Assembly (NCBI GenBank): GCA_018240465.1
Contig: JAFEFS010000068.1
Location: 1 to 64,000 of the forward strand
Length of the DNA: 64,000 bases
Direction of reading: 5' to 3'
Source: Pseudomonadota bacterium
GTDB lineage: Bacteria; Pseudomonadota; Gammaproteobacteria; Xanthomonadales; Rhodanobacteraceae
A program made the position numbers and the translations under genes. Numbering within the stretch: position 1 is the first letter of the stretch; every line of letters starts with the position of its first letter. Positions 1 to 64,000 of this stretch are shown here, piece by piece. Below the pieces are notes generated by a model. The model was not told the origin of the DNA, searched no databases, and was given only the letters and a program-made list of their open reading frames with translations.

Positions 1-722
1 AGCGCCTTGTCGGGATCGGGATGGGTTTCCATGAACACGCCGGCCACGCCCACCGCGACCGCCGCGCGCGCGAGCACCGGCACGAATTCGCGCTGGCCGC
101 CGGATTTGCCGCCGAGGCCGCCGGGCAACTGCACCGAGTGGGTCGCATCGAACACCACCGGGCAGCCGGTGTCGCGCATCACGGCGAGGCTGCGCGGGTC
201 GGAGACGAGGTTGTTGTAGCCGAAACTCACGCCGCGCTCGCAGACGAGGATATCTTCGTTGCCGACCGCCTTGGCCTTGTCGACGACGTTCTGCATGTCC
301 CACGGTGCGAGGAACTGGCCTTTCTTGATATTGACCGGCCGGCCGGCACGCGCGACGTTCTGGATGAAGTCGGTCTGCCGGCACAGGAACGCCGGCGTCT
401 GCAGCACGTCGACGACGGCGGCGACCTCGTGCATCGGCGTGTATTCGTGCACGTCGGTGAGCACGGGCACGCCCACTTGGCTCTTCACTTCGGCGAGGAT
501 GCGCAGGCCTTCTTCCATGCCGGGGCCACGGAAGCTCGTGCTCGAGGTGCGGTTGGCCTTGTCGAAGCTCGACTTGAAGATGAAGGGAATGCCGAGCCGG
601 CCGGTGATTTCCTTGAGCGTGCCGGCCGTGTCGATCTGCAATTGCCGTGACTCGACCACGCAGGGACCAGCGATCAGGAACAGCGGCTTGTCGGCACCGA
701 CTTCGAATCCACACAATTTCAT
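1..722 (-). CDS. kdsA: 3-deoxy-8-phosphooctulonate synthase, 3' end outside window
   Basis: Condenses phosphoenolpyruvate with arabinose 5-phosphate to make KDO 8-phosphate for lipid A/core lipopolysaccharide in the cytoplasm. The reading frame starts [20 protein letters not shown] and holds the family signatures: the [10 protein letters not shown] substrate loop, [16 protein letters not shown], the [11 protein letters not shown] segment, INIKKGQF-like VNIKKGQF, and near the edge the VFDATHSVQ stretch and ETHPDPDKA. About 240 of roughly 280 residues are present; the C-terminus runs off the left edge. It lies downstream of pyrG on the same strand, separated by two palindromic repeats, the common gammaproteobacterial order pyrG-kdsA-eno. 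Identity is very secure; whether pyrG and kdsA share a transcript is not shown. Confidence 0.97.
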
Positions 723-743
723 TGCTTGCCACTCTTGCTTGAA

Positions 744-766
744 CCCCTCTCCCGACGGGAGAGGGG
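744..766. repeat. Palindromic extragenic element, copy 1
   Basis: A perfect inverted repeat with 11-base arms (CCCCTCTCCCG / CGGGAGAGGGG) around a single A, in the pyrG-kdsA gap. It is followed by GTCGGGGCGAGGGTCCG, the typical flank of a repeat family widespread in GC-rich proteobacteria. There is no U-tract in the direction of pyrG transcription, so it is more likely an extragenic palindrome than a strong terminator. It could still attenuate pyrG read-through into kdsA. Confidence 0.8.
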
Positions 767-834
767 TCGGGGCGAGGGTCCGCATGCGGATGACGGTTCG
801 CCGGAACCCCGAACCCTGATCCGCCCTTCGGGCA

Positions 835-855
835 CCCTCTCCCGACGGGAGAGGG
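835..855. repeat. Palindromic extragenic element, copy 2
   Basis: A second copy of the palindrome at 744-766, with arms of 10 bases (CCCTCTCCCG / CGGGAGAGGG) around one A. The two copies bracket about 70 bases of GC-rich spacer containing CCGCCCTTCGGGC. The pair resembles the doublets that extragenic palindromes form in this group of bacteria. On the minus strand, the sequence past the pyrG stop reads into this hairpin first. Confidence 0.78.
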
Positions 856-870
856 AAAATACAAAACCCG

Positions 871-2637
<1,767 letters not shown>

Positions 2638-2683
2638 TCACCTAACCCGCGAGAACGGCTACGTTTTTCGTCGCATTTCGGTG

Positions 2684-2690
2684 TAATAAT
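2684..2690 (+). promoter_or_regulatory. Candidate -10 element of the glycan operon
   Basis: The divergent pyrG/epimerase gap (2536-2710) becomes AT-rich at its right end. TAATAAT at 2684-2690, preceded by TG, looks like an extended -10 box, with T-rich sequence about 17-20 bases upstream. A start site near 2697 would leave a leader of only about a dozen bases before the ATG at 2711. No Shine-Dalgarno sequence is obvious. This is a sequence-likeness call only. Confidence 0.4.
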
Positions 2691-2710
2691 ATGTAATCAA
2701 TTTGTGCAGA

Positions 2711-3898
2711 ATGCCTTCAGGGGGCCGAGTGGGCGTTTTCAAACAGATTCGCCAGCCGCGAATCGCGCTGGTCGCGGGCACGCGCCCGGAATGCCTGAAG
2801 CTGGCCAGCGTGGCCAAGGCGTTGCGCGCGCACGACGGCAGCGCATCCCTGCTGATCAACAGCGGCCAGCATCGCGCGATGGTCGAGCGCACGCTGGCCC
2901 AGCACGGCCTCGCCGCCGACGTCGCCGCAGCGCAGTGCGAAAGCGGATCGTTGTCGGCCACCTTGCAACGCCTGCGCACGACGATCCGCGGCTGCCTGCG
3001 CGAAACCGCGGCGACACTGGTCGTCGCCCAGGGTGATACCAGCACCGCCTACGCGACCGCGCTTGCTGCGCGCGATCTGGGCCTGCCGCTTGCCCACGTC
3101 GAAGCGGGCCTGCGCACCAGCCATCCGTTGCGCCCGTTTCCGGAGGAACATTTCCGCCGCCGCATCGCGCGCCTGGCCGACCTGCACTTCGCACCGACCG
3201 CAAGCGCCGAACGCAACCTGCGCGGTGAAGGCATCGCACCGGCACGCATCTTCCGCGTCGGCCAGACCTCGATCGACCTGTTGCGCGAAACCGTGCAGTG
3301 GCCTTGCGCGGAATCCGAACTGCCCAGCGCACCCGCGACGCCGCACCTGATCGTGCTGACCCTGCACCGGCGCGAGAACTACGGTCGCGGCCTCGACGTG
3401 GTCTGCGCGGCGGTCCTCGACCTGCTCGCCGCGCGACCCGATGTCGGCGTGCTTTGTCCCGTGCATCCGAATCCCGCCGTCGGCGCACGCATCCGCCAGC
3501 ACCTGGCCGCGCATCCGCGCATCGTGCTGACCGAACCGCTCGACTTCCGCCCGTTCATCAGCCTGCTTGCGCGCGCCACGCTCGCGATCACCGACTCGGG
3601 CGGCATCCAGGAGGAGGCGCCCTATCTCGGCACGCCGATCCTGATCGCGCGCGAGAACACCGAGCGGCCGGAAAGCCTCGCGCTGGGCAACGCCAGCCTC
3701 GTCGCCGTCGATGCGGTCAGCATCGCCGCCGCCGCGCGGCATCTGCTCGACGCACCGCGGCCAACTGCCTTGGCATTCGACGCGTCGGCACCGTACGGCG
3801 ATGGCCGTGCCGGCATGCGCATCGCCGAGCACCTCGTCGCCTGTCATCGAGGCGCCATCATGGACGAAGTTGCCGCCCCACTTTCGCTTTGCATCTGA
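2711..3898 (+). CDS. UDP-N-acetylglucosamine 2-epimerase (non-hydrolysing, WecB family)
   Basis: Interconverts UDP-GlcNAc and UDP-ManNAc, the precursor of ManNAc-type sugars in polysaccharides. With the ATG at 2711 it has 395 residues, against about 375 for WecB. In-frame TTG 2702 and GTG 2729 are alternative starts. Family motifs are in order: AGTRPE near the N-terminus, QGDTST, HVEAGLRT, PFPEE, LHRREN in the second Rossmann domain, PVHPNP, and SGGIQEEAPYLG followed by ENTERPE, the UDP-binding set. It heads a four-gene run with a 3-base gap to the next gene, so it probably feeds activated sugar to the glycosyltransferase two genes downstream. Family is secure; the exact sugar product pathway is not. 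Confidence 0.87.
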   Translation: MPSGGRVGVFKQIRQPRIALVAGTRPECLKLASVAKALRAHDGSASLLINSGQHRAMVERTLAQHGLAADVAAAQCESGSLSATLQRLRTTIRGCLRETAATLVVAQGDTSTAYATALAARDLGLPLAHVEAGLRTSHPLRPFPEEHFRRRIARLADLHFAPTASAERNLRGEGIAPARIFRVGQTSIDLLRETVQWPCAESELPSAPATPHLIVLTLHRRENYGRGLDVVCAAVLDLLAARPDVGVLCPVHPNPAVGARIRQHLAAHPRIVLTEPLDFRPFISLLARATLAITDSGGIQEEAPYLGTPILIARENTERPESLALGNASLVAVDAVSIAAAARHLLDAPRPTALAFDASAPYGDGRAGMRIAEHLVACHRGAIMDEVAAPLSLCI

Positions 3899-3901
3899 CG
3901 A

Positions 3902-5020
3902 ATGAATCAGCAATCGACTTCCACCTCGCCCGCCGCGGGCGAGGTTGCGCTTCACGCCGAAGCCGCGAACGCCGCCGCCATGCGCCTGCGCGACTGGCTG
4001 CTGCGCGGCAGCGCGCAACTGCGCGAAGGCGACCAGGCCGGCGGCGTTGCCGGCACGATTGGCGCCGACGGCAAGCCACTCTACGTCTATGCCGAAATCA
4101 CCGGCTATTACCTGAGCTGGCTCGCCGACATCAGCGGCGGTGAGGACGATGCGCAGGTGCGCGAGCGGGCACGACTCGCGCTGGGCTGGGCAGCACGCCA
4201 TTTCTCGGCCGCCGGACAGATGCCGCAGACGCGCGTTCACCTCACCGCTGGCGAGCCCGACTGGCGCAACGATGCCGCGTTCTTCTTCGACCTCGCCATG
4301 CTGTTGCGCGGCGTCGACGCGATCGCCGAAGCCGGCATCGTCACGCACACCGACGCGGTGCGCGGCACGCTGCACGAACAACTGTCGCAGTTCGTGCGCG
4401 ACGACACGTTGCTGCCCGCGATCCAGTTGCGCGGCACACAGCCGCTGCCGCCGCGCTGGTCGACGCGGGGCGGCCCGTTCCTGGTCAAGGCTTCCTCGCG
4501 CGTCGCCCTGAGCGGAAATCACGCCCAACTGCCGCAGGGGCTCGCTCTCGCCTGTGCACGCGAAAGCGGGCGCTGGGCGATGCAGGCTGCCGACATCGAG
4601 CTCGGCATGCTGCACCCGACCCTGTATTTCGCCGAGGGTCTGCTGCTCTCGCGCCCGGATCGCGCCGACGCCGTCGCGCAACTGCTGCACCGCTGCCTTG
4701 CCGCCGCTCGCGCCGACGGCGCACTGCCCGAAACGGCCGGCGAAACGGACGGCAAGGTTCGCAACGACATCCTCGCCCAGGCACTGCGCGTCGGCCTGCT
4801 GCTGCGCCAGCTCGGCGCGGCGCAGGCGCCCGGCGAGTCCGAACTCGACCGGCTCGCCGCAATCCTGCTGGCGCGCGTCGAGACGCGCGACTCGCTGCCG
4901 TTCAACGCCGACGCCGCGGCGCAGGCCAATGTCTGGGGCACGATGTTCGCCGAGCAGGCGCTGCGCTGGTACGCCAATCGCCCGGGCACGGCGCGACCCA
5001 GCGCCGCGGCGCTCGTTTGA
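3902..5020 (+). CDS. Unrecognised helix-rich protein of a glycan operon
   Basis: I do not recognise a named family. The 372-residue protein is predicted to be soluble (no signal peptide or membrane segment) and very rich in helices with repeated aromatic/leucine patterns (EITGYYLSWLA, AFFFDLAMLLRG, HPTLYFAEGLLL, WGTMFAEQALRWY). That pattern resembles the alpha/alpha toroid of glycoside hydrolases, polysaccharide lyases and related sugar-binding proteins. Candidate acidic residues sit in YAEITGYY (about residue 63) and in GEPDWRNDAAFF (about 115). It starts 3 bases after the epimerase stop, and its own stop comes 9 bases before the next ATG, so it is almost certainly co-translated with glycan genes. 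A sugar-active or sugar-sensing role is inference. Confidence 0.6.
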   Translation: MNQQSTSTSPAAGEVALHAEAANAAAMRLRDWLLRGSAQLREGDQAGGVAGTIGADGKPLYVYAEITGYYLSWLADISGGEDDAQVRERARLALGWAARHFSAAGQMPQTRVHLTAGEPDWRNDAAFFFDLAMLLRGVDAIAEAGIVTHTDAVRGTLHEQLSQFVRDDTLLPAIQLRGTQPLPPRWSTRGGPFLVKASSRVALSGNHAQLPQGLALACARESGRWAMQAADIELGMLHPTLYFAEGLLLSRPDRADAVAQLLHRCLAAARADGALPETAGETDGKVRNDILAQALRVGLLLRQLGAAQAPGESELDRLAAILLARVETRDSLPFNADAAAQANVWGTMFAEQALRWYANRPGTARPSAAALV

Positions 5021-5028
5021 GCGCGTCC

Positions 5029-7287
5029 ATGAGTGATGCACCCCGCCGCATCTCGCCGCTGGCGCGCGTACTGTTCCTGCTGCGCTTCCTGCCGCTGTAC
5101 GCTGCCATGGGCCTGGCCGACTGGCTCGCGCCGAAATTGCCGCGACGCTGGCCGCAGCCGCGCCGCGAGCGCGCCACCACGCCCGGCATCAGCGTGATCG
5201 TGCCCGAGCGCGGCACACCAAGCACGCTCGCGATCACGCTCGACGCACTCGCCGCGGCCTGTGCGAAACTCGACGAGCCCGTGCAGGTGATCATCGTCGT
5301 CAACGGCGCCAACCCGGCTGCGTACTCCGCGATCATCCGCGATCGCGAAGCTCACGAAGCGGCCGTCCCTGGCCGCATGTCTCGAATACACTGGGAATGG
5401 CAGTTCCACGAGCAGCCGCTGGGCTACGATGGCGCGATCGCCGCGGGTTTGGCCAAGGCGCGGCATCCCTGGACCTATCTGCTCAACAGCGACATGCGCC
5501 TCGGGCCACAGGCACTCGCCGAACTGCTGCCATATCGCCAGCGGCAGGTGTTCGCGATCACTTCGCAGATCTTCTTCGAGGACCCTGGTCGGCGGCGCGA
5601 GGAAACGGGCTGGTCGGACTTCCATGCACATCACGACAAACCGATCGTCTACGAGCGCACGCCGGAGCCGGGCACGCTCGCGCGCGGCAACCTCTATCCC
5701 GGCGGCGGCTCCTCGCTGTGCCGTACCGCGCAGTTGCGCCGCTACGTCGCCGACGCGCACGAATACCATCCGTTCTACTGGGAAGACGCCGATTTCGGTC
5801 TGCGTGCCTGGAACGAGGGCTGGGAAGTGCTGTTCTGCCCGACCTCGCAGGCCTGGCACGGACATCGCGGCACGGTGAACCGTTTTTACAAGCAAGAAGA
5901 AATCGAGCGCGTGATCGCGCGCAACGCGCAGTGGTTCGACATGCGCCACGCGTGGACACCGGTGACGCCGATCGAGCACATCCGCCGTATCGCCGCGCGC
6001 GCGCCCGAACACTGGCCCGAATTCGCCGGTTTGGCACGCGCATGGCGAACGTTCCGCGTGCGCCTGCGCGCGCGGCGCACGCGCGCGCTCGGCCTGCGCT
6101 ACGACCGCATCACCCAGGACAGCTACCATGGTCCGCACCCGAGTTACGCAATGCGGCCACGCGTGTTGCTGGTGACGCCATTCGCGCTGTTCCCGCCCGC
6201 GCACGGCGGTGCGCGGCGCATCGCGGAACTCGTCACGCGGCTCGCCGATCGCGTCGATTTCTTTCTGCTCGGCGACGAGCGCTCGTTGTACTCGCTCGCT
6301 TCCGAACCCTGGCTCAGGCAGGTGCGCGCGACGCACCTGATCGAAGGCCGTGGCGACCGCCCGACCGATGCGCCGATGACGCTGGCCGAGCGCATGCAGC
6401 GTCACGCCTGGCCGGAACTGCGACAGAAGCTCGACCGCATGATCGCGTTGTACGATCCCGATGTCGTGCAGGTGGAATTCATGGAACTGGCCCTGGTTGC
6501 CGACCAGCGCCCCGCCCACCACGCCGGCCGCGCACGCTGGTTGCTCGCGCTGCACGACGTCTATCTGAACGGCGACGGCGGTGACAACGATGCCGCGCAG
6601 ATCACGGCACTGCAACGATTCGACGCGGTCAGCGCCTGCTCGAACGAAGACATCGCCCTGCTACCAAACGCGCACGCACACCTGATCGGCAACGGCGCGA
6701 TCGATCGTCGCGCCGGCGCCCTGCCATCGCCGCAAACGCCGCCGCGCCTGCTGTTCATGGGGCCATTCCGCTACACGCAGAACCGCGAGGGCATCCTCGC
6801 CTTCCTCGACCAGGCGTGGCCCGCGCTGAGATGCCAATTCCCCGACCTGCGCCTGAGCATCCTCGGCGGCGCCGAATCGAAGGCGGTTGCGGACACCGAC
6901 GCACGCCTCACCCAGGACGGCGTCGATCTCGTCTCCACCTTCGTCGATCCAGCGTCCTACCTCGCCGAGTGCACGCTGAGCATCAACCCGCAGTACGACA
7001 TCCGCGGCTCGTCGATCAAGCTGATCGAGTCGCTGCTCGCGCGCCGCGTCTGCGTGAGCACGGCGGCCGGCGCACGCGGCTTCGCGCGCGAGGGACTGCA
7101 GGGCCTCGTCACCGCCGCCGATGTCGCCGGCATGGCCGCACCGATCGCGGCGCTGCTCGCCGACGCCGAACATCGGCGCCGCATCGAGAAAGCCGACGAC
7201 GCCAGGCTCGACACGCACACCTGGGACGCGGTCGCGGCCCGGCAGCTCGCGCTGTACCGCAGTCTGCAGAGCGAACCACGCGCGTGA
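5029..7287 (+). CDS. Two-domain glycosyltransferase (GT2 fused to GT4-type)
   Basis: A 752-residue fusion, taking the ATG at 5029 (TTG at 5017, overlapping the previous stop, is the alternative). The N-terminal GT-A domain (about 45-330) has GISVIVPERG, IIVVNGAN, LNSDMRL (DxD-like), GGGSSLCR and YWEDADFGLRAWNEGW followed by WHGHRGT, all typical of family 2 transferases. The C-terminal GT-B domain (about 380-750) starts VLLVTPFALFPPAHGGARR. It ends with LLFMGPFRY, LSILGG and RGSSIKLIESLLARR, where the Glu is the usual donor phosphate contact of family 4. One protein could therefore add two successive sugars. A hydrophobic stretch near residue 20 may sit it at the membrane. Acceptor and sugars are unknown. 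Confidence 0.85.
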   Translation: MSDAPRRISPLARVLFLLRFLPLYAAMGLADWLAPKLPRRWPQPRRERATTPGISVIVPERGTPSTLAITLDALAAACAKLDEPVQVIIVVNGANPAAYSAIIRDREAHEAAVPGRMSRIHWEWQFHEQPLGYDGAIAAGLAKARHPWTYLLNSDMRLGPQALAELLPYRQRQVFAITSQIFFEDPGRRREETGWSDFHAHHDKPIVYERTPEPGTLARGNLYPGGGSSLCRTAQLRRYVADAHEYHPFYWEDADFGLRAWNEGWEVLFCPTSQAWHGHRGTVNRFYKQEEIERVIARNAQWFDMRHAWTPVTPIEHIRRIAARAPEHWPEFAGLARAWRTFRVRLRARRTRALGLRYDRITQDSYHGPHPSYAMRPRVLLVTPFALFPPAHGGARRIAELVTRLADRVDFFLLGDERSLYSLASEPWLRQVRATHLIEGRGDRPTDAPMTLAERMQRHAWPELRQKLDRMIALYDPDVVQVEFMELALVADQRPAHHAGRARWLLALHDVYLNGDGGDNDAAQITALQRFDAVSACSNEDIALLPNAHAHLIGNGAIDRRAGALPSPQTPPRLLFMGPFRYTQNREGILAFLDQAWPALRCQFPDLRLSILGGAESKAVADTDARLTQDGVDLVSTFVDPASYLAECTLSINPQYDIRGSSIKLIESLLARRVCVSTAAGARGFAREGLQGLVTAADVAGMAAPIAALLADAEHRRRIEKADDARLDTHTWDAVAARQLALYRSLQSEPRA

Positions 7288-8033
7288 CCTGGTCCTACGA
7301 CTTCATCGCCGATGTCTACGCGACCGACATGGGCCAGAGCATGCCGTTCGACGACATCGATTGGTATCGCGCGCTGTGCCTGCGCGAGGGCGGCCGCGCG
7401 CTGGAACTCGGCTGCGGCACCGGGCGCATCCTGATCGAACTGCTGCGCGCAGGCGTCGACGTGGTTGGCGCGGACCGCTCGCTGCCGATGCTTGCGCGCC
7501 TGCGCCGCGATGCGCAGGCGCGCGATTTGTCGCCGCGCGTCACCCAAATGGACATCACCGCTCCCGCGCTGCGTGATTCATTCCGCGTGATCCTGATGCC
7601 GTATTCGCTGATCACCTACCTCGTCGATCCCCAAGTCGCGCAGCGCTGCATCCATACCCTGGCCGCGCTGCTCGAACCCGGCGGCTGCCTCGTGCTCGAC
7701 GCCTTCGTGCCGCAGCCGGTGACCAGCTTCGCCGAATTCCGCCGCGACTACCGGCGCGAACACGATGGCGGTTTCCTCGAACGCCACAAGCGCATCACGG
7801 CAAACGTCGACGGCAGCAACCGCATCGAGCGCCGCTACAGCGTGCTCGACGCGAACGATGCACTCGTTTCCCGGTTCGCAACCGATGAGACGATACGCCC
7901 ATATCGTGCGACCGATCTCGCCGAATACGGCGTATCGGCAGATTTGATGGTCGAGTCGTTCCATTGGGACTACGGCTTGCGCAGACAAGCGCAAGGCGCA
8001 CGTTTCGCAACCGTCGTGCTGCGCCACGTCTGA
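7284..8033 (+). CDS. SAM-dependent methyltransferase
   Basis: A class I methyltransferase of 249 residues. The SAM site is seen as ALELGCGTGRILIEL (motif I, about residues 40-54), followed by the acidic strand end VVGADRS (motif II), QMDIT (about 90) and LLEPGGCLVLDAF. The start is read as GTG at 7284, which overlaps the upstream stop in a GTGA arrangement. No ATG gives a complete N-terminus, so translational coupling to the glycosyltransferase gene is likely. It closes the four-gene glycan operon and may methylate a sugar or cap a chain, but the substrate cannot be read from the sequence. Confidence 0.85.
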   Translation: MTWSYDFIADVYATDMGQSMPFDDIDWYRALCLREGGRALELGCGTGRILIELLRAGVDVVGADRSLPMLARLRRDAQARDLSPRVTQMDITAPALRDSFRVILMPYSLITYLVDPQVAQRCIHTLAALLEPGGCLVLDAFVPQPVTSFAEFRRDYRREHDGGFLERHKRITANVDGSNRIERRYSVLDANDALVSRFATDETIRPYRATDLAEYGVSADLMVESFHWDYGLRRQAQGARFATVVLRHV

Positions 8034-8095
8034 GACTTGATCGACAACGAAACAACCGCCACTATGCGCGCGGTTTGTCGTCACGGAAGTTTTGA

Positions 8096-10012
8096 ATGAG
8101 CAGCAGATACAACGCGGCGGACATTGAAGTCCTTTCCGGCCTCGATCCGGTCAAGCGCCGGCCGGGCATGTACACCGACACCTCGCGGCCGAACCATCTC
8201 GCCCAGGAAGTCATCGACAACTCGGTCGACGAGGCGGTCAACGGCCACGCGTCGACGATCGAGGTGACCGTGCATGCCGACGGTTCGGTCGAAGTCGGCG
8301 ACGACGGCCGCGGCATGCCGGTCGACATCCATCCCGACGAAGGCCGGCCCGGCGTCGAGGTGATCCTGACCAAGCTGCATGCGGGCGGCAAGTTCTCCGG
8401 CAAGAACTACAAGTTCTCCGGCGGCCTGCACGGCGTCGGCGTGTCGGTGGTCAATGCGCTCTCGCAGCGCGTCGAGGTCGCGATCCGCCGCGACGGCCAG
8501 GTGTATCGCATGAATTTCAAGGACGGCGATCGCGCGAGCAATCTTTCCGTCGTCGGCAGCGTGCCGAAGAAGCAGACCGGCACGACGCTGCGTTTCTGGC
8601 CCGATCCGAAGTACTTCGATTCGCCGAAGATCAGCCTGCCGAAATTGAAGCACGTGCTGCGCGCCAAAGCCGTGCTCTGCGCCGGCCTCACCGTGCGCTT
8701 CAGCGACGAAGCGAGCGGCGAAAAAGAAGAATGGCACTACGAAGACGGCCTGTCCGACTATCTGAAGTCGATGCTCGGCGCGAACGACTACCTGCCGCCG
8801 GATCTCTACCAGGCCTCGCTCAAGCGCGACAAGCACGAGGTCGATTTCGCCCTGGCCTGGCTGCCCGAGGGCGAGCTGACCCAGGAAAGCTACGTCAACC
8901 TGATCCCGACCGCGCAGGGCGGCACCCACGTCAACGGCCTGCGCACCGGCCTCACCGACGCGCTGCGCGAGTTCTGCGACATCCGCAACCTGCTGCCGCG
9001 CGGCGTCAAGCTTGCGCCCGAGGACGTGTGGGACCGGCTCTGCTTCGTGCTCTCGCTGAAGATGGAGGAACCGCAGTTCTCCGGCCAGACCAAGGAGCGC
9101 CTGTCCTCGCGCGACGCCGCGGGCTACGTCGAGAACGCCGCGCACGACGGCTTCTCGCTGTACTTGAACCAGCACACCGACATCGGCGAGAAGATCGCCC
9201 AACTCGCGATCGAACGCGCCGCGCTGCGGCTCAAGGCCGAAAAGCAGATCGTGCGCAAGAAGATCACCCAGGGACCTGCCCTGCCCGGCAAGCTCGCCGA
9301 CTGCGCCTCGAGCGACCTGTCGCGCACCGAGCTGTTCCTCGTCGAAGGCGACTCCGCCGGCGGCAGCGCCAAGCAGGCACGCGACAAGGACTTCCAGGCG
9401 ATCCTGCCGCTGCGCGGAAAAATCCTCAACACCTGGGAGGTCGATTCCGGCCAGGTGCTCGCCTCCGAGGAAGTGCACAACCTCGCCATCGCGATCGGCT
9501 GCGATCCGGGCAAGGACGACATCTCCGGCCTGCGCTACGGCAAGGTCGTCATCCTCGCCGATGCCGACTCCGACGGCCTGCACATCGCCACGCTCCTGTC
9601 CGCGCTGTTCGTCAAGCACTTCCCCCAACTCGTGCGCGAAGGCCACGTGTTCGTCGCGATGCCGCCGCTGTTCCGCGTCGACGTCGGCAAGCAGGTGTTC
9701 TACTGCCTCGACGAAGCCGAGCGCGACGCGATGCTGGACAAGATCCAGCGCGAGAAGATCAAGGGCGCGGTCAACGTCACCCGCTTCAAGGGCCTGGGCG
9801 AGATGAATCCGTCGCAGCTGCGCGAATCGACGATCGACCCCGACACGCGCCGCCTCGTGCAGCTCACCGTCGGCCTTGCCGTCGACGGCAGCGCCATCGA
9901 GGGCGACGATGGCACGGCCAAGATCATGGACATGCTGCTGGCGAAGAAGCGCGCGGCGGATCGGAAGGAGTGGTTGGAGACGAAGGGTGACCTTGCCTCG
10001 CTGGAAGTCTAA
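8096..10012 (+). CDS. parE: DNA topoisomerase IV subunit B
   Basis: ATPase subunit of topoisomerase IV, which decatenates daughter chromosomes together with ParC. The 638 residues match the family (about 630). The GHKL ATPase domain shows NSVDEAVNG, DDGRGMP and GGLHGVGVSVVNALS. The transducer domain carries QGGTH. The TOPRIM domain has EGDSAGGSA and DADSDG, the metal-binding acids. The C-terminus ends with AADRKEWLETKG, as in ParE rather than in the longer GyrB. It follows the methyltransferase by 62 bases and probably has its own promoter there. parC is not in the window. Confidence 0.97.
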   Translation: MSSRYNAADIEVLSGLDPVKRRPGMYTDTSRPNHLAQEVIDNSVDEAVNGHASTIEVTVHADGSVEVGDDGRGMPVDIHPDEGRPGVEVILTKLHAGGKFSGKNYKFSGGLHGVGVSVVNALSQRVEVAIRRDGQVYRMNFKDGDRASNLSVVGSVPKKQTGTTLRFWPDPKYFDSPKISLPKLKHVLRAKAVLCAGLTVRFSDEASGEKEEWHYEDGLSDYLKSMLGANDYLPPDLYQASLKRDKHEVDFALAWLPEGELTQESYVNLIPTAQGGTHVNGLRTGLTDALREFCDIRNLLPRGVKLAPEDVWDRLCFVLSLKMEEPQFSGQTKERLSSRDAAGYVENAAHDGFSLYLNQHTDIGEKIAQLAIERAALRLKAEKQIVRKKITQGPALPGKLADCASSDLSRTELFLVEGDSAGGSAKQARDKDFQAILPLRGKILNTWEVDSGQVLASEEVHNLAIAIGCDPGKDDISGLRYGKVVILADADSDGLHIATLLSALFVKHFPQLVREGHVFVAMPPLFRVDVGKQVFYCLDEAERDAMLDKIQREKIKGAVNVTRFKGLGEMNPSQLRESTIDPDTRRLVQLTVGLAVDGSAIEGDDGTAKIMDMLLAKKRAADRKEWLETKGDLASLEV

Positions 10013-10031
10013 CTAGCGCCCGATTTTGCAG

Positions 10032-10589
10032 ATGAGTTCGCAAGCTCTCCAAGCATTCAAGCACGCAATTCAGGACTCCACTGATCTCCTGAGACACTTT
10101 GACGCTCTTAACACCAAGCCACCGCCTTCGGATATAGAAGTTCTCAAGCGCGCTAGCTTGGTTATGGCGCTTGCAGCACTCGAAACTTATTTTGAAGATC
10201 GAATTGTCGAGGCAATCGATTCAATATGCGCCAAAGACAAGGCAAATGATGCCCTATCAAGCTTCTATCGCAATTCGTTAGAAATTGACCTGAAGTCATT
10301 TCATAGCCCGAGTGCAGACAGAGTTCGTCAGCTCTTCCAAAAGTATCTTTCACTCGATGTTTCAGACGCTTGGACCTGGAATAATTGCGATCCAACCAAG
10401 GCCAAAGCAGAGCTGAATCTTTTGGTCAAAAAGCGTGGGGATATCGCACATCGCTCCCTCCGCCCAACCACTGGCGAACCTCGGCCCAAACAACATGCAG
10501 TGACTCGAGATGGTCTTCGAAAGCACATTCACTTCATTGCTCAAATTGCCGATACGACTGACGCTTTTTTAGCACGTAGGCTGGGCTGA
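10032..10589 (+). CDS. HEPN-domain protein, orphan and low-GC
   Basis: A 185-residue, mostly helical protein with the HEPN signature R-x4-H in KKRGDIAHR (Arg135, His140), plus a conserved-looking helix MALAALETYFEDRIVEA near residue 45. It most resembles the MAE_28990/RiboL-PSP-type HEPN proteins, many of which are RNases in toxin or defence systems. No antitoxin-like nucleotidyltransferase lies beside it: parE is upstream and chrA downstream. Its composition is clearly AT-richer than both neighbours, so it looks acquired. The ATG at 10032 is used (TTG 10026 is in frame just before). The last codons and the stop lie inside a palindromic repeat that starts at 10575, so the C-terminus may be truncated or recast. 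RNase activity is inference. Confidence 0.65.
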   Translation: MSSQALQAFKHAIQDSTDLLRHFDALNTKPPPSDIEVLKRASLVMALAALETYFEDRIVEAIDSICAKDKANDALSSFYRNSLEIDLKSFHSPSADRVRQLFQKYLSLDVSDAWTWNNCDPTKAKAELNLLVKKRGDIAHRSLRPTTGEPRPKQHAVTRDGLRKHIHFIAQIADTTDAFLARRLG

Positions 10590-10641
10590 CAAGCCCAGCG
10601 CTTCCACAGAAACTTGGCTGGGCTTCGCACCCCAACCTACG
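10575..10641. repeat. Extragenic palindrome overlapping the HEPN gene end
   Basis: A hairpin with perfect 8-base arms (GCTGGGCT / AGCCCAGC, 10580-10599) around GACA, enclosed by outer arms CGTAGG (10575-10580) and CCTACG (10636-10641). A further GGCTGGGCTTCGCACCCCAACC lies inside the right half. The whole looks like one mobile extragenic palindrome doublet. It provides the TGA stop (10587-10589) of the HEPN reading frame. Confidence 0.7.
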
Positions 10642-10714
10642 CATGTCGAGATGCCAATGCCACTTCGAGTCGGCGTAGCAGACCGCGCGAACCGGACTGA
10701 TTAAGATCGACCAC

Positions 10715-11944
10715 ATGGCGTTCGCGAACGACAGTCGGCCCGGCTCTGCGCGCGAGGTGTTCGCGGCGTTTCTCAAACTCGGCCTGACCTCGTTCGGCGG
10801 CCCGATCGCGCACCTCGGCTACTTCCGCGACGAGTTCGTGCTGCGCCGGCGCTGGATCGACGAAACGGGCTACGCCGACATCGTGGCGTTGTGCCAGTTT
10901 CTGCCGGGACCCGCGTCGAGTCAGGTCGGCTTCGTTCTGGGGCTGCGCCGCGCCGGCGGACTCGCAGGCGGCATTGCAGCATGGCTCGGATTCACGCTGC
11001 CGTCCGCCGTCATCCTGCTTGCTTTCGCCCTCGCCTCCGGCACGCTCTCGGGCGCGTTGGCGACGGGGTGCCTGCACGGCCTGAAGCTCGTCGCGGTAGT
11101 GGTCGTCGCGCAGGCACTGTTCGGCATGGCGCGCAGCCTGACGCCGGATATCGTGCGCGCAATCATCACGGCCTCGGCAGCATCGATCGTCCTGCTGTCG
11201 GGCAATGCATTCGGACAAATCGCCGCGATCGGCATGGGCGCCGCGCTCGGTTCGTGGCTATGCCGAGGAAACGGCGCATCGCAAACGTCGTACACGGGAA
11301 AGTTTCCCATCACTCGACGCGCAGGAGCATTCGCGCTGATCGTTTTCGCAGCTCTGCTCACCTTGCCGCCACTGGTCGCCGCAGTTGCCCACAATCCGGA
11401 ACTGGCGTTGTTCGACGCGTTCTATCGTTCGGGCGCACTGGTATTCGGCGGCGGCCATGTCGTGCTGCCGCTGCTGCAGGCGCAAGTCGTGTCGCCGGGC
11501 TGGGTGTCCGATGCGGCGTTCCTCAACGGCTACGGCGCAGCGCAGGCCGTTCCCGGACCGCTGTTCGCCTTCGCTGCCTATCTCGGCGCATTGGCAACGC
11601 CCATGCACAACGCCCCGCTCGGCGCCATGATCGCGCTGATCGGCCTGTTCCTGCCCGGCCTGCTGCTCGTTTACGGCGCGCTGCCGTTCTGGAACGCCCT
11701 TCGTGCCCGACCGCTCGCCCAGTCGGCGATGCGCGGCGCGAATGCAGCCGTCGTCGGCATCCTCGCCGTGGCTTTCGTTGATCCGGTATGCACGACGGCG
11801 ATCCTGCGTTGGTACGACGCGGTGCCTGCTCTAGCCGGCTTCCTCCTGCTCGTGCGCTGGAAGCTGCCGCCGTGGATCGTCGTAGTCTTGCTGGCCGCGA
11901 CGGGTGCGGCAACGTCGCTGTTGCTCGGAACGGCGGTGAAATGA
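10715..11944 (+). CDS. chrA: Chromate transporter (CHR family)
   Basis: A membrane protein of 409 residues with two homologous halves of about six membrane segments each, the long (bidomain) form of the CHR family that exports chromate. The N-terminal half has FLKLGLTSFGGPIAHLGYFR and the QFLPGPASSQ motif. The C-terminal half repeats this as SGALVFGGGHVVLPLL and AAQAVPGPLFAFAAY. No chrB or chrR regulator is adjacent. Start ATG at 10715. It converges on hutG with a REP-type element in between. Family call is secure; chromate as the physiological substrate is the family's standard assignment. Confidence 0.93.
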   Translation: MAFANDSRPGSAREVFAAFLKLGLTSFGGPIAHLGYFRDEFVLRRRWIDETGYADIVALCQFLPGPASSQVGFVLGLRRAGGLAGGIAAWLGFTLPSAVILLAFALASGTLSGALATGCLHGLKLVAVVVVAQALFGMARSLTPDIVRAIITASAASIVLLSGNAFGQIAAIGMGAALGSWLCRGNGASQTSYTGKFPITRRAGAFALIVFAALLTLPPLVAAVAHNPELALFDAFYRSGALVFGGGHVVLPLLQAQVVSPGWVSDAAFLNGYGAAQAVPGPLFAFAAYLGALATPMHNAPLGAMIALIGLFLPGLLLVYGALPFWNALRARPLAQSAMRGANAAVVGILAVAFVDPVCTTAILRWYDAVPALAGFLLLVRWKLPPWIVVVLLAATGAATSLLLGTAVK

Positions 11945-11971
11945 CCGCTCGCCGTGATTGCCCTGCGTGTC

Positions 11972-12031
11972 CTATTCGGCCAGGACGGTCTCGATCAAGC
12001 GGCGGATCAGCGCCTGCGTCGGCGCTGCGAG
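11972..12031 (-). pseudogene. Remnant of the 3' end of a second hutG
   Basis: Read on the minus strand, the 19 codons ending at the TAG (11972-11974) encode LAAPTQALIRRLIETVLAE. The current hutG gene ends LAEPTRALIRQLLEATRAMP, 85 bases away across a palindromic element. Over 48 aligned bases I count 34 identities, so this is a diverged homologue and not a fresh duplication. The reading frame upstream of the remnant is replaced by the repeat. The simplest reading is that a hutG copy was lost, or that hutG was recombined, with the junction at the repeat. Confidence 0.6.
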
Positions 12032-12034
12032 CGA

Positions 12035-12119
12035 GTAGCCCGGATGAAGCCGCGCAAGCGGCGCAATCCGGGGCTTTGAACAGGCGATCCCGGATTCCGC
12101 TGCGCTGCATCCGGGCTAC
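12035..12119. repeat. REP doublet (REPIN-like) at the hutG end
   Basis: Two inverted copies of a REP unit: GTAGCCCGGATGAAGCCGC at the left and GCTGCATCCGGGCTAC at the right, with internal CAATCCGGGG and ATCCCGGATT. This is the common gammaproteobacterial unit. Its right edge supplies the TAG stop codon (12116-12118) of hutG. No REP-associated transposase gene is in the window. Confidence 0.8.
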
Positions 12120-12901
12120 GGCATCGCACGAGTCGCCTCGAGCAGCTGCCGGATCAGTGCCCGCGTCGGCTCGGCGAGATTATCGCGATACTCGAACGAG
12201 TCCTCATCCATGTAGTTGAGCTGCGCGAGTTCGAGCTGCACGGCCTGCACGCCGTTGCCGGGATCGGCGTAGTGGCGCGTGATGTAGCCGCCCTTGAAGC
12301 GGCCGTTGACGATAAAAGTATATTTTTTCTGCGCGGCGAGCACGGCTTCGAGACGCTGTTGCAAGGCCGGCGTGCAGCTCGCGCCGCCCGCGGTGCCGAG
12401 GTTGAAATCCGGCAGCCGGCCGTCGAACAGGAACGGCACGAGCGAACGGATCGAATGCCCTTCCCAGAGCACGGCGCGGCCGTGCGCGGCCTTGATGCGT
12501 GCGATCTCCTCGATCAATGCCGCGTGGTACGGCCGCCAGTAGCGCTCGACGCGCTGCGCGACTTCCTCGGGTGACGGCTCCTGCCCGCGCAGATACACCG
12601 GCTCGCCCGAGAACTGCACGATCGGGCAGAGGCCCGTCGTGTTCTGCCCGGGGTACAGCGAGACGTCGTCGGGCGGACGGTTGAGATCGACAACGTAGCG
12701 CGAATACTTCGGCACCAGCATCGACGCACCCAGCTCGCGCGCGAACGCGTACAGGCGCGAGACGTGCCAGTCGGTATCGGGCACGCGCCGCGCTGCGGGC
12801 ACGAGGCGCGCGGCGATGTCGTCGGGCAAGGCGGTGCCGTCGTGCGGCAGCGAGATCAGCAGCGGTGCGGTGCCGCGGTGGAGGGTGCAGGTTTCGGTCA
12901 T
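12116..12901 (-). CDS. hutG: N-formylglutamate amidohydrolase-like protein
   Basis: Hydrolyses N-formylglutamate to glutamate and formate, the last step of one histidine degradation branch. The 261-residue protein has the family blocks LLISLPHDGTALP, VDLNRPPDD, the central LWEGHSIRS, and GRFKGGYITRHYADP with QLELAQLNYMDE near the end. The start is taken at ATG 12901. The open frame continues to 12952, but those extra residues (IRIPTFAGMT) are a translation of a palindromic repeat. No hutH, hutU or hutI is nearby, so its role in histidine use here is inferred from family. The stop codon belongs to a REP element. Confidence 0.82.
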   Translation of the reverse strand: MTETCTLHRGTAPLLISLPHDGTALPDDIAARLVPAARRVPDTDWHVSRLYAFARELGASMLVPKYSRYVVDLNRPPDDVSLYPGQNTTGLCPIVQFSGEPVYLRGQEPSPEEVAQRVERYWRPYHAALIEEIARIKAAHGRAVLWEGHSIRSLVPFLFDGRLPDFNLGTAGGASCTPALQQRLEAVLAAQKKYTFIVNGRFKGGYITRHYADPGNGVQAVQLELAQLNYMDEDSFEYRDNLAEPTRALIRQLLEATRAMP

Positions 12902-12917
12902 GGCGAACTCCGGGGCC

Positions 12918-13015
12918 GTCATTCCGGCGAAGGTAGGAATCCGTATTTTCATTTCGTGCTTTTTAGGTCAAGAGCAAGAACTGGATTCCTGCCTTCGCGG
13001 GAACGACGAGCGAAC
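12918..13015. repeat. Inverted pair of extragenic palindromes
   Basis: Two related units face each other in the gap between the O-GlcNAc-transferase-like gene and hutG: CGTCATTCCGGCGAAGGTAG at about 12917-12936, and GGATTCCTGCCTTCGCGGGA at about 12982-13001. The core CATTCC..GCGAAGG..GGAAT is the same family as the elements near 16026 and 50113. The left unit lies upstream of hutG and is translated into a spurious N-terminal extension if the wrong start is chosen. Confidence 0.75.
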
Positions 13016-13020
13016 GACAA

Positions 13021-14724
13021 TCATACCGCGCACCAGTGTCGCCATGCTCCACGCAGCGCACCGCTCAACTCGCGCGCATGCCGATCGACATCGCACAGCC
13101 GCTCGCGCACGCGGTCGCGCAGGCCCGCGCGCAACGCGTATCTGCGCGCGGCGTCGTTCGCCAGGTCCAGCGCGCGGCGAACGTAGCCATCGGCATCGTC
13201 CGCGATCCATTCTTCCAGTCCCAGCGACGTCAGCAGGCTCGCGCCCTGCCGGCTCACCATCGTCTCGCCGCCCAGCGTCACCACGGGCACACCCATCCAC
13301 AGTGCGTCGAGGCTGGTCGCACAGCCGGAGAACGGGAACGTGTCGAGCGCGATGTCAACGTCGGCGTACGCGGCCAGCGCCTGCGCGTGCGAACCGTAGC
13401 CGAGCAGTTCCAGACGTCCTGCCACGACGCCGTGTTTGGCGCAACGCGCGAGGAAATGCGCACGCTCGTCGGCAAGGTCGAACGCCCGCGCCTTGAGGCG
13501 CAGAACGCTGCCCGGCGCACCGGCAAGGATGCGCGACCATGCGGCGAGCACCTCGTCGTTGATCTTGTTGACGCGGTTGAAACTGGCGAAGCGCAGCGGC
13601 GCGGTGGCGTGCGGCACGACTGGCGGCGCATCGGCCGGCGGCGACCAGCACAGGCGCCCCGAGGGCAACGCCAGCACGCGTTCGCTGTAACGATGAGCGA
13701 ATCGTGGCGGGCTGAGCATCGCATCGCTGACCAGCACGTCGACCGCCTCGGTGCCCGTGCTGTGGAAGTAGTCGAGCCACGTCGCCTGTACCGGCGCCGG
13801 TCGCCACGCGAACGCGCGCAGGCGGTTGCCGGGGCTATGTCCGCCCAATTCGACAAGCACGTCGATGCGGTCGGCGCGGATGCGCTCGCACAGCGCCGCG
13901 TCGTCGAGCTCGTCGACGCGATGCCACTCGTCCGCGGCGGCACGGAAACGCGCGCTGACCGCATCGTCGATGCCGCCGGTGTCGTAGAGCACATGCTTCG
14001 CTTCGGCGCGATCGAATTTTTCTAGTACGCCAAGGAAGAAGTCGGCGACAAGGCCGGAGAAGAATCGCGGCGACAGCCAGCCGATGCGCAACGGTCGACC
14101 AGGATCGGCCTGCGCCATCCAAGCCGGCCAGCGCGCCGCGACCTGCGGCATGTGGCGCGCAGCCCAGGCGCGATGCGCGTCGGCGATCGCATCGGCAGAC
14201 TGCGCCGGATCGTGTTGCATCGCGATCAGCAGCGCACTGCCGGCGATCGCATCGCCCGGCACGGTGTCGAGGATGCGGCGGTATTCAGCGACGGCTGCCG
14301 CCGCTTCTCCACGTTCGGCGAGAACGCTCGCGCGCAGCATGCGCGTGGGTCGATGCCAGGGCACCTGCCGCAGCAGCGTATCGGCAGCGGCAAGCGCGGC
14401 GGCCGGGCGGCCCTGCTGTTCGTGCCACCCGGCGATGCCGTAGGCACGTTCGATATCGTGCCGCACACACACCTCGGCATCGCTCGGCAACTCGTGCCGC
14501 AACTGCGAAAGCACGATGAACGCAGGCAACGCCTGACCGTATTGGCCGAGCCGCATCGCGGTATCGAGTGCGAGTTTTCGCTCGGATGCCAGCGCGGGCA
14601 ACGGCGCGCGCAGGCGCTGGGCGATACCGGCGAACTGCTGCGCGACGGCTGCAGCGGAAAGCCATTCGAGCAGCGCGTGTGCCGGCGTCGGGCGCGGTGT
14701 GCCGGGCGACGTTGCGACGCTCAT
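13021..14724 (-). CDS. TPR/O-GlcNAc transferase-like protein (GT41, SPINDLY type)
   Basis: A 567-residue protein, the size of the Xanthomonas O-GlcNAc transferase homologue. The first about 200 residues are helical with TPR-like periodicity (AAALAAADTLLRQVPWHRPTR, AAAVAEYRRILDTVPGD). The catalytic half begins RIGWLSPRFF and contains DVLVELGGHSPGNRL, RPAPVQATWLDY, FASFNRVNKINDE (the lysine that contacts UDP in relatives), LALDTFPFSGCATSLDALWMGVPVVTL and the closing SLGLEEWIA. It would transfer a sugar to proteins or another acceptor in the cytoplasm. Start ATG at 14724 sits 12 bases past the stop of the upstream flavoprotein gene, suggesting one transcript with the D-amino acid genes. Substrate unknown. 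Confidence 0.85.
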   Translation of the reverse strand: MSVATSPGTPRPTPAHALLEWLSAAAVAQQFAGIAQRLRAPLPALASERKLALDTAMRLGQYGQALPAFIVLSQLRHELPSDAEVCVRHDIERAYGIAGWHEQQGRPAAALAAADTLLRQVPWHRPTRMLRASVLAERGEAAAAVAEYRRILDTVPGDAIAGSALLIAMQHDPAQSADAIADAHRAWAARHMPQVAARWPAWMAQADPGRPLRIGWLSPRFFSGLVADFFLGVLEKFDRAEAKHVLYDTGGIDDAVSARFRAAADEWHRVDELDDAALCERIRADRIDVLVELGGHSPGNRLRAFAWRPAPVQATWLDYFHSTGTEAVDVLVSDAMLSPPRFAHRYSERVLALPSGRLCWSPPADAPPVVPHATAPLRFASFNRVNKINDEVLAAWSRILAGAPGSVLRLKARAFDLADERAHFLARCAKHGVVAGRLELLGYGSHAQALAAYADVDIALDTFPFSGCATSLDALWMGVPVVTLGGETMVSRQGASLLTSLGLEEWIADDADGYVRRALDLANDAARRYALRAGLRDRVRERLCDVDRHARELSGALRGAWRHWCAV

Positions 14725-14735
14725 GTCTGCCAGGT

Positions 14736-15998
14736 CTACAATCCGAAGCGTGCGGGCGAGAACGTCGCCGCATCGAGGGCGGTGTCGCCGCCGGCGTACA
14801 ACTGCGCGACGAGTTCGCCGGTCGCGGCCGACATGGTCACGCCGAGCATGCTGTGCCCGGTCGCGAGCATCAGGTTCCGCCATTGCGAGGTGCGGCCGAT
14901 GATCGGCAAATCGTCGTACGTCATCGGCCGCCAGCCGTACCATTCCTCGACCACGACCGGTCCTTCGGGCTCGACCAGGTATTCCGCCGCGCCGCGCCTG
15001 AGCGCGTCGAGGCGCGCGCGGTTGAGGCGCGTGTCGTAGCCGGCGAATTCCATCGTGCTGCCGAGGCGGTAGCCGGAATCCCAGCTCGTCACGCACACGC
15101 TGCGTTCCCGCAACGTCAGCGGGATGCGCGGCGCGCACGCGGGCCGCGTGTAGGTGATGGAATAGCCCTTGCCGGGCTGGATCGGTAGGCGCAGGCCCAA
15201 CTGGCGCGCGAGCCAGGGCGACCATGCGCCGAGCGCGAACACGACCTCGTCCGCGGCGAATTCGCCTCGATCGGTCAGCACCGCATCGATGCGATCGGCC
15301 GCGTTGCGGAAACCGGTGATCGTGGTCGATTCGTGCACCTCGCCGCCGAGCGCCTTGACCACGCGCGCGAGTTCTGCGGCGTAGCGGTCGGGGCGCAGGC
15401 GCGCGTCGTACGGATTCCAGTAGCCGCCGACGATACTGTCGTTGAGCGCCGGCTCCATCGCGCGGCAGCGTTTCGCGTCGATGCGCTGCATGACGATGCC
15501 GCAATCGGCCAGCGTCTGCGGCAGACCGCTCGCGGCATCGAACGCGGCTTCGTCGCGGTGCACGTAGAGCGTGCCGCTTTCCTCGAATTCGCATTGCAGG
15601 TTTTCCGCGCGCACGAGCTCGCCGAGCAGCTTGCGCGACCGCAGCAGCAACGGGCCCTTGGCGAGCGCGAGGCGGTGGTAGTCGCTCTGGTTGCAGCGCC
15701 GCGCGAATTGCAGCATCCAGCCGAACAGTTCGAAATCGAGCCGCGGCGCCACGCGGAACGGCGCGTCGGCAGCCAGCGTCCACTTCAGCGCCTTGGCGAT
15801 CATGCCCGGCTGCGACAGTGGCGGCGCATGGCTGGGCGTGATCGTGCCGCAGTTGCCGTGCGAGGAACCGCTGGCCAGTGTGTTCTGCTCGAGGATCGTC
15901 ACGCCGCGACCCGACTTGAGCAAGTAGTAGGCGCAGGCGAGGCCGATGATGCCGCCGCCGAGAATCAGAACGTCGTGCTTCCTGGAATCAGATGCCAT
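14736..15998 (-). CDS. FAD-dependent D-amino-acid dehydrogenase-like oxidoreductase
   Basis: A DAO-family flavoprotein of 420 residues. The dinucleotide fold is at the N-terminus (DVLILGGGIIGLACAYYLL), and the C-terminal FAD-contact block reads MLATGHSMLGVTMSAATGELVA, as in D-amino-acid and D-hydroxyproline dehydrogenases. PIQPGKGYSIT and WYGWRPMTYDDLPIIG are further family blocks. It has no signal peptide and would work at the inner face of the membrane, passing electrons to the respiratory chain. The upstream gene encodes an N-acyl-D-amino-acid deacylase, which would release the substrate. The ATG at 15998 is chosen; ATG 16019 lies next to a repeat. Exact substrate is open. Confidence 0.82.
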   Translation of the reverse strand: MASDSRKHDVLILGGGIIGLACAYYLLKSGRGVTILEQNTLASGSSHGNCGTITPSHAPPLSQPGMIAKALKWTLAADAPFRVAPRLDFELFGWMLQFARRCNQSDYHRLALAKGPLLLRSRKLLGELVRAENLQCEFEESGTLYVHRDEAAFDAASGLPQTLADCGIVMQRIDAKRCRAMEPALNDSIVGGYWNPYDARLRPDRYAAELARVVKALGGEVHESTTITGFRNAADRIDAVLTDRGEFAADEVVFALGAWSPWLARQLGLRLPIQPGKGYSITYTRPACAPRIPLTLRERSVCVTSWDSGYRLGSTMEFAGYDTRLNRARLDALRRGAAEYLVEPEGPVVVEEWYGWRPMTYDDLPIIGRTSQWRNLMLATGHSMLGVTMSAATGELVAQLYAGGDTALDAATFSPARFGL

Positions 15999-16025
15999 GT
16001 CGGGATGATTGCCTTGCATTTGCCG

Positions 16026-16053
16026 CCATTCCCGCGACAGCGCGAATGACGAG
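16026..16053. repeat. Extragenic palindrome between the D-amino acid genes
   Basis: CCATTCCCGCGACAGCGCGA, continuing ATGACGAG, is a degenerate copy of the CGTCATTCCC..GGGAATGACG family seen at 50113-50144. It fills the gap between the deacylase stop (16060) and the flavoprotein start (15998), so the two genes are linked by a repeat-containing spacer. Confidence 0.6.
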
Positions 16054-16059
16054 AAAAAA

Positions 16060-17769
16060 TTACTTCGCTTCGGTCTTCCACCCTGCCCAGCCCGGTCCAC
16101 GCACGAATATGCCCGGCTTCGCACCGGTATGCTCACCGTCCCTGAGCACCTGCACGCCGTTGACGAACACGTCGCGCACGCCGGTCGCGTATTGCTGCGG
16201 CTTGTCGAAGGTGGCGTGATCGGCGATCGTCGCCGGATCGAAGATCACGATGTCGGCGTAGTCGCCGGCCTTCAGCTCGCCGCGATCGCGCAGCTTCATG
16301 TTCTTCGCCGGCAGTGAGCTCAGACGCCGGATCGCATCGGACAAGCCGGCAACCTTTTCCTCACGCACGTACTTGCCGAGCACACGCGCGAAGTTGCCGT
16401 AGGCGCGCGGATGCGGCTGCGACTTGAGGAAATCACCCTCGGGCGCTTCCGAGCCCTCGTCCGAACCGAATGCCATCCACGGCAACGCAACGGCCTGGCG
16501 GACGTTGTCCTCGGACATGAGGAAATACACCGTGCCGACACGACTGCCGTCCTCGATCACGAGATCGATCGCGGTTTCTGCAGGCGTCTTGCCGCGCATC
16601 TTCGCCACTTCGGCCAGCGTCTTGCCGGTCAGCGGCTTCAGCCGCGGATTCTTGAACGCGACGAGCAGGACGTTTTCGGGCTTGCCCGCGGCGAGCAGCA
16701 GGTTTTCCCACTTGTCGGTCGGCGTGTTCATCTCGCGAATCACGCGTTGGCGCGTCTTCGCGTCTTTCAGCCGCCTGATCCACTCGTCGAGGCCGCCCTC
16801 CTGCACCCACGGCGGCATTGCGGCGTCGAGTCCGGTCGCACCTGCGGTGTAGGTGTACATGTTCGCGGAGATATCCAGGCCGTGCCGACGCGCGTGCTCG
16901 ATCATCGCGATCGCCTGCGCCTGCTTGGGCCAGTTGTCGCGACCCGCAGCCTTGAAGTGATAGACCTCGCCGTGCACGCCGGCCGCGCTCGCGATGCGGA
17001 TCAACTCGTCGAGACTCTCGAGTAGACGCGGCCCTTCGCTGCGCATGTGCGAGATGTAGCCGCCGCCGGATTCGCCCGCGGCCTTGGTGATCGCGATCAG
17101 CTCGTCGGTCTTCGCGTAGAACGCCGGCGCGTAGATCAGCGAGGAGCCGACGCCGAGCGCACCTTCGCGCATCGCCGTGCGCGTCAGTTCCTGCATGTTG
17201 GCGAGTTCCTGCGCGTTCGGCGCGCGATCGGCGTAGCCGACTTCGTGAATGCGCAACGTAGTCGCGCCGACGAACGAGGCGATGTTCGGCGTTATGCCGT
17301 GCGCGACGAGCGCCTGCATGCCTTCGCCGAAGCCGCTCCAGGTAACCGGGTGCTTGAGGTCGCCCTGCAGTTTCTCCGCTTCTTCGCGCATCTTCGGCGT
17401 CAGCGGTCCGAGCGACTCGCCTTCGCCGAACACTTCGAGCGTCACGCCCTGCTTGATGTCCGACATCGAGCGGCCGTCGTGGAACAACGCGTCGCCGGCC
17501 CACGACAGCATGTTGATGAACCCGGGCGCGACGGCGAGGCCGCGCGCATCGACCTCGCGTACCGCATGCGCCCCGGCCAGATCGCCGATCGCGGCGATGC
17601 GCTGGCCGCGCACGCCGACATCGGCCTGGCGCGGCGGCCCGCCGCTGCCGTCGTAGACCGTGCCGTGACGGACGATCAGGTCGTAGTCGAACTGCGGCGG
17701 TTTCGTCGGCGCCTGGCAGCCGCCGAGAAGAAAAAACAGAACAAGTCCCGCAATGCTGGATCGCAACAT
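16060..17769 (-). CDS. N-acyl-D-amino-acid deacylase, lipoprotein
   Basis: A 569-residue amidohydrolase-fold enzyme that would cleave N-acyl-D-amino acids to fatty acid or acetate plus D-amino acid. It starts MLRSSIAGLVLFFLLGGC, a lipoprotein signal with Cys at about 18, so it should be anchored in the envelope. The mature part opens with DYDLIVRHGTVYDGSGG, typical of D-aminoacylases, followed by VAPGFINMLSWAG, TLEVFGEGES, GGYISHMRSEG, EVYHFKAAG and SDEGSEAPEG; the end is the usual LKAGDYADIVIFDP. In many relatives the first block is HTHDD; here it is MLSWAGD, a notable change. ATG 17769 has a strong GGGGGAA ribosome site. The downstream flavoprotein gene could use the product. Confidence 0.88.
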   Translation of the reverse strand: MLRSSIAGLVLFFLLGGCQAPTKPPQFDYDLIVRHGTVYDGSGGPPRQADVGVRGQRIAAIGDLAGAHAVREVDARGLAVAPGFINMLSWAGDALFHDGRSMSDIKQGVTLEVFGEGESLGPLTPKMREEAEKLQGDLKHPVTWSGFGEGMQALVAHGITPNIASFVGATTLRIHEVGYADRAPNAQELANMQELTRTAMREGALGVGSSLIYAPAFYAKTDELIAITKAAGESGGGYISHMRSEGPRLLESLDELIRIASAAGVHGEVYHFKAAGRDNWPKQAQAIAMIEHARRHGLDISANMYTYTAGATGLDAAMPPWVQEGGLDEWIRRLKDAKTRQRVIREMNTPTDKWENLLLAAGKPENVLLVAFKNPRLKPLTGKTLAEVAKMRGKTPAETAIDLVIEDGSRVGTVYFLMSEDNVRQAVALPWMAFGSDEGSEAPEGDFLKSQPHPRAYGNFARVLGKYVREEKVAGLSDAIRRLSSLPAKNMKLRDRGELKAGDYADIVIFDPATIADHATFDKPQQYATGVRDVFVNGVQVLRDGEHTGAKPGIFVRGPGWAGWKTEAK

Positions 17770-17985
17770 GGATTCCCCCCGAACGAAAATCGACAGAGCA
17801 CCACACATCCCTGCTCATCCCAACGATGAGGCCAAGCCGGGGCGATGTCCAGTAGCCCCCGTGGTCCGCCACCGGAACCCGCATGGTGGGCGCCGCAACG
17901 CCGCGCCCCGGGCCCGCGCCAGCAGTTTCTGCACCTCGATCCCCCATCGCGTCGGTGCGGCGCCGAAGCCCTGGCCGGCGAGTGC

Positions 17986-18744
17986 TCACCAGTCCGTGCG
18001 CTGCGGCAGCAGACCGCGCAACTCCTGCTCGGTCAGGTTGCGCCACTGGCCAAGCTTGAGCGCGCCGAGCTTGACGTTGACGATGCGCACGCGGCGCAAC
18101 TGGGTCACGCGGTAGCCGAACGCCTCGCTCATCAGGCGGATCTGCCGGTTCAGCCCTTGCGTCAACACGATGCGGAAACCGAACTTGGCGATGCGCGCAG
18201 TCTTGCACGGTTTGGTCATCTGCCCGTGAACACGCACGCCGCGCGCCATGCCGGCGAGGAATTCCGGCGTCACCGCCTTGTTCACGCCGACGAGATACTC
18301 CTTCTCGTGGTTGTTCTCCGCACGCAGGATCTCATTGACGATATCGCCGTTGCTGGTGAGCAGGATCAGGCCTTCGGAATCCTTGTCGAGGCGGCCGATC
18401 GGGAAGATGCGCTCGGCGTGGTCGACGAAGTCGACGATATTGCCCCTGACCTCGCGTTCGGTCGTGCAGGTGATGCCGACCGGCTTGTTCAGCGCGATGT
18501 AGACATGCCTGCGCCCGCGCGCACCGCTGCGCCGCTGCAGCAGCGGCTGGCCGTCGATCAGCACCTCGTCGCCTTCCGCGACCTGGCTGCCGACGCCGCC
18601 GGGCTTGCCGTTGAGGGTCACGCGTTTTTCCGCGATCAGCCGATCCGCTTCGCGCCGCGAGCAGTAGCCGGTCTCGGCGATGTGTTTGTTCAGGCGTTTC
18701 GACTGCGCCTGATCCTGCGCAGCAGTGTTGTCCGTGGCGGTCAT
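17986..18744 (-). CDS. rluF: 23S rRNA pseudouridine synthase, RluF type
   Basis: An rRNA pseudouridine synthase of 252 residues. An S4 RNA-binding domain covers about 15-75 (RLNKHIAETGYCSRREADRL). The catalytic domain has ALNKPVGITCTT, then IFPIGRLDKDSEGLILL with the catalytic Asp, and KEYLVGV. The segment LTQGLNRQIRLMSEAFGYRV with LRRVRIVNV completes the RsuA/RluF family. It is shorter than E. coli RluF (290) because it lacks the basic tail. An open frame of about 55 codons follows the stop in the same frame, but nothing shows it is translated. Start ATG at 18744. Confidence 0.88.
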   Translation of the reverse strand: MTATDNTAAQDQAQSKRLNKHIAETGYCSRREADRLIAEKRVTLNGKPGGVGSQVAEGDEVLIDGQPLLQRRSGARGRRHVYIALNKPVGITCTTEREVRGNIVDFVDHAERIFPIGRLDKDSEGLILLTSNGDIVNEILRAENNHEKEYLVGVNKAVTPEFLAGMARGVRVHGQMTKPCKTARIAKFGFRIVLTQGLNRQIRLMSEAFGYRVTQLRRVRIVNVKLGALKLGQWRNLTEQELRGLLPQRTDW

Positions 18745-18793
18745 GCAGTAGGCGCGGGCGGGTTCGACATCCGCCGCCGAGTATACCAAGCGC

Positions 18794-20176
18794 TCAATCT
18801 GCGCCGGCCGGGTACGCGCTGATGCGCAGCGGCAACGGCGGCGCGATCGCATCGAGAACGGTCACGCGCAGCTTGCGCAGCGGCTGCGGCGCGACGCGCT
18901 CGAGCTTGCAGGCCCCGATCGTCGAACCTTGCGCGAGTTCCTGCCAATGGCCGTCGGCGGCCGCACCATGCAAGGCGTAATTCGATACGCGCTGGCCGCG
19001 CTCGATGTCTTCGCCAAGGCGCACGACGCCGATGCGCGCGACCGTGCCGAGGTCGACTTCGGCGACCGCGCCGCGCTCGCCGGTTTTTCTCCATGCCGAG
19101 GCTTTTCCGGCGGCGAGATCGCGCGCGAACAGTGCGTTGCGCGCCGCGCGCCATTCGCGCAGGCGCGCAACATCGTTCGCATGGAACCGGCCCTCGCGCG
19201 TCGGCGGCACGTTGAGCAACAGCTTGGAATTGTGCCCGACCGAGTGGAACCAGATTTCGTTCAAGGTTTCCACGCTCTTGAGCTTGTCGTCCTCGGCCGC
19301 GTGATGGAACCAGCCCGGGCGGATCGACACATCGGCCTCGGCCGGGCGCCAGACGCGGCCGCCCGCGTCGCCGTGCAGCAGCGCGTCGCTCACCTCGGGG
19401 CTGTCCGCGCCGGGATACGGCACGCGTGCGGGATTCACCATCGCCCAGTTCGGATAGCCGGCCATGCCGTTCTCGTTGCCGCACCAGCGCACGTCGGGAC
19501 CGGCGTCGGAATACATCACCGCGTTCGGCTGCAACCTGCGCACGAGCGCGTGGATGCGCGGCCAGTCGTAGGTCTGGTGCCTGCCGTTCGGGCCTTCGCC
19601 GTTGGCGCCGTCGAACCACAATTCGTGGATGTCGCCGTAGCGCGTCAGCAGCTCGCTCAACTGCTCGTGGTAGAAATCGTCGTAGCGCGCGCTGCCGTAA
19701 ACCGGCGAATTGCGGTCCCACGGCGAGCAGTACAGGCCGACGCGCAGGTTCTCGGCGCGACAGGCATCGGCGAACTCGCGCACGACATCGCCCTTGCCGC
19801 CGCGCCACGGGCTGCTCGCGACCGAGTGCTTCGTCGTCTTGGTGGGAAACAGGCAGAAGCCGTCGTGGTGCTTCGCGGTCAGGATCATCGCGCGCGCGCC
19901 GGCATCGCGCGCGCTGCGCGCCCACTGGCGTGCGTCGAGCGCGGTCGGGTTGAAGATCGCCGGATTTTCGTTGCCCAGCCCCCACTCACGATCGGTAAAC
20001 GTGTTGACTCCGAAATGAACGAACATCGCCAATTCGTCGCGCTGCCACAGCAGTTGCTGCGGCGTCGGCCGCGGCAAGGTGTTTGCCGCATCGGCGCAGG
20101 CTGCGCGATGCGGCAGCGCACCCGCACCGAGCGCAGCGGCGCCGGCAGCGATGAAGCGGCGGCGAGACAGGCTCAT
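18794..20176 (-). CDS. Alpha-L-fucosidase (GH29), Tat-exported
   Basis: Releases terminal L-fucose from glycans. The 460-residue protein starts MSLSRRRFIAAGAAALGAG, a twin-arginine signal, so it is exported folded. The catalytic barrel has FVHFGVNTFTDREWG, AKHHDGFCLFPTKTT and ELWFDGANGEGPNG, where the Asp is the family nucleophile. The C-terminal beta domain (VSNYALHGAAADGHWQELA) is of the kind found in alpha-1,3/1,4-fucosidases (GH29 subfamily B). Its ATG overlaps the stop of the upstream fucosidase gene in an ATGA junction, so the two are translationally coupled. Both probably respond to the operator at 21765. Confidence 0.9.
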   Translation of the reverse strand: MSLSRRRFIAAGAAALGAGALPHRAACADAANTLPRPTPQQLLWQRDELAMFVHFGVNTFTDREWGLGNENPAIFNPTALDARQWARSARDAGARAMILTAKHHDGFCLFPTKTTKHSVASSPWRGGKGDVVREFADACRAENLRVGLYCSPWDRNSPVYGSARYDDFYHEQLSELLTRYGDIHELWFDGANGEGPNGRHQTYDWPRIHALVRRLQPNAVMYSDAGPDVRWCGNENGMAGYPNWAMVNPARVPYPGADSPEVSDALLHGDAGGRVWRPAEADVSIRPGWFHHAAEDDKLKSVETLNEIWFHSVGHNSKLLLNVPPTREGRFHANDVARLREWRAARNALFARDLAAGKASAWRKTGERGAVAEVDLGTVARIGVVRLGEDIERGQRVSNYALHGAAADGHWQELAQGSTIGACKLERVAPQPLRKLRVTVLDAIAPPLPLRISAYPAGAD

Positions 20177-21651
20177 TGCGAACCTTCGCTGCTTGGGTGC
20201 AACTCGATCGCTTGGAAATCCAGCCCCAGATCCTCGGCGGCGTAGGCCGGATCGGCGAGACGAATCGACACGGGCATCGCGTTCGCCGCCGGAATGCGAA
20301 ACATGCCGACACCAGCCTTGTCGCCCAAATGCGCTCCACCGACCTCGCGCGCCTCATCGCCGACGGCGATGCGATAGCGTCGGTCGCCGCGCGCCTTGAC
20401 CCCGTCGATATGCAGGGTCAGCACCCGCGCACGCGGCGAGGAAATCGCCGCCGCCAGCACCACCGTCGTCGGATACTGCGTCGTGTAGCCGTTGCCGAAG
20501 CCGAAGCTCGTGCCCGCGGACCAATCGCTGCGCGCGATCCGGATCGATCCGTCCGCGGCAACGGCGATGACTTTTCCGGGCAGGTTCGGATGTCCGACAT
20601 CGAGCGCACCCGGATGCGCGCGCAGCCACGCACCGATGCCGTGCAGCACCTGTGCCTCGAACGGCACGATGGCGCCGTCGCCCATCGGCCCGATGTTGAG
20701 CAGGTAGTTGCCGCCGTGCGCGCGCGCCTCGACCAAGCCGTGCACAAGCTCGCGCACCTTGGCGTCGACGTCGTCGCGCTTCTGCCAGCTGCGATAGCCC
20801 CAGGTCTCGTGATAGATCGACGCCGGCACTTCGAACGGCGGCTGCAGGCCCGGCGGAGGCACTTCGTTGTCGCCGAGGGTGACGAAGTCACCGACGTTGT
20901 TCCAGATGCGTCCGTTGATCGCCGCGCGCGGTTGCAGCTCGCGCACGATCGCCGCGAATTTGCGGCTCTGCTCGGGTGTCGGCGCGGACATGTCGAACCA
21001 GACCTCCGCGATGGGACCGTAGTTGGTCATCAGTTCGCGCAGCTGCTGCTCGATCAACGGCTCCATCGACGCCGGGATCGGGTTGTTGTTGTCGGAATCG
21101 AACGCGTGCCCCGCATGCCAGTCGACCAGCGAGAAATACACGCCGAAGCCGAGGCCGATCCTGCGACACGCCGTCGACAGCAACTTGAGCGGATCCTTGC
21201 CGAACGGCGTGCGCCGGACGATGTTGTAGTCGGTCGACTTCGTGTCGAACATGGCGAAGCCGTCGTGGTGCTTGCTGGTGATGAGGATGTAGCGCGCGCC
21301 GGCGTCCTTGGCCAGCGCACAGATCGCATCGGCATCGAACTTCGCCGCGGTGAAGCGCGCGGCAACCTTGGCGTAGTCCGCGCGCGAGATGTTCGCGAAA
21401 CTCTGGATCTGCTCGGAATAGCCCCGGGTCACCGGCTTGCCCTGCCAGACGCCGCCGAGCTCAGAATACAGGCCCCAGTGGATGAACATGCCGAAGCCGA
21501 GCTGGCGCCAGGCTTCGATGCTCGGCGCGAGTGCAGGCACGCCGTGCGCGGCAACGACCGCCGGCAACGGTGGCGCGGTCTCCGCAGCGACGGCCGGCAC
21601 GAACAATGCCGCGAGCGACGGAATGAAAGCCAGCAACAACTTCAGGTACAC
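20173..21651 (-). CDS. Alpha-L-fucosidase (GH29), secreted
   Basis: A second GH29 enzyme of 492 residues from the GTG at 21651, which has an AGGA ribosome site 7 bases upstream; a TTG at 21726 would give 517. The N-terminus LKLLLAFIPSLAALFVPAVAA is a Sec signal peptide. Family blocks: WRQLGFGMFIHWGLYSELGG, TSKHHDGFAMFDTKS, EVWFDMSAPTPEQ (nucleophile Asp), and LLNIGPMGDG. Together with the Tat-exported paralogue, it suggests action on differently linked fucose residues in the periplasm or outside. The gene is divergent from cutC, with a perfect 20-base palindrome between them. Confidence 0.9.
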   Translation of the reverse strand: MYLKLLLAFIPSLAALFVPAVAAETAPPLPAVVAAHGVPALAPSIEAWRQLGFGMFIHWGLYSELGGVWQGKPVTRGYSEQIQSFANISRADYAKVAARFTAAKFDADAICALAKDAGARYILITSKHHDGFAMFDTKSTDYNIVRRTPFGKDPLKLLSTACRRIGLGFGVYFSLVDWHAGHAFDSDNNNPIPASMEPLIEQQLRELMTNYGPIAEVWFDMSAPTPEQSRKFAAIVRELQPRAAINGRIWNNVGDFVTLGDNEVPPPGLQPPFEVPASIYHETWGYRSWQKRDDVDAKVRELVHGLVEARAHGGNYLLNIGPMGDGAIVPFEAQVLHGIGAWLRAHPGALDVGHPNLPGKVIAVAADGSIRIARSDWSAGTSFGFGNGYTTQYPTTVVLAAAISSPRARVLTLHIDGVKARGDRRYRIAVGDEAREVGGAHLGDKAGVGMFRIPAANAMPVSIRLADPAYAAEDLGLDFQAIELHPSSEGSQ

Positions 21652-21728
21652 GGCGCTTCCTAGGATGGGCGTTTCGGCATGTGCATCGATACGGCGTTGT
21701 CGTCGCGACTTGATGGTGCGCTGCAATG

Positions 21729-21756
21729 TTTACCTGCAACGCGAAAGTGATAGAGT
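21729..21756 (+). promoter_or_regulatory. Candidate promoter of cutC-mannosidase-lacI
   Basis: TTTACC (21729-21734), a 16-base spacer and TAGAGT (21751-21756) form a moderate sigma-70-like pair. The start site would fall near 21763, immediately before the palindromic operator at 21765-21784, a natural place for repression. This is a match by eye only. Confidence 0.35.
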
Positions 21757-21764
21757 CCATCATG

Positions 21765-21784
21765 TGTTTGGATCGATCCAAACA
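21765..21784. promoter_or_regulatory. LacI-type operator, site 1
   Basis: TGTTTGGATCGATCCAAACA is a perfect 20-base palindrome with the central CG typical of LacI-family operators. It sits between the divergent fucosidase operon and the cutC-GH92-regulator operon. The same core (T-T-x-GATCGATC-x-A-A) recurs twice upstream of the TonB receptor operon. The LacI-family protein encoded at 25115 is the obvious candidate to bind it. Confidence 0.75.
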
Positions 21785-21872
21785 CAAGAATGCCCGAATT
21801 CCCGGCAAGATGCACGCCGCACAACGGCATGCACACGTTCAGCTTGTCGTTTTGCCTTGCGCCTGATCGCCT

Positions 21873-22598
21873 ATGCCCCTGCTCGAAATCGCCGCCGCCT
21901 CGATCGCCTCCGCCCTTGCCGCGCAGGAAGGTGGCGCCGACCGTATCGAACTCTGCGCCAACCTGCGCGAGGGCGGCACGACACCGTCGCACGGCACGCT
22001 TGTCGAGGCGCGCAAGCGGCTGCGTATCCCGATCCACGTACTGGTGCGTCCGCGCGGCGGCGATTTTCTCTACAGCGAGCTCGAGGCCGAAGCCATGCTC
22101 GGCGACATCGAAGATTGCGTGCGCAGCGGCGCGGATGGCGTCGTCATCGGCGCGCTCGACGCGGACGGCAATGTCGATGTCGCGCTGTGCCGACGCCTCG
22201 TCGCGGCCGCCGGCACGCTCGACATTACCTTCCATCGCGCCTTCGACACGGCGCGCGATCCGGCCGCGGCACTCGAGGACATCATCGCGCTCGGCTGCGC
22301 GCGCGTGCTCACGTCGGGCGCGGCGGCGAGCGCGGCGCAGGGTGCCGATGCGATCGCGAACCATGTGCGCCGGGCGAGAGGCCGCATCGCAATCCTGGCC
22401 GGCGGCGGCGTCAGAGCCGACAACGTGCGCGAACTGGTCGCGCGCACGGGCGTGGTCGAGTGCCATTCCTCGGCCGGTACGACACGCCGCTCGGGCATGC
22501 GCCTGCGTCGCGAAGACCTTCCCGGACTGGAGCCGGATTTCGTGCAGACCGACGTTGCGCGCGTGCGCGCAATCGTTGCGGCGTTGCGTGAGGCCTGA
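21873..22598 (+). CDS. cutC: CutC family protein
   Basis: A TIM-barrel protein of 241 residues in the CutC family, historically linked to copper homeostasis but often found among glycan-degradation genes. Family blocks: LEIAAASIASALAAQEGGADRIELCANLREGGTTPS at the start, VLVRPRGGDFLYS, GVVIGALDADG, TFHRAFD, RVLTSG, ILAGGGV and ECHSSAG. It is the first gene of the plus-strand unit and precedes the GH92 mannosidase by 64 bases. That position points to a role in glycan metabolism (for example a lyase or hydrolase on a sugar acid), not copper; this is inference. Confidence 0.93.
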   Translation: MPLLEIAAASIASALAAQEGGADRIELCANLREGGTTPSHGTLVEARKRLRIPIHVLVRPRGGDFLYSELEAEAMLGDIEDCVRSGADGVVIGALDADGNVDVALCRRLVAAAGTLDITFHRAFDTARDPAAALEDIIALGCARVLTSGAAASAAQGADAIANHVRRARGRIAILAGGGVRADNVRELVARTGVVECHSSAGTTRRSGMRLRREDLPGLEPDFVQTDVARVRAIVAALREA

Positions 22599-22662
22599 CC
22601 CCGCCATGGTGACGGAAGCGAAGGCAACCGAGCCGACCGAAAGCGAAAAGGAACGTTTCGTG

Positions 22663-25083
22663 ATGTCAAACCAGATACCAGCCGCCATCCTGCTCGCCGT
22701 CATGTCGTGCGCGGGCGCCGTCGCCGCGGAAGCGGACCCGATCGCCACGGTCAACACCTTCATCGGCACCCAGGACGAGGGCAACACGTTCCCGGGCGCG
22801 TCGGCACCGTTCGGCATGATCCAGGTCAGTCCGATCGGTTCGCACTACGCCGGCTGGCAATACACCGACAAGAAGATCCGCGGCTTCGGCCACTTTTTCC
22901 TTTCGGGCGCGGGCTGCTTCGAGCAGGGTGGCCTCATCTCGATCCTGCCGGTGACCGGCACGATCGGCGCCGGTGCCGGCTTCGCCTTCGACACGAGCAA
23001 ACCGGAGACCTTCGACCAGTCGCACTACGCCGCCGCCTACGAACACCAGGGCGAGATCGGCAGGCCCGGCTACTACAAGGTGCGCCTGACGGACTACGGC
23101 GGCATCAATGTGGAAACCAGCGCGCTGACCCGCGTCGGTGCTGAGCGCTACACGTTCGCCGGCGACGCGCAGGCGCAGATTCTCGTCAACCTCGGCCAGG
23201 CCACAGTTCGCCACCGCATCATCCACAGCGAGCTCAAGGTCGTCGGCGACCGCGCCGTCGAGGGCTCGCTCGAAGCGATCGGCTTTTGCGGCGGCAGCGC
23301 GTACACGACCTGGTTCCGGCTCGAATTCGACCGCCCATTCCGCGCGCACGGTACCTGGGGCAAGCTCAAGGCGATACCCGGCACGAACGAAACCAGCGCC
23401 GCCGAAGCCCCGAACGGCGCCTGGTTCACGTTCGACACCAAGGACTCGCGCAACGTGACGATCCTGAGTGCGGTCTCGCACGTCGATGCCGAAGGCGCGC
23501 GCAACAACCTGCGCGCGGAAGGCTACGGCGGGGGCAGGCCGCTCGCGTTCGACGAAGTGAAGCAACGCGCACAGGACGCCTGGCGCAAGGAGCTCGCCAG
23601 CGTGCGCGTGCGCGGCGGCACGCCGGAAGACCGCGTCGTGTTCACCACCTCGCTCTATCACAGCCTGCTGCAGCCGCTCACCGGCAGCGACGCCGACGGC
23701 CGCTACCGCGGCTGGGATGACGCGATCCACACTGCAGACGGCTGGACCTACTACGAATACTTCTCGCTCTGGGACACCTACCGTGCGCAGAACCAGTTGC
23801 TCGCGATCCTGCGTCCGCAGCGTGCGCGCGACATCGCCCGAACGGTGGTGACGATCGCCGAACAGGGTGGCTGGCTGCCACGCTGGGGCTATGCGAACTA
23901 CGAGACGAACACGATGACCGGCGACCCGGTCACGCCGTTCCTCGCCGATCTGTGGAAGTACGGCGCGCTGCAGGACGAGGAAGCCAAGCGTGCCTACGCT
24001 GCGCTCAAACAGAACGCCGACGGTGTACCGCCGCGTTCGTGGCGCGAGGAAGGTCGCGCCGGCAACCCCAACTACATCGCCCACGGCTTCGTCGAGTACG
24101 AGAAAACCTCGTCGAAAAAGAAGTCGATGGATGTCGACCAGGAGCACGCGGCCTCGGCGACGTTCGAGTACGCGCAGGCCGATTGCGCGCTCGCCCTGAT
24201 GGCGCGCGGCCTCGGCGAGAACGCCGATGCACGGCGCTGGGCGGCGCGCAGCGGCAACTGGAAGAACCTGTGGGATGCCTCGGTCGTGGACAACGAGCAC
24301 GGCGGCTTCAAGGGTTTCCCGCGGCCGAAAACGATCGATGGCAACTGGTACTCGCCAAAGGACAAGCCGTATCTGCCGTCGAGCGAGGACGGTTTCCACG
24401 AGGGCACCGCCTGGCAGTATCAGTGGCTCGAACAGCAGGATGTGCCATCACTGGTCAAGGCGATGGGCGGTGCCGAACAGACGCATAAACGTCTGGACGT
24501 CTTCTTCGCGCTGGACAAGCTGCTCGCCGATCCGCTGCATGCGGCGCGCAAGGAATGGGTGATGGGCGCCTACGACTACTACAATCAGTTCCGCTACAAC
24601 CCGAACAACGAACCCGATCTGCACAGCCCGTGGATGTACACGCTGACCGGTGCGCCATGGAAGACCGCGGTCGTGCTGCGCGCCGCGCAGACCCTGTTCA
24701 CCGACGGACCGAACGGCGTCACCGGCAACGACGACCTCGGCACGATGTCGGCCTGGTACCTGTTCAGCGCGCTCGGCCTCTATCCGGGCATGCCGGGCAC
24801 CGGCCAACTGCTGCTGCACGCGCCGCGCTTCGAGCACGTCGAGATCGACCTCGCCGGCGGCAAGGCGCTCGTGGTCGACGCACCCGGCGCCGACGGACGC
24901 AAGCTGCAATACATCGAAGCGGCACAGATCGACGGCCGTAGCCAGTCGAAAGTCTTTACCGACTGGGACACGCTGCGCCACGGCGCGACGATCCGCTACG
25001 CGCTGGCCGACAAGGCACCGGCCTGGGGCACGCATGTCGCCGACCTGCCGCCGGCGGCCTGCCCGAATACGCCGGTCCGTTGA
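22663..25083 (+). CDS. GH92 alpha-mannosidase
   Basis: A calcium-dependent exo-alpha-mannosidase of family GH92, with activity mostly on alpha-1,2 linkages in N-glycans or yeast mannan. The 806 residues start at ATG 22663 with an AAAAGGAA ribosome site 10 bases before; ATG 22606 is an alternative. The signal peptide is MSNQIPAAILLAVMSCAGAVAA. The N-terminal beta domain begins with the hallmark VNTFIGTQDEGNTFPGASAPFGM. The catalytic helical barrel contains DTYRAQNQLLAIL, and its end carries GNDDLGTMSAWYLFSALGLYPG, which holds the catalytic base acids. The regulator gene follows 31 bases later. With the fucosidases this suggests degradation of fucosylated, mannose-containing glycans. Confidence 0.95.
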   Translation: MSNQIPAAILLAVMSCAGAVAAEADPIATVNTFIGTQDEGNTFPGASAPFGMIQVSPIGSHYAGWQYTDKKIRGFGHFFLSGAGCFEQGGLISILPVTGTIGAGAGFAFDTSKPETFDQSHYAAAYEHQGEIGRPGYYKVRLTDYGGINVETSALTRVGAERYTFAGDAQAQILVNLGQATVRHRIIHSELKVVGDRAVEGSLEAIGFCGGSAYTTWFRLEFDRPFRAHGTWGKLKAIPGTNETSAAEAPNGAWFTFDTKDSRNVTILSAVSHVDAEGARNNLRAEGYGGGRPLAFDEVKQRAQDAWRKELASVRVRGGTPEDRVVFTTSLYHSLLQPLTGSDADGRYRGWDDAIHTADGWTYYEYFSLWDTYRAQNQLLAILRPQRARDIARTVVTIAEQGGWLPRWGYANYETNTMTGDPVTPFLADLWKYGALQDEEAKRAYAALKQNADGVPPRSWREEGRAGNPNYIAHGFVEYEKTSSKKKSMDVDQEHAASATFEYAQADCALALMARGLGENADARRWAARSGNWKNLWDASVVDNEHGGFKGFPRPKTIDGNWYSPKDKPYLPSSEDGFHEGTAWQYQWLEQQDVPSLVKAMGGAEQTHKRLDVFFALDKLLADPLHAARKEWVMGAYDYYNQFRYNPNNEPDLHSPWMYTLTGAPWKTAVVLRAAQTLFTDGPNGVTGNDDLGTMSAWYLFSALGLYPGMPGTGQLLLHAPRFEHVEIDLAGGKALVVDAPGADGRKLQYIEAAQIDGRSQSKVFTDWDTLRHGATIRYALADKAPAWGTHVADLPPAACPNTPVR

Positions 25084-25114
25084 TGCGAATACGCGCCGAT
25101 CAGGGGGAAGGAAC

Positions 25115-26164
25115 ATGAAGAAGGCCGCAACCGGATCCGCGTCCACGCAGCGTGCGCCGACGGTCTGCGACATCGCCGCCGGCGCGGGCGTGTCGCGCGC
25201 GACGGTGTCGCTCGTGCTGCGCGAAAGCCCGCTCGTGCATGCGGACACACGCGCGCGCGTGCAGGCCGAGCTGAAGAAGCAGAATTACGTCTACAACCGC
25301 GGCGCGGCGAACCTGCGTCGGCGCACCTCGAATGCGATCGCGCTCGTGATCAACGACCTGGCAAACCCGTTCTTCGCCGAGTTCGCCACCGGCGTCGACG
25401 AGGCACTCGGCGAGCGCGGCTACGTCACCCTGCTCGGCAACACCGGCGAATCCCCGCAACGCCAGCAGGCCGTGCTTGCCTCATTGATGGAGCACACCCC
25501 GGCCGGACTGATCCTCTCCCCGGCGGAGCACAGCGATGCGGCGCAATTGCGCAGCGTGCTCGGCCCGCACCTTCCGGTGCTCGTGTTCAACCGCAAGATC
25601 GAAGGCGGCAACTGGGATTTCCTCGCCCTCGACAACCAGCACGGCGCCGAACTCGCCACCGCGCACCTGATCGAACGCGGACACCGCCGCATCGCATTCT
25701 ACGGCGGCCACGCGGATTCCAGTTCGTGCCGGCAGCGCCGTGCCGGTTTCGAGAAGGCGATGCGCGCGGCCGGTCTGCATGCGCGCAAGGAGTGGATGAT
25801 CGAGACCAAGCCGAGCCGCATCGATTCCGCGGCGAGCACGCCGGCGCTGTTCCAGGGCAAGCACCATCCGACCGCGGCGGTCTGCTACAACGATGCGGTC
25901 GCGCTGGGACTGATGCTAGGCCTGGTTGCGCGCAGCTTGCGTCCGGGGCGCGACTTCGCCCTGACCGGATTCGACGACATTCCCGAAGCCGCGCTCGCCT
26001 CGCCGCCGCTGACCACGATCGCCACACAACCGCGTGAGCGCGGACGGCAGGCGGCGGAGTTGCTGCTCGCCCAGCTCGGCGCGGCACACACCCGATTCCG
26101 CCAGACTACTGCGTCCGCGCAATTGCAGGTGCGCGCGAGCACTCCTCCGCCGACATGTACATGA
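25115..26164 (+). CDS. LacI-family transcriptional regulator
   Basis: A sugar-responsive repressor of 349 residues. The N-terminal helix-turn-helix reads TVCDIAAGAGVSRATVSLVLRES (about 16-38), followed by the hinge NYVYNRGAANLRR. The effector domain is a periplasmic-binding fold: IALVINDLANPFFAEFATGV, LLGNTGES, LALDNQHGAELATAHLIERGHRRIAFYGG, CYNDAVALGLMLGL and LTGFDDIPEAALASPPLTTI. ATG 25115 has an AGGGGGAAGG ribosome site. Three palindromes of one type flank its gene (21765, 26234, 26325), so it is the probable regulator of both glycan operons and the fucosidases. Effector unknown; mannose, fucose or an oligosaccharide are candidates. Confidence 0.93.
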   Translation: MKKAATGSASTQRAPTVCDIAAGAGVSRATVSLVLRESPLVHADTRARVQAELKKQNYVYNRGAANLRRRTSNAIALVINDLANPFFAEFATGVDEALGERGYVTLLGNTGESPQRQQAVLASLMEHTPAGLILSPAEHSDAAQLRSVLGPHLPVLVFNRKIEGGNWDFLALDNQHGAELATAHLIERGHRRIAFYGGHADSSSCRQRRAGFEKAMRAAGLHARKEWMIETKPSRIDSAASTPALFQGKHHPTAAVCYNDAVALGLMLGLVARSLRPGRDFALTGFDDIPEAALASPPLTTIATQPRERGRQAAELLLAQLGAAHTRFRQTTASAQLQVRASTPPPTCT

Positions 26165-26223
26165 AAGAAAGCCGCACGCTACCGCAAAGCAGCATGCATT
26201 CGATACAAAACTATGCTATTTTT

Positions 26224-26252
26224 TTGCAAGAGTATTTAGATCGATCTAATTT
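26224..26252 (+). promoter_or_regulatory. Candidate promoter of the TonB receptor operon
   Basis: TTGCAA (26224-26229), a 17-base spacer and TAATTT (26247-26252) resemble a sigma-70 promoter in a distinctly AT-rich gap. The palindrome at 26234-26251 lies exactly in the spacer and -10 region, so a bound repressor would exclude RNA polymerase. The leader to the ATG at 26380 is about 120 bases and holds a second operator. Confidence 0.5.
26234..26251. promoter_or_regulatory. LacI-type operator, site 2
   Basis: ATTTAGATCGATCTAATT contains the perfect 14-base palindrome TTAGATCGATCTAA (26236-26249). It shares the GATCGATC core with the 20-base operator at 21765. It overlaps the candidate promoter of the TonB receptor operon. 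Confidence 0.7.
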
Positions 26253-26324
26253 CCGCGGTATACGAACTTCCCGAGCAGCATCGCCGCAAATGGGGCGAGT
26301 CAAAGCTCGTTTTTTATCGAGTGA

Positions 26325-26342
26325 ATTTAGATCGTTCTAAAT
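26325..26342. promoter_or_regulatory. LacI-type operator, site 3
   Basis: ATTTAGATCGTTCTAAAT is an 18-base palindrome with one mismatched pair, the same motif as site 2, centred 91 bases downstream of it. Spacing of nearly nine helical turns would allow two repressor dimers to act on one face, perhaps by looping. It lies 38 bases before the receptor start codon. Confidence 0.68.
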
Positions 26343-26379
26343 CACGCCCATTCATTAAATCAGATCTGAGGGGATCGAG

Positions 26380-28920
26380 ATGAAACAGCCATCACGCACG
26401 CAAATCCACAATTCGCTATCCGTCGCAACCATTGTTGCCATCGCGTCAACCGCCACAGTGGCGCCGGTCGGCACCTTCGCACAGGAAACGGAACCCAAGA
26501 GCATGGAAACCATCCTCGTCACCGGTTCGCGCAACAGCACGCGCACGGTGGAGAACAGTTCCACACCGATCGACCTTATTAGCGCGAAGGACCTCGTCGC
26601 CACGGGCAAGGGCGATCTGTTGCAAGCACTGCTGACCAAGCTGCCGTCACTGAGCCTGCAGACTTATGGCAGTGGGTTGGACAATCAGGTCCGCGGCGCG
26701 ATGCTGCGCAATCTTTCTCCGGGCTACACACTGGTTCTGATCAACGGAAAACGCCGCAACGTTAGTCCCTACACCAGCGACACCAGCTTTCCCGGTCAAA
26801 ACTATACCGATATCGCGCTGATCCCGATGAGCGCGGTCGACCATGTCGAAGTGCTGCGCGATGGAGCCTCTGCTATCTACGGTTCCGACGCCATCACCGG
26901 CGTGGTCAACATCATACTTAAGTCTTCTCGCAGCGGTAGCAACGTGTCGGCCGAAGGCGGCACAAGCTTCGCCGGCGACGGCGTTCGCGGCAAATACGGG
27001 GCGAGCATCGGTCTGCCTCTTGGCCAAAATGGGTTTATCGATCTCTCTGCAGACATAACCAACCAGCAGGAAGCGAGCCGCACCAGACCCTATCGGGATA
27101 CCTACCTGGTGTACCCGGCGATCAACTCCAGCGGCACCCTAGTCAAGCTCTGCACCTACAACAGCCTGTGCCCCGGCACCACCGCCAACCCGGCCGAAGT
27201 CAACCGCGGCAACGTCAAGGACTACGCCTACAGCACCCCGCAATACGATCTGAAGTCCGCTGCATACAACCTTGAATATGCTCTCAGCGATTCGGCGAGG
27301 CTGTATTCGTTCGCGACTTATAGCGAGCGCCGGATGAGCACGCGCCAGAATACGCGAACGCCCTACACGACTTGGACTAGCAACGCCGGCTTGTACACAG
27401 TTTATCCGAACGGATTCACGCCTAGGGCGGTCGGCAAGGAAAAGGACTACACCACCGTACTCGGCCTGAAGGGCATGTCCGGCAGTTGGGATTGGGACTT
27501 GAGCGCCACCAATAACCGTGACACGTACAACGTATACACAAAGAACTCAGCCAACTACTCGCTCACCTATCCCGGCGCGCCTACCGACGTCTATTCGGGC
27601 AAACTGGCTTACACCCAGACCGTACTCAATCTCGACCTGCGCCGCGGCTTCGATGTCGCCGCACTCCATTCGCCATTGGATTTCAGCGCCGGGCTGGAGT
27701 ACCAGAACGAAGGCTACACCCGCGGTGCGGGAGAATATGCCTCCTGGTATGGCAGCGCCATCACTGCCTATTCAGGATATTTGCCAGCAGATGCCGTTCA
27801 TGGTACGCGCCACAGTCTGGCGGCTTACGTCGGCGCATCGGCCAACATCACCGAACGCTGGTACCTAGATATCGCCGGCCGCTTCGAAGACCATTCCGAC
27901 TTTGGCAACGTCTCCACCGGCCGGTTGACCACGCGTTTTGACTTCACCGACACGTTCGCGATCCGTGCCACCGTCAGCAATGGCTTTCACGCCCCATCGC
28001 TGGCTGCGGAGAACTTCCAACTCACTTCCGATACGCCAACCTACCGACAGATCAATGCCCGCGTCTCCTCGCCCGTGGCCCTTGCGTTGGGTGCGGTCCC
28101 ACTCAAACCGGAGAAATCCACGAACTACAGTTTGGGGTTCACATACTCGCCGGCGGACAATGTGCATCTGGCAATCGATGGCTACCAGATCGACATCCAC
28201 GACCAATTGGGTATGTCTACCTACGTCGGCTACGACCCTACCAACCCGACCCGGGTGGTGGACTTCTACGGCAACGTCCTGAATGCCAACCAACTGGCGA
28301 CCATCAATGCCCTGCTGAACAACGCCGGCTACACGGTCCCCGCCGGCAAGGGGCTGTTCGTCAGTTACCTGCGCACCATCGGCTCCACCCAGACTCGCGG
28401 CATCGAATTCACCGCGGACGGAACCATCGACAGTGACATCGGCAAGTGGACGTGGGACTACGCCCTCAATAGTGTCAAGACCGACATCACCCAAGCCGAG
28501 GGGATTCCACCGATTCTCGCCACTCTGCCGTACGTCGCGTTGCTTAACGAAGCGACCCAGTACAACCTGCGCTACCGGTCGCCTAAATACACCCAAGTCG
28601 CCGGGCTCGCCTGGACGCGCGACCAGGTAAACCTTGGGATTCGCTTTATTCAGTACGGGCCGATCAAGCGCCTCGGCAACAATTATCACTACACAATCTC
28701 ACCCAAACTGATCACCTCCTTGTCCGGTGGGTACGACTTCGGCAATGGCCTCAGCGTGACCGCAGGCGTCGATAACGTCTTCGACAAAAAGCCCAGCAAG
28801 ATTCCGGCTGCGGCCATCAGCGCCAGCAACCAGGCAACCTACCAATGGATGTACGACCCGCTGGATTCCATCAGCGCGCTGGGTGGTTACTACTATGCGC
28901 GCATCAATTACCGCTTCTGA
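26380..28920 (+). CDS. TonB-dependent outer membrane receptor (glycan operon)
   Basis: An energised outer-membrane importer of 846 residues. After a signal-like N-terminus ending about TFAQ come the TonB box region (METILVTGSR) and the plug domain: LLQALLTKLPSLSL, QVRGAMLRNLSPGYTLVLINGKRRN, VEVLRDGASAIYGSDAITGVVNIILK. The beta-barrel ends with the aromatic YYYARINYRF signature. First gene of a six-gene operon; only 15 bases separate it from the next. The two LacI-type operators upstream imply induction by the substrate it imports, probably an oligosaccharide or sugar conjugate. Base composition is lower in GC than that of the flanking genes, hinting at later acquisition. Confidence 0.93.
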   Translation: MKQPSRTQIHNSLSVATIVAIASTATVAPVGTFAQETEPKSMETILVTGSRNSTRTVENSSTPIDLISAKDLVATGKGDLLQALLTKLPSLSLQTYGSGLDNQVRGAMLRNLSPGYTLVLINGKRRNVSPYTSDTSFPGQNYTDIALIPMSAVDHVEVLRDGASAIYGSDAITGVVNIILKSSRSGSNVSAEGGTSFAGDGVRGKYGASIGLPLGQNGFIDLSADITNQQEASRTRPYRDTYLVYPAINSSGTLVKLCTYNSLCPGTTANPAEVNRGNVKDYAYSTPQYDLKSAAYNLEYALSDSARLYSFATYSERRMSTRQNTRTPYTTWTSNAGLYTVYPNGFTPRAVGKEKDYTTVLGLKGMSGSWDWDLSATNNRDTYNVYTKNSANYSLTYPGAPTDVYSGKLAYTQTVLNLDLRRGFDVAALHSPLDFSAGLEYQNEGYTRGAGEYASWYGSAITAYSGYLPADAVHGTRHSLAAYVGASANITERWYLDIAGRFEDHSDFGNVSTGRLTTRFDFTDTFAIRATVSNGFHAPSLAAENFQLTSDTPTYRQINARVSSPVALALGAVPLKPEKSTNYSLGFTYSPADNVHLAIDGYQIDIHDQLGMSTYVGYDPTNPTRVVDFYGNVLNANQLATINALLNNAGYTVPAGKGLFVSYLRTIGSTQTRGIEFTADGTIDSDIGKWTWDYALNSVKTDITQAEGIPPILATLPYVALLNEATQYNLRYRSPKYTQVAGLAWTRDQVNLGIRFIQYGPIKRLGNNYHYTISPKLITSLSGGYDFGNGLSVTAGVDNVFDKKPSKIPAAAISASNQATYQWMYDPLDSISALGGYYYARINYRF

Positions 28921-28935
28921 TTTCAGGAGACTCAC

Positions 28936-30942
28936 ATGACCGAGAAGAGGTACGAGAAGCTGGGCATGCTCGACAACATCGAGCGTCGCGATTTCGTCAA
29001 TGGCATGCTCAACAGTTCGCTGGCGTTTGCCGCTTCCGGCCTAGTCCCAAATGTGTTGGCCGCCGCTGCGGGAATACCGTCGACGTCGCCGACTACGAAC
29101 GCGGCCGCGGCGCCGAGCGGCCTATATCCGCCCGCACTGACCGGTATGCGTGGCAGCAGCTTCCCAGCGTACCAGGTCGGTCATGCCATGCGCGACGGTA
29201 CTTTGCACATCAATGAGGAGCAGATCCAAGACGCCGGCGAGGAATACGACCTCGTCGTTGTCGGCGGCGGCATAAGTGGGCTGTCCTCGGCTCTGTATTA
29301 CGCACGCGACAGTGGCGGTCAGGCGCGCACGCTGGTACTGGACAACCATGACGACTTCGGCGGCCACGCCAAGCGCAACGAGTTCGACTTCGGCGGCCGC
29401 ACCGTGATCTCCAACGCCGGCACCTTTAGTATCTCGCCCGGCAGCGAGAACGCACGCAGCTTCATGCAGTCGATAGGTATCGATGATATCGCCCGGCTCA
29501 ATCGTGACAACCAAGACACTTTTTTCTACCAGCGCCTCGGCATGGGACAGTCGGTTTACTACGACCAGGCTACTTTCAGCAAGGACTTGTTGATGGGCGA
29601 TCCTGCGCCGTGGATCGAATTCGTCCCGTTGCACGACCCGAATACCCCGCCCGACCAAACGAAACGATGGTCCGAGTTCCTTGCACGCGCACCGATGAAC
29701 GAGCGGGCGCGCAAGGACGTGTACCGGCTGTACACCGCGAAGACCGACTATCTGCCCGATATGACGCCTGCCGAGCGCGTGAAGAGGTTGCGCAGGATCA
29801 CCTACCGCGACTTCCTGCTGGACATTGCCAAGGTCGACCCGATGGCCGTCGCCTACCTGCGTGACCGCACCTTCGGCAGCGCGCGCGGGCTGTCCGGGAT
29901 GTCGGCGATTGCGGCGCGCCGACGCGGCATGCCGGGTTTTCTCGGCATGGATCTCGGCCCTGACAATCCGCTGCCACCGAGCGCATCGAGTCCACCGGCG
30001 GCGACGACCCACAAGCCCATTGCCAACTACCATTTTCCTGACGGCAACGCGACCATCGCCCGCCTGATCGTCCGCCAACTGATCCCCGAGGCGTTGCCCG
30101 GCAAGACACTCGAAGACTCGATCCTGCAACGTGCCGATTATTCGCGCTTGGACTTGCCCACCAACCGTAATCGCATCCGTCTGAGCAGCACCGCGGTTCA
30201 GGTCGCCAACACACCCAACGGCGTCAGCGTACTCTATTCCCGCGACGGCAAAATTCATCGCGTGCGCGCCCGCCACTGCGTGCTGGCGTGCTGGCACCAC
30301 ATCATCCCCTACATCTGCCAAGAATTGCCGAGCTGGCAGAAGGAAGCGCTGCGCTATCAGGTGCATGCGGTAAACCTTTGGGTCAACGTCTGGCTGCGCA
30401 ACTGGCGTGCGTTTCACAAGGCCGGCGCCTGCTTCATCAACGCCCCCAGCGGCTACTACTCTCAGATCCTGCTGGAATGCCCGGTGGACATCGGCGGCTA
30501 CAAGCGTTCGACCTCACCCGACGAACCGACCGTACTGACAATGCTGCGCGTGTTCGAGACACCGGGGCTCCCGGTCAAGGACCAATACCGCATCGCCCGC
30601 AACGAGATGTACGGCACCGACTTCGAGACCTACGAACTCCACGTGCGCGACCAGCTTTCGCGTATGCTCGGCCCATACGGCTTCGACGCTCGCCGCGACA
30701 TCGCCGGCATCACCATCAACCGCTGGGGACATGGTTATTCGTACATGTATTCCTCGGTATTCGACGAGTTCATCGACCGCGGTGAGCAGCCGCCGCACGA
30801 GCGCGCGCGAATGCCCTGCGGCAACATCGCCATCGCCAACTGCGATGCCGCCGCGCGCGACACTACGCCCGACGCCATCGACCAGGCGCGTCGGGCGGTC
30901 AGCGAGCTGCGGATGAACCTACGCAACAGCGTCAATTTCTGA
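28936..30942 (+). CDS. Tat-exported FAD oxidoreductase, spermidine dehydrogenase (SpdH)-like
   Basis: A 668-residue flavoprotein. The N-terminus KLGMLDNIERRDFVNGMLNS holds a twin-arginine motif (RRDF), so it should act in the periplasm. FAD binding is at about 108-145: YDLVVVGGGISGLSSALYYA, followed by VLDNHDDFGGHAKRNEF. YPPALTGMRGSSFPAYQVGHAMRDG and NRWGHGYSYMY near the end are family hallmarks of the SpdH group, whose founding member cleaves the secondary amine of spermidine. It lies between a TonB receptor and a sugar symporter in an operon with sugar enzymes, which is unexpected for a polyamine enzyme. The substrate may be an amine-linked sugar, but this is inference. The C-terminal half has no recognised sugar domain. 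Confidence 0.82.
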   Translation: MTEKRYEKLGMLDNIERRDFVNGMLNSSLAFAASGLVPNVLAAAAGIPSTSPTTNAAAAPSGLYPPALTGMRGSSFPAYQVGHAMRDGTLHINEEQIQDAGEEYDLVVVGGGISGLSSALYYARDSGGQARTLVLDNHDDFGGHAKRNEFDFGGRTVISNAGTFSISPGSENARSFMQSIGIDDIARLNRDNQDTFFYQRLGMGQSVYYDQATFSKDLLMGDPAPWIEFVPLHDPNTPPDQTKRWSEFLARAPMNERARKDVYRLYTAKTDYLPDMTPAERVKRLRRITYRDFLLDIAKVDPMAVAYLRDRTFGSARGLSGMSAIAARRRGMPGFLGMDLGPDNPLPPSASSPPAATTHKPIANYHFPDGNATIARLIVRQLIPEALPGKTLEDSILQRADYSRLDLPTNRNRIRLSSTAVQVANTPNGVSVLYSRDGKIHRVRARHCVLACWHHIIPYICQELPSWQKEALRYQVHAVNLWVNVWLRNWRAFHKAGACFINAPSGYYSQILLECPVDIGGYKRSTSPDEPTVLTMLRVFETPGLPVKDQYRIARNEMYGTDFETYELHVRDQLSRMLGPYGFDARRDIAGITINRWGHGYSYMYSSVFDEFIDRGEQPPHERARMPCGNIAIANCDAAARDTTPDAIDQARRAVSELRMNLRNSVNF

Positions 30943-30988
30943 AGCGGGCAACCAAGAGCAGTTTGTTCGTAACTGGGAGGAAAATCGA

Positions 30989-32275
30989 ATGCACTACAGC
31001 GAAAACTCCACGGTTCCAGCCAATGCCGAAATGCGCACCGCGCTGCTGCCGCTGGTGCTGATCATCAGCTTGTTCTTTTTCTGGGGCGCGGCGGCCAGCC
31101 TCAACGACATCCTGATCAAGCAGTTTAAGAAGGCCTTCGAGCTTTCCGACCTGCAGGCGGGGCTGGTGCAGAGCGCGTTCTATCTCGGCTATTTCCTGTT
31201 CGCGATGCCAGCGGCCATATTCATGCGCCGCTACAGCTACAAGGCAGCCGTGGTCCTCGGCCTGCTGCTGTTCGCGGCTGGCGCCTTCTTGTTCTATCCT
31301 GCGGCTGCAATCCATACCTATGGCTTGTTCCTGTTGGCGCTGTTCGTGATCGCCAGCGGCTTGGCGTTTCTCGAGACTTCGGCCAATTCGCTGGTGATCG
31401 TGCTCGGCCCGGCGGAAGGCGCAGCACGGCGCCTGAACTTGGCGCAGGCGTTCAATCCGCTCGGCGCAATGACCGGCGTGATGATCGGCTCGCACTTCAT
31501 CTTTTCCGGAATCGAGCATCGCGCGCAGGACCTCGCGGCGATGGTGCCGGCCGCGCGCACAGCATATTTCGTCGCCGAATCGCACGCCGTGCAGCTGCCG
31601 TATCTGGTGATCGGCATGGTAGTGGCGTTATGGGCGACACTGGTAGCGCGGACGACATTCCCAACCCCGCACGAAGAAGGCGGCCGGCACGAGGCCGGCA
31701 CAGGGGCACAATTGAAGGAACTGTTGCGCAATCGCAACTTCGTGTTCGCGGTGGTGGCACAGTTGTTCTACGTCGGCGCGCAAGTCGGCGTCTGGAGCTA
31801 CCTGATCCGCTATTTCCAGGACGTGGTGCCCGGCACGCCGGAAAAGACCGCAGCTGGGTTTCTGACGCTTTCGCTAGCGCTGTTCATGGGCGGACGCTTC
31901 GCCGGCTCCGCGTTGCTGCGTAAGCTGTCGCCGACGCGCCTGTTGGCCGCTTTCGCGCTGATCGATCTACTGCTCTGCCTCGTCGCAATCGCCTTTCCCG
32001 GCATGATCGGCCTTTACGCGCTGGTTGGCGTCAGCATCTTCATGTCGATCATGTTCCCGACGATCTTCGTGCTCGGCCTCGAGGGCATGGACGACGACCA
32101 TCGCAAGCTCGGTTCCTCGATGCTGGTTATGGCCATCATCGGTGGCGCATTGCTGCCGGCGCTGATGGGCGCTGTCTCGGATGCGGCCGGGATCCACTGG
32201 GCCTTCGCGGTACCCGCACTCGGCTTCGTCGTCATTCTCGCCTTCGCGCTACGTGCCCGGCATGTACTGCGCTGA
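30989..32275 (+). CDS. FucP-like MFS sugar:proton symporter
   Basis: An inner-membrane importer of 428 residues with 12 predicted membrane helices. It begins after a short hydrophilic tail with LLPLVLIISLFFFWGAAASLNDILIKQFKKAF, the fucose permease (FHS) subfamily signature. LVQSAFYLGYFLFAMPAA follows, and then the conserved FLETSANSLVIVLGP and RLNLAQAFNPLGAMTGV. Members carry L-fucose, mannose, glucose, fructose or GlcNAc, so the sugar cannot be assigned by sequence alone. It is preceded by an AACTGGGAGGAAAA ribosome site. In the operon it would bring in the sugar freed in the periplasm. Confidence 0.9.
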   Translation: MHYSENSTVPANAEMRTALLPLVLIISLFFFWGAAASLNDILIKQFKKAFELSDLQAGLVQSAFYLGYFLFAMPAAIFMRRYSYKAAVVLGLLLFAAGAFLFYPAAAIHTYGLFLLALFVIASGLAFLETSANSLVIVLGPAEGAARRLNLAQAFNPLGAMTGVMIGSHFIFSGIEHRAQDLAAMVPAARTAYFVAESHAVQLPYLVIGMVVALWATLVARTTFPTPHEEGGRHEAGTGAQLKELLRNRNFVFAVVAQLFYVGAQVGVWSYLIRYFQDVVPGTPEKTAAGFLTLSLALFMGGRFAGSALLRKLSPTRLLAAFALIDLLLCLVAIAFPGMIGLYALVGVSIFMSIMFPTIFVLGLEGMDDDHRKLGSSMLVMAIIGGALLPALMGAVSDAAGIHWAFAVPALGFVVILAFALRARHVLR

Positions 32276-32308
32276 CTCTTCATTCGTCTGGATTTTTCAG
32301 GAGACTCC

Positions 32309-33145
32309 ATGTCATCGATTCCATCCGTTCCGCTCAACGACGGCCAGCGTATCCCGCAACTCGGGCTGGGCATGTGGCAGGTTGCGGACGCCGACGTGCC
32401 GCGTGTGCTCGGCACCGCATTCGAACTGGGCTATCGCCACATCGACGGCGCCGCCGCCTACGGCAACGAGGAGGGCCTCGGCCGCGCGATCCACGCCTCC
32501 GGCCTGCCGCGCTCCGAGTTGTTCGTCACCACGAAGCTGCGCAATCCCGACCAAGGCCGCGAGCGGGCGCTGAAGGCGCTCGATGCCAGCCTCGCCAAGC
32601 TTGGACTGGATTACGTCGATCTCTACTTGATCCATTGGCCGTGCCCGCGCCACGACCGCTTCGTCGAAAGCTGGGAGGCGTTGATGAAGGCGCGGGAGGC
32701 CGGCAAAGTGCGCTCGATCGGCGTATCCAACTTCCGCGCACAGGATATCGAGCGCGTTGTCGCCGCCACTGGCGTGGTGCCGGTGGTTAACCAGATCGAA
32801 CTGCATCCGATGTTGCAGCAAGTTGAACTGAGTGCTTACAACAAGACGCACGGCATCGTCACCGAGGCTTGGAGCCCGCTGGCGCATGGCGGCGCGCTGC
32901 TCGCCGACCAGGCATTGCAGACGATCGCCGCCAAGCATGGCAAGACCACTGCGCAGATCACCCTGCGCTGGCACATCCAGGCGGGTCGGGTGATCTTCCC
33001 GAAGTCGGCCACGCCGGCGCGTATCGACGAAAACGCAGCGATCTTCGACTTCGCGCTCGACGCCGACGACATCGCCGGGATCGACGCACTCGACAACGGC
33101 ACGCGACTGGGGCCGGATCCCGCCGACTACGAGGACATGGGCTGA
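32309..33145 (+). CDS. Aldo/keto reductase
   Basis: An NADPH-dependent carbonyl reductase of 278 residues with a TIM-barrel fold. The complete catalytic tetrad is visible: Asp46 and Tyr51 (IDGAAAYGNE), Lys76 (FVTTKL) and His109 (LIHWPCP). The cofactor-binding end reads VIFPKSATPARIDENAAIFDF. This is the 2,5-diketo-gluconate reductase-like branch, which reduces sugar-derived ketones and aldehydes. It sits between a sugar symporter and a sugar kinase, so a role in reducing a keto-sugar to a phosphorylatable sugar is plausible. ATG 32309 follows a CAGGAGA ribosome site. Confidence 0.92.
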   Translation: MSSIPSVPLNDGQRIPQLGLGMWQVADADVPRVLGTAFELGYRHIDGAAAYGNEEGLGRAIHASGLPRSELFVTTKLRNPDQGRERALKALDASLAKLGLDYVDLYLIHWPCPRHDRFVESWEALMKAREAGKVRSIGVSNFRAQDIERVVAATGVVPVVNQIELHPMLQQVELSAYNKTHGIVTEAWSPLAHGGALLADQALQTIAAKHGKTTAQITLRWHIQAGRVIFPKSATPARIDENAAIFDFALDADDIAGIDALDNGTRLGPDPADYEDMG

Positions 33146-33155
33146 GCGCGGACCG

Positions 33156-34145
33156 ATGGGTATACACAGAAGAATCGTCTGCTTCGGCGAGGCGCTGATC
33201 GACATGCTGGCGCAACCGCCCGCTACGCCGGATGCGCCGCGCGCATTTCTGCAGTTTGCCGGCGGCGCGCCAGCAAACGTCTCGGTCGCGGTGGCGCGGC
33301 TCGGCGGCGACAGTCATTTCGTCGGCATGCTCGGCAACGACATGTTCGGTGATTTCCTACTGCAGAGCCTACGCGAGGCGGGTGTCACCACCGACGGCGT
33401 AGTGCGTACTGACAAGGCGCGTACCGCGCTGGCCTTCGTCGCGCTGGATGCGCGCGGCGAGCGCAGCTTCAGTTTCTACCGACCTCCGTCGGCGGACATG
33501 CTGTTCCGCGCCGCGCACTTCGACCGGCTCAGGTTCGAGGATATCCGCCTGTTCCATGTCTGCTCCGTCTGCATGACCGAAGAGCAGATCGCACGGACCA
33601 CATTCGAGGGCATGCGCCGCGCGCGCGCGGCGGGAGCGCTGGTCAGCTTCGACATGAACCTGCGGCCAATGCTGTGGCCGCGAGATGAGGATCCGGCATC
33701 GCGCTTGTGGCAGGCATTGGCACTGGCCGATATGGTCAAGCTCTCGCGCGAGGAGTTCGATTGGCTCTGCGACGCCGCCCACGCCGACGGCGCGGCGGTG
33801 ATCGAACGCCTGTGGCAGGGCAACGCGCAGTTGCTTCTGGTCACCGACGGCGACCATCCGCTGCGCTGGCATACGCGCGAAGACAGCGGCGAAGTGCCGG
33901 CGTTCCGAGTACAGATGCAGGACAGCACCGCGGCAGGCGACGCCTTCGTCGGCGGATTGCTGTACCAGCTTGCGCGGCTGCCCGACGGCACGGCGCTGAG
34001 TACGTTCTGCCGCGACCGTGCGGCACTGGAGCAAAGCGTGCGGTTTGCCGCCGCCGCCGGTGCGCTCGCAGTGACGCGCAAAGGCGCCTTCGCCGCGATG
34101 CCGACGCGGGACGACGTGCTAGCCCTGATCGAAGCACAGTCGTGA
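33156..34145 (+). CDS. PfkB-family sugar kinase, fructokinase-like
   Basis: An ATP-dependent kinase of 329 residues. The N-terminal PfkB signature reads FAGGAPANVSVAVARLGGDSHFVGMLGNDMFG. The C-terminal signature DSTAAGDAFVGGLLYQL holds the catalytic Asp of the GD motif. The opening VCFGEALIDM and FDMNLRPMLWP match fructokinases more than ribokinases or KDG kinases. It starts 11 bases after the reductase stop. Fructose, or a similar ketohexose, is the likely substrate, which would deliver fructose 6-phosphate to central metabolism. Confidence 0.9.
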   Translation: MGIHRRIVCFGEALIDMLAQPPATPDAPRAFLQFAGGAPANVSVAVARLGGDSHFVGMLGNDMFGDFLLQSLREAGVTTDGVVRTDKARTALAFVALDARGERSFSFYRPPSADMLFRAAHFDRLRFEDIRLFHVCSVCMTEEQIARTTFEGMRRARAAGALVSFDMNLRPMLWPRDEDPASRLWQALALADMVKLSREEFDWLCDAAHADGAAVIERLWQGNAQLLLVTDGDHPLRWHTREDSGEVPAFRVQMQDSTAAGDAFVGGLLYQLARLPDGTALSTFCRDRAALEQSVRFAAAAGALAVTRKGAFAAMPTRDDVLALIEAQS

Positions 34146-34176
34146 CGCATCGAAATTCAACGACAAGGAAAATACG

Positions 34177-34479
34177 ATGACCGACAGCACGCCCGTTGTT
34201 CTGTACGCCACCTTCACCGCCACGGCTGGCAACGCCGCCGCCGTCACGGCCCTTTTGAAGGATTACGCCGTGGCCGTCCGCAGAGAGGCCGGCAACGTGC
34301 TGTTCGAGGCCTCGTGCAAGGCGGACGAACCCGAGTCCTTCTTCGTATACGAGGAATATGCTGACGAAGCCGCCTTCCAGGCGCATCTAAGCGCGCCATA
34401 CGGCGCTTCTTTCAACGCTGCGCTTGCCCCACTCATCGTGGAACACCAGTCCAAGCTGACGTTCCTGTTACGGGTATGA
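34177..34479 (+). CDS. ABM-domain protein (YgiN-like monooxygenase family)
   Basis: A 100-residue single-domain protein with the ferredoxin-like ABM fold: VVLYATFTATAGNAAAVTALL at the start, EAGNVLFEASCKADEPESFFVYEEYADEAAFQAH in the middle, and a C-terminal strand KLTFLLRV. Relatives act as cofactor-free monooxygenases or small stress proteins, usually as dimers. It is the last gene of the TonB receptor operon, 31 bases after the kinase, with a GACAAGGAAAA ribosome site. Its role in sugar use is unclear; handling of a reactive dicarbonyl or quinone by-product is a guess. Confidence 0.82.
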   Translation: MTDSTPVVLYATFTATAGNAAAVTALLKDYAVAVRREAGNVLFEASCKADEPESFFVYEEYADEAAFQAHLSAPYGASFNAALAPLIVEHQSKLTFLLRV

Positions 34480-34539
34480 GATGGACCCAACGCCAGGACA
34501 ACCTCGTCAACGACCTCGCGTGGAAAGACTAGAACGGCC

Positions 34540-35556
34540 TTAGCGTGGCAACTCGGGAATCCCGCGGCGAATTTCGGCGCTGAAATTTCCGCTTCGGTCC
34601 GCCTGCCGCGCGCGCGCGTCGATGCTGCCGAGCTCGCGCAGCTGCTCGAGCGGATAGCGCGTGTCCAGCCCGCCGCGCGCATAGACGTATTCGTCGATGT
34701 GGCCGGAGAACAGCAGACGCCAGTCCAGCGGCAGGTTGCCGACGATGCTGCGCATCATGTGGTAGATCAGCGTCGTGCAGTTCGTCGTCACCGTGTTGTA
34801 GAAGCGCGGCGTCGCAGCGAGCGTGTTGCCTTCGGCGACATAGGCGTGGAACAGCGCCAGCATCGCCGGCTTCGGCATGTTGACGCGGAACAGGCGTACG
34901 TCCTCACCGCGCACGTTGCTGCGCAGGCGCACGATGTCGCGCTCATCTGCCGCGATGAGAACGAGTTCGAATTCCTTGAAGAAGCCGCCAATAGCGGAAA
35001 ATTTCTCGCCGCGTTCGCGCCGGATCTCGGCCGAGAAAACGATGTGCGCGCCGTCGGCAAAACCGAACGAAACCAGCGTGTGCGCGATCGACGGCCCCAT
35101 CCAGTACGACAGGATCAGGTCGACCGATTCGAGCTTCTTCAGGTCGTACCGGCGCGTTTCCCAATGCGGTGTGTATTCGCGCTCGCTGCGCCAGTCGAAG
35201 TCGCGCACGTCGTCGAGCGTGACGGTGTCGCCGGCAACGGCGCCGGTGACGCCATGCGCGACGTCGTCGGCCCATTGCCGATCATTCGATGGTGCGATCG
35301 TCTGCCACCGCCACAGCAGTCCCGCGAACAGCGCAACAAAGCCGATCGTCGCGAGCAGCGCCCTGCCCTGCCGGGCGAGCACGAGCAGTGCGGCACACAG
35401 CACAGCCCAGACCAGGACGCCCGCGGCACGCAGCGCAAGCCCGCCCGGCAACTGGTACCACAGCGCCGCCGCGCCCCAGCAAGCAGGAATCGCGAGCACG
35501 AGCACGGCCAGCGCGCTCAGCGTCCAGACCACCACGCGACGCCCGCGCATCGCCAT
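34540..35556 (-). CDS. DUF4105 (Lnb-type periplasmic domain) membrane protein
   Basis: A 338-residue protein with about three N-terminal membrane helices (ALAVLVLAIPACWGAAALW, LVWAVLCAALLVLA, TIGFVALFAGLLW) and a C-terminal soluble domain. That domain carries FDWRSEREYTPHWETRRYDL and FYNTVTTNCTTLIYHMM. This matches DUF4105, now related to the periplasmic domain of the lipoprotein acyltransferase Lnb, in which a conserved Cys is central; the Cys of TTNCTT is the counterpart. The domain likely faces the periplasm. Function here is unproven. ATG 35556 is chosen among GTG 35559 and ATG 35550. It converges on the ABM gene. Confidence 0.82.
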   Translation of the reverse strand: MAMRGRRVVVWTLSALAVLVLAIPACWGAAALWYQLPGGLALRAAGVLVWAVLCAALLVLARQGRALLATIGFVALFAGLLWRWQTIAPSNDRQWADDVAHGVTGAVAGDTVTLDDVRDFDWRSEREYTPHWETRRYDLKKLESVDLILSYWMGPSIAHTLVSFGFADGAHIVFSAEIRRERGEKFSAIGGFFKEFELVLIAADERDIVRLRSNVRGEDVRLFRVNMPKPAMLALFHAYVAEGNTLAATPRFYNTVTTNCTTLIYHMMRSIVGNLPLDWRLLFSGHIDEYVYARGGLDTRYPLEQLRELGSIDARARQADRSGNFSAEIRRGIPELPR

Positions 35557-35575
35557 CACGTCGCGCGCTCTGCCG

Positions 35576-36451
35576 TCATTGTCCGGCCGCCTTGCCCGGC
35601 ACGCGCGGCTGCGGCGCGCGGCGCAGACCTTCGTCCTCGATCAGACGCCTGCGCACGTAGAGAAAACGCACCGCTTCGTACTCGAAGGCGGAGCCGGTTT
35701 CGTAGTAGCGGAAATCGATGTTCGCGCGCTGATCGATCGCATTGACGGTGCCCAATGCCCAGGAGCGCCCGCTGCTGTCATACAGGCCGCCGATGTCCAC
35801 CGCCCAGGCCGCGCCGATGTCGCCGAAGAAGCCGATGCCGTCGCGCAACGTGGACGGCCCGACGAACGGGATCACGAGGTACGGTCCCGGCTGCATGCCC
35901 CATTTCGCCAGCGTCGTGCCAAGCCCGGTCGCCGCCGCCGAAAGACGCAATTTCGCTGCGACATCGAGCAGGCCACCGATGCCCACCGTGGTGTTGATCA
36001 GGAAGCGGCCGATGCTGCGCGCGGAGTAGATGAGACGGCCCTGCAGCGCGAAGTTGACCACGCTGTTCAGCTCGCCCAGATTGCCGAAGAAATTGTGCAC
36101 GCCCCGCTGCAATGGTAACGGCATGCGCCGGTACGCGTTGGCCACCGGGAAGAACACCGCTTCGTCGAAGCGCGCATTGAAGCGATAAGTGAAACGGTTC
36201 ATGCGCTCCCATGGATCGTAGGTGCGCAGCGAGGGCGCATCGGCGGGCGTGACCGGCGGCAACTCCGCCGCCCTCGCCTCTTTCGTCGCCTGCGCGTCGG
36301 CCTCCGCCGCCTGCGCGAACGCGGCGTAGCGTTCCGCCGCGGCCGCGTTCGCCGCTGCGGGCCGATCGGGCGCCAGCGTGCGCAGCTCAACGCGCCCGAC
36401 CGCGCAGCCGGCGAGCAGGCCGGCGGCGAGCACGCATGCCAGCGCTTTCAT
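35576..36451 (-). CDS. mlaA: MlaA/VacJ-family phospholipid-transport lipoprotein
   Basis: Outer-membrane lipoprotein of the Mla system, which removes mislocalised phospholipids from the outer leaflet. The 291 residues start MKALACVLAAGLLAGC with a lipobox Cys at 16, followed by an Ala/Glu-rich linker. The conserved core is YDPWERMNRFTYRFNARFDE, RRMPLPLQRGVHNFFGNLGELNSVVN, GRFLINTTVGIGGLLDVA and GPYLVIPFVGPSTLRDGIG. Its ATG overlaps the upstream hydrolase stop (ATGA), so the pair is coupled. The other mla genes are not in the window. Confidence 0.94.
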   Translation of the reverse strand: MKALACVLAAGLLAGCAVGRVELRTLAPDRPAAANAAAAERYAAFAQAAEADAQATKEARAAELPPVTPADAPSLRTYDPWERMNRFTYRFNARFDEAVFFPVANAYRRMPLPLQRGVHNFFGNLGELNSVVNFALQGRLIYSARSIGRFLINTTVGIGGLLDVAAKLRLSAAATGLGTTLAKWGMQPGPYLVIPFVGPSTLRDGIGFFGDIGAAWAVDIGGLYDSSGRSWALGTVNAIDQRANIDFRYYETGSAFEYEAVRFLYVRRRLIEDEGLRRAPQPRVPGKAAGQ

Positions 36452-37812
36452 CGCGCGGCTCCGCGCCAGCGCCCGCCGAGCATGTCGAGAAGATCGGCAA
36501 CCTGCCTGCGTTCGCCGAGATTGCCCAGATGCCCGCCGTGGTCGTACACGGCGATGCGCGCGCCGAGCGTGCGTTCGAGCCAGGCGAGCTCGGCACCGTC
36601 CAGAATCAGATCGTCTCGGTTGGTCTGCGCATAGGTATCTGGATCGTTGCGCAGCGCATCGCCGATGATGTCGAGCCGGCTCTGCGCGATGAGCGACTCG
36701 CGCGTCGCGCCGGCGCGGTGCCGCGTGTAGTACGGCACGAACACGCCGTCGAAATACTCGGCAAAGGTCTTGCCGCGCAGCGCGCGCGCGTAGTGCTCGA
36801 GATCGTCGCCCACTTTCGGCGGTTGCGCAGGATTGACGACGACGCCGGCGCGCGCGTACAGATCGCCGGCGAAGAACAGGTTGACGAAGGCGACACGAAA
36901 CGTCAACGCGATCGCCGCGGAGAACTCCCGGTCGTTCGTCAGGATCGCCGCCGCCGCACCGAGCAGGAAGTTCGCATCGAGCTGCACGGCGTCGGACGCG
37001 CGATACGCATTTGCCAGTTGCGCATACAGGCGCTGGTAGAAGCGCTCGACCGCGCCCTCGTCGGTGCCGATGCTCTGCGCAAAAAGCCGGTCGAGGCGAC
37101 CGATCGAGGCGATGAGACTGACCGGCGGGTTGATCATCACCGCGCGGCGGATACCGAGCCGATGCTCGCGCGCGTCGATCGCCTTGACCACCGCCGCGTG
37201 CGCGCCGCCGAGGCTGGTGCCGACGACGTCGATCGCGGAGATCTTCGTCTCGCGCGGCAGATTCGCGCGCAGGACCTCGATCGTCGCGTACAGATCCTCG
37301 CTGTCCTGCCACAGGTCGCCGGCGACACCGGTATGCGAAGCCGCAACGATGAAGCCGGGAAATGTCGGCGACGGCAAGGTCAGCACGTGATAACCCGCGC
37401 CATAGAGCACCGCACGCAACGTCGCATTGTTTGCCGAGTTGCCGCCGCTGCCGGTGCCGGCGATGACCACGGCGAGCGGTGCCTCGCCCGGCTGCGCGGA
37501 AAACCACGCGCGCAGGCGGACATTGAACCAGAAGACGGCGGGAGCTGGCAGCCGCCACGGCAGCGCGATATCGACCTCGGTCAGCGGCACCGTCGCCGGC
37601 AGCGGCGCCATGTCTTGCGGCGGCGTGCCGAACACGGTCGCGCGCAATCCCGCGGAATCGGCCAAGCCGACAACCGGAACCGCATACGCAGGCGGTGCCA
37701 ACACGGCGACCATTCCGATGCAACCGACGGCGAGCAGGGCACGACACACGCCCGCGCGGCAGGCATTTGCCGCCCGACTACGCCCCCGGGTGGGCGAGGC
37801 GCGCCGAACCAC
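36448..37812 (-). CDS. Exported alpha/beta hydrolase-like protein
   Basis: A 454-residue protein with an Arg-rich, long signal peptide ending about PPAYA. The mature part has an alpha/beta-hydrolase outline: VVIAGTGSGGNSANN, the nucleophile elbow VVGTSLGGAHA (Ser about residue 202), and a late Asp/His region AVYDHGGHLGNLGE. This resembles the serine-hydrolase-like proteins often encoded next to mlaA, suggesting lipid or lipoprotein work in the periplasm. The reading frame opens with GTG at 37812, directly abutting the ssb stop (TGA then GTG). Ribosomes leaving ssb could restart here; an internal ATG (residue 34) would cut the signal, so the long form is preferred. Confidence 0.72.
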   Translation of the reverse strand: MVRRASPTRGRSRAANACRAGVCRALLAVGCIGMVAVLAPPAYAVPVVGLADSAGLRATVFGTPPQDMAPLPATVPLTEVDIALPWRLPAPAVFWFNVRLRAWFSAQPGEAPLAVVIAGTGSGGNSANNATLRAVLYGAGYHVLTLPSPTFPGFIVAASHTGVAGDLWQDSEDLYATIEVLRANLPRETKISAIDVVGTSLGGAHAAVVKAIDAREHRLGIRRAVMINPPVSLIASIGRLDRLFAQSIGTDEGAVERFYQRLYAQLANAYRASDAVQLDANFLLGAAAAILTNDREFSAAIALTFRVAFVNLFFAGDLYARAGVVVNPAQPPKVGDDLEHYARALRGKTFAEYFDGVFVPYYTRHRAGATRESLIAQSRLDIIGDALRNDPDTYAQTNRDDLILDGAELAWLERTLGARIAVYDHGGHLGNLGERRQVADLLDMLGGRWRGAAR

Positions 37813-38307
37813 TCAGAACGGAATTTCGTCGTCGTCGAAGTTGTCGGCCGGCTTCGGCGCCGGCGCGCTGCGCGGTGCGGGCGCGGATTGCGGACCGCGC
37901 GCGGGACCGCGCTCGCGTTGCGCGCCGTAGCCGCCACCGCCACCATAACCGCCACCCTCGCCGCCACCGCCCTCGCGGCCACCGAGCATCTGCATCTCGT
38001 CGGCGACGATCTTGGTCGAGTAGCGCTTGACCCCGTCCTTCTCGTATTCGTCGGTGCGCAGGCGGCCTTCGACGTACACCTGGCGGCCCTTCTTCAGGTA
38101 CTCGCCGGCGATCTCGGCCAAGCGGCCGAAGAAATCGACGCGATGCCACTCGGTGCGCTCTTGCTGCTCGCCGGTCTGCTTGTCCTTCCACGACTCGCTG
38201 GTGGCAATGCGGATCGAAGTGATCGCTGCGCCCGACGGCGTGTAGCGCGTTTCCGGATCGGCACCGAGATTGCCCACGAGGATGACCTTGTTGATGCCGC
38301 GTGCCAT
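37813..38307 (-). CDS. ssb: Single-stranded DNA-binding protein
   Basis: Binds single-stranded DNA in replication, repair and recombination. The 164 residues comprise an OB fold ([60 protein letters not shown]), a Gly/Pro/Ala-rich linker ([13 protein letters not shown]) and the acidic tip DDDEIPF that recruits partner proteins. The start ATG 38307 is clear from MARGINKV. Its stop touches the GTG of the downstream exported hydrolase gene, an odd partnership for a replication gene. Confidence 0.98.
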
Positions 38308-38419
38308 GTGTTTTCGTCTCCGGTCCGGTGCGATTGCGTGAGGCAAATCATAGCATGCGCGCGAACGGCCACTGTACGAAACGGCGACCGGTCGGCGTAG
38401 GATATCGCCGACATCTGGA

Positions 38420-40333
38420 CTACCGTGCCGGCACCACCGGCAGCTCGATGTAACTCGCGTTGGCACCGCCGCGGTAGACGCGCTGTGTCGCCTTGACGTA
38501 GTCGCCCGGCTTGGCGAAGAACAGGTTCGGCACGAAGGTCTGCGGGTTGCGATCGTAGAGCGGGAACCAGCTCGACTGCACCTGGACCATGATGCGATGC
38601 CCCGGTTCGAACACGTGGTTCGCGGTCGGCAGGCCGAATTGGTAAACCAGCGGCTGGTTCGCGGCAATTGCCTCGGGCTTTGCGAAGCTCGCGCGATAGC
38701 GACCGCGGAAAATGTCCATCGAGATGCCGAGCTCGTAGCCGCCCATCTCCGGACGCGACGGCACCGTGTCCGGATAGACGTCGATCAGCTTGACCACCCA
38801 GTCGCTGTCGGTGCCGCTGGTCGAGGCGACCAGGTGCACCTGCGGCGCGCCGCCGATATGCAGCGGCTGCTTGAGTGGTTCGCTGACATAGGTCAGCACG
38901 TCGGGGCGACCATCGACGAAACGCTGATCGACGACGAGCCAGCGCGTCCACGCGTCGTGGTCGGCGAAGTGCACGGGGCGCGGCTGATACGGTACGGGCT
39001 TGGCCGGGTCGGAGACGTATTCGTCGAAGGTGCCCGCATCCGCGGCAGGCGCATCGAACGACAGGCCCTGCCTCGCCGCGAGATACAGCGGCTTCGGTTT
39101 CGCCGCGCAGCCGTCTGCGCAGCTCAGCGGCCACGCGGCGTAGCGGTCCCAGTGATTCTCGCCGGTGTTGTAGATGTACACCGGTGGCGTATCGACCTTG
39201 GGCGCACCGTCGACGAGGTACTGGTCGAAAAACGGCTTGAGCACGTCGCGGCGGAACTGCAATGCAGTGTCGCCGTCCCACTGCAGCGGGCCGAGCGAGG
39301 TGCCGTCGTAGTTGACCTGGCTGTGCCGCCACGGACCCATGACGAGGAAGTTTTTGTCGTTGTGCTCGTCCTTGCTTTCCATCGCCGGGTAGCAGTGGAT
39401 CGCACCCCACATGTCCTCCTGGTCCCACAGGCCCTGCAGCCACATCGTCGGCACCTTGAGTGGCGTGTTCGCCATGGTTTTGTCGAGTGCCTGCTCGCTC
39501 CAGAACTTGTCGTAGGCCGGATGCTCGGTGATCTTGCGCCAGAAGCCGAGTTGGTCGAGTCCCGCCGCGCGCGCGAAATCTCCGGCCGAACCGGCGCGCA
39601 GGAAGTTGTCGTAGTCGTCGAAGCCGGCACGCACGATCTTCTTGCCTTCCCCGTGCGCCGTGGTTTGCCCTGAAATGTAGTCGAAATTGGTTTGCCGGAA
39701 CGCGCCATAGTGGAACCAGTCGTCGCCCATCCAGCCGTCGACCATCGGGCTTTCGGGTGCCGCAACTTTCAGCGCAGGATGCGGATTCACCAGCGCCATG
39801 ATCACGGTGAAGCCCTCGTACGACGAACCGAGCATGCCGACCTTGCCGTTCGATTCCTTCACGTTCTTCACCAGCCAGTCGATCGTGTCCCAGGCATCGG
39901 TGGAATGATCCACCTTGCTGTGGTTCAACGGCCCGATCAGCGGCCGCGTCATCACGTAGTCGCCCTCGGAGCCGTACTTGCCGCGCACGTCCTGGAACAC
40001 GCGGATATAGCCGGCCTTGACGAACACCTCGTCTCCCTGCGGCAGGGATGCGAGCATGCTGCCACTGACCTCGCGCTCGGCGCGCTTGGCAGCGTTGTAC
40101 GGCGTGCGGGTCAGGATCATCGGCGCGTTGTGCGCCCCCTTCGGAATCATGATGACCGTGTACAACTTGGTCCCGTCGCGCATCGGAATCATCGCCACGC
40201 GCTTGACGTAGTCGTAGTTCTGCGTCGGCACGGCGAAGTTTTTCGGGATGTCGGGCGACAGCGGCGGCGTATCGGCCTGTGCCGAAACGGCACCAACGAG
40301 AAACAGCAGCCCGGCGAAACGAATCGGATTCAT
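38420..40333 (-). CDS. CocE/NonD-type alpha/beta hydrolase, exported
   Basis: A 637-residue hydrolase of the CocE group, which includes X-Pro dipeptidyl peptidases, glutaryl-7-ACA acylases and alpha-amino-acid ester hydrolases. The signal peptide is [20 protein letters not shown]. The hydrolase domain has [40 protein letters not shown], and the nucleophile elbow [10 protein letters not shown] (Ser about 170); [10 protein letters not shown] carries the likely Asp. The C-terminal jelly-roll domain starts near [23 protein letters not shown] and ends [14 protein letters not shown]. The [15 protein letters not shown] stretch favours the alpha-amino-acid ester hydrolase branch. Likely periplasmic, acting on peptides or amino-acid esters. 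Confidence 0.9.
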
Positions 40334-40427
40334 CGCGAAGCCTCGGTGCGGAAATGACAGGCGATACTAGACGTGAACGCGCCGCGCGCATAGCGCCAAA
40401 AGTTGGTTTGAGGCATGTACCAAGTGG

Positions 40428-41354
40428 CTATGGCTCGATTTGCCGCTGGCGCACGATCTCGCCCGCAATCCCGGCAGCGAGACGCGCGTTGTCGAGCACC
40501 AGCGCGATGTTCGCCGCGAGCGAACGGCCTTGGGTCCGCTCGAACAGGCGCTGCAACAGGAACGGCGTCACCGCCTTGGCGACGACGCCCTGACGCGCGG
40601 CGTCGGCCAACGCTGCTTCGATCGCCGGCACGATCTCATCGCGCGGGATCTCGGCCTCGTGCGGAATCGGATTGGCGATGAGTTGCCCACCGGGCAGGCG
40701 CAGGCGCGCGCGCAGCAGGTGCGCCGCGGCGATTTCGCCCGCGCTGTCCAATCGCAACGGCGCGACCAGCCCCGACGAGCGCGACCAGAACGCCGGGAAT
40801 TCCTGCTGGCCGACGGCGATCACCGGCACGCCGAGCGTCTCCAGCACCTCGAGCGTCTTCGGCAGGTCGAGGATGGCCTTGGCGCCGGCGCTGACCACGG
40901 TGACGCGCGTCTGCGCGAGTTCGTGCAGATCCGCGGAAATGTCGAACGAGGACTCCGCGCCGCGATGCACGCCGCCGATGCCGCCGGTGGCGAATACGTC
41001 GATGCCGGCGAGCGCGGCGGCGATCATCGTCGCCGCAACCGTGGTCGCGCCGGTGCGGCCGCTGGCAAGACAAGCGGCGAGATCGGCGCGCGACAGCTTC
41101 ATCACCTCGCGCGCGCGGCCCAACGTTTCGAGTTCGTCGTCGGACAAGCCGATGCGGATGCGGCTCGCCATCACCGCGATCGTCGCCGGCACCGCGCCCG
41201 CGGCGCGCACCTGTGCCTCGACGCGGCGCGCTGTTTCGACGTTTTGCGGATACGGCATGCCGTGGGTGATGATGGTCGATTCGAGCGCGACCAGCGGCCG
41301 CGCATCGGAAAGCGCGCGGCGTGCTTCGTCGGAGAAAGCCAGGAGCGCGCTCAT
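40428..41354 (-). CDS. psuG: Pseudouridine-5'-phosphate glycosidase
   Basis: Splits pseudouridine 5'-phosphate into uracil and ribose 5-phosphate, part of modified-nucleoside salvage. The 308 residues contain the family's blocks VALESTIITHGMPYPQN, ATIAVMASRIRIGLSDDELE, FATGGIGGVHRGAESSFDISADL, VSAGAKAILDLPKTLEVLETLGVPV and the C-terminal KAVTPFLLQRLFERTQGRSLAANIALVLDNA. The pseudouridine kinase psuK, normally adjacent or fused, is not seen in the window, so the kinase must be encoded elsewhere. Start ATG at 41354. Confidence 0.96.
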   Translation of the reverse strand: MSALLAFSDEARRALSDARPLVALESTIITHGMPYPQNVETARRVEAQVRAAGAVPATIAVMASRIRIGLSDDELETLGRAREVMKLSRADLAACLASGRTGATTVAATMIAAALAGIDVFATGGIGGVHRGAESSFDISADLHELAQTRVTVVSAGAKAILDLPKTLEVLETLGVPVIAVGQQEFPAFWSRSSGLVAPLRLDSAGEIAAAHLLRARLRLPGGQLIANPIPHEAEIPRDEIVPAIEAALADAARQGVVAKAVTPFLLQRLFERTQGRSLAANIALVLDNARLAAGIAGEIVRQRQIEP

Positions 41355-41493
41355 GCGCCGACTTCCGGCAGGGACGACGATGAGGCAAGAACGGGCTCGG
41401 CAGGCATGTCGTCAACAATACCCTGCCGCCGGCAACTCGAACAGCGCCGCCCGCAGCCGTTATGATCTTGCATCGCTCCGACCAAGGCACGCC

Positions 41494-42891
41494 ATGACGA
41501 TACGCCCGCGCAAGACTCCGCTCTCCTGGTGCCTCGTCCTCGCCGGCGCATTCGTCGCCCGGACGGGATCGGCCGACGCTCCCGCCGCCGCGGTGGACGG
41601 CGCCGTCAATTCGATTCTCGCGCGCACCGGCGTGCCTTCGGCTTCGATCGCCCTGGTGCGCGACCACACCATCGTCTACGCCCAGGCCTACGGCTGCGCG
41701 CAGCTCGATCCATGCCGCCGCGCCACGCCCGCGATGCGCTATGCGATCGGCTCGATCAGCAAGGAATTCACCTCGACGGCACTGCTGCTGTTGCAGGAAC
41801 AGGGCAAGCTCGGCATCGACGATGCGGCCGGCAAATGGCTGCCGAACCTCGGCCCCGCCGCCGACGCGAGCATCCGTGCGCTGCTCTCGCATACCTCCGG
41901 TGTGCGCGATTTCTGGCCGCAGGATTACGACCCGCCCGCCATGCTCAAGCCGGTTGCGCCGAAGGACATCATCGCGCGCTGGGCGAACCAGCCGCTCGAT
42001 TTCCCGACCGGCACGGCCTGGCAATACAGCAACACCGGCTACACCATCGCCGGTCTCATCGTCGAAAAAGCCGCCGGCAAGCCGCTGTTCGATTTCCTGC
42101 GCGAGCGCGTCTTCGAACCGCTGGCGATGAAAAGCGTCTACGACTTCGACGCCGCGCCGCTGCCGCCCGGCGATGCGGTCGGCTACATGCGCTACGGCCT
42201 CGGGCCGCTGCGCGCGTCGGCGAAGGAAGGCCGCGGCTGGTTGTTCGCGGCCGGCGAACTGGCGATGACCGCGTCCGATCTCGCGCGCTGGGACATCTCG
42301 CTGATCGACAAGCGCGTATTGAGCGACGCCGGCTATCGCGACCTCACCGGCGAGATCCGCCTCACCAACGGCGCCGGTTCGCAATATGCGCTCGGCCTCG
42401 ACGTCAAACTGCGCTCGGGCCGGCGCGTGCTGTCGCACGGCGGCGAAGTCGGCGGCTTCACCGCGACGAACGTGATCCTGCCCGACCAGGGCCTCGCCGT
42501 CGTCGTGCTCACCAATCAGGACGCGACTGGTGCTTCCGGGCAGATCGCCGACAGTCTCGAGAAGCTGCTCCTGGCACAAGCGTTTCCGGTCGACACGACG
42601 GCGCTCGCCGAAGCCCGGCGCATCTTCGACGAGCTGCGCGATGGCAAGATCGATACCACGCGTCTGACCGCCAACGCGAAGAGCTACTTCACCGCCCAGG
42701 CACTGGCCGACTTCCACGCCGGCCTGTCCCCGCTCGGCAAGCCGAAATCGTTCGAAGCCGCCGGCTACAGCCTGCGCGGCGGCCTCGTCACGCGCACGTA
42801 CAAGGCCAAATTCGCGCAGAAGGACCTGAACATCGTCGTGCGCTCCACAGCGGACGGGCTGATCGAGCAATACACCTTGAGCGCGGAGTAG
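41494..42891 (+). CDS. Serine hydrolase, beta-lactamase/penicillin-binding-like, exported
   Basis: A 465-residue member of the serine beta-lactamase-like (class C/esterase) superfamily. A signal peptide (about 1-27) precedes the catalytic domain. The three active-site elements are present: SxxK as GSISKEF (Ser about 91), YxN as WQYSNTGYT (about 180), and the third-box HGG in VLSHGGEVGG. The last about 110 residues form an added domain (FPVDTTALAEARRIF to the end) of the kind seen behind such esterases. Candidate activities are D-amino peptidase, esterase or transpeptidase regulation; these cannot be told apart by eye. TATGAT at 41461-41466 is a possible -10 box. Confidence 0.88.
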   Translation: MTIRPRKTPLSWCLVLAGAFVARTGSADAPAAAVDGAVNSILARTGVPSASIALVRDHTIVYAQAYGCAQLDPCRRATPAMRYAIGSISKEFTSTALLLLQEQGKLGIDDAAGKWLPNLGPAADASIRALLSHTSGVRDFWPQDYDPPAMLKPVAPKDIIARWANQPLDFPTGTAWQYSNTGYTIAGLIVEKAAGKPLFDFLRERVFEPLAMKSVYDFDAAPLPPGDAVGYMRYGLGPLRASAKEGRGWLFAAGELAMTASDLARWDISLIDKRVLSDAGYRDLTGEIRLTNGAGSQYALGLDVKLRSGRRVLSHGGEVGGFTATNVILPDQGLAVVVLTNQDATGASGQIADSLEKLLLAQAFPVDTTALAEARRIFDELRDGKIDTTRLTANAKSYFTAQALADFHAGLSPLGKPKSFEAAGYSLRGGLVTRTYKAKFAQKDLNIVVRSTADGLIEQYTLSAE

Positions 42892-43041
42892 CACCCTCCG
42901 CCCGGCGCTGCCCGGCCGCGCGTGGCGGCACCGGTCGATGTCGTATCGCTTCGGCATGCGCGGGGAACGACGTCCGCGCTACAACGCAGAGAGTCGCATC
43001 CGCCTGTTACAATCGGCGCAGAATCCCGCCTCGCCCCGCAC

Positions 43042-44049
43042 ATGTCCAGCGTCCGCGTTCTGCCTGCCGAATCCACTCCGCCCCGCTTTGTCGACGCCCA
43101 GACGCTGGCCGCGCCGGACATGGCCGGGGTCAATGCGCTGATCCGCGCGCGGCTCGCCTCCGACGTGGTGCTGATCAACCAGATCGCCGAGCACATCATC
43201 GGCGGCGGCGGCAAGCGTCTGCGGCCGATGCTGCACCTGCTCGCCGCGCAGGCCGCCGGCTACGCCGGCAAGGATCATGTCCAGCTCGCCGCGGTGATCG
43301 AGTTCATCCACACCTCGACCCTGCTGCACGACGATGTCGTCGACGAGTCCGACCTGCGCCGCGGGCGCAAGACCGCGAACGCGCTGTGGGGCAACGCGGC
43401 TTCAGTGCTCGTCGGCGATTTCCTCTACTCGCGCTCGTTCCAGCTGATGGTCGAACTCGACTCGATGCCGGTCATGCGCATCCTCGCCGACACGACCAAC
43501 CGCATCGCCGAGGGCGAGGTGCTGCAGCTGCTCAACATCCACAATCCGGATACCGACGAGCGCGCCTACCTGCAGGTGATCGAGCGCAAGACCGCCGTGC
43601 TGTTCGCCGCGGCGACGCGCCTTGGCGGCGTGCTCGCCGGCGTGCCGGCGGCGCAAGAGCAGGCGCTGTACGCCTACGGCATGAATCTCGGCTACGCGTT
43701 CCAGATCGCCGACGACGTGCTCGACTACGTCAGCGACGCCGGCACGCTCGGCAAGAACATCGGCGACGACCTCGCCGAAGGCAAGGCCACACTGCCGCTG
43801 ATCTACGCGATCGAGCGCGCGCCGGCCGCGCAGGCCGCCTCGCTGCGCCGTGCAATCGAAACCGGCGGCCTCGATTCGCTGGACAACATCATTGCCGCGA
43901 TCCGCGACACCGGCGCGATCGAACGCGCGCGCGCACTGGCCCGGCAGTACGCCGAAGCGGCAAAAGAGAATTTGTATACCTTGCCGCCTTCCACGGCGCG
44001 CGATGCGCTCGCCGCGCTCGCCGACTACGCGCTGCAGCGCGACCATTGA
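43042..44049 (+). CDS. ispB: Polyprenyl (octaprenyl) diphosphate synthase
   Basis: Builds the long isoprenoid side chain of ubiquinone. The 335 residues begin MSSVRVLPAES. Family motifs: GGGGKRLRPML, the first Asp-rich motif LLHDDVVDESDLRRGR, GDFLYSRSFQLM, and the second Asp-rich motif YAFQIADDVLDYVSDAGTLGKNIGDDLAEGK. The small residue upstream of the first motif (FIHTSTLLHDD) fits long-chain enzymes. TACAAT at 43008-43013 is a candidate -10 element. The rplU-rpmA-obgE cluster that often sits beside ispB is absent. Confidence 0.93.
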   Translation: MSSVRVLPAESTPPRFVDAQTLAAPDMAGVNALIRARLASDVVLINQIAEHIIGGGGKRLRPMLHLLAAQAAGYAGKDHVQLAAVIEFIHTSTLLHDDVVDESDLRRGRKTANALWGNAASVLVGDFLYSRSFQLMVELDSMPVMRILADTTNRIAEGEVLQLLNIHNPDTDERAYLQVIERKTAVLFAAATRLGGVLAGVPAAQEQALYAYGMNLGYAFQIADDVLDYVSDAGTLGKNIGDDLAEGKATLPLIYAIERAPAAQAASLRRAIETGGLDSLDNIIAAIRDTGAIERARALARQYAEAAKENLYTLPPSTARDALAALADYALQRDH

Positions 44050-44063
44050 CTCCGGAGTCCACG

Positions 44064-44585
44064 ATGACCCGCTCGCTTCCCGTTGCGCTGTGCGCAGCCC
44101 TCGCAGTGACCCTCGCATCCCTCGTCACGGCGCGAGGACAGCCGGCGCCGGCGCGGCCGATGGCGGCGCCGGTTGCCGTCGCCGGCGAGAACGGCAAGAC
44201 GCTGGCGCTGGATGTCGCCGCGCTCGACAAACTGCCGCAGCGGCGCGCGCTGGCCGAAGCGCATGGACACAAGGTCGACTGCCGCGGCGCGAGCCTGATC
44301 GACGTGCTTGCCCAGGTCGGCGCGCCGGGCGGCGAGAAGCTGCGCGGCAGGGACCTCGCGCTCTACGTGCGCGTGCGCGCGGCCGACGGCTATCAGGTCG
44401 TCTACGCGTTGGCCGAACTCGACCCGATGTTCCACGGCGCCGATGTCCCGTTGCTCACCCACGAGTGCGACGGCCAGCCGCTGACCGCCAAGGACGGCCC
44501 GTTCCGCATCGTCGCGCCAAGCGAAAAACGCCCGGCGCGCTGGATCCGGCAGGTCACCGCGATCGATCTGCTGCGCGCGCCCTAG
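44064..44585 (+). CDS. Small exported protein of the oxidoreductase molybdopterin-binding fold
   Basis: A 173-residue protein with a signal peptide (MTRSLPVALCAALAVTLASLVTARG) and a single domain resembling the sulfite-oxidase molybdopterin fold: VAGENGKTLALDVAALDKLPQRR, then HKVDCRGASLIDVLAQVGAP, the YQVVYALAELDPMF strand and DGPFRIVAPSEKRPARWIRQVTAIDLL. It is far shorter than true sulfite oxidases and probably lacks enough of the fold for a full cofactor pocket. Its Cys in VDCRG may or may not be a metal ligand. Starts 14 bases after ispB and may share its transcript. Function unknown. Confidence 0.7.
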   Translation: MTRSLPVALCAALAVTLASLVTARGQPAPARPMAAPVAVAGENGKTLALDVAALDKLPQRRALAEAHGHKVDCRGASLIDVLAQVGAPGGEKLRGRDLALYVRVRAADGYQVVYALAELDPMFHGADVPLLTHECDGQPLTAKDGPFRIVAPSEKRPARWIRQVTAIDLLRAP

Positions 44586-44637
44586 CCTGCGGGCCGGCGC
44601 CGTTACGAAACGCCTTCCGCGGCCGGCCGCGGGTAGC

Positions 44638-45441
44638 CTACTTGCGTGAAGCCACCGCAGCGGCGAAGGTATCGACGAAGAATTCCCTCATCTGCGCGAA
44701 CGCACGCCTGGCTGTCCGCTCGTCGTACTTGCACCCCGGCACCTTGCCGTCGGCGCTGGGGATCGCGAAACAATGCACGGCGCCGCCGTAGCTGAGGAAC
44801 TGCCAGTCGGCGCCGGCGTCACGCATCTCCTGCTGGAATCCGGCGACCTGCTCGGGCGATTCGAACTTGTCATCGGCGCCATGCAGCACGAGCACCTTGG
44901 CCTTGATCTGGTCCTTGAACGCAGGATCGCCGGCGAGGTTGCCGTGGAACGAAACGACGCCGGCCACATCCGCGCCGCTGCGCGCGAGATCGAGCGTGGT
45001 AGCGCCGCCGAAGCAGAAGCCGATCGCCCCCCAGTGCTGGCCGTCGAGCGGCGCCTTGCCAACTTGAGCCTTGAGCCGGGCAAGCGCGGCATTGATGCGC
45101 GCGCGCAACTCGTCGCGATGCGCATACATGTTCTTCGTCGCCGCACCGGCTTCTTCTGCGTTCTTCGGCCGCGTGTCGATGCCGTAGACATCGGCGACGA
45201 GGAGAACGTAGTCCTTGCCGGCAATCTGCTTCGCCAGCGCGATATTGTCGGCGTTGATGCCGAGCCAGTCCGGCGTCATGACGAGGCCGGGGCGTGGCGT
45301 CTTCATCGCGTCGTCGTATACCAGCACGCTCTGCATCTTTTTGCCGCCGACCTCGTAGTCGAGATTCTTCGTCACCATCGCGGCATGCGCGGCGGTCGCC
45401 GCAAAGCAGGACAGCAGGCAAAGCACCAGCAGGCGTTTCAT
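44638..45441 (-). CDS. Dienelactone hydrolase family protein, exported
   Basis: A 267-residue alpha/beta hydrolase with a signal peptide MKRLLVLCLLSCFAATAAHA. The elbow is GAIGFCFGGATTLDLA, with Cys as nucleophile as in dienelactone hydrolases. VLVLHGADDKFESPEQVAGF carries the acid and GGAVHCFAIP the His, completing the triad. The export signal is unlike classical cytosolic DLH enzymes of chlorocatechol degradation, and no aromatic degradation genes are near. Substrate unknown. ATG 45441 chosen from the signal peptide. Confidence 0.88.
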   Translation of the reverse strand: MKRLLVLCLLSCFAATAAHAAMVTKNLDYEVGGKKMQSVLVYDDAMKTPRPGLVMTPDWLGINADNIALAKQIAGKDYVLLVADVYGIDTRPKNAEEAGAATKNMYAHRDELRARINAALARLKAQVGKAPLDGQHWGAIGFCFGGATTLDLARSGADVAGVVSFHGNLAGDPAFKDQIKAKVLVLHGADDKFESPEQVAGFQQEMRDAGADWQFLSYGGAVHCFAIPSADGKVPGCKYDERTARRAFAQMREFFVDTFAAAVASRK

Positions 45442-45584
45442 CACGGTACTCCTCGAGACACGGGCGGAAAGTCGACGCCGACACGCGCGCCGATCTTCCC
45501 GCCATGATAGCGCGATCGCGGCGCGCCCTTCGTTGCTGCGTTTGCTACACTCGTCCGGCATTCCGCAACCGCCATGAGGCCGCC

Positions 45585-46037
45585 ATGCTCAAGCCACGTC
45601 TGCTCGTCGCCGCTTCCACCCTCGCTCTTTCCGCGCTCGCCTTCGCCCATGACAGCGCGAAGCCGGAAGACGTGATCGACTACCGCCAAGGCTTGATGAC
45701 CGTGATCGGCTGGAATTTCGGCCCGCTTGGCGCGATGGTCAAGGGCAAACATCCATTCGAAGCCACGGAGTTCTCCAAGCATGCGGGGCGCATCGCCAAT
45801 CTGGGCGACCAGATCCTCGAGGGCTTCGCCAAGGGCTCCGACAAGGGCAAGACGGACGCCAAGCCCGAGATCTGGGCGAACTGGGACGACTTCCAGGGCA
45901 AAGCCAGGGACCTCGACACGCAGGCCAAGCTGCTCGCCGAAGTCGCCAAGGCGGGCGACGAGGCGAAAGACAAGGAGCAGTTCAAGAAAGTCGCGGCGGC
46001 GTGCAAGGCCTGCCATGACAAGTACAAGAAAGATTAG
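45585..46037 (+). CDS. Cytochrome c' (c556-type)
   Basis: A periplasmic four-helix haem protein of 150 residues. The signal peptide ends near ALAFA, and the C-terminal haem site is CKACH (Cys140, Cys143, His144), followed by DKYKKD, the normal arrangement for cytochrome c'. The N-terminal helix DVIDYRQGLMTVIGWNFGPLGAMVKGK is typical. It may handle nitric oxide or carry electrons. It converges on a cytochrome b561 gene, a pairing seen elsewhere in proteobacteria. Confidence 0.92.
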   Translation: MLKPRLLVAASTLALSALAFAHDSAKPEDVIDYRQGLMTVIGWNFGPLGAMVKGKHPFEATEFSKHAGRIANLGDQILEGFAKGSDKGKTDAKPEIWANWDDFQGKARDLDTQAKLLAEVAKAGDEAKDKEQFKKVAAACKACHDKYKKD

Positions 46038-46053
46038 GCCGGCAAAACCGGCC
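46037..46053. terminator. Hairpin between convergent cytochrome genes
   Basis: GGCCGG (46037-46042), loop CAAAA, CCGGCC (46048-46053), starting on the last base of the cytochrome c' stop codon. There is no T-run after it in either direction, so it is at best a weak, possibly bidirectional, terminator. Confidence 0.35.
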
Positions 46054-46097
46054 CAATTTCCGCCGTTCGGGCGGCCTGCGGCCGCTCAACGCCGGCG

Positions 46098-46760
46098 CTA
46101 TTGGCCTTGGCTGGCCAACGCCAGCGTCAATGCCGCGACGACGAGGAACAACAAGAGTGCGCGCCAGCCGCTGACGAAACGCATCGGCGCGGGCTGTGCG
46201 GCAGGCTTGCACCCGGTGATCATCGGCGTGATCAGATCGTCGTGCTTGAGCAGCCGGTGCAGCAGCACCGCGGCGATATGCAGCGCGATCAGGATCAGCA
46301 GCACGTTTTCACCGAGGTGATGCAGCCGCGTGGCGAGCTTCACCGTCGCACCCGACACGGCGTCGACGAACGGGCCATCCTCGTCGATGCCGTCGCTCGC
46401 GAACAGGCCGCTCGTCGCCTGCGCAAGCACGCACAGCAGCATCGCCACGACCGACCAACCGCCGAGCGGGTTGTGGCCAATGTGTGCCGGTACCGAAAAC
46501 ATCGCCCTGACATAGCCCGCGACGGCACGCGGCCCGCGCACGAAATCGGCGAAGCGGCTGGTCTGCGAGCCGGCGAATCCCCACAGCACGCGGAACACGA
46601 TCAGCGCCAGCGTCGCCCAGCCGAAGCGGTAGTGCCATTGCATCGAGAGAAAGCCGAATTCGGCGGTGGCGAACTGCAGCGCGATCAGCACGACCAGCGC
46701 CCAATGGAACAGACGCGTCGGCAGGTCCCAAACGCGCACCGATTTTTCTTCCGTGTTCAT
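46098..46760 (-). CDS. Cytochrome b561 family protein
   Basis: A 220-residue inner-membrane di-haem cytochrome b. Four to five membrane helices are visible: LFHWALVVLIALQFATAEF (haem His), WHYRFGWATLALIVFRVLWGF, WSVVAMLLCVLAQATSGLFAS, HHLGENVLLILIALHIAAVLLHRLL and a C-terminal helix ALLLFLVVAALTLALA. The start VRVWDLPTRLFHWALV is typical of the b561/hydrogenase cytochrome b family. It likely transfers electrons between the quinone pool and a periplasmic cytochrome such as the neighbouring cytochrome c'. Confidence 0.92.
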   Translation of the reverse strand: MNTEEKSVRVWDLPTRLFHWALVVLIALQFATAEFGFLSMQWHYRFGWATLALIVFRVLWGFAGSQTSRFADFVRGPRAVAGYVRAMFSVPAHIGHNPLGGWSVVAMLLCVLAQATSGLFASDGIDEDGPFVDAVSGATVKLATRLHHLGENVLLILIALHIAAVLLHRLLKHDDLITPMITGCKPAAQPAPMRFVSGWRALLLFLVVAALTLALASQGQ

Positions 46761-46768
46761 CGCGTCAC

Positions 46769-47674
46769 TCAGTTCAGGTAGGCAGGGAATTTTGGCAGTG
46801 CGGTGAAGTCGGCAGGATCGTGCTGGATGACGAAACGCGCGTGCAGGTTCTTGACGATGGTTTCGATGCGATCCATGGAGGCCAACGTGTCGGCGCGGCT
46901 GTCGTTGAACGCGGGCACGCGGCGGAACTGGCGACTCTCGCGTGCGTGGTACAGATCACCCGACAGGACCACGACGCCGGCCTTCTTCAGGCGCAGCAGC
47001 AGTACCTGGTGGCCGGGTGTGTGGCCCGGCGCTTTGAGGATCAGCACGCGACCGTCGCCGAACACGTCGTGGTCGCGCTCGATCATCTGCTTGTTCGCCG
47101 ATTCGTAGACGCTGAACGTCGCCGGGTCGACCCCGATCGGCGTCGGCGTTGCGCTCGCCCAGGCGATCTCCTTCGCGTTCATCAGGAACGTCGAACGAGC
47201 GAACAGGTTTGCGTTGCCGGTGTGATCGGCATGCAGGTGCGAGAACGCGACGAACGTGACGCTCGCGGGAGTCAGTCCGATCGCCTGCAACTGGTCGACG
47301 AGGCGCACGTTCACGCTCAGGTGCGTGCCGCCGTCGTCGACACCGCCCTTGGCCTCGGCATATCTGTCGCCGAGCCCCGTGTCCCAGAGCAGCACGCCCT
47401 GCGGATGGCGGATCACGAAGCACGGCGCGCTCATCGTGCGCGGCTTGCCGTCGTACTCGCCGGTATCGGAGTAGCCGCCGAAGCTGCTCTCATCGATGCG
47501 TCCGCAATCGAGCGCATACAGCCGCACTTCGTTGGCCGCCAGAGCATCGACAGCCCTCGGTTGCGGCGAAGACGCCGGGTGCGCAGCCGGCCTGGCTGCG
47601 GGCGGCGAGGCCGCCGATGCACAAGCCGCAAACGCAAAAAGCAGCGAAGCCGAAACTCTCTGCCAGCCTGTCAT
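46769..47674 (-). CDS. Metallo-beta-lactamase fold hydrolase, lactonase-like
   Basis: A 301-residue exported hydrolase. The signal peptide MTGWQRVSASLLFAFAACASAA is followed by a Pro/Ala-rich linker. The zinc-binding motif is FSHLHADHTGN, then LKAPGHTPGHQVLLL and SGDLYHA. The opening VRLYALDCGRID with a WDTGLGDRY loop matches the N-acyl-homoserine lactonase (AttM/AiiA) branch. Quorum-signal degradation is possible, but no signalling genes are near, and many such proteins have other lactone or ester substrates. Start ATG 47674 is chosen from the signal peptide; ATG 47692 is an alternative. Confidence 0.85.
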   Translation of the reverse strand: MTGWQRVSASLLFAFAACASAASPPAARPAAHPASSPQPRAVDALAANEVRLYALDCGRIDESSFGGYSDTGEYDGKPRTMSAPCFVIRHPQGVLLWDTGLGDRYAEAKGGVDDGGTHLSVNVRLVDQLQAIGLTPASVTFVAFSHLHADHTGNANLFARSTFLMNAKEIAWASATPTPIGVDPATFSVYESANKQMIERDHDVFGDGRVLILKAPGHTPGHQVLLLRLKKAGVVVLSGDLYHARESRQFRRVPAFNDSRADTLASMDRIETIVKNLHARFVIQHDPADFTALPKFPAYLN

Positions 47675-47762
47675 CGCACAACACCCCCGCATCGAAACCT
47701 GCCCTGCGCCGTGCACGCAATCCGGCGCGCCGGCTTATGCGACCGCGAACGGGCCGGCGAGT

Positions 47763-49166
47763 TCACGCAATGCCCAAGCCCTCGACCTGCATGATCGCCG
47801 CCGGGTCGAAACCGGCGAGGCGGGCGAACTCCCGGCCACGTTCGGCGTAGTCGTTGAATTGATCGAAGCTCGGCGCACCCGGCGAAAGCAGGATCGCACC
47901 GTCTTCGGGCGTGAGAGAGAGGGCGCGCGCGAACGCGTCGGCCAATGCATGTGCCGAAGCAAGCTCGAATCCGCGATGCGCGAGGCGGGCCAGCGCCGCT
48001 GCGATCGCATCGCCGTTGGTGCCCATCGTGACCACCGCGTGCGGCGGGCGCCGCGCAACGAAGTCGGCGAATGGCTGCCAGTCGATGCCGCGATCGAAGC
48101 CACCGACCAGGATCGTCGTCGTGCGGCCATCGAGACTGCGCAGCGCCTCGATCGCTGCGTATGGCGTGGTCGAGATGCTGTCGTTGACGTAATCGATGCC
48201 GCCGCGAATGCCGAGGTGCTGCAGGCGATGCGGCAACGGCTTGAAGGTGGCGACATGGCGCGCCAGCGCTCTCGCATCCTCGCCCGCCGCCTCGATCGCC
48301 GCGAGCGCGGCGCAGACATTGAGCGCATTGTGTTCGCCTGACAACGGGATCTGGCGGCTTGCAAGCACCTCCTCGTTGCCGCGCCAGACCGCACAGTCGC
48401 GCAGATGCCAGCCGTCGAAATGGTTGAACGCATCGTTCAGATTCCACTGCCCCAGATCGACCAGCTTTTCCTGCCGCGCATTGACGACGACGCGTTGCGC
48501 TTTCGCCGCGATGCGCAACTTGTCCTTCGAATAGTTTTCGCTCGTGACATGCCAGTCGAGGTGCTCCTCGTAGAGATTGTTGATCAGCGCCACGGTCGGC
48601 GCTCCCTCGAAATCGCGCGCCTGAAAACTCGACAGCTCGATCACCCACCAATCCGGTTCATGTGCGGGCTCGAGCAGATCGAGCAATGGCAAACCGATAT
48701 TGCCCGCCAGTGCCGTCAGCCTGCCGCTCTTGCGCAGAAGATGCGCGATCAACGCAGCGACGGTGCTCTTGCCCTTGGTACCGGTGATGCAGATGGTCCT
48801 CGCTTTTGCGTGCTCGGCGAACCAGATCGCCGTACCCGAAGTGAAGCGCACGCCCATGTGTTCCGCGGAGAGATGCGGTTCGCGATACGGGCTGATGCCG
48901 GGCGACTTGACGACGATGTCGAAGGCCGCCAGCACGGCCTCGTCGACCGGCGTGGTGACGACGAGTACCCGCGTGCCGCGACCCCCGGCTTCCCTGGCGA
49001 ACAGGTCGGAAGATTGCGCGATCAACGCGGCCGCCTCGGCCTCGCTGCAAAACAGGGTGAAGCACTCGGCGGGAAATTTCTGCGTCAACACCGACAGCGC
49101 AGCCCTGCCCTCGCGGCCATAGCCCCAGACGGCGACGCGCCTGCCTTCGAACTCAGAGAGGCGCAT
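47763..49166 (-). CDS. murD2: UDP-MurNAc-L-alanine--L-glutamate ligase (MurD2)
   Basis: A Mur ligase of 467 residues. It has a Rossmann N-domain (RRVAVWGYGREGRAALSVL), the ATP loop ICITGTKGKSTVAALI, ELSSFQARD, NNLYEEHLDWH and the C-domain DDSKGTN equivalent YVNDSISTTPYAAIEALRSL. Relatives in Xanthomonas add L-glutamate rather than D-glutamate, and the adjacent MurL then epimerises it. The direct murL neighbour here is the main reason for this assignment over ordinary MurD. The ATG at 49166 overlaps the end of murL by 14 bases. Sequence alone does not prove L-Glu specificity. Confidence 0.85.
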   Translation of the reverse strand: MRLSEFEGRRVAVWGYGREGRAALSVLTQKFPAECFTLFCSEAEAAALIAQSSDLFAREAGGRGTRVLVVTTPVDEAVLAAFDIVVKSPGISPYREPHLSAEHMGVRFTSGTAIWFAEHAKARTICITGTKGKSTVAALIAHLLRKSGRLTALAGNIGLPLLDLLEPAHEPDWWVIELSSFQARDFEGAPTVALINNLYEEHLDWHVTSENYSKDKLRIAAKAQRVVVNARQEKLVDLGQWNLNDAFNHFDGWHLRDCAVWRGNEEVLASRQIPLSGEHNALNVCAALAAIEAAGEDARALARHVATFKPLPHRLQHLGIRGGIDYVNDSISTTPYAAIEALRSLDGRTTTILVGGFDRGIDWQPFADFVARRPPHAVVTMGTNGDAIAAALARLAHRGFELASAHALADAFARALSLTPEDGAILLSPGAPSFDQFNDYAERGREFARLAGFDPAAIMQVEGLGIA

Positions 49167-50538
49167 TCGGCAGCGAAGTGAAACGCGTAGGCAGGAAATG
49201 TTCGCCCGTCGGGGCAAGCAGTGGCTCGAGCGCGAGCGCGGCACGATCGAGCTGCGGCAGGATTTCGTTCAAGAAGCGGGCGACGAGTGCGTCCTCGCGC
49301 CATTCCGCGCGCTGGGTCAGCGCGTACATCGCCGCACGCGATTCGCCACCCTCGCCGACGCATTCGAACGGCTTGTGGTCGCGATATTCGAGCAGCGCGT
49401 CGAAGCCCGGCGCGAGCGCCGCATCGTCGAGCAGGTTGCGGCCGAAGATCCTGAGCAGGCGCGGCTTGGCGACAAAAGGCGCCAGCGCGAGGAAGACGAA
49501 ATGACACTTCGGGCACTGCCCGCACCAGCGATCGGACGGGTGCTCGCCGAGGATGCGGAAGTTGCGGTTGCAGCTCGAAAACACCGCATCGTACTGCGGG
49601 TGCTTCGCGAATTCGCGCGCCACGGCCAGTTCCGACCAGGGCCGCAGCAGCGAGAAATAGTCGAGGTCGGCTGCAACGTGCGCGTGGACCTGCGCGCGCA
49701 GCAGGCGCTCGAAGTCCAGCGATTTGCTCCACTGGTGGTTGATCTGGCGACCGAGGTATTCGAGCGTCGCGCTCGACGCGGAACGTTCGTTGGAAAACGC
49801 GATCGCGTCGTAGCCATACAGAATCGCGGCGCACACGAGGATCGCCGAGTTGATCGCGGTGACCGGCACGTGACCGTTCCACGCGCCCTGGCGGTTGTAC
49901 TCGAACAGCGCCGGCGCGATCTGGCGCTTGATGTTGAGCAGCGGCAGGCCGCTGCGCTCGGCGCAGGCCGCGATCAGCGCGGAATCGCCGATCCAGACCG
50001 CCGTCGCCGGCTCGTCGATGCTTTTGCACATTTCCACGCTGACCAGCGAGTCCTTGCCGCCGCCGATCGGCAACAGCGTGCGGCGCGGCAGATTCAATGC
50101 AGGCGCTTTTTTTTCGTCATTCCCACCTTCGCGGGAATGACGAACAAGAGTGGAGAAGCGTAAACGCTCCGTCAGATCGAGCTTGTTCTGATAAGCGAAC
50201 TCGGCCAGACCGTGGAAATACAGCTCGTGCAGAAACCCTGCCGTATCCGTGGCGAGCGCGCCTGTCTCGACGCGCAACTCGGGCGGAATGCCGGCCTTGT
50301 AATAGCTGACCCCGGCGACCAGATGCAGCAGGCGCAGCGCTTGTGCGAATGCGTCGGCGCGTTCGGCCGGCAGCGCCGGCGCGTCGGGAAACACCACGCG
50401 CTCGGTCAGCAACGGGCCGTCGTCGAAGGCATACGCGAGGCTCGCCGTGCCACTCGCCGCGTCGAAGTCGCAGGCGGTAAAACGGAACGCCTGCGTGTCG
50501 CGTGGATCGGCGAATTTTTTGTCGATCGTCGCGGTCAC
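49153..50538 (-). CDS. murL: UDP-MurNAc-L-Ala-L-Glu epimerase (MurL)
   Basis: An ATP-dependent enzyme that inverts the terminal L-Glu to D-Glu in the alternative peptidoglycan precursor pathway described in Xanthomonas. The 461 residues carry the ATP-pyrophosphatase loop LLPIGGGKDSLVS (159-164), AINSAILVCAAILYGYDAIAF, and a cysteine cluster NRNFRILGEHPSDRWCGQCPKC. The GTG start at 50538 overlaps the lysAC stop (GTGA). Residues 132-144 (VRHSREGGNDEKK) are the translation of a perfect palindromic repeat at 50113-50144, an in-frame insertion just before the ATP loop. The rest of the frame is intact, so the protein is probably still made. Confidence 0.86.
   Translation of the reverse strand: MTATIDKKFADPRDTQAFRFTACDFDAASGTASLAYAFDDGPLLTERVVFPDAPALPAERADAFAQALRLLHLVAGVSYYKAGIPPELRVETGALATDTAGFLHELYFHGLAEFAYQNKLDLTERLRFSTLVRHSREGGNDEKKAPALNLPRRTLLPIGGGKDSLVSVEMCKSIDEPATAVWIGDSALIAACAERSGLPLLNIKRQIAPALFEYNRQGAWNGHVPVTAINSAILVCAAILYGYDAIAFSNERSASSATLEYLGRQINHQWSKSLDFERLLRAQVHAHVAADLDYFSLLRPWSELAVAREFAKHPQYDAVFSSCNRNFRILGEHPSDRWCGQCPKCHFVFLALAPFVAKPRLLRIFGRNLLDDAALAPGFDALLEYRDHKPFECVGEGGESRAAMYALTQRAEWREDALVARFLNEILPQLDRAALALEPLLAPTGEHFLPTRFTSLPNAPL
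50113..50144. repeat. Palindromic repeat inside murL
   Basis: Perfect 12-base arms TTCGTCATTCCC and GGGAATGACGAA around the loop ACCTTCGC. This is the same family as the extragenic units near 12917, 12982 and 16026. Its translation on the minus strand, RHSREGGN, is the characteristic peptide of this repeat when inserted in genes. The arms lie fully within codons 132-142 of murL. Confidence 0.85.
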
Positions 50539-53135
50539 AGCACAGTCTCCGCAGCGCGTCCGCGCAGGTTGTAGTCGGACGACATGACCGCACCGTAGGC
50601 GCCGGCCTGGGCGATCAGGATTACGTCGCCTTCCTGCGTCCTGGCGAGACGGCGGTGATTGCCGAGCACGTCGCCGGATTCGCAGATCGGACCGACGACC
50701 TGCACGAGTTCGGTCGCGGGCTCGTCGATGCGCGAGAGATTGACGATCTCGTGGTACGCCTCGTACAGCGCGGGCCGGATCAGCGTGTGCATGCCCGCAT
50801 CGACGCCGAGGTAGCGGAACTCGCCCTTGCGCTTGAGCTGGTTCACGCGCGCGAGCAGCACGCCGGCGTCGGCGACGAGGAAGCGGCCCGGCTCGCTCCA
50901 CAGCTCGAACTGCGGATAGGCGGCCTTCACCTCGGCGAGCCCCGCGGCGACGGCCTCGAGATCGAGCGGCGCCTCGTCGGCGCGCGCGGGCACGCCGTAG
51001 CCGCCGCCGACGTTGAGCGAGGCGACCGTGCCGATCTTCTCGGCGATGCTTGCATGGTGGGCGAACACTTCCTTCCAGTGCTTCGCATCGAGAATGCCCG
51101 AGCCGAGATGCGCGTGCAGGCCGACGATGCGCGCGTTGTGCCGTTCCGCCAGGTGCAGGAACTCGTCGACTTCGCCCAGGGCAAGACCGAATTTCGATCC
51201 GGCGCCGCCGGTCTTGACCTTGTCGTGATGGCCGCGCGTGAAGTCGAGGTCGAGGCGCAGTTCGATGTCGCGCCCGGCGAACAGGTCGCCCCAGTGTTCG
51301 AGCGGATGCAAGTTGTCGACGGTGATGCGCGCACCGGCCGCGATGCCGGCCGCGTAGTCCGTGCGCGAGCAGAAATTCGGCGTGTAGAGGATATCGACGG
51401 CGGCGCCGAAGATTCCGCGCACATGCGCGATTTCGCCCGGCGAGACGCATTCCAGACCGAAGCCCTGCGCCGCGATCTCGCGCAGGATCGCAGGATGCGA
51501 ATTCGCCTTGATCGCGTAGAACCAGCGATCGACGGCCTGGATCGTGCCGCGCAGCGCCTGCGCCTGTGCGCGCACGCTGGCGAGATCGTAAACATAGTGT
51601 GGTGTTGCCTTTGCGGCCAGCGCGAGCAGGTCTTCGCGACGCGCACGCCACCACGGCGCACTCTGCAACTGCGGCTTTTTATACAGATCCACCCAGCTCG
51701 GGCCGAACACGGCGGCGTCCTCGACCCGCATCGCTTCGGCCTTGATCAACAGATCATGCAACTGCGGCACGAGATCGGTTGCAGCGCTCTCGTCGACGAC
51801 GAAAGTGAGGTTGAGATTGTTCGACGACTGCGAAATCAGGTGCACGCGCAGCGAGCCGAACTCGGCCAGCACCGTGGAGAACTTGTGCAGCATCGAGCGC
51901 ATGCCACGGCCGACCAGAGTGATCGCCGCGCACGGCGCGATCACCTTCACGCGGCAGATTCCGGCGAGATCGGTGCACAGCGCCGAGAGCACATCGGTAT
52001 TGACCAGGTTCTCGCTCGGATCGAGCGAGACGGTGACGTTGGTTTCCGCCGTGCCGACCAGATCGATCGACAGGCCGTGGCGCTTGAAGATCTCGAACAC
52101 GTCGGCGAGAAAGCCGACCTGCTGCCACATGCCGATCGACTCCATCGAGATCAGGGTGATGCCGGTGCGCTGCGAAATCGCCTTGACGCTGGGCAGCGCG
52201 TCGGCAACCGCCGCACAGATTTCCGTGCCGGCGAACTCGGGATAGTTGGTGTCCTTGATCGTCAGCGGCACGCCGGCCTCGCGCACCGGGTTGATGCAGC
52301 GCGGATGCAGCACCTTGGCGCCGGTCGTGGCAATTTCCTGCGCTTCCTCGTAGTCCAGACGCGAGAGCAGGCGCGCATTCGGCACGCTGCGCGGATTGGC
52401 GCTGAACATGCCGGCGACGTCGGTCCAGATCTCGACGATCTCGGCATCGAGCAATGCGCCGAAATAGCTCGCCGAGGTATCCGAGCCGCCACGACCGAGG
52501 ATGACCGTCTCGCCGGCCGCGTTGCGCGCCATGAAGCCCTGGGTGATGAACGTCTCGCCGAGCGACGGCAGCCTCGCGATCAGCGCCTCGTCGCGCGCGG
52601 TCGGCACCTGCGCGGAGAGATAGCGGCCCCACGCGCTCTGGTTCGGCAACGCCTCGCTGAGCAGATGCTGGCGCGAATCTAGCCAGTTCGTCGTCAGGCC
52701 ACTCGCGCTCAAATACTGCGCACCGAGCGTCGACGACATCATCTCGCCGAGCGCGAGCACCTCGGCCTGCCAGGTCAGCGCGCCTTGCGCGCGGCGCGGG
52801 TCGGCGAGCAGTTGGTCGAGTTTCGCCAGCCACGCGTCGATACCGCCCGCATCGGTCAGTTCCAGTTCGGCAAACATCGCGCGATGGCGCGCGACGATCT
52901 CGTCGGCCACGGCCCGGCACTTGCCGGCGTCGGCGTGGCCGTCGCAGATCGCTTTCAACTTGTCCGTCGTGCCCGACAGCGCCGAGACCACGATGAGTAC
53001 GTGTTTGCCCTGCGCCCGTTTTCCCTTGGCGATCGCCGCGATCTTGTCCCAGCGCGGCCGCGTGGAAACGCTGGTGCCGCCAAATTTGAGCACAACCCAA
53101 TTGGCGCCGGTCAGGGGCGCGGCATTCACACTCAC
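50535..53135 (-). CDS. lysAC: Bifunctional aspartate kinase/diaminopimelate decarboxylase
   Basis: A fusion of the first and last enzymes of the lysine/diaminopimelate route, 866 residues, as known from Xanthomonas. The N-terminal aspartokinase (about 1-460) has VVLKFGGTSVSTRPRWD, GRGGSDTSASYFGALLDAE and ACT-like regulatory segments (TLISMESIGMWQQVGFLADV). The C-terminal PLP decarboxylase (about 480-866) has FYAIKANSHPAILREIAAQG (the PLP lysine), LHAHLGSGI, SLNVGGGYG, ELWSEPGRFLVADAG and GPICESGDVLG. Start codon is GTG at 53135 (VSVNAAPLTGANW). It leads a coupled unit with murL and murD2, all feeding cell-wall precursor and lysine synthesis. Confidence 0.95.
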   Translation of the reverse strand: MSVNAAPLTGANWVVLKFGGTSVSTRPRWDKIAAIAKGKRAQGKHVLIVVSALSGTTDKLKAICDGHADAGKCRAVADEIVARHRAMFAELELTDAGGIDAWLAKLDQLLADPRRAQGALTWQAEVLALGEMMSSTLGAQYLSASGLTTNWLDSRQHLLSEALPNQSAWGRYLSAQVPTARDEALIARLPSLGETFITQGFMARNAAGETVILGRGGSDTSASYFGALLDAEIVEIWTDVAGMFSANPRSVPNARLLSRLDYEEAQEIATTGAKVLHPRCINPVREAGVPLTIKDTNYPEFAGTEICAAVADALPSVKAISQRTGITLISMESIGMWQQVGFLADVFEIFKRHGLSIDLVGTAETNVTVSLDPSENLVNTDVLSALCTDLAGICRVKVIAPCAAITLVGRGMRSMLHKFSTVLAEFGSLRVHLISQSSNNLNLTFVVDESAATDLVPQLHDLLIKAEAMRVEDAAVFGPSWVDLYKKPQLQSAPWWRARREDLLALAAKATPHYVYDLASVRAQAQALRGTIQAVDRWFYAIKANSHPAILREIAAQGFGLECVSPGEIAHVRGIFGAAVDILYTPNFCSRTDYAAGIAAGARITVDNLHPLEHWGDLFAGRDIELRLDLDFTRGHHDKVKTGGAGSKFGLALGEVDEFLHLAERHNARIVGLHAHLGSGILDAKHWKEVFAHHASIAEKIGTVASLNVGGGYGVPARADEAPLDLEAVAAGLAEVKAAYPQFELWSEPGRFLVADAGVLLARVNQLKRKGEFRYLGVDAGMHTLIRPALYEAYHEIVNLSRIDEPATELVQVVGPICESGDVLGNHRRLARTQEGDVILIAQAGAYGAVMSSDYNLRGRAAETVL

Positions 53136-53366
53136 GGTGGTTCCCGAAGTTGAGCAGACAAAGCGATCAAGCGCAATTCATGCGCAATGTACCGGCAATA
53201 GTAAGGCGAAATGCTGCGCTCGCACAGATTGCCGCGGTACGCTTGGCGCCTGCCGACGCCACGGCGGCCCCGTGGGGACGAGGCCAGCTTGTTCAGTGCA
53301 TGCCCCACAAAGGCCGTAACAATTGTAAAATACGCTTAACGATTGACGACAAATCAAGGATTACCG

Positions 53367-56300
53367 ATGCTGATATCCGTCCGTGCCAAGGTCCTTCCCG
53401 TTGCCATCGCCGCATTGCTTGCGGTCTCCACGGCCAACGCCCAGAACATCACCACCTCCGGCATCAACGGTCGCGTGCTCGACGCCGCCGGCAAGCCGGT
53501 CGCGGGGGCCACGGTGACGATCGTGCATCGCCCCTCGGGCACGACCAAGGAAGTGAACACCGACGCCGACGGCCGCTACAGCGCGCAGGGCCTGCGCGTC
53601 GGCGGGCCGTTCGACGTCGTCGCCAACCGGGGCGGCGCCAAGGTCGCCGAGCAGGATGACGTCTACCTGCAGCTGGGCCAGCCGGCCTCGATCAATCTCG
53701 CCGCAGCGAGCGCTGCGAGCACGACGCTTGAAGGTGTCACCGTGACTGCCTCGGCGCTGGCGACGACGTTCGCTTCGGACAACCGCGGTTTGTCGACGAC
53801 GCTGACCCAGGCGCAACTGCAGGCCACGCCGCAAGGCAACCGCTCGATCGACGACGTGGTGCGCATGGACCCGCGCATCACCGTGATGGATCAGGGCCTG
53901 GGCTCGGTTTCGGCGCTCGGCATGAACAACCGCTACAACAACGTCGCCGTCGACGGCGTCACCCAGGGCGATCCGTTCGGCCTCAACAAGAACGGCCTGC
54001 CCTATCTCAAGTCGCCGATTTCGCCCGAGGCCATCGCCGAGTACAACATCTCCACGGCGAATTACGACGTGATCAGCGATGTGGTCGGCGCCGACGTCAA
54101 CGCGGTGACCAAGTCGGGTACCAACGATTTCCACGGCTCGGCCTACTACGCCTACCGCAACGCCAACCATCTCGTCGGCGACGCGGGTTGGCTGCCCTCG
54201 AGCAATCCGGGCTACAAGTACAACGGCTACGACAAGGACGCGACCTACGGCTTCACCCTCGGCGGCCCGATCATCAAGGACAAGCTGTTCTTCTTCCTCA
54301 ACGCGGAAAAGGAGAAGACCACGGGGATCGGCGCCGACTCCGCCAACGGTCTCGACTATTCACTGGGCAGCGGCGCTTCGACGTCGACGAAAGTCTCGCC
54401 CGGAGACGTGCAGAAAATCATCGACATCGCGACCAAGCTCGGCCTGAAGCCGGGCACGTTCGGCGGTTCGTCGGCGCTGGTCTACGACGACAAGCGCTAT
54501 CTGGCCAAGGTCGACTGGAACATCGTCGATGGCCATCGCGCGAGCTTCAGCTACCAGAGCAGCAAGGAATCCCAGCCTGCGGTCGGCGGCAACAGTCCGA
54601 CCAGCATCGGCCTGTCGAGCTACGTGTGGACCAAGGCGATCAAGACCGACAACTACGTCGCCCAGTTGTTCGACGACTGGACCGAAAACTTCTCGACCGA
54701 ACTGAAGATCGGCTACCAGAAATTCGTCCAGGACACGACCGCGCCATACCAGCAGCCACAGGTCAGCGTGAATCTCGATCCGGCCGGCAAGGGTCCCACG
54801 GTTTACCTCGGCGAAGAGCAGTACCGCCACTACAACCACATCGACACGAAGAAGACCTCGGTGTTTTTCGCCGCCACGTACGCGCTCGGCGAGCACCAGT
54901 TCAAGGCCGGCATCGACTACGTGCAGAACAAGATCGTCAACCTGTTCGGCCAGTCCGAGTTCGGCGTATACAGCTTCTGGGGCCTCAACAATTTCGCCGC
55001 GGCCAACTACAACTCGTACCTGCTGTTCCACCCCGCTCCGGGCTTCACGATCAACGACATCGCGGGCAAGTGGACGTATACCCAGTACAACCCGTTCATC
55101 CAGGACACCTGGCAGGCGACCGACGCGCTGTCGCTGCAATTCGGTCTACGCTGGAACATCCCCGAGGCGAACAAGCCACCGGTATACAATGCGGCATTCG
55201 CCGCTGCGTTCGGCTATCCGAACAACTACACGATCAAGTCGAAGAACGGCCTGGTCGAGCCGCGCGTGTCGTTCAACTATCAGTTCGACAGCGAATACAA
55301 GACGCAGCTTCGTGGCGGCGTCGGCGTGTTCCAGACCGTGCCGCCCGCGGTGTGGCTGACCAACCCGTACCAGAACAACGGCATCACCACGCTTTCGTAC
55401 ACGAACTTCGATCCGTCGAAGGCGCCGTTCAGCCCGGATCCGTTCCACCAGCCGATTCCGGTGGGTGGTGGCGCAGGATCGGTCGACACGGTCGCGAAGA
55501 ATTTCAAACTGCCCAGCGTGATCAAGACCAGCATTGCGCTCGATCGCGAGTTGCCGTGGTGGGGCCTCGTCGCCTCGGCCGAGTACGCACATGTCGAAGT
55601 GCAAAATGCGATTCTCTATCAGGCGATCAACTTCGGCGCGCCGACCGGCATCCTGCCTGATGGCCGCGAGCAATTCTGGAAAATTCCCGGCGAAGCGCCG
55701 AAGACGGCCGACCAGCTCGCCAACCAGAATCGCAAATTCGGTACCTCATCGACCCTGCTGACCAACACCAGCGAGGGCAAATCCGACAGCTTCACCCTCG
55801 GCGTGACCAAGCCGTTCACCGATGGCCTGTCGGGCGATGTGTCGGTCACGTTCAACCACGCCACCGACGTCGATCCGGGCACCGACACGATCGCGTTCGA
55901 CGGCTACCGCCGCATCGCGCGCATCAATCCGAACAGCCGCCAGGTGGCCACCTCGAACTACAACGTCGCGCGCAGCTTCAAGGCCGCGTTGAACTGGAAG
56001 CACAACTTCTTCGGCAACTACGCGACGCAGGTATCCACGTACTACAACGGCCGCACCGGCAACCCGTACACGTGGGTATTCTCGAACGACGCCAACGGCG
56101 ACAGCGTCGCCGGCTGGGATCCGGTCTACATACCGACCGCGAACGATCCGAAGGTCGCATTCGCGGCGGGCACCAGCCCGGCCGTGATCCAGCAGTTCAA
56201 CGACTACCTCGCGAACGACAAGTACCTGCGCGGACACCGTGGCCAGATCGCCGGCCGCAACGGCGCACGCACACCATGGATCAATACGCTGGATCTGGGC

Positions 56301-56606
56301 CTGCAGCAGGAAATCCCGGGCATCTTCGCCGGCAACAAGGGCATCTTCCGTCTGGACATCTTCAACTTCCTCAACTTGCTCAACAAGAAGTGGGGCGACC
56401 AGCAGAACACCGGCATCTACCCCACGCGCACGCTCGCAGCGTATTCGGGTGTGAACGCCCAAGGCCAGTATGTCTACACCCTGCCGACCAACAAGGCCGG
56501 CAACTTCGCCCCGCAGGCGCTGCAGGTCTACGACGGCGGTTTCTACGATCCAAGCCGTGTCGTCTCGCGCTGGTCGATGATGGCGACGGTAAAGTACACG
56601 TTCTGA
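53367..56606 (+). CDS. Oar-like TonB-dependent receptor with carboxypeptidase-regulatory domain
   Basis: A 1079-residue outer-membrane protein. Signal peptide about 1-26 (KVLPVAIAALLAVSTANAQ), then a carboxypeptidase-regulatory-like domain (GINGRVLDAAGKPVAGATVTIVHRPSG, about 30-105). The plug follows (QLQATPQGNRSIDDVVRMDPRI, SALGMNNRYNNVAVDGVTQGDPFGL, ISPEAIAEYNIS) with a long barrel that ends WSMMATVKYTF. This is the Oar type, thought to take up peptides or carry extracellular proteins. ATG 53367 has an AAGGA ribosome site; TTG 53343 is an alternative. A rho-independent terminator follows at 56631. No operon partner precedes it. Confidence 0.93.
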   Translation: MLISVRAKVLPVAIAALLAVSTANAQNITTSGINGRVLDAAGKPVAGATVTIVHRPSGTTKEVNTDADGRYSAQGLRVGGPFDVVANRGGAKVAEQDDVYLQLGQPASINLAAASAASTTLEGVTVTASALATTFASDNRGLSTTLTQAQLQATPQGNRSIDDVVRMDPRITVMDQGLGSVSALGMNNRYNNVAVDGVTQGDPFGLNKNGLPYLKSPISPEAIAEYNISTANYDVISDVVGADVNAVTKSGTNDFHGSAYYAYRNANHLVGDAGWLPSSNPGYKYNGYDKDATYGFTLGGPIIKDKLFFFLNAEKEKTTGIGADSANGLDYSLGSGASTSTKVSPGDVQKIIDIATKLGLKPGTFGGSSALVYDDKRYLAKVDWNIVDGHRASFSYQSSKESQPAVGGNSPTSIGLSSYVWTKAIKTDNYVAQLFDDWTENFSTELKIGYQKFVQDTTAPYQQPQVSVNLDPAGKGPTVYLGEEQYRHYNHIDTKKTSVFFAATYALGEHQFKAGIDYVQNKIVNLFGQSEFGVYSFWGLNNFAAANYNSYLLFHPAPGFTINDIAGKWTYTQYNPFIQDTWQATDALSLQFGLRWNIPEANKPPVYNAAFAAAFGYPNNYTIKSKNGLVEPRVSFNYQFDSEYKTQLRGGVGVFQTVPPAVWLTNPYQNNGITTLSYTNFDPSKAPFSPDPFHQPIPVGGGAGSVDTVAKNFKLPSVIKTSIALDRELPWWGLVASAEYAHVEVQNAILYQAINFGAPTGILPDGREQFWKIPGEAPKTADQLANQNRKFGTSSTLLTNTSEGKSDSFTLGVTKPFTDGLSGDVSVTFNHATDVDPGTDTIAFDGYRRIARINPNSRQVATSNYNVARSFKAALNWKHNFFGNYATQVSTYYNGRTGNPYTWVFSNDANGDSVAGWDPVYIPTANDPKVAFAAGTSPAVIQQFNDYLANDKYLRGHRGQIAGRNGARTPWINTLDLGLQQEIPGIFAGNKGIFRLDIFNFLNLLNKKWGDQQNTGIYPTRTLAAYSGVNAQGQYVYTLPTNKAGNFAPQALQVYDGGFYDPSRVVSRWSMMATVKYTF

Positions 56607-56630
56607 TCCATTGGCATACCTGAACCGCGG

Positions 56631-56658
56631 AAACGGCCCGCCCTGCGCGGGCCGTTTT
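56631..56658 (+). terminator. Rho-independent terminator after the Oar-like receptor gene
   Basis: AAACGGCCCG (56631-56640), loop CCCTGCG, CGGGCCGTTT (56648-56657), then a short T-run. The A-stretch before the stem makes it possibly bidirectional. It ends the receptor transcript 25 bases after the stop codon. Confidence 0.85.
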
Positions 56659-56779
56659 CGTTCCGGGTCCCGTTTCCACGCGAGGCACGACGCCCCATGT
56701 CGACGCTCAGCACGACCTGCCTCTCGACAGCGGCACGCGAGTTCGCCATGCTCGCGGCTGAAGACTGGGAAGTCCGTGC

Positions 56780-58132
56780 ATGTCCGAACAACCCGTGACC
56801 GCTTCTGCCCCCCCGGCTCCGGGCTACCTGCGCCGCCTCGGCGTCTGGGACGCGAGCATGATCGTGGTCGGCGGCGTGATCGGCTCGGGCATCTTTCGCG
56901 TACCGGCGGCCGTGGCGAAACAGACCGGTTCCGGGGCCGAACAGCTCGTCGCCTGGGCCATCGGCGGAGTCATCGCGCTGATCGGCGCGCTGTCCTACGC
57001 CGAACTCGGCGCGCGCCGGCCGAACGCAGGCGGCGGCTACGTCTACCTGCGCGAGGCGTTCGGACTCATCGTCGCCTTCGTCTACGGCTGGAACCTGCTC
57101 GTCGTGAATCACTCCGGTGCGATCGCCGCCGTCTCCACCGTGTTCGTCGAGTACTTCGGTGCCGCGCTCGGCGTGAAGATCGCCAACCCTGCGCCGTGGG
57201 CGGTCGGCACGATCGTGTTCCTGACCGGAATCAACTGGTTCGGCATCCGCGCGGGATCGTGGCTGCAGAACGTGCTGACCGTGCTCAAGCTGCTCGCGCT
57301 TGCGCTCCTGATCGCGGTCGGCCTCGCGTTCGGCGGCGCGCCCGCACCCGCTACGCCACCGCCCCCGCTGCAGCCGTTGACCTTCATCGGCGCGCTGATG
57401 CCGGTGCTGTTCTCGTACGGCGGTTGGTACTACGTCAACGATATCGCCGGCGAGATCCGCGATCCGCGGCGCAACCTGCCGCGCGCGCTGGTGCTCGGCA
57501 TGCTGCTTGTCGCCACCTGCTACGTCCTCGCCAACGCGGCATATCTCGCCGTGCTCGGCCACGCCGGCCTCGCCGCGAGCGCCGCGCCCGCGGCCGACGC
57601 GATGCGCCAAATATTCGGCGAGCCCGGGGCACGCCTGATCGCGCTCGGCATCGCGATCTCCACCCTGGGCTTCGTCAACATCTCGCTGGCCGCGGCTGCG
57701 CGCGTGTTCCAGGTCATGGCATCCGACGGTGTGTTCTTCCGCTTTGCCGCCACACTGCATCCGCGCTGGCATTCGCCGAACGTTGCGCTGCTGATGCTCG
57801 CCGCGTGGGCCTGCGTGCTTGCGCTGACCGGCACCTTCGAGCAATTGCTGAACTATTCGACCGTCGGCGACTGGATCGGCATCGCCGCCGTAATCGCTAC
57901 CCTGTTCTGGTACCGGCGCAGATGCGCCGACGATGCCGCCGCGCCGGCATTCCGCGTACCCCTGTATCCATTGCTGCCAATCTTTTTCCTCGTCGTCGTT
58001 GCCTGGGTCGTCGCCACCACCGTATGGGAGAATCCTCACGATGCGGGCATGGGCGTGCTGATCACCCTGGTCGGAATCCCCATCTACTGGTACTGGACGC
58101 GCCGCCGGCGTACGACGGATACGCGCGGATGA
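56780..58132 (+). CDS. APC-family amino acid permease
   Basis: An inner-membrane transporter of 450 residues with about 12 helices. The first helix carries the family's substrate-binding motif MIVVGGVIGSGIF, then LIGALSYAELGARRPNAGGGYVYLREAFG. Further motifs: LTGINWFGIRAG, SYGGWYYVNDIAGEIRDPRRNLPRAL and ISTLGFVNISLAAAARVFQVMA. It belongs to the L-type (LAT-like) amino acid transporter group. The substrate is not clear. It follows the Oar-like receptor after a terminator, so it has its own promoter. Confidence 0.92.
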   Translation: MSEQPVTASAPPAPGYLRRLGVWDASMIVVGGVIGSGIFRVPAAVAKQTGSGAEQLVAWAIGGVIALIGALSYAELGARRPNAGGGYVYLREAFGLIVAFVYGWNLLVVNHSGAIAAVSTVFVEYFGAALGVKIANPAPWAVGTIVFLTGINWFGIRAGSWLQNVLTVLKLLALALLIAVGLAFGGAPAPATPPPPLQPLTFIGALMPVLFSYGGWYYVNDIAGEIRDPRRNLPRALVLGMLLVATCYVLANAAYLAVLGHAGLAASAAPAADAMRQIFGEPGARLIALGIAISTLGFVNISLAAAARVFQVMASDGVFFRFAATLHPRWHSPNVALLMLAAWACVLALTGTFEQLLNYSTVGDWIGIAAVIATLFWYRRRCADDAAAPAFRVPLYPLLPIFFLVVVAWVVATTVWENPHDAGMGVLITLVGIPIYWYWTRRRRTTDTRG

Positions 58133-58276
58133 ACGAAACAACGCGCGAACACGCCGGATCGGGAGCGACGCGCCGCCAATGGCCCGAAGCACGGGTCGCG
58201 GATGCGGCAGGTCGATAACGAGCACCGACCCGCGCGATCCCGTTATCATGGCGCCCTCGCCGAACGCCGCCGCACC

Positions 58277-58936
58277 ATGCCCCGCCTGTACCTGCAACGC
58301 TACCTGATCACCGGTCTGCTCACTTTCATTCCGCTGTGGCTGACCTTCCTGGTGTTCGCCTTCGTCGTCAGCGTGCTCTCGCATGTCGGCGCGCCGGTGG
58401 TCGCCGCAACGTTCGCGTTGATCAGCGCGATTTTTCCCGCCGCGGCCGAATGGCTGGGCCAGGAATGGTTCCGTTCGATCGTCGCCTTCATCGGCACGAT
58501 CGTCGCGCTGTACCTGCTCGGCTTCGCCACGAGCCGCATGCTCGGCCAGCGCCTGCTCGCCGCGTTCGAGCGTCTGATCGCGCGCATCCCGCTCGCACAG
58601 ACGATCTACGGTGGCTCGAAGAAGCTGATGACGATGATGCAGAGCAAGCCGGGCGGTACGCAGCGCGTGGTGCTGATCGGCTTCCCCGCGCCAACGCTGA
58701 AGACATTCGGTTTCGTCACGCGCACGTTTCTCGACGGCACGGGTCGCGAGATGGCCGCGGTGTACGTGCCGACGACGCCGAATCCGACCGGCGGCTATCT
58801 CGAGATCGTGCCGCTGGACGAGCTCGTGGCGACCGACTGGAGCGTCGACCAGGCGATGGCCTTCATCCTTTCGGGCGGCGCCGCCGGTCCCGACAAGCTG
58901 CCCGACATTCCGGCGCACGGTCATCCGCAGCCGTGA
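58277..58936 (+). CDS. DUF502 family membrane protein
   Basis: A 219-residue inner-membrane protein with two membrane helices near the N-terminus (LITGLLTFIPLWLTFLVFAFVV and SIVAFIGTIVALYLLGFAT). After these comes the conserved soluble segment IPLAQTIYGGSKKLMTMM, then VLIGFPAPTLKTFGFVTR and YVPTTPNPTGGYLEIVPLDEL. This is the DUF502 family, of unknown function and found in bacteria and plants. Start ATG at 58277, 58 bases downstream of the palindrome-free gap. Confidence 0.9.
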   Translation: MPRLYLQRYLITGLLTFIPLWLTFLVFAFVVSVLSHVGAPVVAATFALISAIFPAAAEWLGQEWFRSIVAFIGTIVALYLLGFATSRMLGQRLLAAFERLIARIPLAQTIYGGSKKLMTMMQSKPGGTQRVVLIGFPAPTLKTFGFVTRTFLDGTGREMAAVYVPTTPNPTGGYLEIVPLDELVATDWSVDQAMAFILSGGAAGPDKLPDIPAHGHPQP

Positions 58937-59080
58937 TGCGACGACTGCGGTGACGGGCGCCGCGCCTTTACGGCGCTGGGCCCGAATTCGGCGCGCATGC
59001 CTTTCGGCACTGCCCGCAACGGAAAGAACCCGTCAAAGTACGTACCGAACGCAGTCTCCTGCCTTCAACATCTTGTCATT

Positions 59081-59109
59081 CGGCCGGGGTCTCGCCGGCC
59101 GTTTTTTTT
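59081..59109 (+). terminator. Rho-independent terminator upstream of the M13 peptidase gene
   Basis: CGGCCGG (59081-59087), a short loop, CCGGCCG (59095-59101) and a run of eight T. It lies 145 bases after the DUF502 stop, too far for a simple end of that gene, so it may close a long 3' end or a small RNA. Confidence 0.85.
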
Positions 59110-59195
59110 GTGCATGACTTTCTGCACTGCTGCACGCCGTCTCCAGCCCCTACCGTGACCTGTCGCAAACCTTCTGCAACCCGGGAGAATTCGCC

Positions 59196-61241
59196 ATGAT
59201 CCATCGCCTGCGCACGTCGCTCGCCGCCGCCGTCGTCTTCGCGCTCAGCGGCAGTGCATACGCGCTTCCGCCGACCGTGAACAGCGCCTTCGATCCCGCC
59301 TCGCTGGATGCACGCTTCAAGCCCTGTGACGACTTCTACGACTATGTCAACGCGAAATGGATCGCAGCCAATCCGATCCCGGGCGACCGTACGCGCTGGG
59401 GTACGTTCGACGAGTTGCGCGAGGCCAGCCTCAACGCGCAGCACAAGCTGATCGAAGATCCATCGATCGCATCCGCGGCCAGGGGCACGATCGAGCAGAA
59501 GCTCGGCGATTTCTATGCGAGCGGCATGGACGAGGCGACGATCGAGAAAGCCGGCATCGCCCCGATCCGGCCCGAGCTCGCCAGGATCGCCGCGATCAAA
59601 TCTGCGAACGATCTCGCTGCATACATGATCGATGCGCATGCCCGCGGACTCGGCGGCTACTTCAGTTTCGGCGCCTACCCTGATTTCAAGAACTCGAGCG
59701 TGGTCATCGGCTTCGCCAGCGAAGACGGTCTCGGCCTGCCCGAGCGTGCCTACTACCTCGAGGACAAGCCGGACTACGTGAAGATCCGCGACGAATACCT
59801 CGCGCATATCGAGAAGACACTGGTCCTCTCCGGGATAAAAACCGAGGAGGCCAGGCAGGACGCGCAATGGATCATGGCGCTGGAAACGCGCGATGCGAAA
59901 GCCTCGCTATCGCCGATCGAGGCACGCGATCCGAAGAACCAATACCATTACGCAAGCGTCGCCGAGGCGGACGAGGCGACGCCGCATTTCTCGTGGGCGA
60001 AATTTCTCGCCGCGCAGGGACTCAAGGACGTGCAAGGCTTCTCGCTGTCGCATCCGCAGTGGTTTGCCGAATTCGACAAGATGCTGACCGAGGTGCCGGT
60101 TGCGCAATGGAAGGCCTACCTGCGCTTCCATGCGATCGACGATGCCGCGCCTTTCCTGTCGCGCGCCTTCGTCGAGGAACACTTCGATTTCGGCGCACAC
60201 AAGCTGCGCGGACAGAAGGAAATCGAGCCGCGCTGGAAGCGCGTGCTCGGGGCGGTGAACGGACAGATGGGCCAGGCGCTGGGCCAGCTCTACGTCAAGG
60301 AAAACTTTCCTCCCGAGGCAAAACAATCCGCAGAACGTCTTGTCGCCAACTTGCAGGCCGCGCTCAAGCTGCGCATCGAGAAGCTCGACTGGATGTCCGA
60401 TGCAACCAAGGCCAAGGCGCTGGAAAAGCTGGCGGCGTTCAAGCCGAAGATCGGCTATCCGGACAAATGGCGCGACTGGACCGGTCTTGCGATCGCACGC
60501 ACCGGCTACGTCGACAATCTGCTCGCCGCGAGCAAATTCAACCACGACTGGCGCATGGGCCGCGTCGGCAAGCCGGTGGACAGGACCGAATGGGGCATGA
60601 CCCCGCAGACGGTGAATGCCTCATACTCGCCGCTGAAGAACGAGATCACGTTCCCCGCTGCGATCCTGCAGCCACCCTACTTCGACGCCAAGGCCGACGA
60701 CGCGCTCAACTACGGCGGCATCGGCGCGGTGATCGGCCACGAGATCACGCACGGTTTCGACGACAAGGGCAGCCAGTTCGACGCGCACGGCAACAACAGC
60801 AATTGGTGGACCGACGCCGATCGCCAACAGTTCACCGCACGCGCCGACAGGCTCGTCGCCCAGTTCGACGGCTACGTCGCGCTCGAGGACATCCACGTCA
60901 AGGGCAAGCTCACGCTCGGCGAGAACATCGCCGACCTCGGCGGCCTCAACGTCGCCTACGACGCGCTGCAGATCGCGCTGAAGCAGAATCCGGCCGAGGC
61001 CGCATCGAAGATCGACGGTTTCAGCCAGGACCAGCGCTTCTTCCTCAACTTCGCGCGCCTGTGGCGCACGAACACGCTGCCAGCCACCGCCAAGGTCAAT
61101 CTCAACACCGACCCGCACGCGCCGGGCCAGTTCCGCGCGATCGCCGCACCTTCGAACATGCCCGCGTTCGCGCAGGCGTTCTCGTGCAAGACCGGCGATG
61201 CGATGGTGCGCGCGGGCGAGGCGCAGGTGAAGATCTGGTAG
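59196..61241 (+). CDS. M13-family zinc metallopeptidase (PepO/neprilysin-like)
   Basis: A periplasmic or secreted endopeptidase of 681 residues. The signal peptide is MIHRLRTSLAAAVVFALSGSAYA. The N-terminal helical domain has FKPCDDFYDYVNAKWIAANPIP, and the C-terminal catalytic domain NYGGIGAVIGHEITHGFDDKGSQFD supplies HExxH (zinc) with the ENIADLGGLNVAYDAL Glu ligand. VNASYSPLKNEITFPAAILQPP matches the substrate side. GGGAGAATTC is the ribosome site. It would digest small peptides, in keeping with the upstream Oar-like receptor and amino acid permease, though they are separate transcripts. Confidence 0.95.
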   Translation: MIHRLRTSLAAAVVFALSGSAYALPPTVNSAFDPASLDARFKPCDDFYDYVNAKWIAANPIPGDRTRWGTFDELREASLNAQHKLIEDPSIASAARGTIEQKLGDFYASGMDEATIEKAGIAPIRPELARIAAIKSANDLAAYMIDAHARGLGGYFSFGAYPDFKNSSVVIGFASEDGLGLPERAYYLEDKPDYVKIRDEYLAHIEKTLVLSGIKTEEARQDAQWIMALETRDAKASLSPIEARDPKNQYHYASVAEADEATPHFSWAKFLAAQGLKDVQGFSLSHPQWFAEFDKMLTEVPVAQWKAYLRFHAIDDAAPFLSRAFVEEHFDFGAHKLRGQKEIEPRWKRVLGAVNGQMGQALGQLYVKENFPPEAKQSAERLVANLQAALKLRIEKLDWMSDATKAKALEKLAAFKPKIGYPDKWRDWTGLAIARTGYVDNLLAASKFNHDWRMGRVGKPVDRTEWGMTPQTVNASYSPLKNEITFPAAILQPPYFDAKADDALNYGGIGAVIGHEITHGFDDKGSQFDAHGNNSNWWTDADRQQFTARADRLVAQFDGYVALEDIHVKGKLTLGENIADLGGLNVAYDALQIALKQNPAEAASKIDGFSQDQRFFLNFARLWRTNTLPATAKVNLNTDPHAPGQFRAIAAPSNMPAFAQAFSCKTGDAMVRAGEAQVKIW

Positions 61242-61274
61242 CACTTCGTCCCCACCCCACCGCGGGCAGAAGAC

Positions 61275-61310
61275 AAAAAAAAAGGGCGCGATTTCTCGCG
61301 CCCTTTTTTT
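61275..61310. terminator. Bidirectional rho-independent terminator
   Basis: A run of nine A (61275-61283) leads into GGGCGCG (61284-61290), loop ATTTCT, CGCGCCC (61297-61303), then a T-run to 61310. It serves both the peptidase gene and the convergent small lipoprotein gene. Confidence 0.92.
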
Positions 61311-61330
61311 GTGCGGAGAGGCGACTGAAC

Positions 61331-61813
61331 CTACTTGACCTGGAACGACGTCGTCGACAGCGTCTTTCCGTCGGAGACGACTTCGAGCGTGTAGTTGCCG
61401 ACCGGCCAGCCCGACGCCTTGGTCAACTTGTCGTCGATCGTGCCGGTGCTCGGCTCGGCGATCGTCTTGGCGTTGTCGGCAACCGTCTGGCCATCCTGGA
61501 ACTTCCAGCGCAGGTTGACCGCCAGGTTCGGCACCGTCGTCGTCAATGCGACTGTCGCGTAGATCGTGTCCTTGGTGGCGAAGCTGCCGACCGGCGCGCT
61601 GATCTTGCCGCTCGCATCGACGGCGTTGCCGAGCACGACCGAATTGACCTGTGCCGGCGCGGCGGGCGCCGGGGCGGGAGCAGGAGCGGGTGCGGCGGCC
61701 GCGGGAGCCGGTGCAGGCGCGGGTGCCGGCGCCTCTTTCTTGCCGCAAGCCGCCAGCGCGACGGCGCCGGCCAGAACGATGGTCAACGGGATGCGTTTGC
61801 TGAGCTTGTTCAT
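61331..61813 (-). CDS. Small lipoprotein with Ala-Pro linker
   Basis: A 160-residue lipoprotein: MNKLSKRIPLTIVLAGAVALAACGKK, lipobox Cys at 23. A long alternating Ala/Pro linker spans about 27-55 and would stand away from the membrane. The remaining about 100 residues look like an immunoglobulin-like beta domain (TIYATVALTTTVPNLAVNLRWKF, GNYTLEVVSDGKTLSTTSFQVK). Function unknown; similar linkers span the periplasm or hold a domain off the outer membrane. Terminator at 61275-61310 follows it. Confidence 0.82.
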   Translation of the reverse strand: MNKLSKRIPLTIVLAGAVALAACGKKEAPAPAPAPAPAAAAPAPAPAPAPAAPAQVNSVVLGNAVDASGKISAPVGSFATKDTIYATVALTTTVPNLAVNLRWKFQDGQTVADNAKTIAEPSTGTIDDKLTKASGWPVGNYTLEVVSDGKTLSTTSFQVK

Positions 61814-61952
61814 GGATACCCTCTTTCGTATGGATTCAAGTTTGCTCACCTCGAAAACCGCTGCGTGCCGGCAACCCGCCCTGCTCCAGGCAGGACCGGC
61901 TCTTCACGTGCTACGGTTTTTGGAGGTGCCGTTTGCCGCGCATGTACCGCGA

Positions 61953-62246
61953 TCAGGCTGTCGCCTTGGCCGAGGTGGGCGCCGCGGGAATCGTGAGCAC
62001 CTGTCCGGGATGGATCAGGTCGGGATTCTTGATCTTGTCGGTATTGGCGTCGAAGATCTTCTTCCATTGATTGGCGTCGCCATAGAAATGTTTCGCGATC
62101 TTCGACAAGCTGTCGCCGCCGACGACCGTATAGGTCTGGCTCGAAGGAGCGGAGCCTGCCGTCGATGCCGCGCTCGGCGTCGGCGTCATGTTGACCTTCA
62201 CTTCACTGTTGACGTCGGAAAAGTCCGCTTTCGGATCGTTGCTCAT
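61953..62246 (-). CDS. LysM-domain protein
   Basis: A 97-residue protein with one LysM domain at about 37-88: QTYTVVGGDSLSKIAKHFYGDANQWKKIFDANTDKIKNPDLIHPGQVLTIP. The first about 35 residues are polar and Thr/Ser/Pro-rich, and no signal peptide is seen, resembling the C-terminal half of E. coli YgaU (Kbp). It could bind peptidoglycan or potassium as YgaU does. AGGAGGA ribosome site upstream. Confidence 0.9.
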   Translation of the reverse strand: MSNDPKADFSDVNSEVKVNMTPTPSAASTAGSAPSSQTYTVVGGDSLSKIAKHFYGDANQWKKIFDANTDKIKNPDLIHPGQVLTIPAAPTSAKATA

Positions 62247-62285
62247 GAGCGATATGTCCTCCTGCCCTGGTGGGAAAATGCGATG

Positions 62286-62301
62286 CGGGTCTCAAGACCC
62301 G
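62286..62301. other. Short hairpin in the LysM upstream region
   Basis: Perfect arms CGGGTCT and AGACCCG around CA. It sits 40 bases before the LysM gene start, within its likely leader, and has no T-run. It could be a regulatory stem or merely chance in GC-rich sequence. Confidence 0.35.
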
Positions 62302-62457
62302 ACGCACCCGCACCATACACGTTTTTTCCTGCACTCGCATGCGTTTCCGCACACGAAAAATTCAGTTCGTGCACGGCTAACGATTACCTAACGAACCGGC
62401 ACGACAGCCAATGCAATTGCGCGCGCGCATGCATCGGCGTGAGGATTGAGTCATTCG

Positions 62458-63096
62458 TCAACCGCGCCGGCGCAACGCTTGTGCGCGCCACCAGCGCAGC
62501 AGCACGAAGCCCGCCGCCGCACCGCCGAGATGGGCGAAGTGGGCGACGCCCTCCTGCGTGCCGGTGACGCCGAGCACCAGCTCGACCGCCATGTAGCCGA
62601 GTACGGCGATCGGCGCCGGAATCGGCACCGGGAAGAAGATCATGATGATGCGTGCCGAAGGATAGATCATCGCGTAGGCGAGCATGATACCGAACACGCC
62701 GCCCGATGCGCCGAGCGTCGGATAGAAGTCGCCGGGCTTGAAGTAGTGGATCGTCGCCAGTTGCGCGAACGCCGCGCCGATCACGCAGACAAAGTAGAAA
62801 AAAGTATACCTGCGCGAACCCAGTGCCTGCTCAACCGGGCCGCCGAACATCCACAGCGCGAGCATGTTGAACGCGATATGCGTGATGCCGCCGTGCAGGA
62901 AGGCGTAGCTGACCACTTGCCACGGTGCGAAGGCGACGCGCAGCACGCTGCCGTCACCCAGCTCGAACAGACGCGAACCGTCGAGCGGCCACAGCGCGAA
63001 TTGCGCGATCAGCCAGTCGCCGGCCATCTGTTGCAGGAGGAAGATCAGCACGTTGGCGATCAGCAACGCGCGGGTGACGGGGGGAATGTTCTGCAT
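62458..63096 (-). CDS. Rhomboid-family intramembrane serine protease
   Basis: A 212-residue protease with six membrane helices. The catalytic serine is in LGASGGVFGIM (Ser about 127) and the partner histidine in VAHFAHLGGAAAGF. The helix-2 motif YAFLHGGITHIAFNMLALWMFG is standard. It begins MQNIPPVTRALLIANVLIFLLQQM. Rhomboids cleave membrane substrates; targets here are unknown. It lies 24 bases downstream of the alkyltransferase-like gene's stop, so the pair may be an operon. Confidence 0.95.
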   Translation of the reverse strand: MQNIPPVTRALLIANVLIFLLQQMAGDWLIAQFALWPLDGSRLFELGDGSVLRVAFAPWQVVSYAFLHGGITHIAFNMLALWMFGGPVEQALGSRRYTFFYFVCVIGAAFAQLATIHYFKPGDFYPTLGASGGVFGIMLAYAMIYPSARIIMIFFPVPIPAPIAVLGYMAVELVLGVTGTQEGVAHFAHLGGAAAGFVLLRWWRAQALRRRG

Positions 63097-63120
63097 TGGA
63101 TCGTTGTCTTTGCGGGGGAT

Positions 63121-63498
63121 TCAGAAGCGCCAGATTTCGGCGTCGAGATTGCGCTGCCAGCCGAACAAGGCAAGATCGACGCGGCCGGCCTTGACCGTCA
63201 CGCCCTCCTTCATCAGGCGCGCGCGCTGTTCGCGGAACGCACGGCTGCCGGGCGCAAACGCGAAGCGGCCGTCGGCGCGCAGCACGCGATGCCAGGGCAA
63301 TTTCGCCTCGGCGCCGGCGTCGCCGAGTACGCGTCCGACCAGACGCGCGTGCCGCGGCAGGTTCGCGCGCGCGGCGATCTCGCCGTAGCTGGCGACGCGG
63401 CCACGGGGAATTGCCGCAATCGCGCGCACGATCGCGGCATGTTCGGGCTTGACGCCCGTACCGGCTGCCTGCTTCGCGGCGGATTTCGCTTTTGCCAT
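63121..63498 (-). CDS. Alkyltransferase-like DNA repair protein (ATL)
   Basis: A 125-residue protein of the O6-methylguanine-DNA methyltransferase fold: AIVRAIAAIPRGRVASYGEIAARANLPRHARLVGRVLG with the helix-turn-helix, then LPWHRVLRADG. The usual PCHRV motif has Trp in place of the acceptor Cys, so it cannot transfer alkyl groups itself. ATL proteins bind O6-alkylguanine and hand the lesion to nucleotide excision repair. Confidence 0.93.
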   Translation of the reverse strand: MAKAKSAAKQAAGTGVKPEHAAIVRAIAAIPRGRVASYGEIAARANLPRHARLVGRVLGDAGAEAKLPWHRVLRADGRFAFAPGSRAFREQRARLMKEGVTVKAGRVDLALFGWQRNLDAEIWRF

Positions 63499-63557
63499 GA
63501 CGCTCCACTTCGTTGCCGCGGCACGTTAGCATATGCGCCGTCCACCGGAGAGACCCC

Positions 63558-63965
63558 ATGCATTCGTTCGAGGAAATCCGCGCGTACATCGCGGCGAAGC
63601 ATCCGCTGCGCATCAACGATCCGTACCTGATCTGCTTCGACGTCGCACTCGAACGCGGCAAGCGCCACCAGGGCCTGTATCTCGCGGAACTCAACGACGA
63701 GGCCGGGCGCACCTATTTGCGCGTGTCTACGCCGATCGGCCCGCTCACGGGCATGGACGCGCGCCGCTGCCTGCGCTTCAACTGGGAGCAACGTCTGGGC
63801 TACCTCGCGGTCAGCGATCTCGACGGCTCGCCGTACCTGCACCTGTGCGAGAATCGTCCCTACGAATTGCTCACCGCCAGGGAAATCGACCGCCTCGTGG
63901 CCGAACTCGGCCCGCTCGGCGACAAGCTCGAGCAGGCGATCTCGCAGGGCGGCGACGCGCTGTAG
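63558..63965 (+). CDS. Small conserved-looking protein of unknown function
   Basis: A 135-residue cytoplasmic protein: MHSFEEIRAYIAAKHPL, DVALERGKRHQGLYLAEL, TYLRVSTPIGPLTGMDARRCLRFNWEQRLGYLAVSDLDGSPYLHLCENRPYELLTAREIDRLVAEL. The alternating strands followed by two helices resemble the type III secretion chaperone/YbjN-like fold, but I cannot name a family with certainty. It is divergent from the ATL gene, with the gap of about 60 bases presumably holding promoters. Start ATG 63558 has a GGAGAG ribosome site. Confidence 0.6.
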   Translation: MHSFEEIRAYIAAKHPLRINDPYLICFDVALERGKRHQGLYLAELNDEAGRTYLRVSTPIGPLTGMDARRCLRFNWEQRLGYLAVSDLDGSPYLHLCENRPYELLTAREIDRLVAELGPLGDKLEQAISQGGDAL

Positions 63966-64000
63966 GCCGCCAGCCACCGCCACGCCGGCCGGTCAGGCGC

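Follow-up and report, generated by a model that had tools for sequence, protein, structure and literature searches.

A SpdH-family flavoprotein operon in the place of mannose isomerase genes suggests a possible redox route from mannose to fructose

Introduction

The systems closest to the locus reported here are the mannoside (Man) pathway of Shewanella, encoded by manR, manP, manI and manK (PMC2996990), and an operon of relatives of our genome, which typically comprises genes for a GH92 alpha-mannosidase, a LacI-family regulator, a FucP-type permease, a PfkB-family kinase and a mannose isomerase (ManI). The closest solved structures to this ManI are 3gt5 and 5x32. The latter is the D-mannose isomerase of Marinomonas mediterranea, and an AGE-family enzyme of Pseudomonas geniculata, modelled on 5x32, interconverts mannose and fructose (PMC7762179). 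Judged by its sequence, the ManI of the relatives is thus a D-mannose isomerase type of protein.

A redox pair can also take over from an aldose isomerase, as in the fungal xylose reductase/xylitol dehydrogenase route, the counterpart of xylose isomerase, in which the reductase is an aldo/keto reductase (AKR). We know of no enzyme of the SpdH family that oxidises a sugar, the characterised members acting on polyamines. The SpdH of Pseudomonas aeruginosa (7d9f) cleaves the C–N bonds of polyamines and binds heme b through His54 and His562 (PMC12564564).

Here we describe a locus in a stretch of 64,000 nucleotides (the window; positions 1 to 64,000 of contig JAFEFS010000068.1, assembly GCA_018240465.1, from the Rhodanobacteraceae). 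The genome that carries it is referred to as G000 and its relatives as G007, G010, G014, G047, G056 and G217. An earlier note on the window had described an operon of six genes and suggested that it serves a sugar joined through an amine, which is cleaved in the periplasm to a dicarbonyl that is imported, reduced and phosphorylated. The operon is a variant, new and rare, of a mannose-utilisation system that is already known, and the hypothesis of a redox bypass is a coherent one. It seems quite possible, and we propose tentatively, that the cassette bypasses mannose isomerase by oxidation, import and reduction, taking mannose to fructose in two compartments. With rather more reserve we suggest that this is an undescribed route, in which a SpdH flavocytochrome, a fucose-type symporter and an AKR replace mannose isomerase and which would give the SpdH family its first sugar substrate.

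Results and Discussion

A six-gene cassette shared by three genomes

The ORF list confirmed the genes, order, strand and span (26380–34479) of the operon as given in the earlier note, and the families assigned there to the six proteins agree with our profile and homology searches:

26380–28920, + strand: TonB-dependent outer-membrane receptor, cassette gene 1 (Pfam Plug and TonB barrel)
28936–30942, + strand: Tat-type SpdH-family FAD/heme b dehydrogenase, the proposed periplasmic sugar dehydrogenase (phmmer match to 7d9f; FAD/NAD-binding Rossmann fold)
30989–32275, + strand: FucP-type proton symporter (NCBIfam TIGR00885, MFS/FucP; tree; residues)
32309–33145, + strand: aldo/keto reductase of the DkgA (2,5-diketogluconate reductase) kind, the proposed glucosone reductase (Pfam, NCBIfam and PDB matches)
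33156–34145, + strand: PfkB-family kinase, a probable fructokinase (best solved match 3ljs)
34177–34479, + strand: ABM-domain protein, weakly LsrG-like (Pfam ABM, 58.5 bits)

The genes are separated by only 15, 46, 33, 10 and 31 nt, which is consistent with a single transcript. The same six genes are found in the same order in two further genomes, G010 and G217, where they follow a LacI gene (LacI–TonB receptor–SpdH–FucP–AKR–PfkB–ABM) and are flanked by unrelated genes in each; the cassette is therefore a unit and the grouping is not due to chance. Across the 233 genomes searched within the family, flavoproteins of high identity were seen only in G010 (88% identical to the G000 copy) and G217 (about 80–81%), besides a paralogue in G000 itself at 55–56%. 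When 84,980 species genomes were scanned, G010 held the sole copy at that level among the matches listed, the next listed homologue being 54% identical. The cassette proteins of G000 and G217 are 65–80% identical, and the six genes have nonetheless been kept together. No further cassette was found in a sample of 369 genomes of the class, a viral collection searched with PfkB gave no match, and the SpdH homologues returned by a plasmid search were all distant and in other contexts.

The cassette has displaced PfkB and ManI behind a resident regulator

The span of the six genes leaves out the LacI gene, its operators and the co-regulated GH92 and GH29 genes, on which the interpretation of the locus largely depends. 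The genes upstream are:

18794–20176, − strand: GH29a, alpha-L-fucosidase-like, a probable co-regulated neighbour (ORF; assigned to GH29 by sequence reading, with no HMM)
20173–21726, − strand: GH29b, a second GH29-like gene and probable co-regulated neighbour (ORF; GH29 by sequence reading)
21873–22598, + strand: CutC-family TIM-barrel protein, gene 1 of the mannosidase operon (Pfam CutC, 246.5 bits)
22663–25083, + strand: GH92 alpha-mannosidase (Pfam GH92, 463 bits; NCBIfam TIGR01180, 487 bits)
25115–26164, + strand: LacI-family regulator of the type found in mannose isomerase operons; resident, outside the imported cassette (Pfam LacI and Peripla_BP_3)

The GH92 alpha-mannosidase is the likely source of mannose. 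In G007 and G014 GH29a lies beside the mannose-isomerase locus, and GH29b is likewise conserved in both. The CutC-family gene heads the GH92 operon in the window, G007 and G014; the name 'copper homeostasis' that goes with CutC looks unrelated to the glycan context here.

In G007 and G014, which belong to the same genus, tblastn places the genes in the order GH92–LacI–PfkB–ManI. At the DNA level the window and G007 can be aligned as far as the LacI stop codon; beyond it G007 continues directly with PfkB–ManI, and in the window the cassette starts where this homology ends. From 26374 to 34467 the window aligns to G010 (84.8% over 8,127 nt). The GC content of CutC, GH92 and LacI is 66–71% and that of the first three cassette genes 58.6–62.4%, with 58.6% for the TonB receptor and about 62% for SpdH and FucP. 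Many relatives have a homologous PfkB, 57–65% identical to that of the cassette, followed by an AGE-family ManI, and most of the relatives with this kinase have ManI beside it. In the PfkB tree the three cassette kinases cluster together, while in the LacI tree the regulator of the window groups with those of G007 (88% identical) and G014 (83%) and the cassette regulators of G010 (60%) and G217 (58–59%) form a lineage of their own. Taken together, the two trees, the breakpoint in the DNA and the drop in GC show that a transferable cassette displaced PfkB–ManI behind the resident LacI regulator in G000.

There is no mannose isomerase in the cassette operon, and none of the ManI kind was found in the G000 genome, the completeness of which is estimated at 100%. 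On the family model the sole AGE-family protein of G000 reaches 142.7 bits and the isomerases about 400; it shares 27% identity with the isomerases. Its gene has as neighbours (L219, contig C88, 5305–10163) what look, from reading the sequence, like genes for a dihydrodipicolinate synthase-family lyase and a kelch-repeat protein, and the locus looks more sialic acid-like than mannose-like. ManI was not found in G010 either, which is weak evidence as this genome is 85% complete. A strict anti-correlation between cassette and ManI was rejected, since G217 has the cassette plus a FucP–PfkB–ManI locus on another contig; the two are thus not mutually exclusive, and in G217 at least the cassette may be meant for a different sugar or condition. 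The earlier note had named a neighbourhood conserved without the flavoprotein as evidence against its pathway. This is seen only in part: relatives do have LacI–(FucP)–PfkB without SpdH, but these loci have ManI instead and are without this AKR beside PfkB.

The regulator and its operators

The whole 3.67-Mb genome of G000 was searched for the palindrome TTTAGATCGATCTAAA, allowing two mismatches, alongside a control pattern. The control gave no site, and the palindrome gave three, all inside the window:

21767–21782, no strand: LacI operator TTTGGATCGATCCAAA, between the divergent GH29 and CutC–GH92 genes (whole-genome pattern search)
26235–26250, no strand: operator 1 of the cassette, TTTAGATCGATCTAAT (pattern search)
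26326–26341, no strand: operator 2 of the cassette, TTTAGATCGTTCTAAA (pattern search)

Operators of the same type precede the cassette in G010 and G217 as well as in G000, and are found at the mannosidase/ManI loci of G007, G014, G047 and G056; the only ones in G010 are the two of the cassette. The pair before the TonB receptor gene (26235–26341 in the window, 14587–14696 in L012 and 14485–14604 in L217) is spaced by about 91–104 bp in all three cassettes, with 94 bp in G010 and 104 bp in G217, and could allow repression by looping. With mannose regulons of the LacI–FucP–PfkB–ManI kind the locus has in common an orthologous LacI and the operator, but not the AGE-family mannose isomerase. The effector pockets were compared at what we take to be the inducer-pocket positions and sequence of E. 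coli LacI. At nearly all of these positions the regulators of the cassettes and of the ManI operons have the same residue, and the few positions that vary do so within the ManI-operon group too. The simplest reading of these sequences would be that both kinds of regulator answer a single effector, either mannose or one of its products.

The same logic of oxidation, import and reduction could be directed at another hexose or a hexitol, or could start at C3 with the ABM protein moving the carbonyl, the regulator sensing a fructose/mannose signal that both routes share. Such a reading would account for G217, where cassette and ManI locus are found together, for the cassettes of G010 and G217, which are isolated, with no GH92 adjacent and a LacI lineage of their own, for a permease that is of the fucose and not the mannose type, and for the weak likeness of the ABM protein to LsrG, a dicarbonyl phosphate enzyme. 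We consider it rather unlikely, as the G000 cassette occupies the exact place of PfkB–ManI, downstream of GH92 and of a mannose-type LacI that was already resident, and the effector pocket of the LacI is nearly unchanged.

The flavoprotein keeps the heme ligands of SpdH but not the two mutated residues

Residues 43–658 of the flavoprotein match P. aeruginosa SpdH with E = 8e-138 (phmmer). The homology is over the full length and the two proteins share the FAD fold, a putative N-terminal export signal and both heme b histidines, His54 and His562 being H83 and H599 in the cassette protein; these are also invariant in 49 other aligned homologues. The putative signal has an N-terminal twin-arginine motif, ERRDFVNG (RR = residues 17–18), of which ERRDF (residues 16–20) is kept in the three cassettes, though the Pfam TAT_signal model was not reported at E 0.001. 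The protein is a member of the SpdH family and probably acts as a heme/FAD dehydrogenase.

Where the cassette protein differs from P. aeruginosa SpdH, apart from its context in a sugar operon, is at Asp282 and Tyr443. Amongst the deposited SpdH sequences 7d9i carries D282A and 7d9j Y443A, and from their having been mutated for structures we infer that the two residues bind the substrate. Their positions are occupied by G314 and W482 in the window, and G010 and G217 have the same two residues. Tyrosine is found at the Tyr443 position in 43 of the 49 other homologues and tryptophan only in a small sister clade, which includes the G000 paralogue and the homologues from Kozakia baliensis and Novosphingobium nitrogenifigens. 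As only 8 of the 49 have an aspartate at the Asp282 position, its loss alone is not special. The polyamine site would not appear to be conserved in the cassette protein.

These residues bear on the possibility that the SpdH homologue cleaves the C–N bond of an amine-linked sugar, an Amadori compound or glycosylamine, in the periplasm, and that the resulting dicarbonyl is imported, reduced and phosphorylated. Cleavage of Amadori compounds, as by amadoriases, would yield glucosone, and the downstream genes fit equally well. The family enzyme does cleave such bonds in polyamines (PMC12564564). However, the residues mutated in the structures of the polyamine enzyme are not conserved, the cassette is without a nitrogen-handling gene, and neither the exact replacement of ManI nor the shared mannose-type regulon needs an amine. 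We regard this explanation as improbable. Of the pathway in the earlier note, the passage through a dicarbonyl, symport, reduction to a ketohexose by the AKR and the PfkB step fits the replacement of ManI plus fructokinase. The amine-joined sugar is unsupported and probably wrong; regulator, operator and mannosidase all point to plain mannose.

Permease, reductase, kinase and ABM protein

The symporter scores 418.9 bits against TIGR00885 (cut-off 280.4) and in the tree is the sister of the L-fucose permeases; an L-fucose-type copy in the same genome is 65% identical, and the FucP-type permeases of the ManI operons are 36–41% identical. Asp46 and Glu135 of E. coli FucP are kept. The N42–N43 pair, which L-fucose permeases share, has become A–S in each of the three cassettes; N–N is present in five fucose-type permeases from relatives. 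L-Fucose was considered as the cassette substrate and is weakened as a candidate, since G000 has a separate L-fucose-type permease with N–N and the cassette permease has lost the pair. L-Fucose and D-arabinose have a ring configuration in common, and the D-arabino configuration is that of fructose and glucosone; because of this match it is reasonable that a fucose-type permease may have been adapted to a 2-keto hexose.

For the AKR the best NCBIfam model is DkgA, with a score below the cut-off, and residues D46, Y51, K76 and H109 are invariant across the three cassettes. The best solved match of the PfkB is 3ljs, 'Fructokinase' (E 4e-138), and its best NCBIfam model is also fructokinase, at 251.8 bits for a cut-off of 450. 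The ABM protein reaches 29.5 bits against the LsrG model, far under the cut-off of 135, and E 8e-7 against the LsrG structure 2gff. The substrate of LsrG is a phosphorylated dicarbonyl. From this weak likeness, suggestive only, the ABM protein may possibly handle the dicarbonyl or its isomers.

Mannose might also be phosphorylated directly, by the PfkB, a ROK kinase or glucokinase, and the 6-phosphate then isomerised, with SpdH and AKR unrelated and removing, for instance, an amine or aldehyde co-released from the glycan. A ROK kinase is indeed present in G000 and could give mannose another entry, and relatives of SpdH are scattered across many unrelated contexts. The ROK kinase is, however, equally present in G007 and G014, which have ManI; each of the three cassettes retains SpdH and AKR, placed between the receptor and the kinase; and the PfkB is most like fructokinases. 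Direct phosphorylation therefore seems improbable.

A possible oxidise, import and reduce route

In the bypass that we propose, the net job would be mannose to fructose, because the cassette replaces ManI in G000, and the order would be oxidation, import and then reduction, as the oxidase is predicted to be exported and the reductase is cytoplasmic. The TonB receptor would take up the sugar or a glycan fragment and GH92 would release mannose. In the periplasm the SpdH-family FAD/heme b dehydrogenase would convert mannose to D-glucosone, the simplest oxidation being at C2, and pass the electrons to the respiratory chain. The oxidised product would enter through the FucP-type symporter; a changed fucose-type permease, and not the mannose-type FucP of the ManI operons, would be in keeping with the import of a compound other than mannose. 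In the cytoplasm the AKR would use NAD(P)H to reduce the aldehyde of glucosone, giving D-fructose, and the PfkB would convert this to fructose 6-phosphate. No step would require an amine. A polyol route, with the AKR forming mannitol and SpdH then oxidising it, was rejected for the locations of the two enzymes, the AKR being cytoplasmic and SpdH predicted to be exported.

The region resembles the LacI–FucP–PfkB–ManI operon and the Shewanella Man pathway closely: LacI, operator, GH92, a permease of the FucP superfamily and a kinase giving hexose 6-phosphate are common to it and the operon of the relatives. It differs from that operon in having the SpdH-family dehydrogenase and AKR instead of ManI, a permease of the fucose type, its own TonB receptor and the ABM protein. 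Unlike in the fungal xylose route, the oxidation would precede the reduction and take place outside the inner membrane, through a respiratory flavocytochrome, and the intermediate would be a dicarbonyl and not a polyol. A literature search found no paper joining spermidine dehydrogenase, mannose and TonB uptake, and a search on glucosone found no such pathway.

If the proposal is correct, an isomerase has been displaced in place by an oxidase–reductase pair, which would make the step irreversible and send electrons to respiration. The swap amounts to a natural test, in which sister species have the same regulator and locus and two alternative routes.

Neighbours of other SpdH homologues

SpdH-like proteins, named for the polyamine enzyme, occur commonly in soil Acidobacteria and sphingomonads, among others, and were a role in sugar oxidation true many annotations would read differently. 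The G000 paralogue, which belongs to the Trp clade, has no obvious signal peptide and is followed by a Tat multicopper oxidase (Pfam; L002, contig C45, 21–3338), which may be its electron acceptor. On a plasmid of Kozakia baliensis an SpdH homologue also adjoins a multicopper oxidase. On a plasmid of Duffyella gerundensis (L230, 7995–11097) a cytochrome c gene comes after that of the SpdH homologue, which is consistent with the family passing electrons to periplasmic carriers.

Follow-up and report, generated by a model that had tools for sequence, protein, structure and literature searches.

The murL gene of a Rudaea draft genome very probably carries a CGTC-tagged REP that inserted in frame into an internal linker of the MurL enzyme and was retained because this linker tolerates open hydrophilic sequence. 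We analyzed a window of 64,000 nucleotides, i.e., the whole stretch of DNA under study, from a genome of 3.67 Mb in 100 contigs whose nearest named relative is R. cellulosilytica. The window contains the following features:

47763–49166, minus strand: murD-type ligase gene, downstream of murL (TIGR01087, E 7e-92)
49153–50538, minus strand: murL (NF041275, E 4e-228)
50107–50150, minus strand: probable full element, i.e., the palindrome with the conserved outer border on both sides, including the sense-strand A8 tract
50113–50144, minus strand: perfect palindrome, core of the CGTC-tagged REP CGTCATTCCCGCGAAGGTGGGAATGACG, encoding RHSREGGNDE
50535–53135, minus strand: bifunctional aspartate kinase/diaminopimelate decarboxylase gene, upstream of murL (NF006515, E 0)
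12918–13007, no strand: inverted (head-to-head) pair of the same CGTC-tagged REP
about 16025–16049, no strand: decayed copy of the same CGTC-tagged REP

MurL matched its profile NF041275 with 757 bits at a curated cut-off of 700. Its reading frame is open throughout with the palindrome in frame, and the invariant GGGKDS and CGQCPKC motifs are retained. The GTG start of murL overlaps the stop of the aspartate kinase/diaminopimelate decarboxylase gene; because this gene adjoins upstream and the murD-type gene downstream, murL is placed among peptidoglycan-precursor genes. Judged by gene order and context, the murD-type neighbour may be the L-Glu-specific MurD2. Orthologues of murL were found in 57 of 60 relatives. 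One relative has a split match with an internal TGA (G012:C185:9725-11102), which is either a frameshift near the C-terminus or an assembly error.

Positions 50113–50144 read TTCGTCATTCCC-ACCTTCGC-GGGAATGACGAA, i.e., 12 perfect pairs enclosing an 8-base loop. The earlier note had reported this perfect 12-base-arm palindrome in frame inside murL, and the sequence, the open frame and NF041275 confirmed it; residues 132–144 (VRHSREGGNDEKK) lie 15 residues before GGGKDS (159–164), as it had stated. Whereas the palindrome is real, the element extends further. The outer border consensus of the REP is TTTGCYC before GTCATT and both murL flanks match it, with scores in the top 0.035% and top 0.27% of window 15-mers; we therefore assign the element about 44 nt (50107–50150). 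Together with the A8 tract it accounts for almost all of the linker STLVRHSREGGNDEKK that precedes the PP-loop GGGKDS. This A8 tract lies on the sense strand at 50107–50115 (GAC GAA AAA AAA GCG), where it follows the hairpin immediately. As the gene is GC-rich, the tract stands out as a possible slippage site.

Comparable palindromes (12-base arms and a loop of at most 20) occur at 5 sites in the window compared with 0.35 expected in first-order Markov sequences, or as 8 matches if nested registers of one site are counted. An Rfam scan of the window gave no match. We rejected a terminator reading of the murL hairpin, as no T run follows it on the sense strand and the terminator scan lists none there.

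A pattern search allowing up to 3 mismatches, with the census taken from the stretches around the matches, found about 46 related copies in the Rudaea genome and none with the reversed pattern as control; the murL palindrome has 1 mismatch to the genome-wide pattern. The earlier note had placed the same repeat family outside genes at 12918–13015 and 16026, and we recovered both sites as the inverted pair and the decayed copy listed above. The genome consensus CGTCATTCCCGCGAAGGCGGGAATCCA fits the CGTC-tagged REPs described by Di Nocera et al. 2013 (PMC3733652), a class in which the tag beside the stem is CGTC or else TGTC or CCTC. As in that class, the murL repeat family has the CGTC tag and A-T pairs first in the stem; C precedes GTC in 85% of the other genome copies. 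Asymmetric genome copies (ATTCCCGC-GAAG-GCGGGAAT) fit a stem of 8–9 bp with two first A-T pairs and a loop of 4–5, and many copies end in a CCA/CCG tail at the untagged end, like the 4-nt loop and CCA-like tail of the published class. Published CGTC-tagged REPs also form head-to-head pairs, have no transposase alongside and occasionally occur in frame within ORFs, as here. They have been found mostly in Alphaproteobacteria, whereas the present host belongs to the Lysobacterales within the Gammaproteobacteria.

Unlike the published units, the murL copy is symmetric, as in a subset of the genome copies that is tagged at both ends. Its stem has 12 outer pairs around a loop of 8 nt, or, folded as RNA, 14 pairs around a loop of 4 nt, and is flanked by the CGTC tag on both sides, with a second tag in place of a CCA-type tail. 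Because of this ending, we class the murL copy as derived from the CGTC-tagged REP family and not as a canonical unit. On the simplest reading, which we infer from the symmetric subset, it would be a head-to-head REP pair collapsed by deletion between the arms. The CGTC-tagged REP is dispersed in many copies that lie mostly between genes, one of them clearly intragenic: of the approximately 46 genome sites, the one in murL alone is bounded on either side by coding signal in a single open frame, according to a crude codon-usage score trained on 24 window ORFs that could miss copies at gene ends. The REP is also present in 35 of the 60 relatives.

We aligned MurL across related genera, as the earlier note had suggested, and found that the extra residues are absent from most orthologues. 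The distance from a conserved Phe to LPRRTLVPIGGGKDS was 11–12 in most orthologues, 16 in the two closest sisters and 19 here (on the scale of our script). Compared with the closest sisters the linker has hence gained a net +3 residues, and compared with its usual length about +7, and not the 12–15 residues proposed earlier. Among 108 distinct orthologues and 457 consensus columns, all internal insertions of at least 4 residues fall at reference residues 131–154, and no other part of the aligned segment has inserts of this size.

CGTC REPs are found in the linkers of four MurL sequences, i.e., this one and those of a Rudaea MAG, a Dokdonella MAG and a Rhodanobacteraceae MAG. In the Rudaea MAG the linker is a full REP dimer, HSREGGNPVL...LDPGLRRGDG. 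Well-supported (starred) branches of a tree built without the linker force four independent origins for these four cases. All four use the hydrophilic frame (RHSREGG and variants) and not the hydrophobic VIPAKAG frame, as would be expected of a linker exposed to solvent.

A further 14 MurL sequences were labelled with another palindrome, CCTCTCCCC...GGGGAGAGG, translated as SPLRGEGRGEG, in a few cases on the strength of a short or decayed motif; this palindrome is dispersed in the relatives' genomes as well. On our reading of the tree, the CCTCTCCCC inserts would reflect at least three separate gains (the main Rhodanobacter/Frateuria/Dyella group, L116 and L071). Parsimony counted 9–12 changes, which we did not accept as separate gains: since several Rhodanobacter/Frateuria inserts share flanking sequence, they may stem from a single gain with later losses, and the count may include such losses. 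While all four CGTC-REP cases are in MAGs, several CCTCTCCCC cases are isolate genomes, and the recurrence pattern is therefore not a MAG artefact. A second dispersed palindrome beside the CGTC REP, CCCTCTCCCC...GGGGAGAGGGTCGGGGTGAGGGG, occurs in the linkers of L054/L157, L101, L093, L095, L071 and L116; it has 107 copies in one genome (G047) and is abundant in some Lysobacterales, and we found no name for it. Other Rudaea MurL linkers (L034, L083, L062, L087) are 26–43 residues long without an obvious palindrome; they are perhaps decayed repeats.

An AlphaFold2 model of MurL built from 49 sequences had a mean pLDDT of 91.2. Apart from the N-terminus, pLDDT fell below 50 only at residues 135–140 (SREGGN), the repeat-encoded core. 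The linker is hence predicted to be unstructured and to join the N-terminal part to the PP-loop ATPase domain. This low confidence and the independent insertions at the same place support the earlier suggestion that the extra loop is tolerated. The model resembles QueC-type PP-loop enzymes (Foldseek 2pg3, E 2.9e-5), in agreement with the published ATP-to-AMP reaction of MurL (PMC8788868); its top matches further include QatC and Cap9 complexes. A sequence search of the PDB found no MurL relative. MurL has an invariant CGQCPKC-type motif and a predicted QueC-like PP-loop ATPase domain, whereas a 2021 review describes it as being without known conserved domains.

We propose that mobile palindromes would insert randomly and that purifying selection would remove insertions wherever MurL breaks, so that those in the disordered linker survive when the frame is open. 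The element would have arrived as, or become, a collapsed head-to-head REP dimer that displaced the old linker, in a process that is probably neutral. Its retention would be due to an unstructured linker that accepts nearly any sequence as long as this is open and hydrophilic. The cause is thus likely a permissive linker combined with selection, and not a function of the hairpin.

Each repeat family in MurL (the four CGTC cases L031, L084, L140 and L151, and the CCTCTCCCC cases) occurs in one frame and orientation, although other frames are open; this same-frame use could point to selection for more than tolerance. The linker might then be a trap in which the hydrophilic peptide or the mRNA hairpin is advantageous through linker tuning or paused co-translational folding. 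We regard this as unlikely; if true, it would be a convergent domestication of two unrelated repeat families.

Quite unlikely, too, is selection of the hairpin as an mRNA element that either pauses translation at the boundary between the domains or stabilizes the operon mRNA between lysA and murD2. The hairpin is strong (−32.6 kcal/mol over 81 nt, z −4.7) and hairpin-forming repeats recur at this domain boundary, but the linker mRNA of 84 orthologues without an insert was not unusually structured (z −0.13 compared with −0.39 elsewhere). An apparent excess in insert-free linkers had vanished after correction for base composition, and we dropped the idea of a conserved hairpin requirement. Moreover, the long linkers of L034, L083 and L062 lack a clear hairpin, and the insertion lies within codons and not between genes. 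An mRNA role of the hairpin hence found no support.

Recurrence at one site might also reflect a hot spot in the DNA, where a target motif of the mobilizing enzyme in this part of murL, and not protein tolerance, attracts repeats. Two unrelated repeat families within about 20 codons would fit this, but the insertion points have different sequences and lie at varying distances from the conserved Phe, the two families have no common tag, and the insertions coincide with the single disordered internal linker; we consider a hot spot very unlikely. As for the mobilizing enzyme, this genome has a single RAYT (G000:C74:38977-39417, L161/L185; NF047646, 200 bits), flanked by a 38-nt inverted repeat, AGCAAGTAGGGCGCAATAAGCG..., that is apparently GTAG-type and distinct from the CGTC REP. 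Across the genus, 11 loci gave RAYT matches, and none of them had a CGTC REP on it or close by. On both grounds, we rejected RAYT as the mobilizer of the CGTC REP.

An enzyme gene that carries an insertion might be dispensable and at the start of its loss, and the earlier note had raised another route that would make MurL unnecessary. Dispensability or decay of MurL is extremely unlikely, and a search for MurI gave no support for another route. The frame is intact, NF041275 scores above its cut-off, GGGKDS and CGQCPKC are kept and murL adjoins an intact murD-type gene. Glutamate racemase MurI (TIGR00067) had no match in this genome, and in none of 16 genus genomes did a match exceed the cut-off; as a control, the same profile found MurI in 10 of 14 well-known genomes. 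A review likewise states the absence of MurI for MurD2/MurL bacteria. Because MurI was not found in genome or genus, MurL is very likely needed. It appears to be an enzyme without a substitute, and is presumably functional and essential; the REP hence very likely sits in a needed gene at its most permissive place.

Hardly credible, finally, is a misassembly of the hairpin into murL from another copy: the genome is a draft of 100 contigs and the repeat adjoins an A8 tract, but the site is internal in a 119-kb contig, the frame continues intact on either side, an outcome with a chance of just 1/3 under a random error, and repeats lie at the same linker in independent assemblies.

GTAG and CGTC REPs within ORFs are known from several species, and flexible linkers were proposed as neutral REP sites by the same authors (PMC3733652). 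The Rickettsia RPEs (Ogata et al. 2000, as reviewed in PMC2229807), some of which are CGTC REPs (PMC3733652), are likewise in-frame palindromes in conserved protein genes. According to that review, their products are probably still active, a point that Abergel et al. 2006 (cited in PMC2229807) tested for gmk. RPEs are described there as 105–146 bp long, compared with about 44 nt for the murL element. A further parallel to MurL is recB of X. campestris and X. oryzae, with different REPs at about the same site (PMC3733652). The recB case comprises two species and one gene, whereas the MurL linker took up repeats of two kinds on at least seven occasions. The MurL case was absent from the literature searched, including the main text of PMC3733652, with the supplementary gene list and most subscription papers outside its scope; within this literature we also found no description of unrelated repeats landing recurrently in one enzyme linker. 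In-frame REP capture is known, and MurL is a new and well-replicated example of it.

Repeat capture accounts for the stray RHSREGGN and SPLRGEGRGEG motifs in MurL sequences, and the linker is a practical site for tagging the enzyme, testable by a linker swap. The captures are a natural record of non-coding DNA becoming protein without evident harm, replicated independently at one site.
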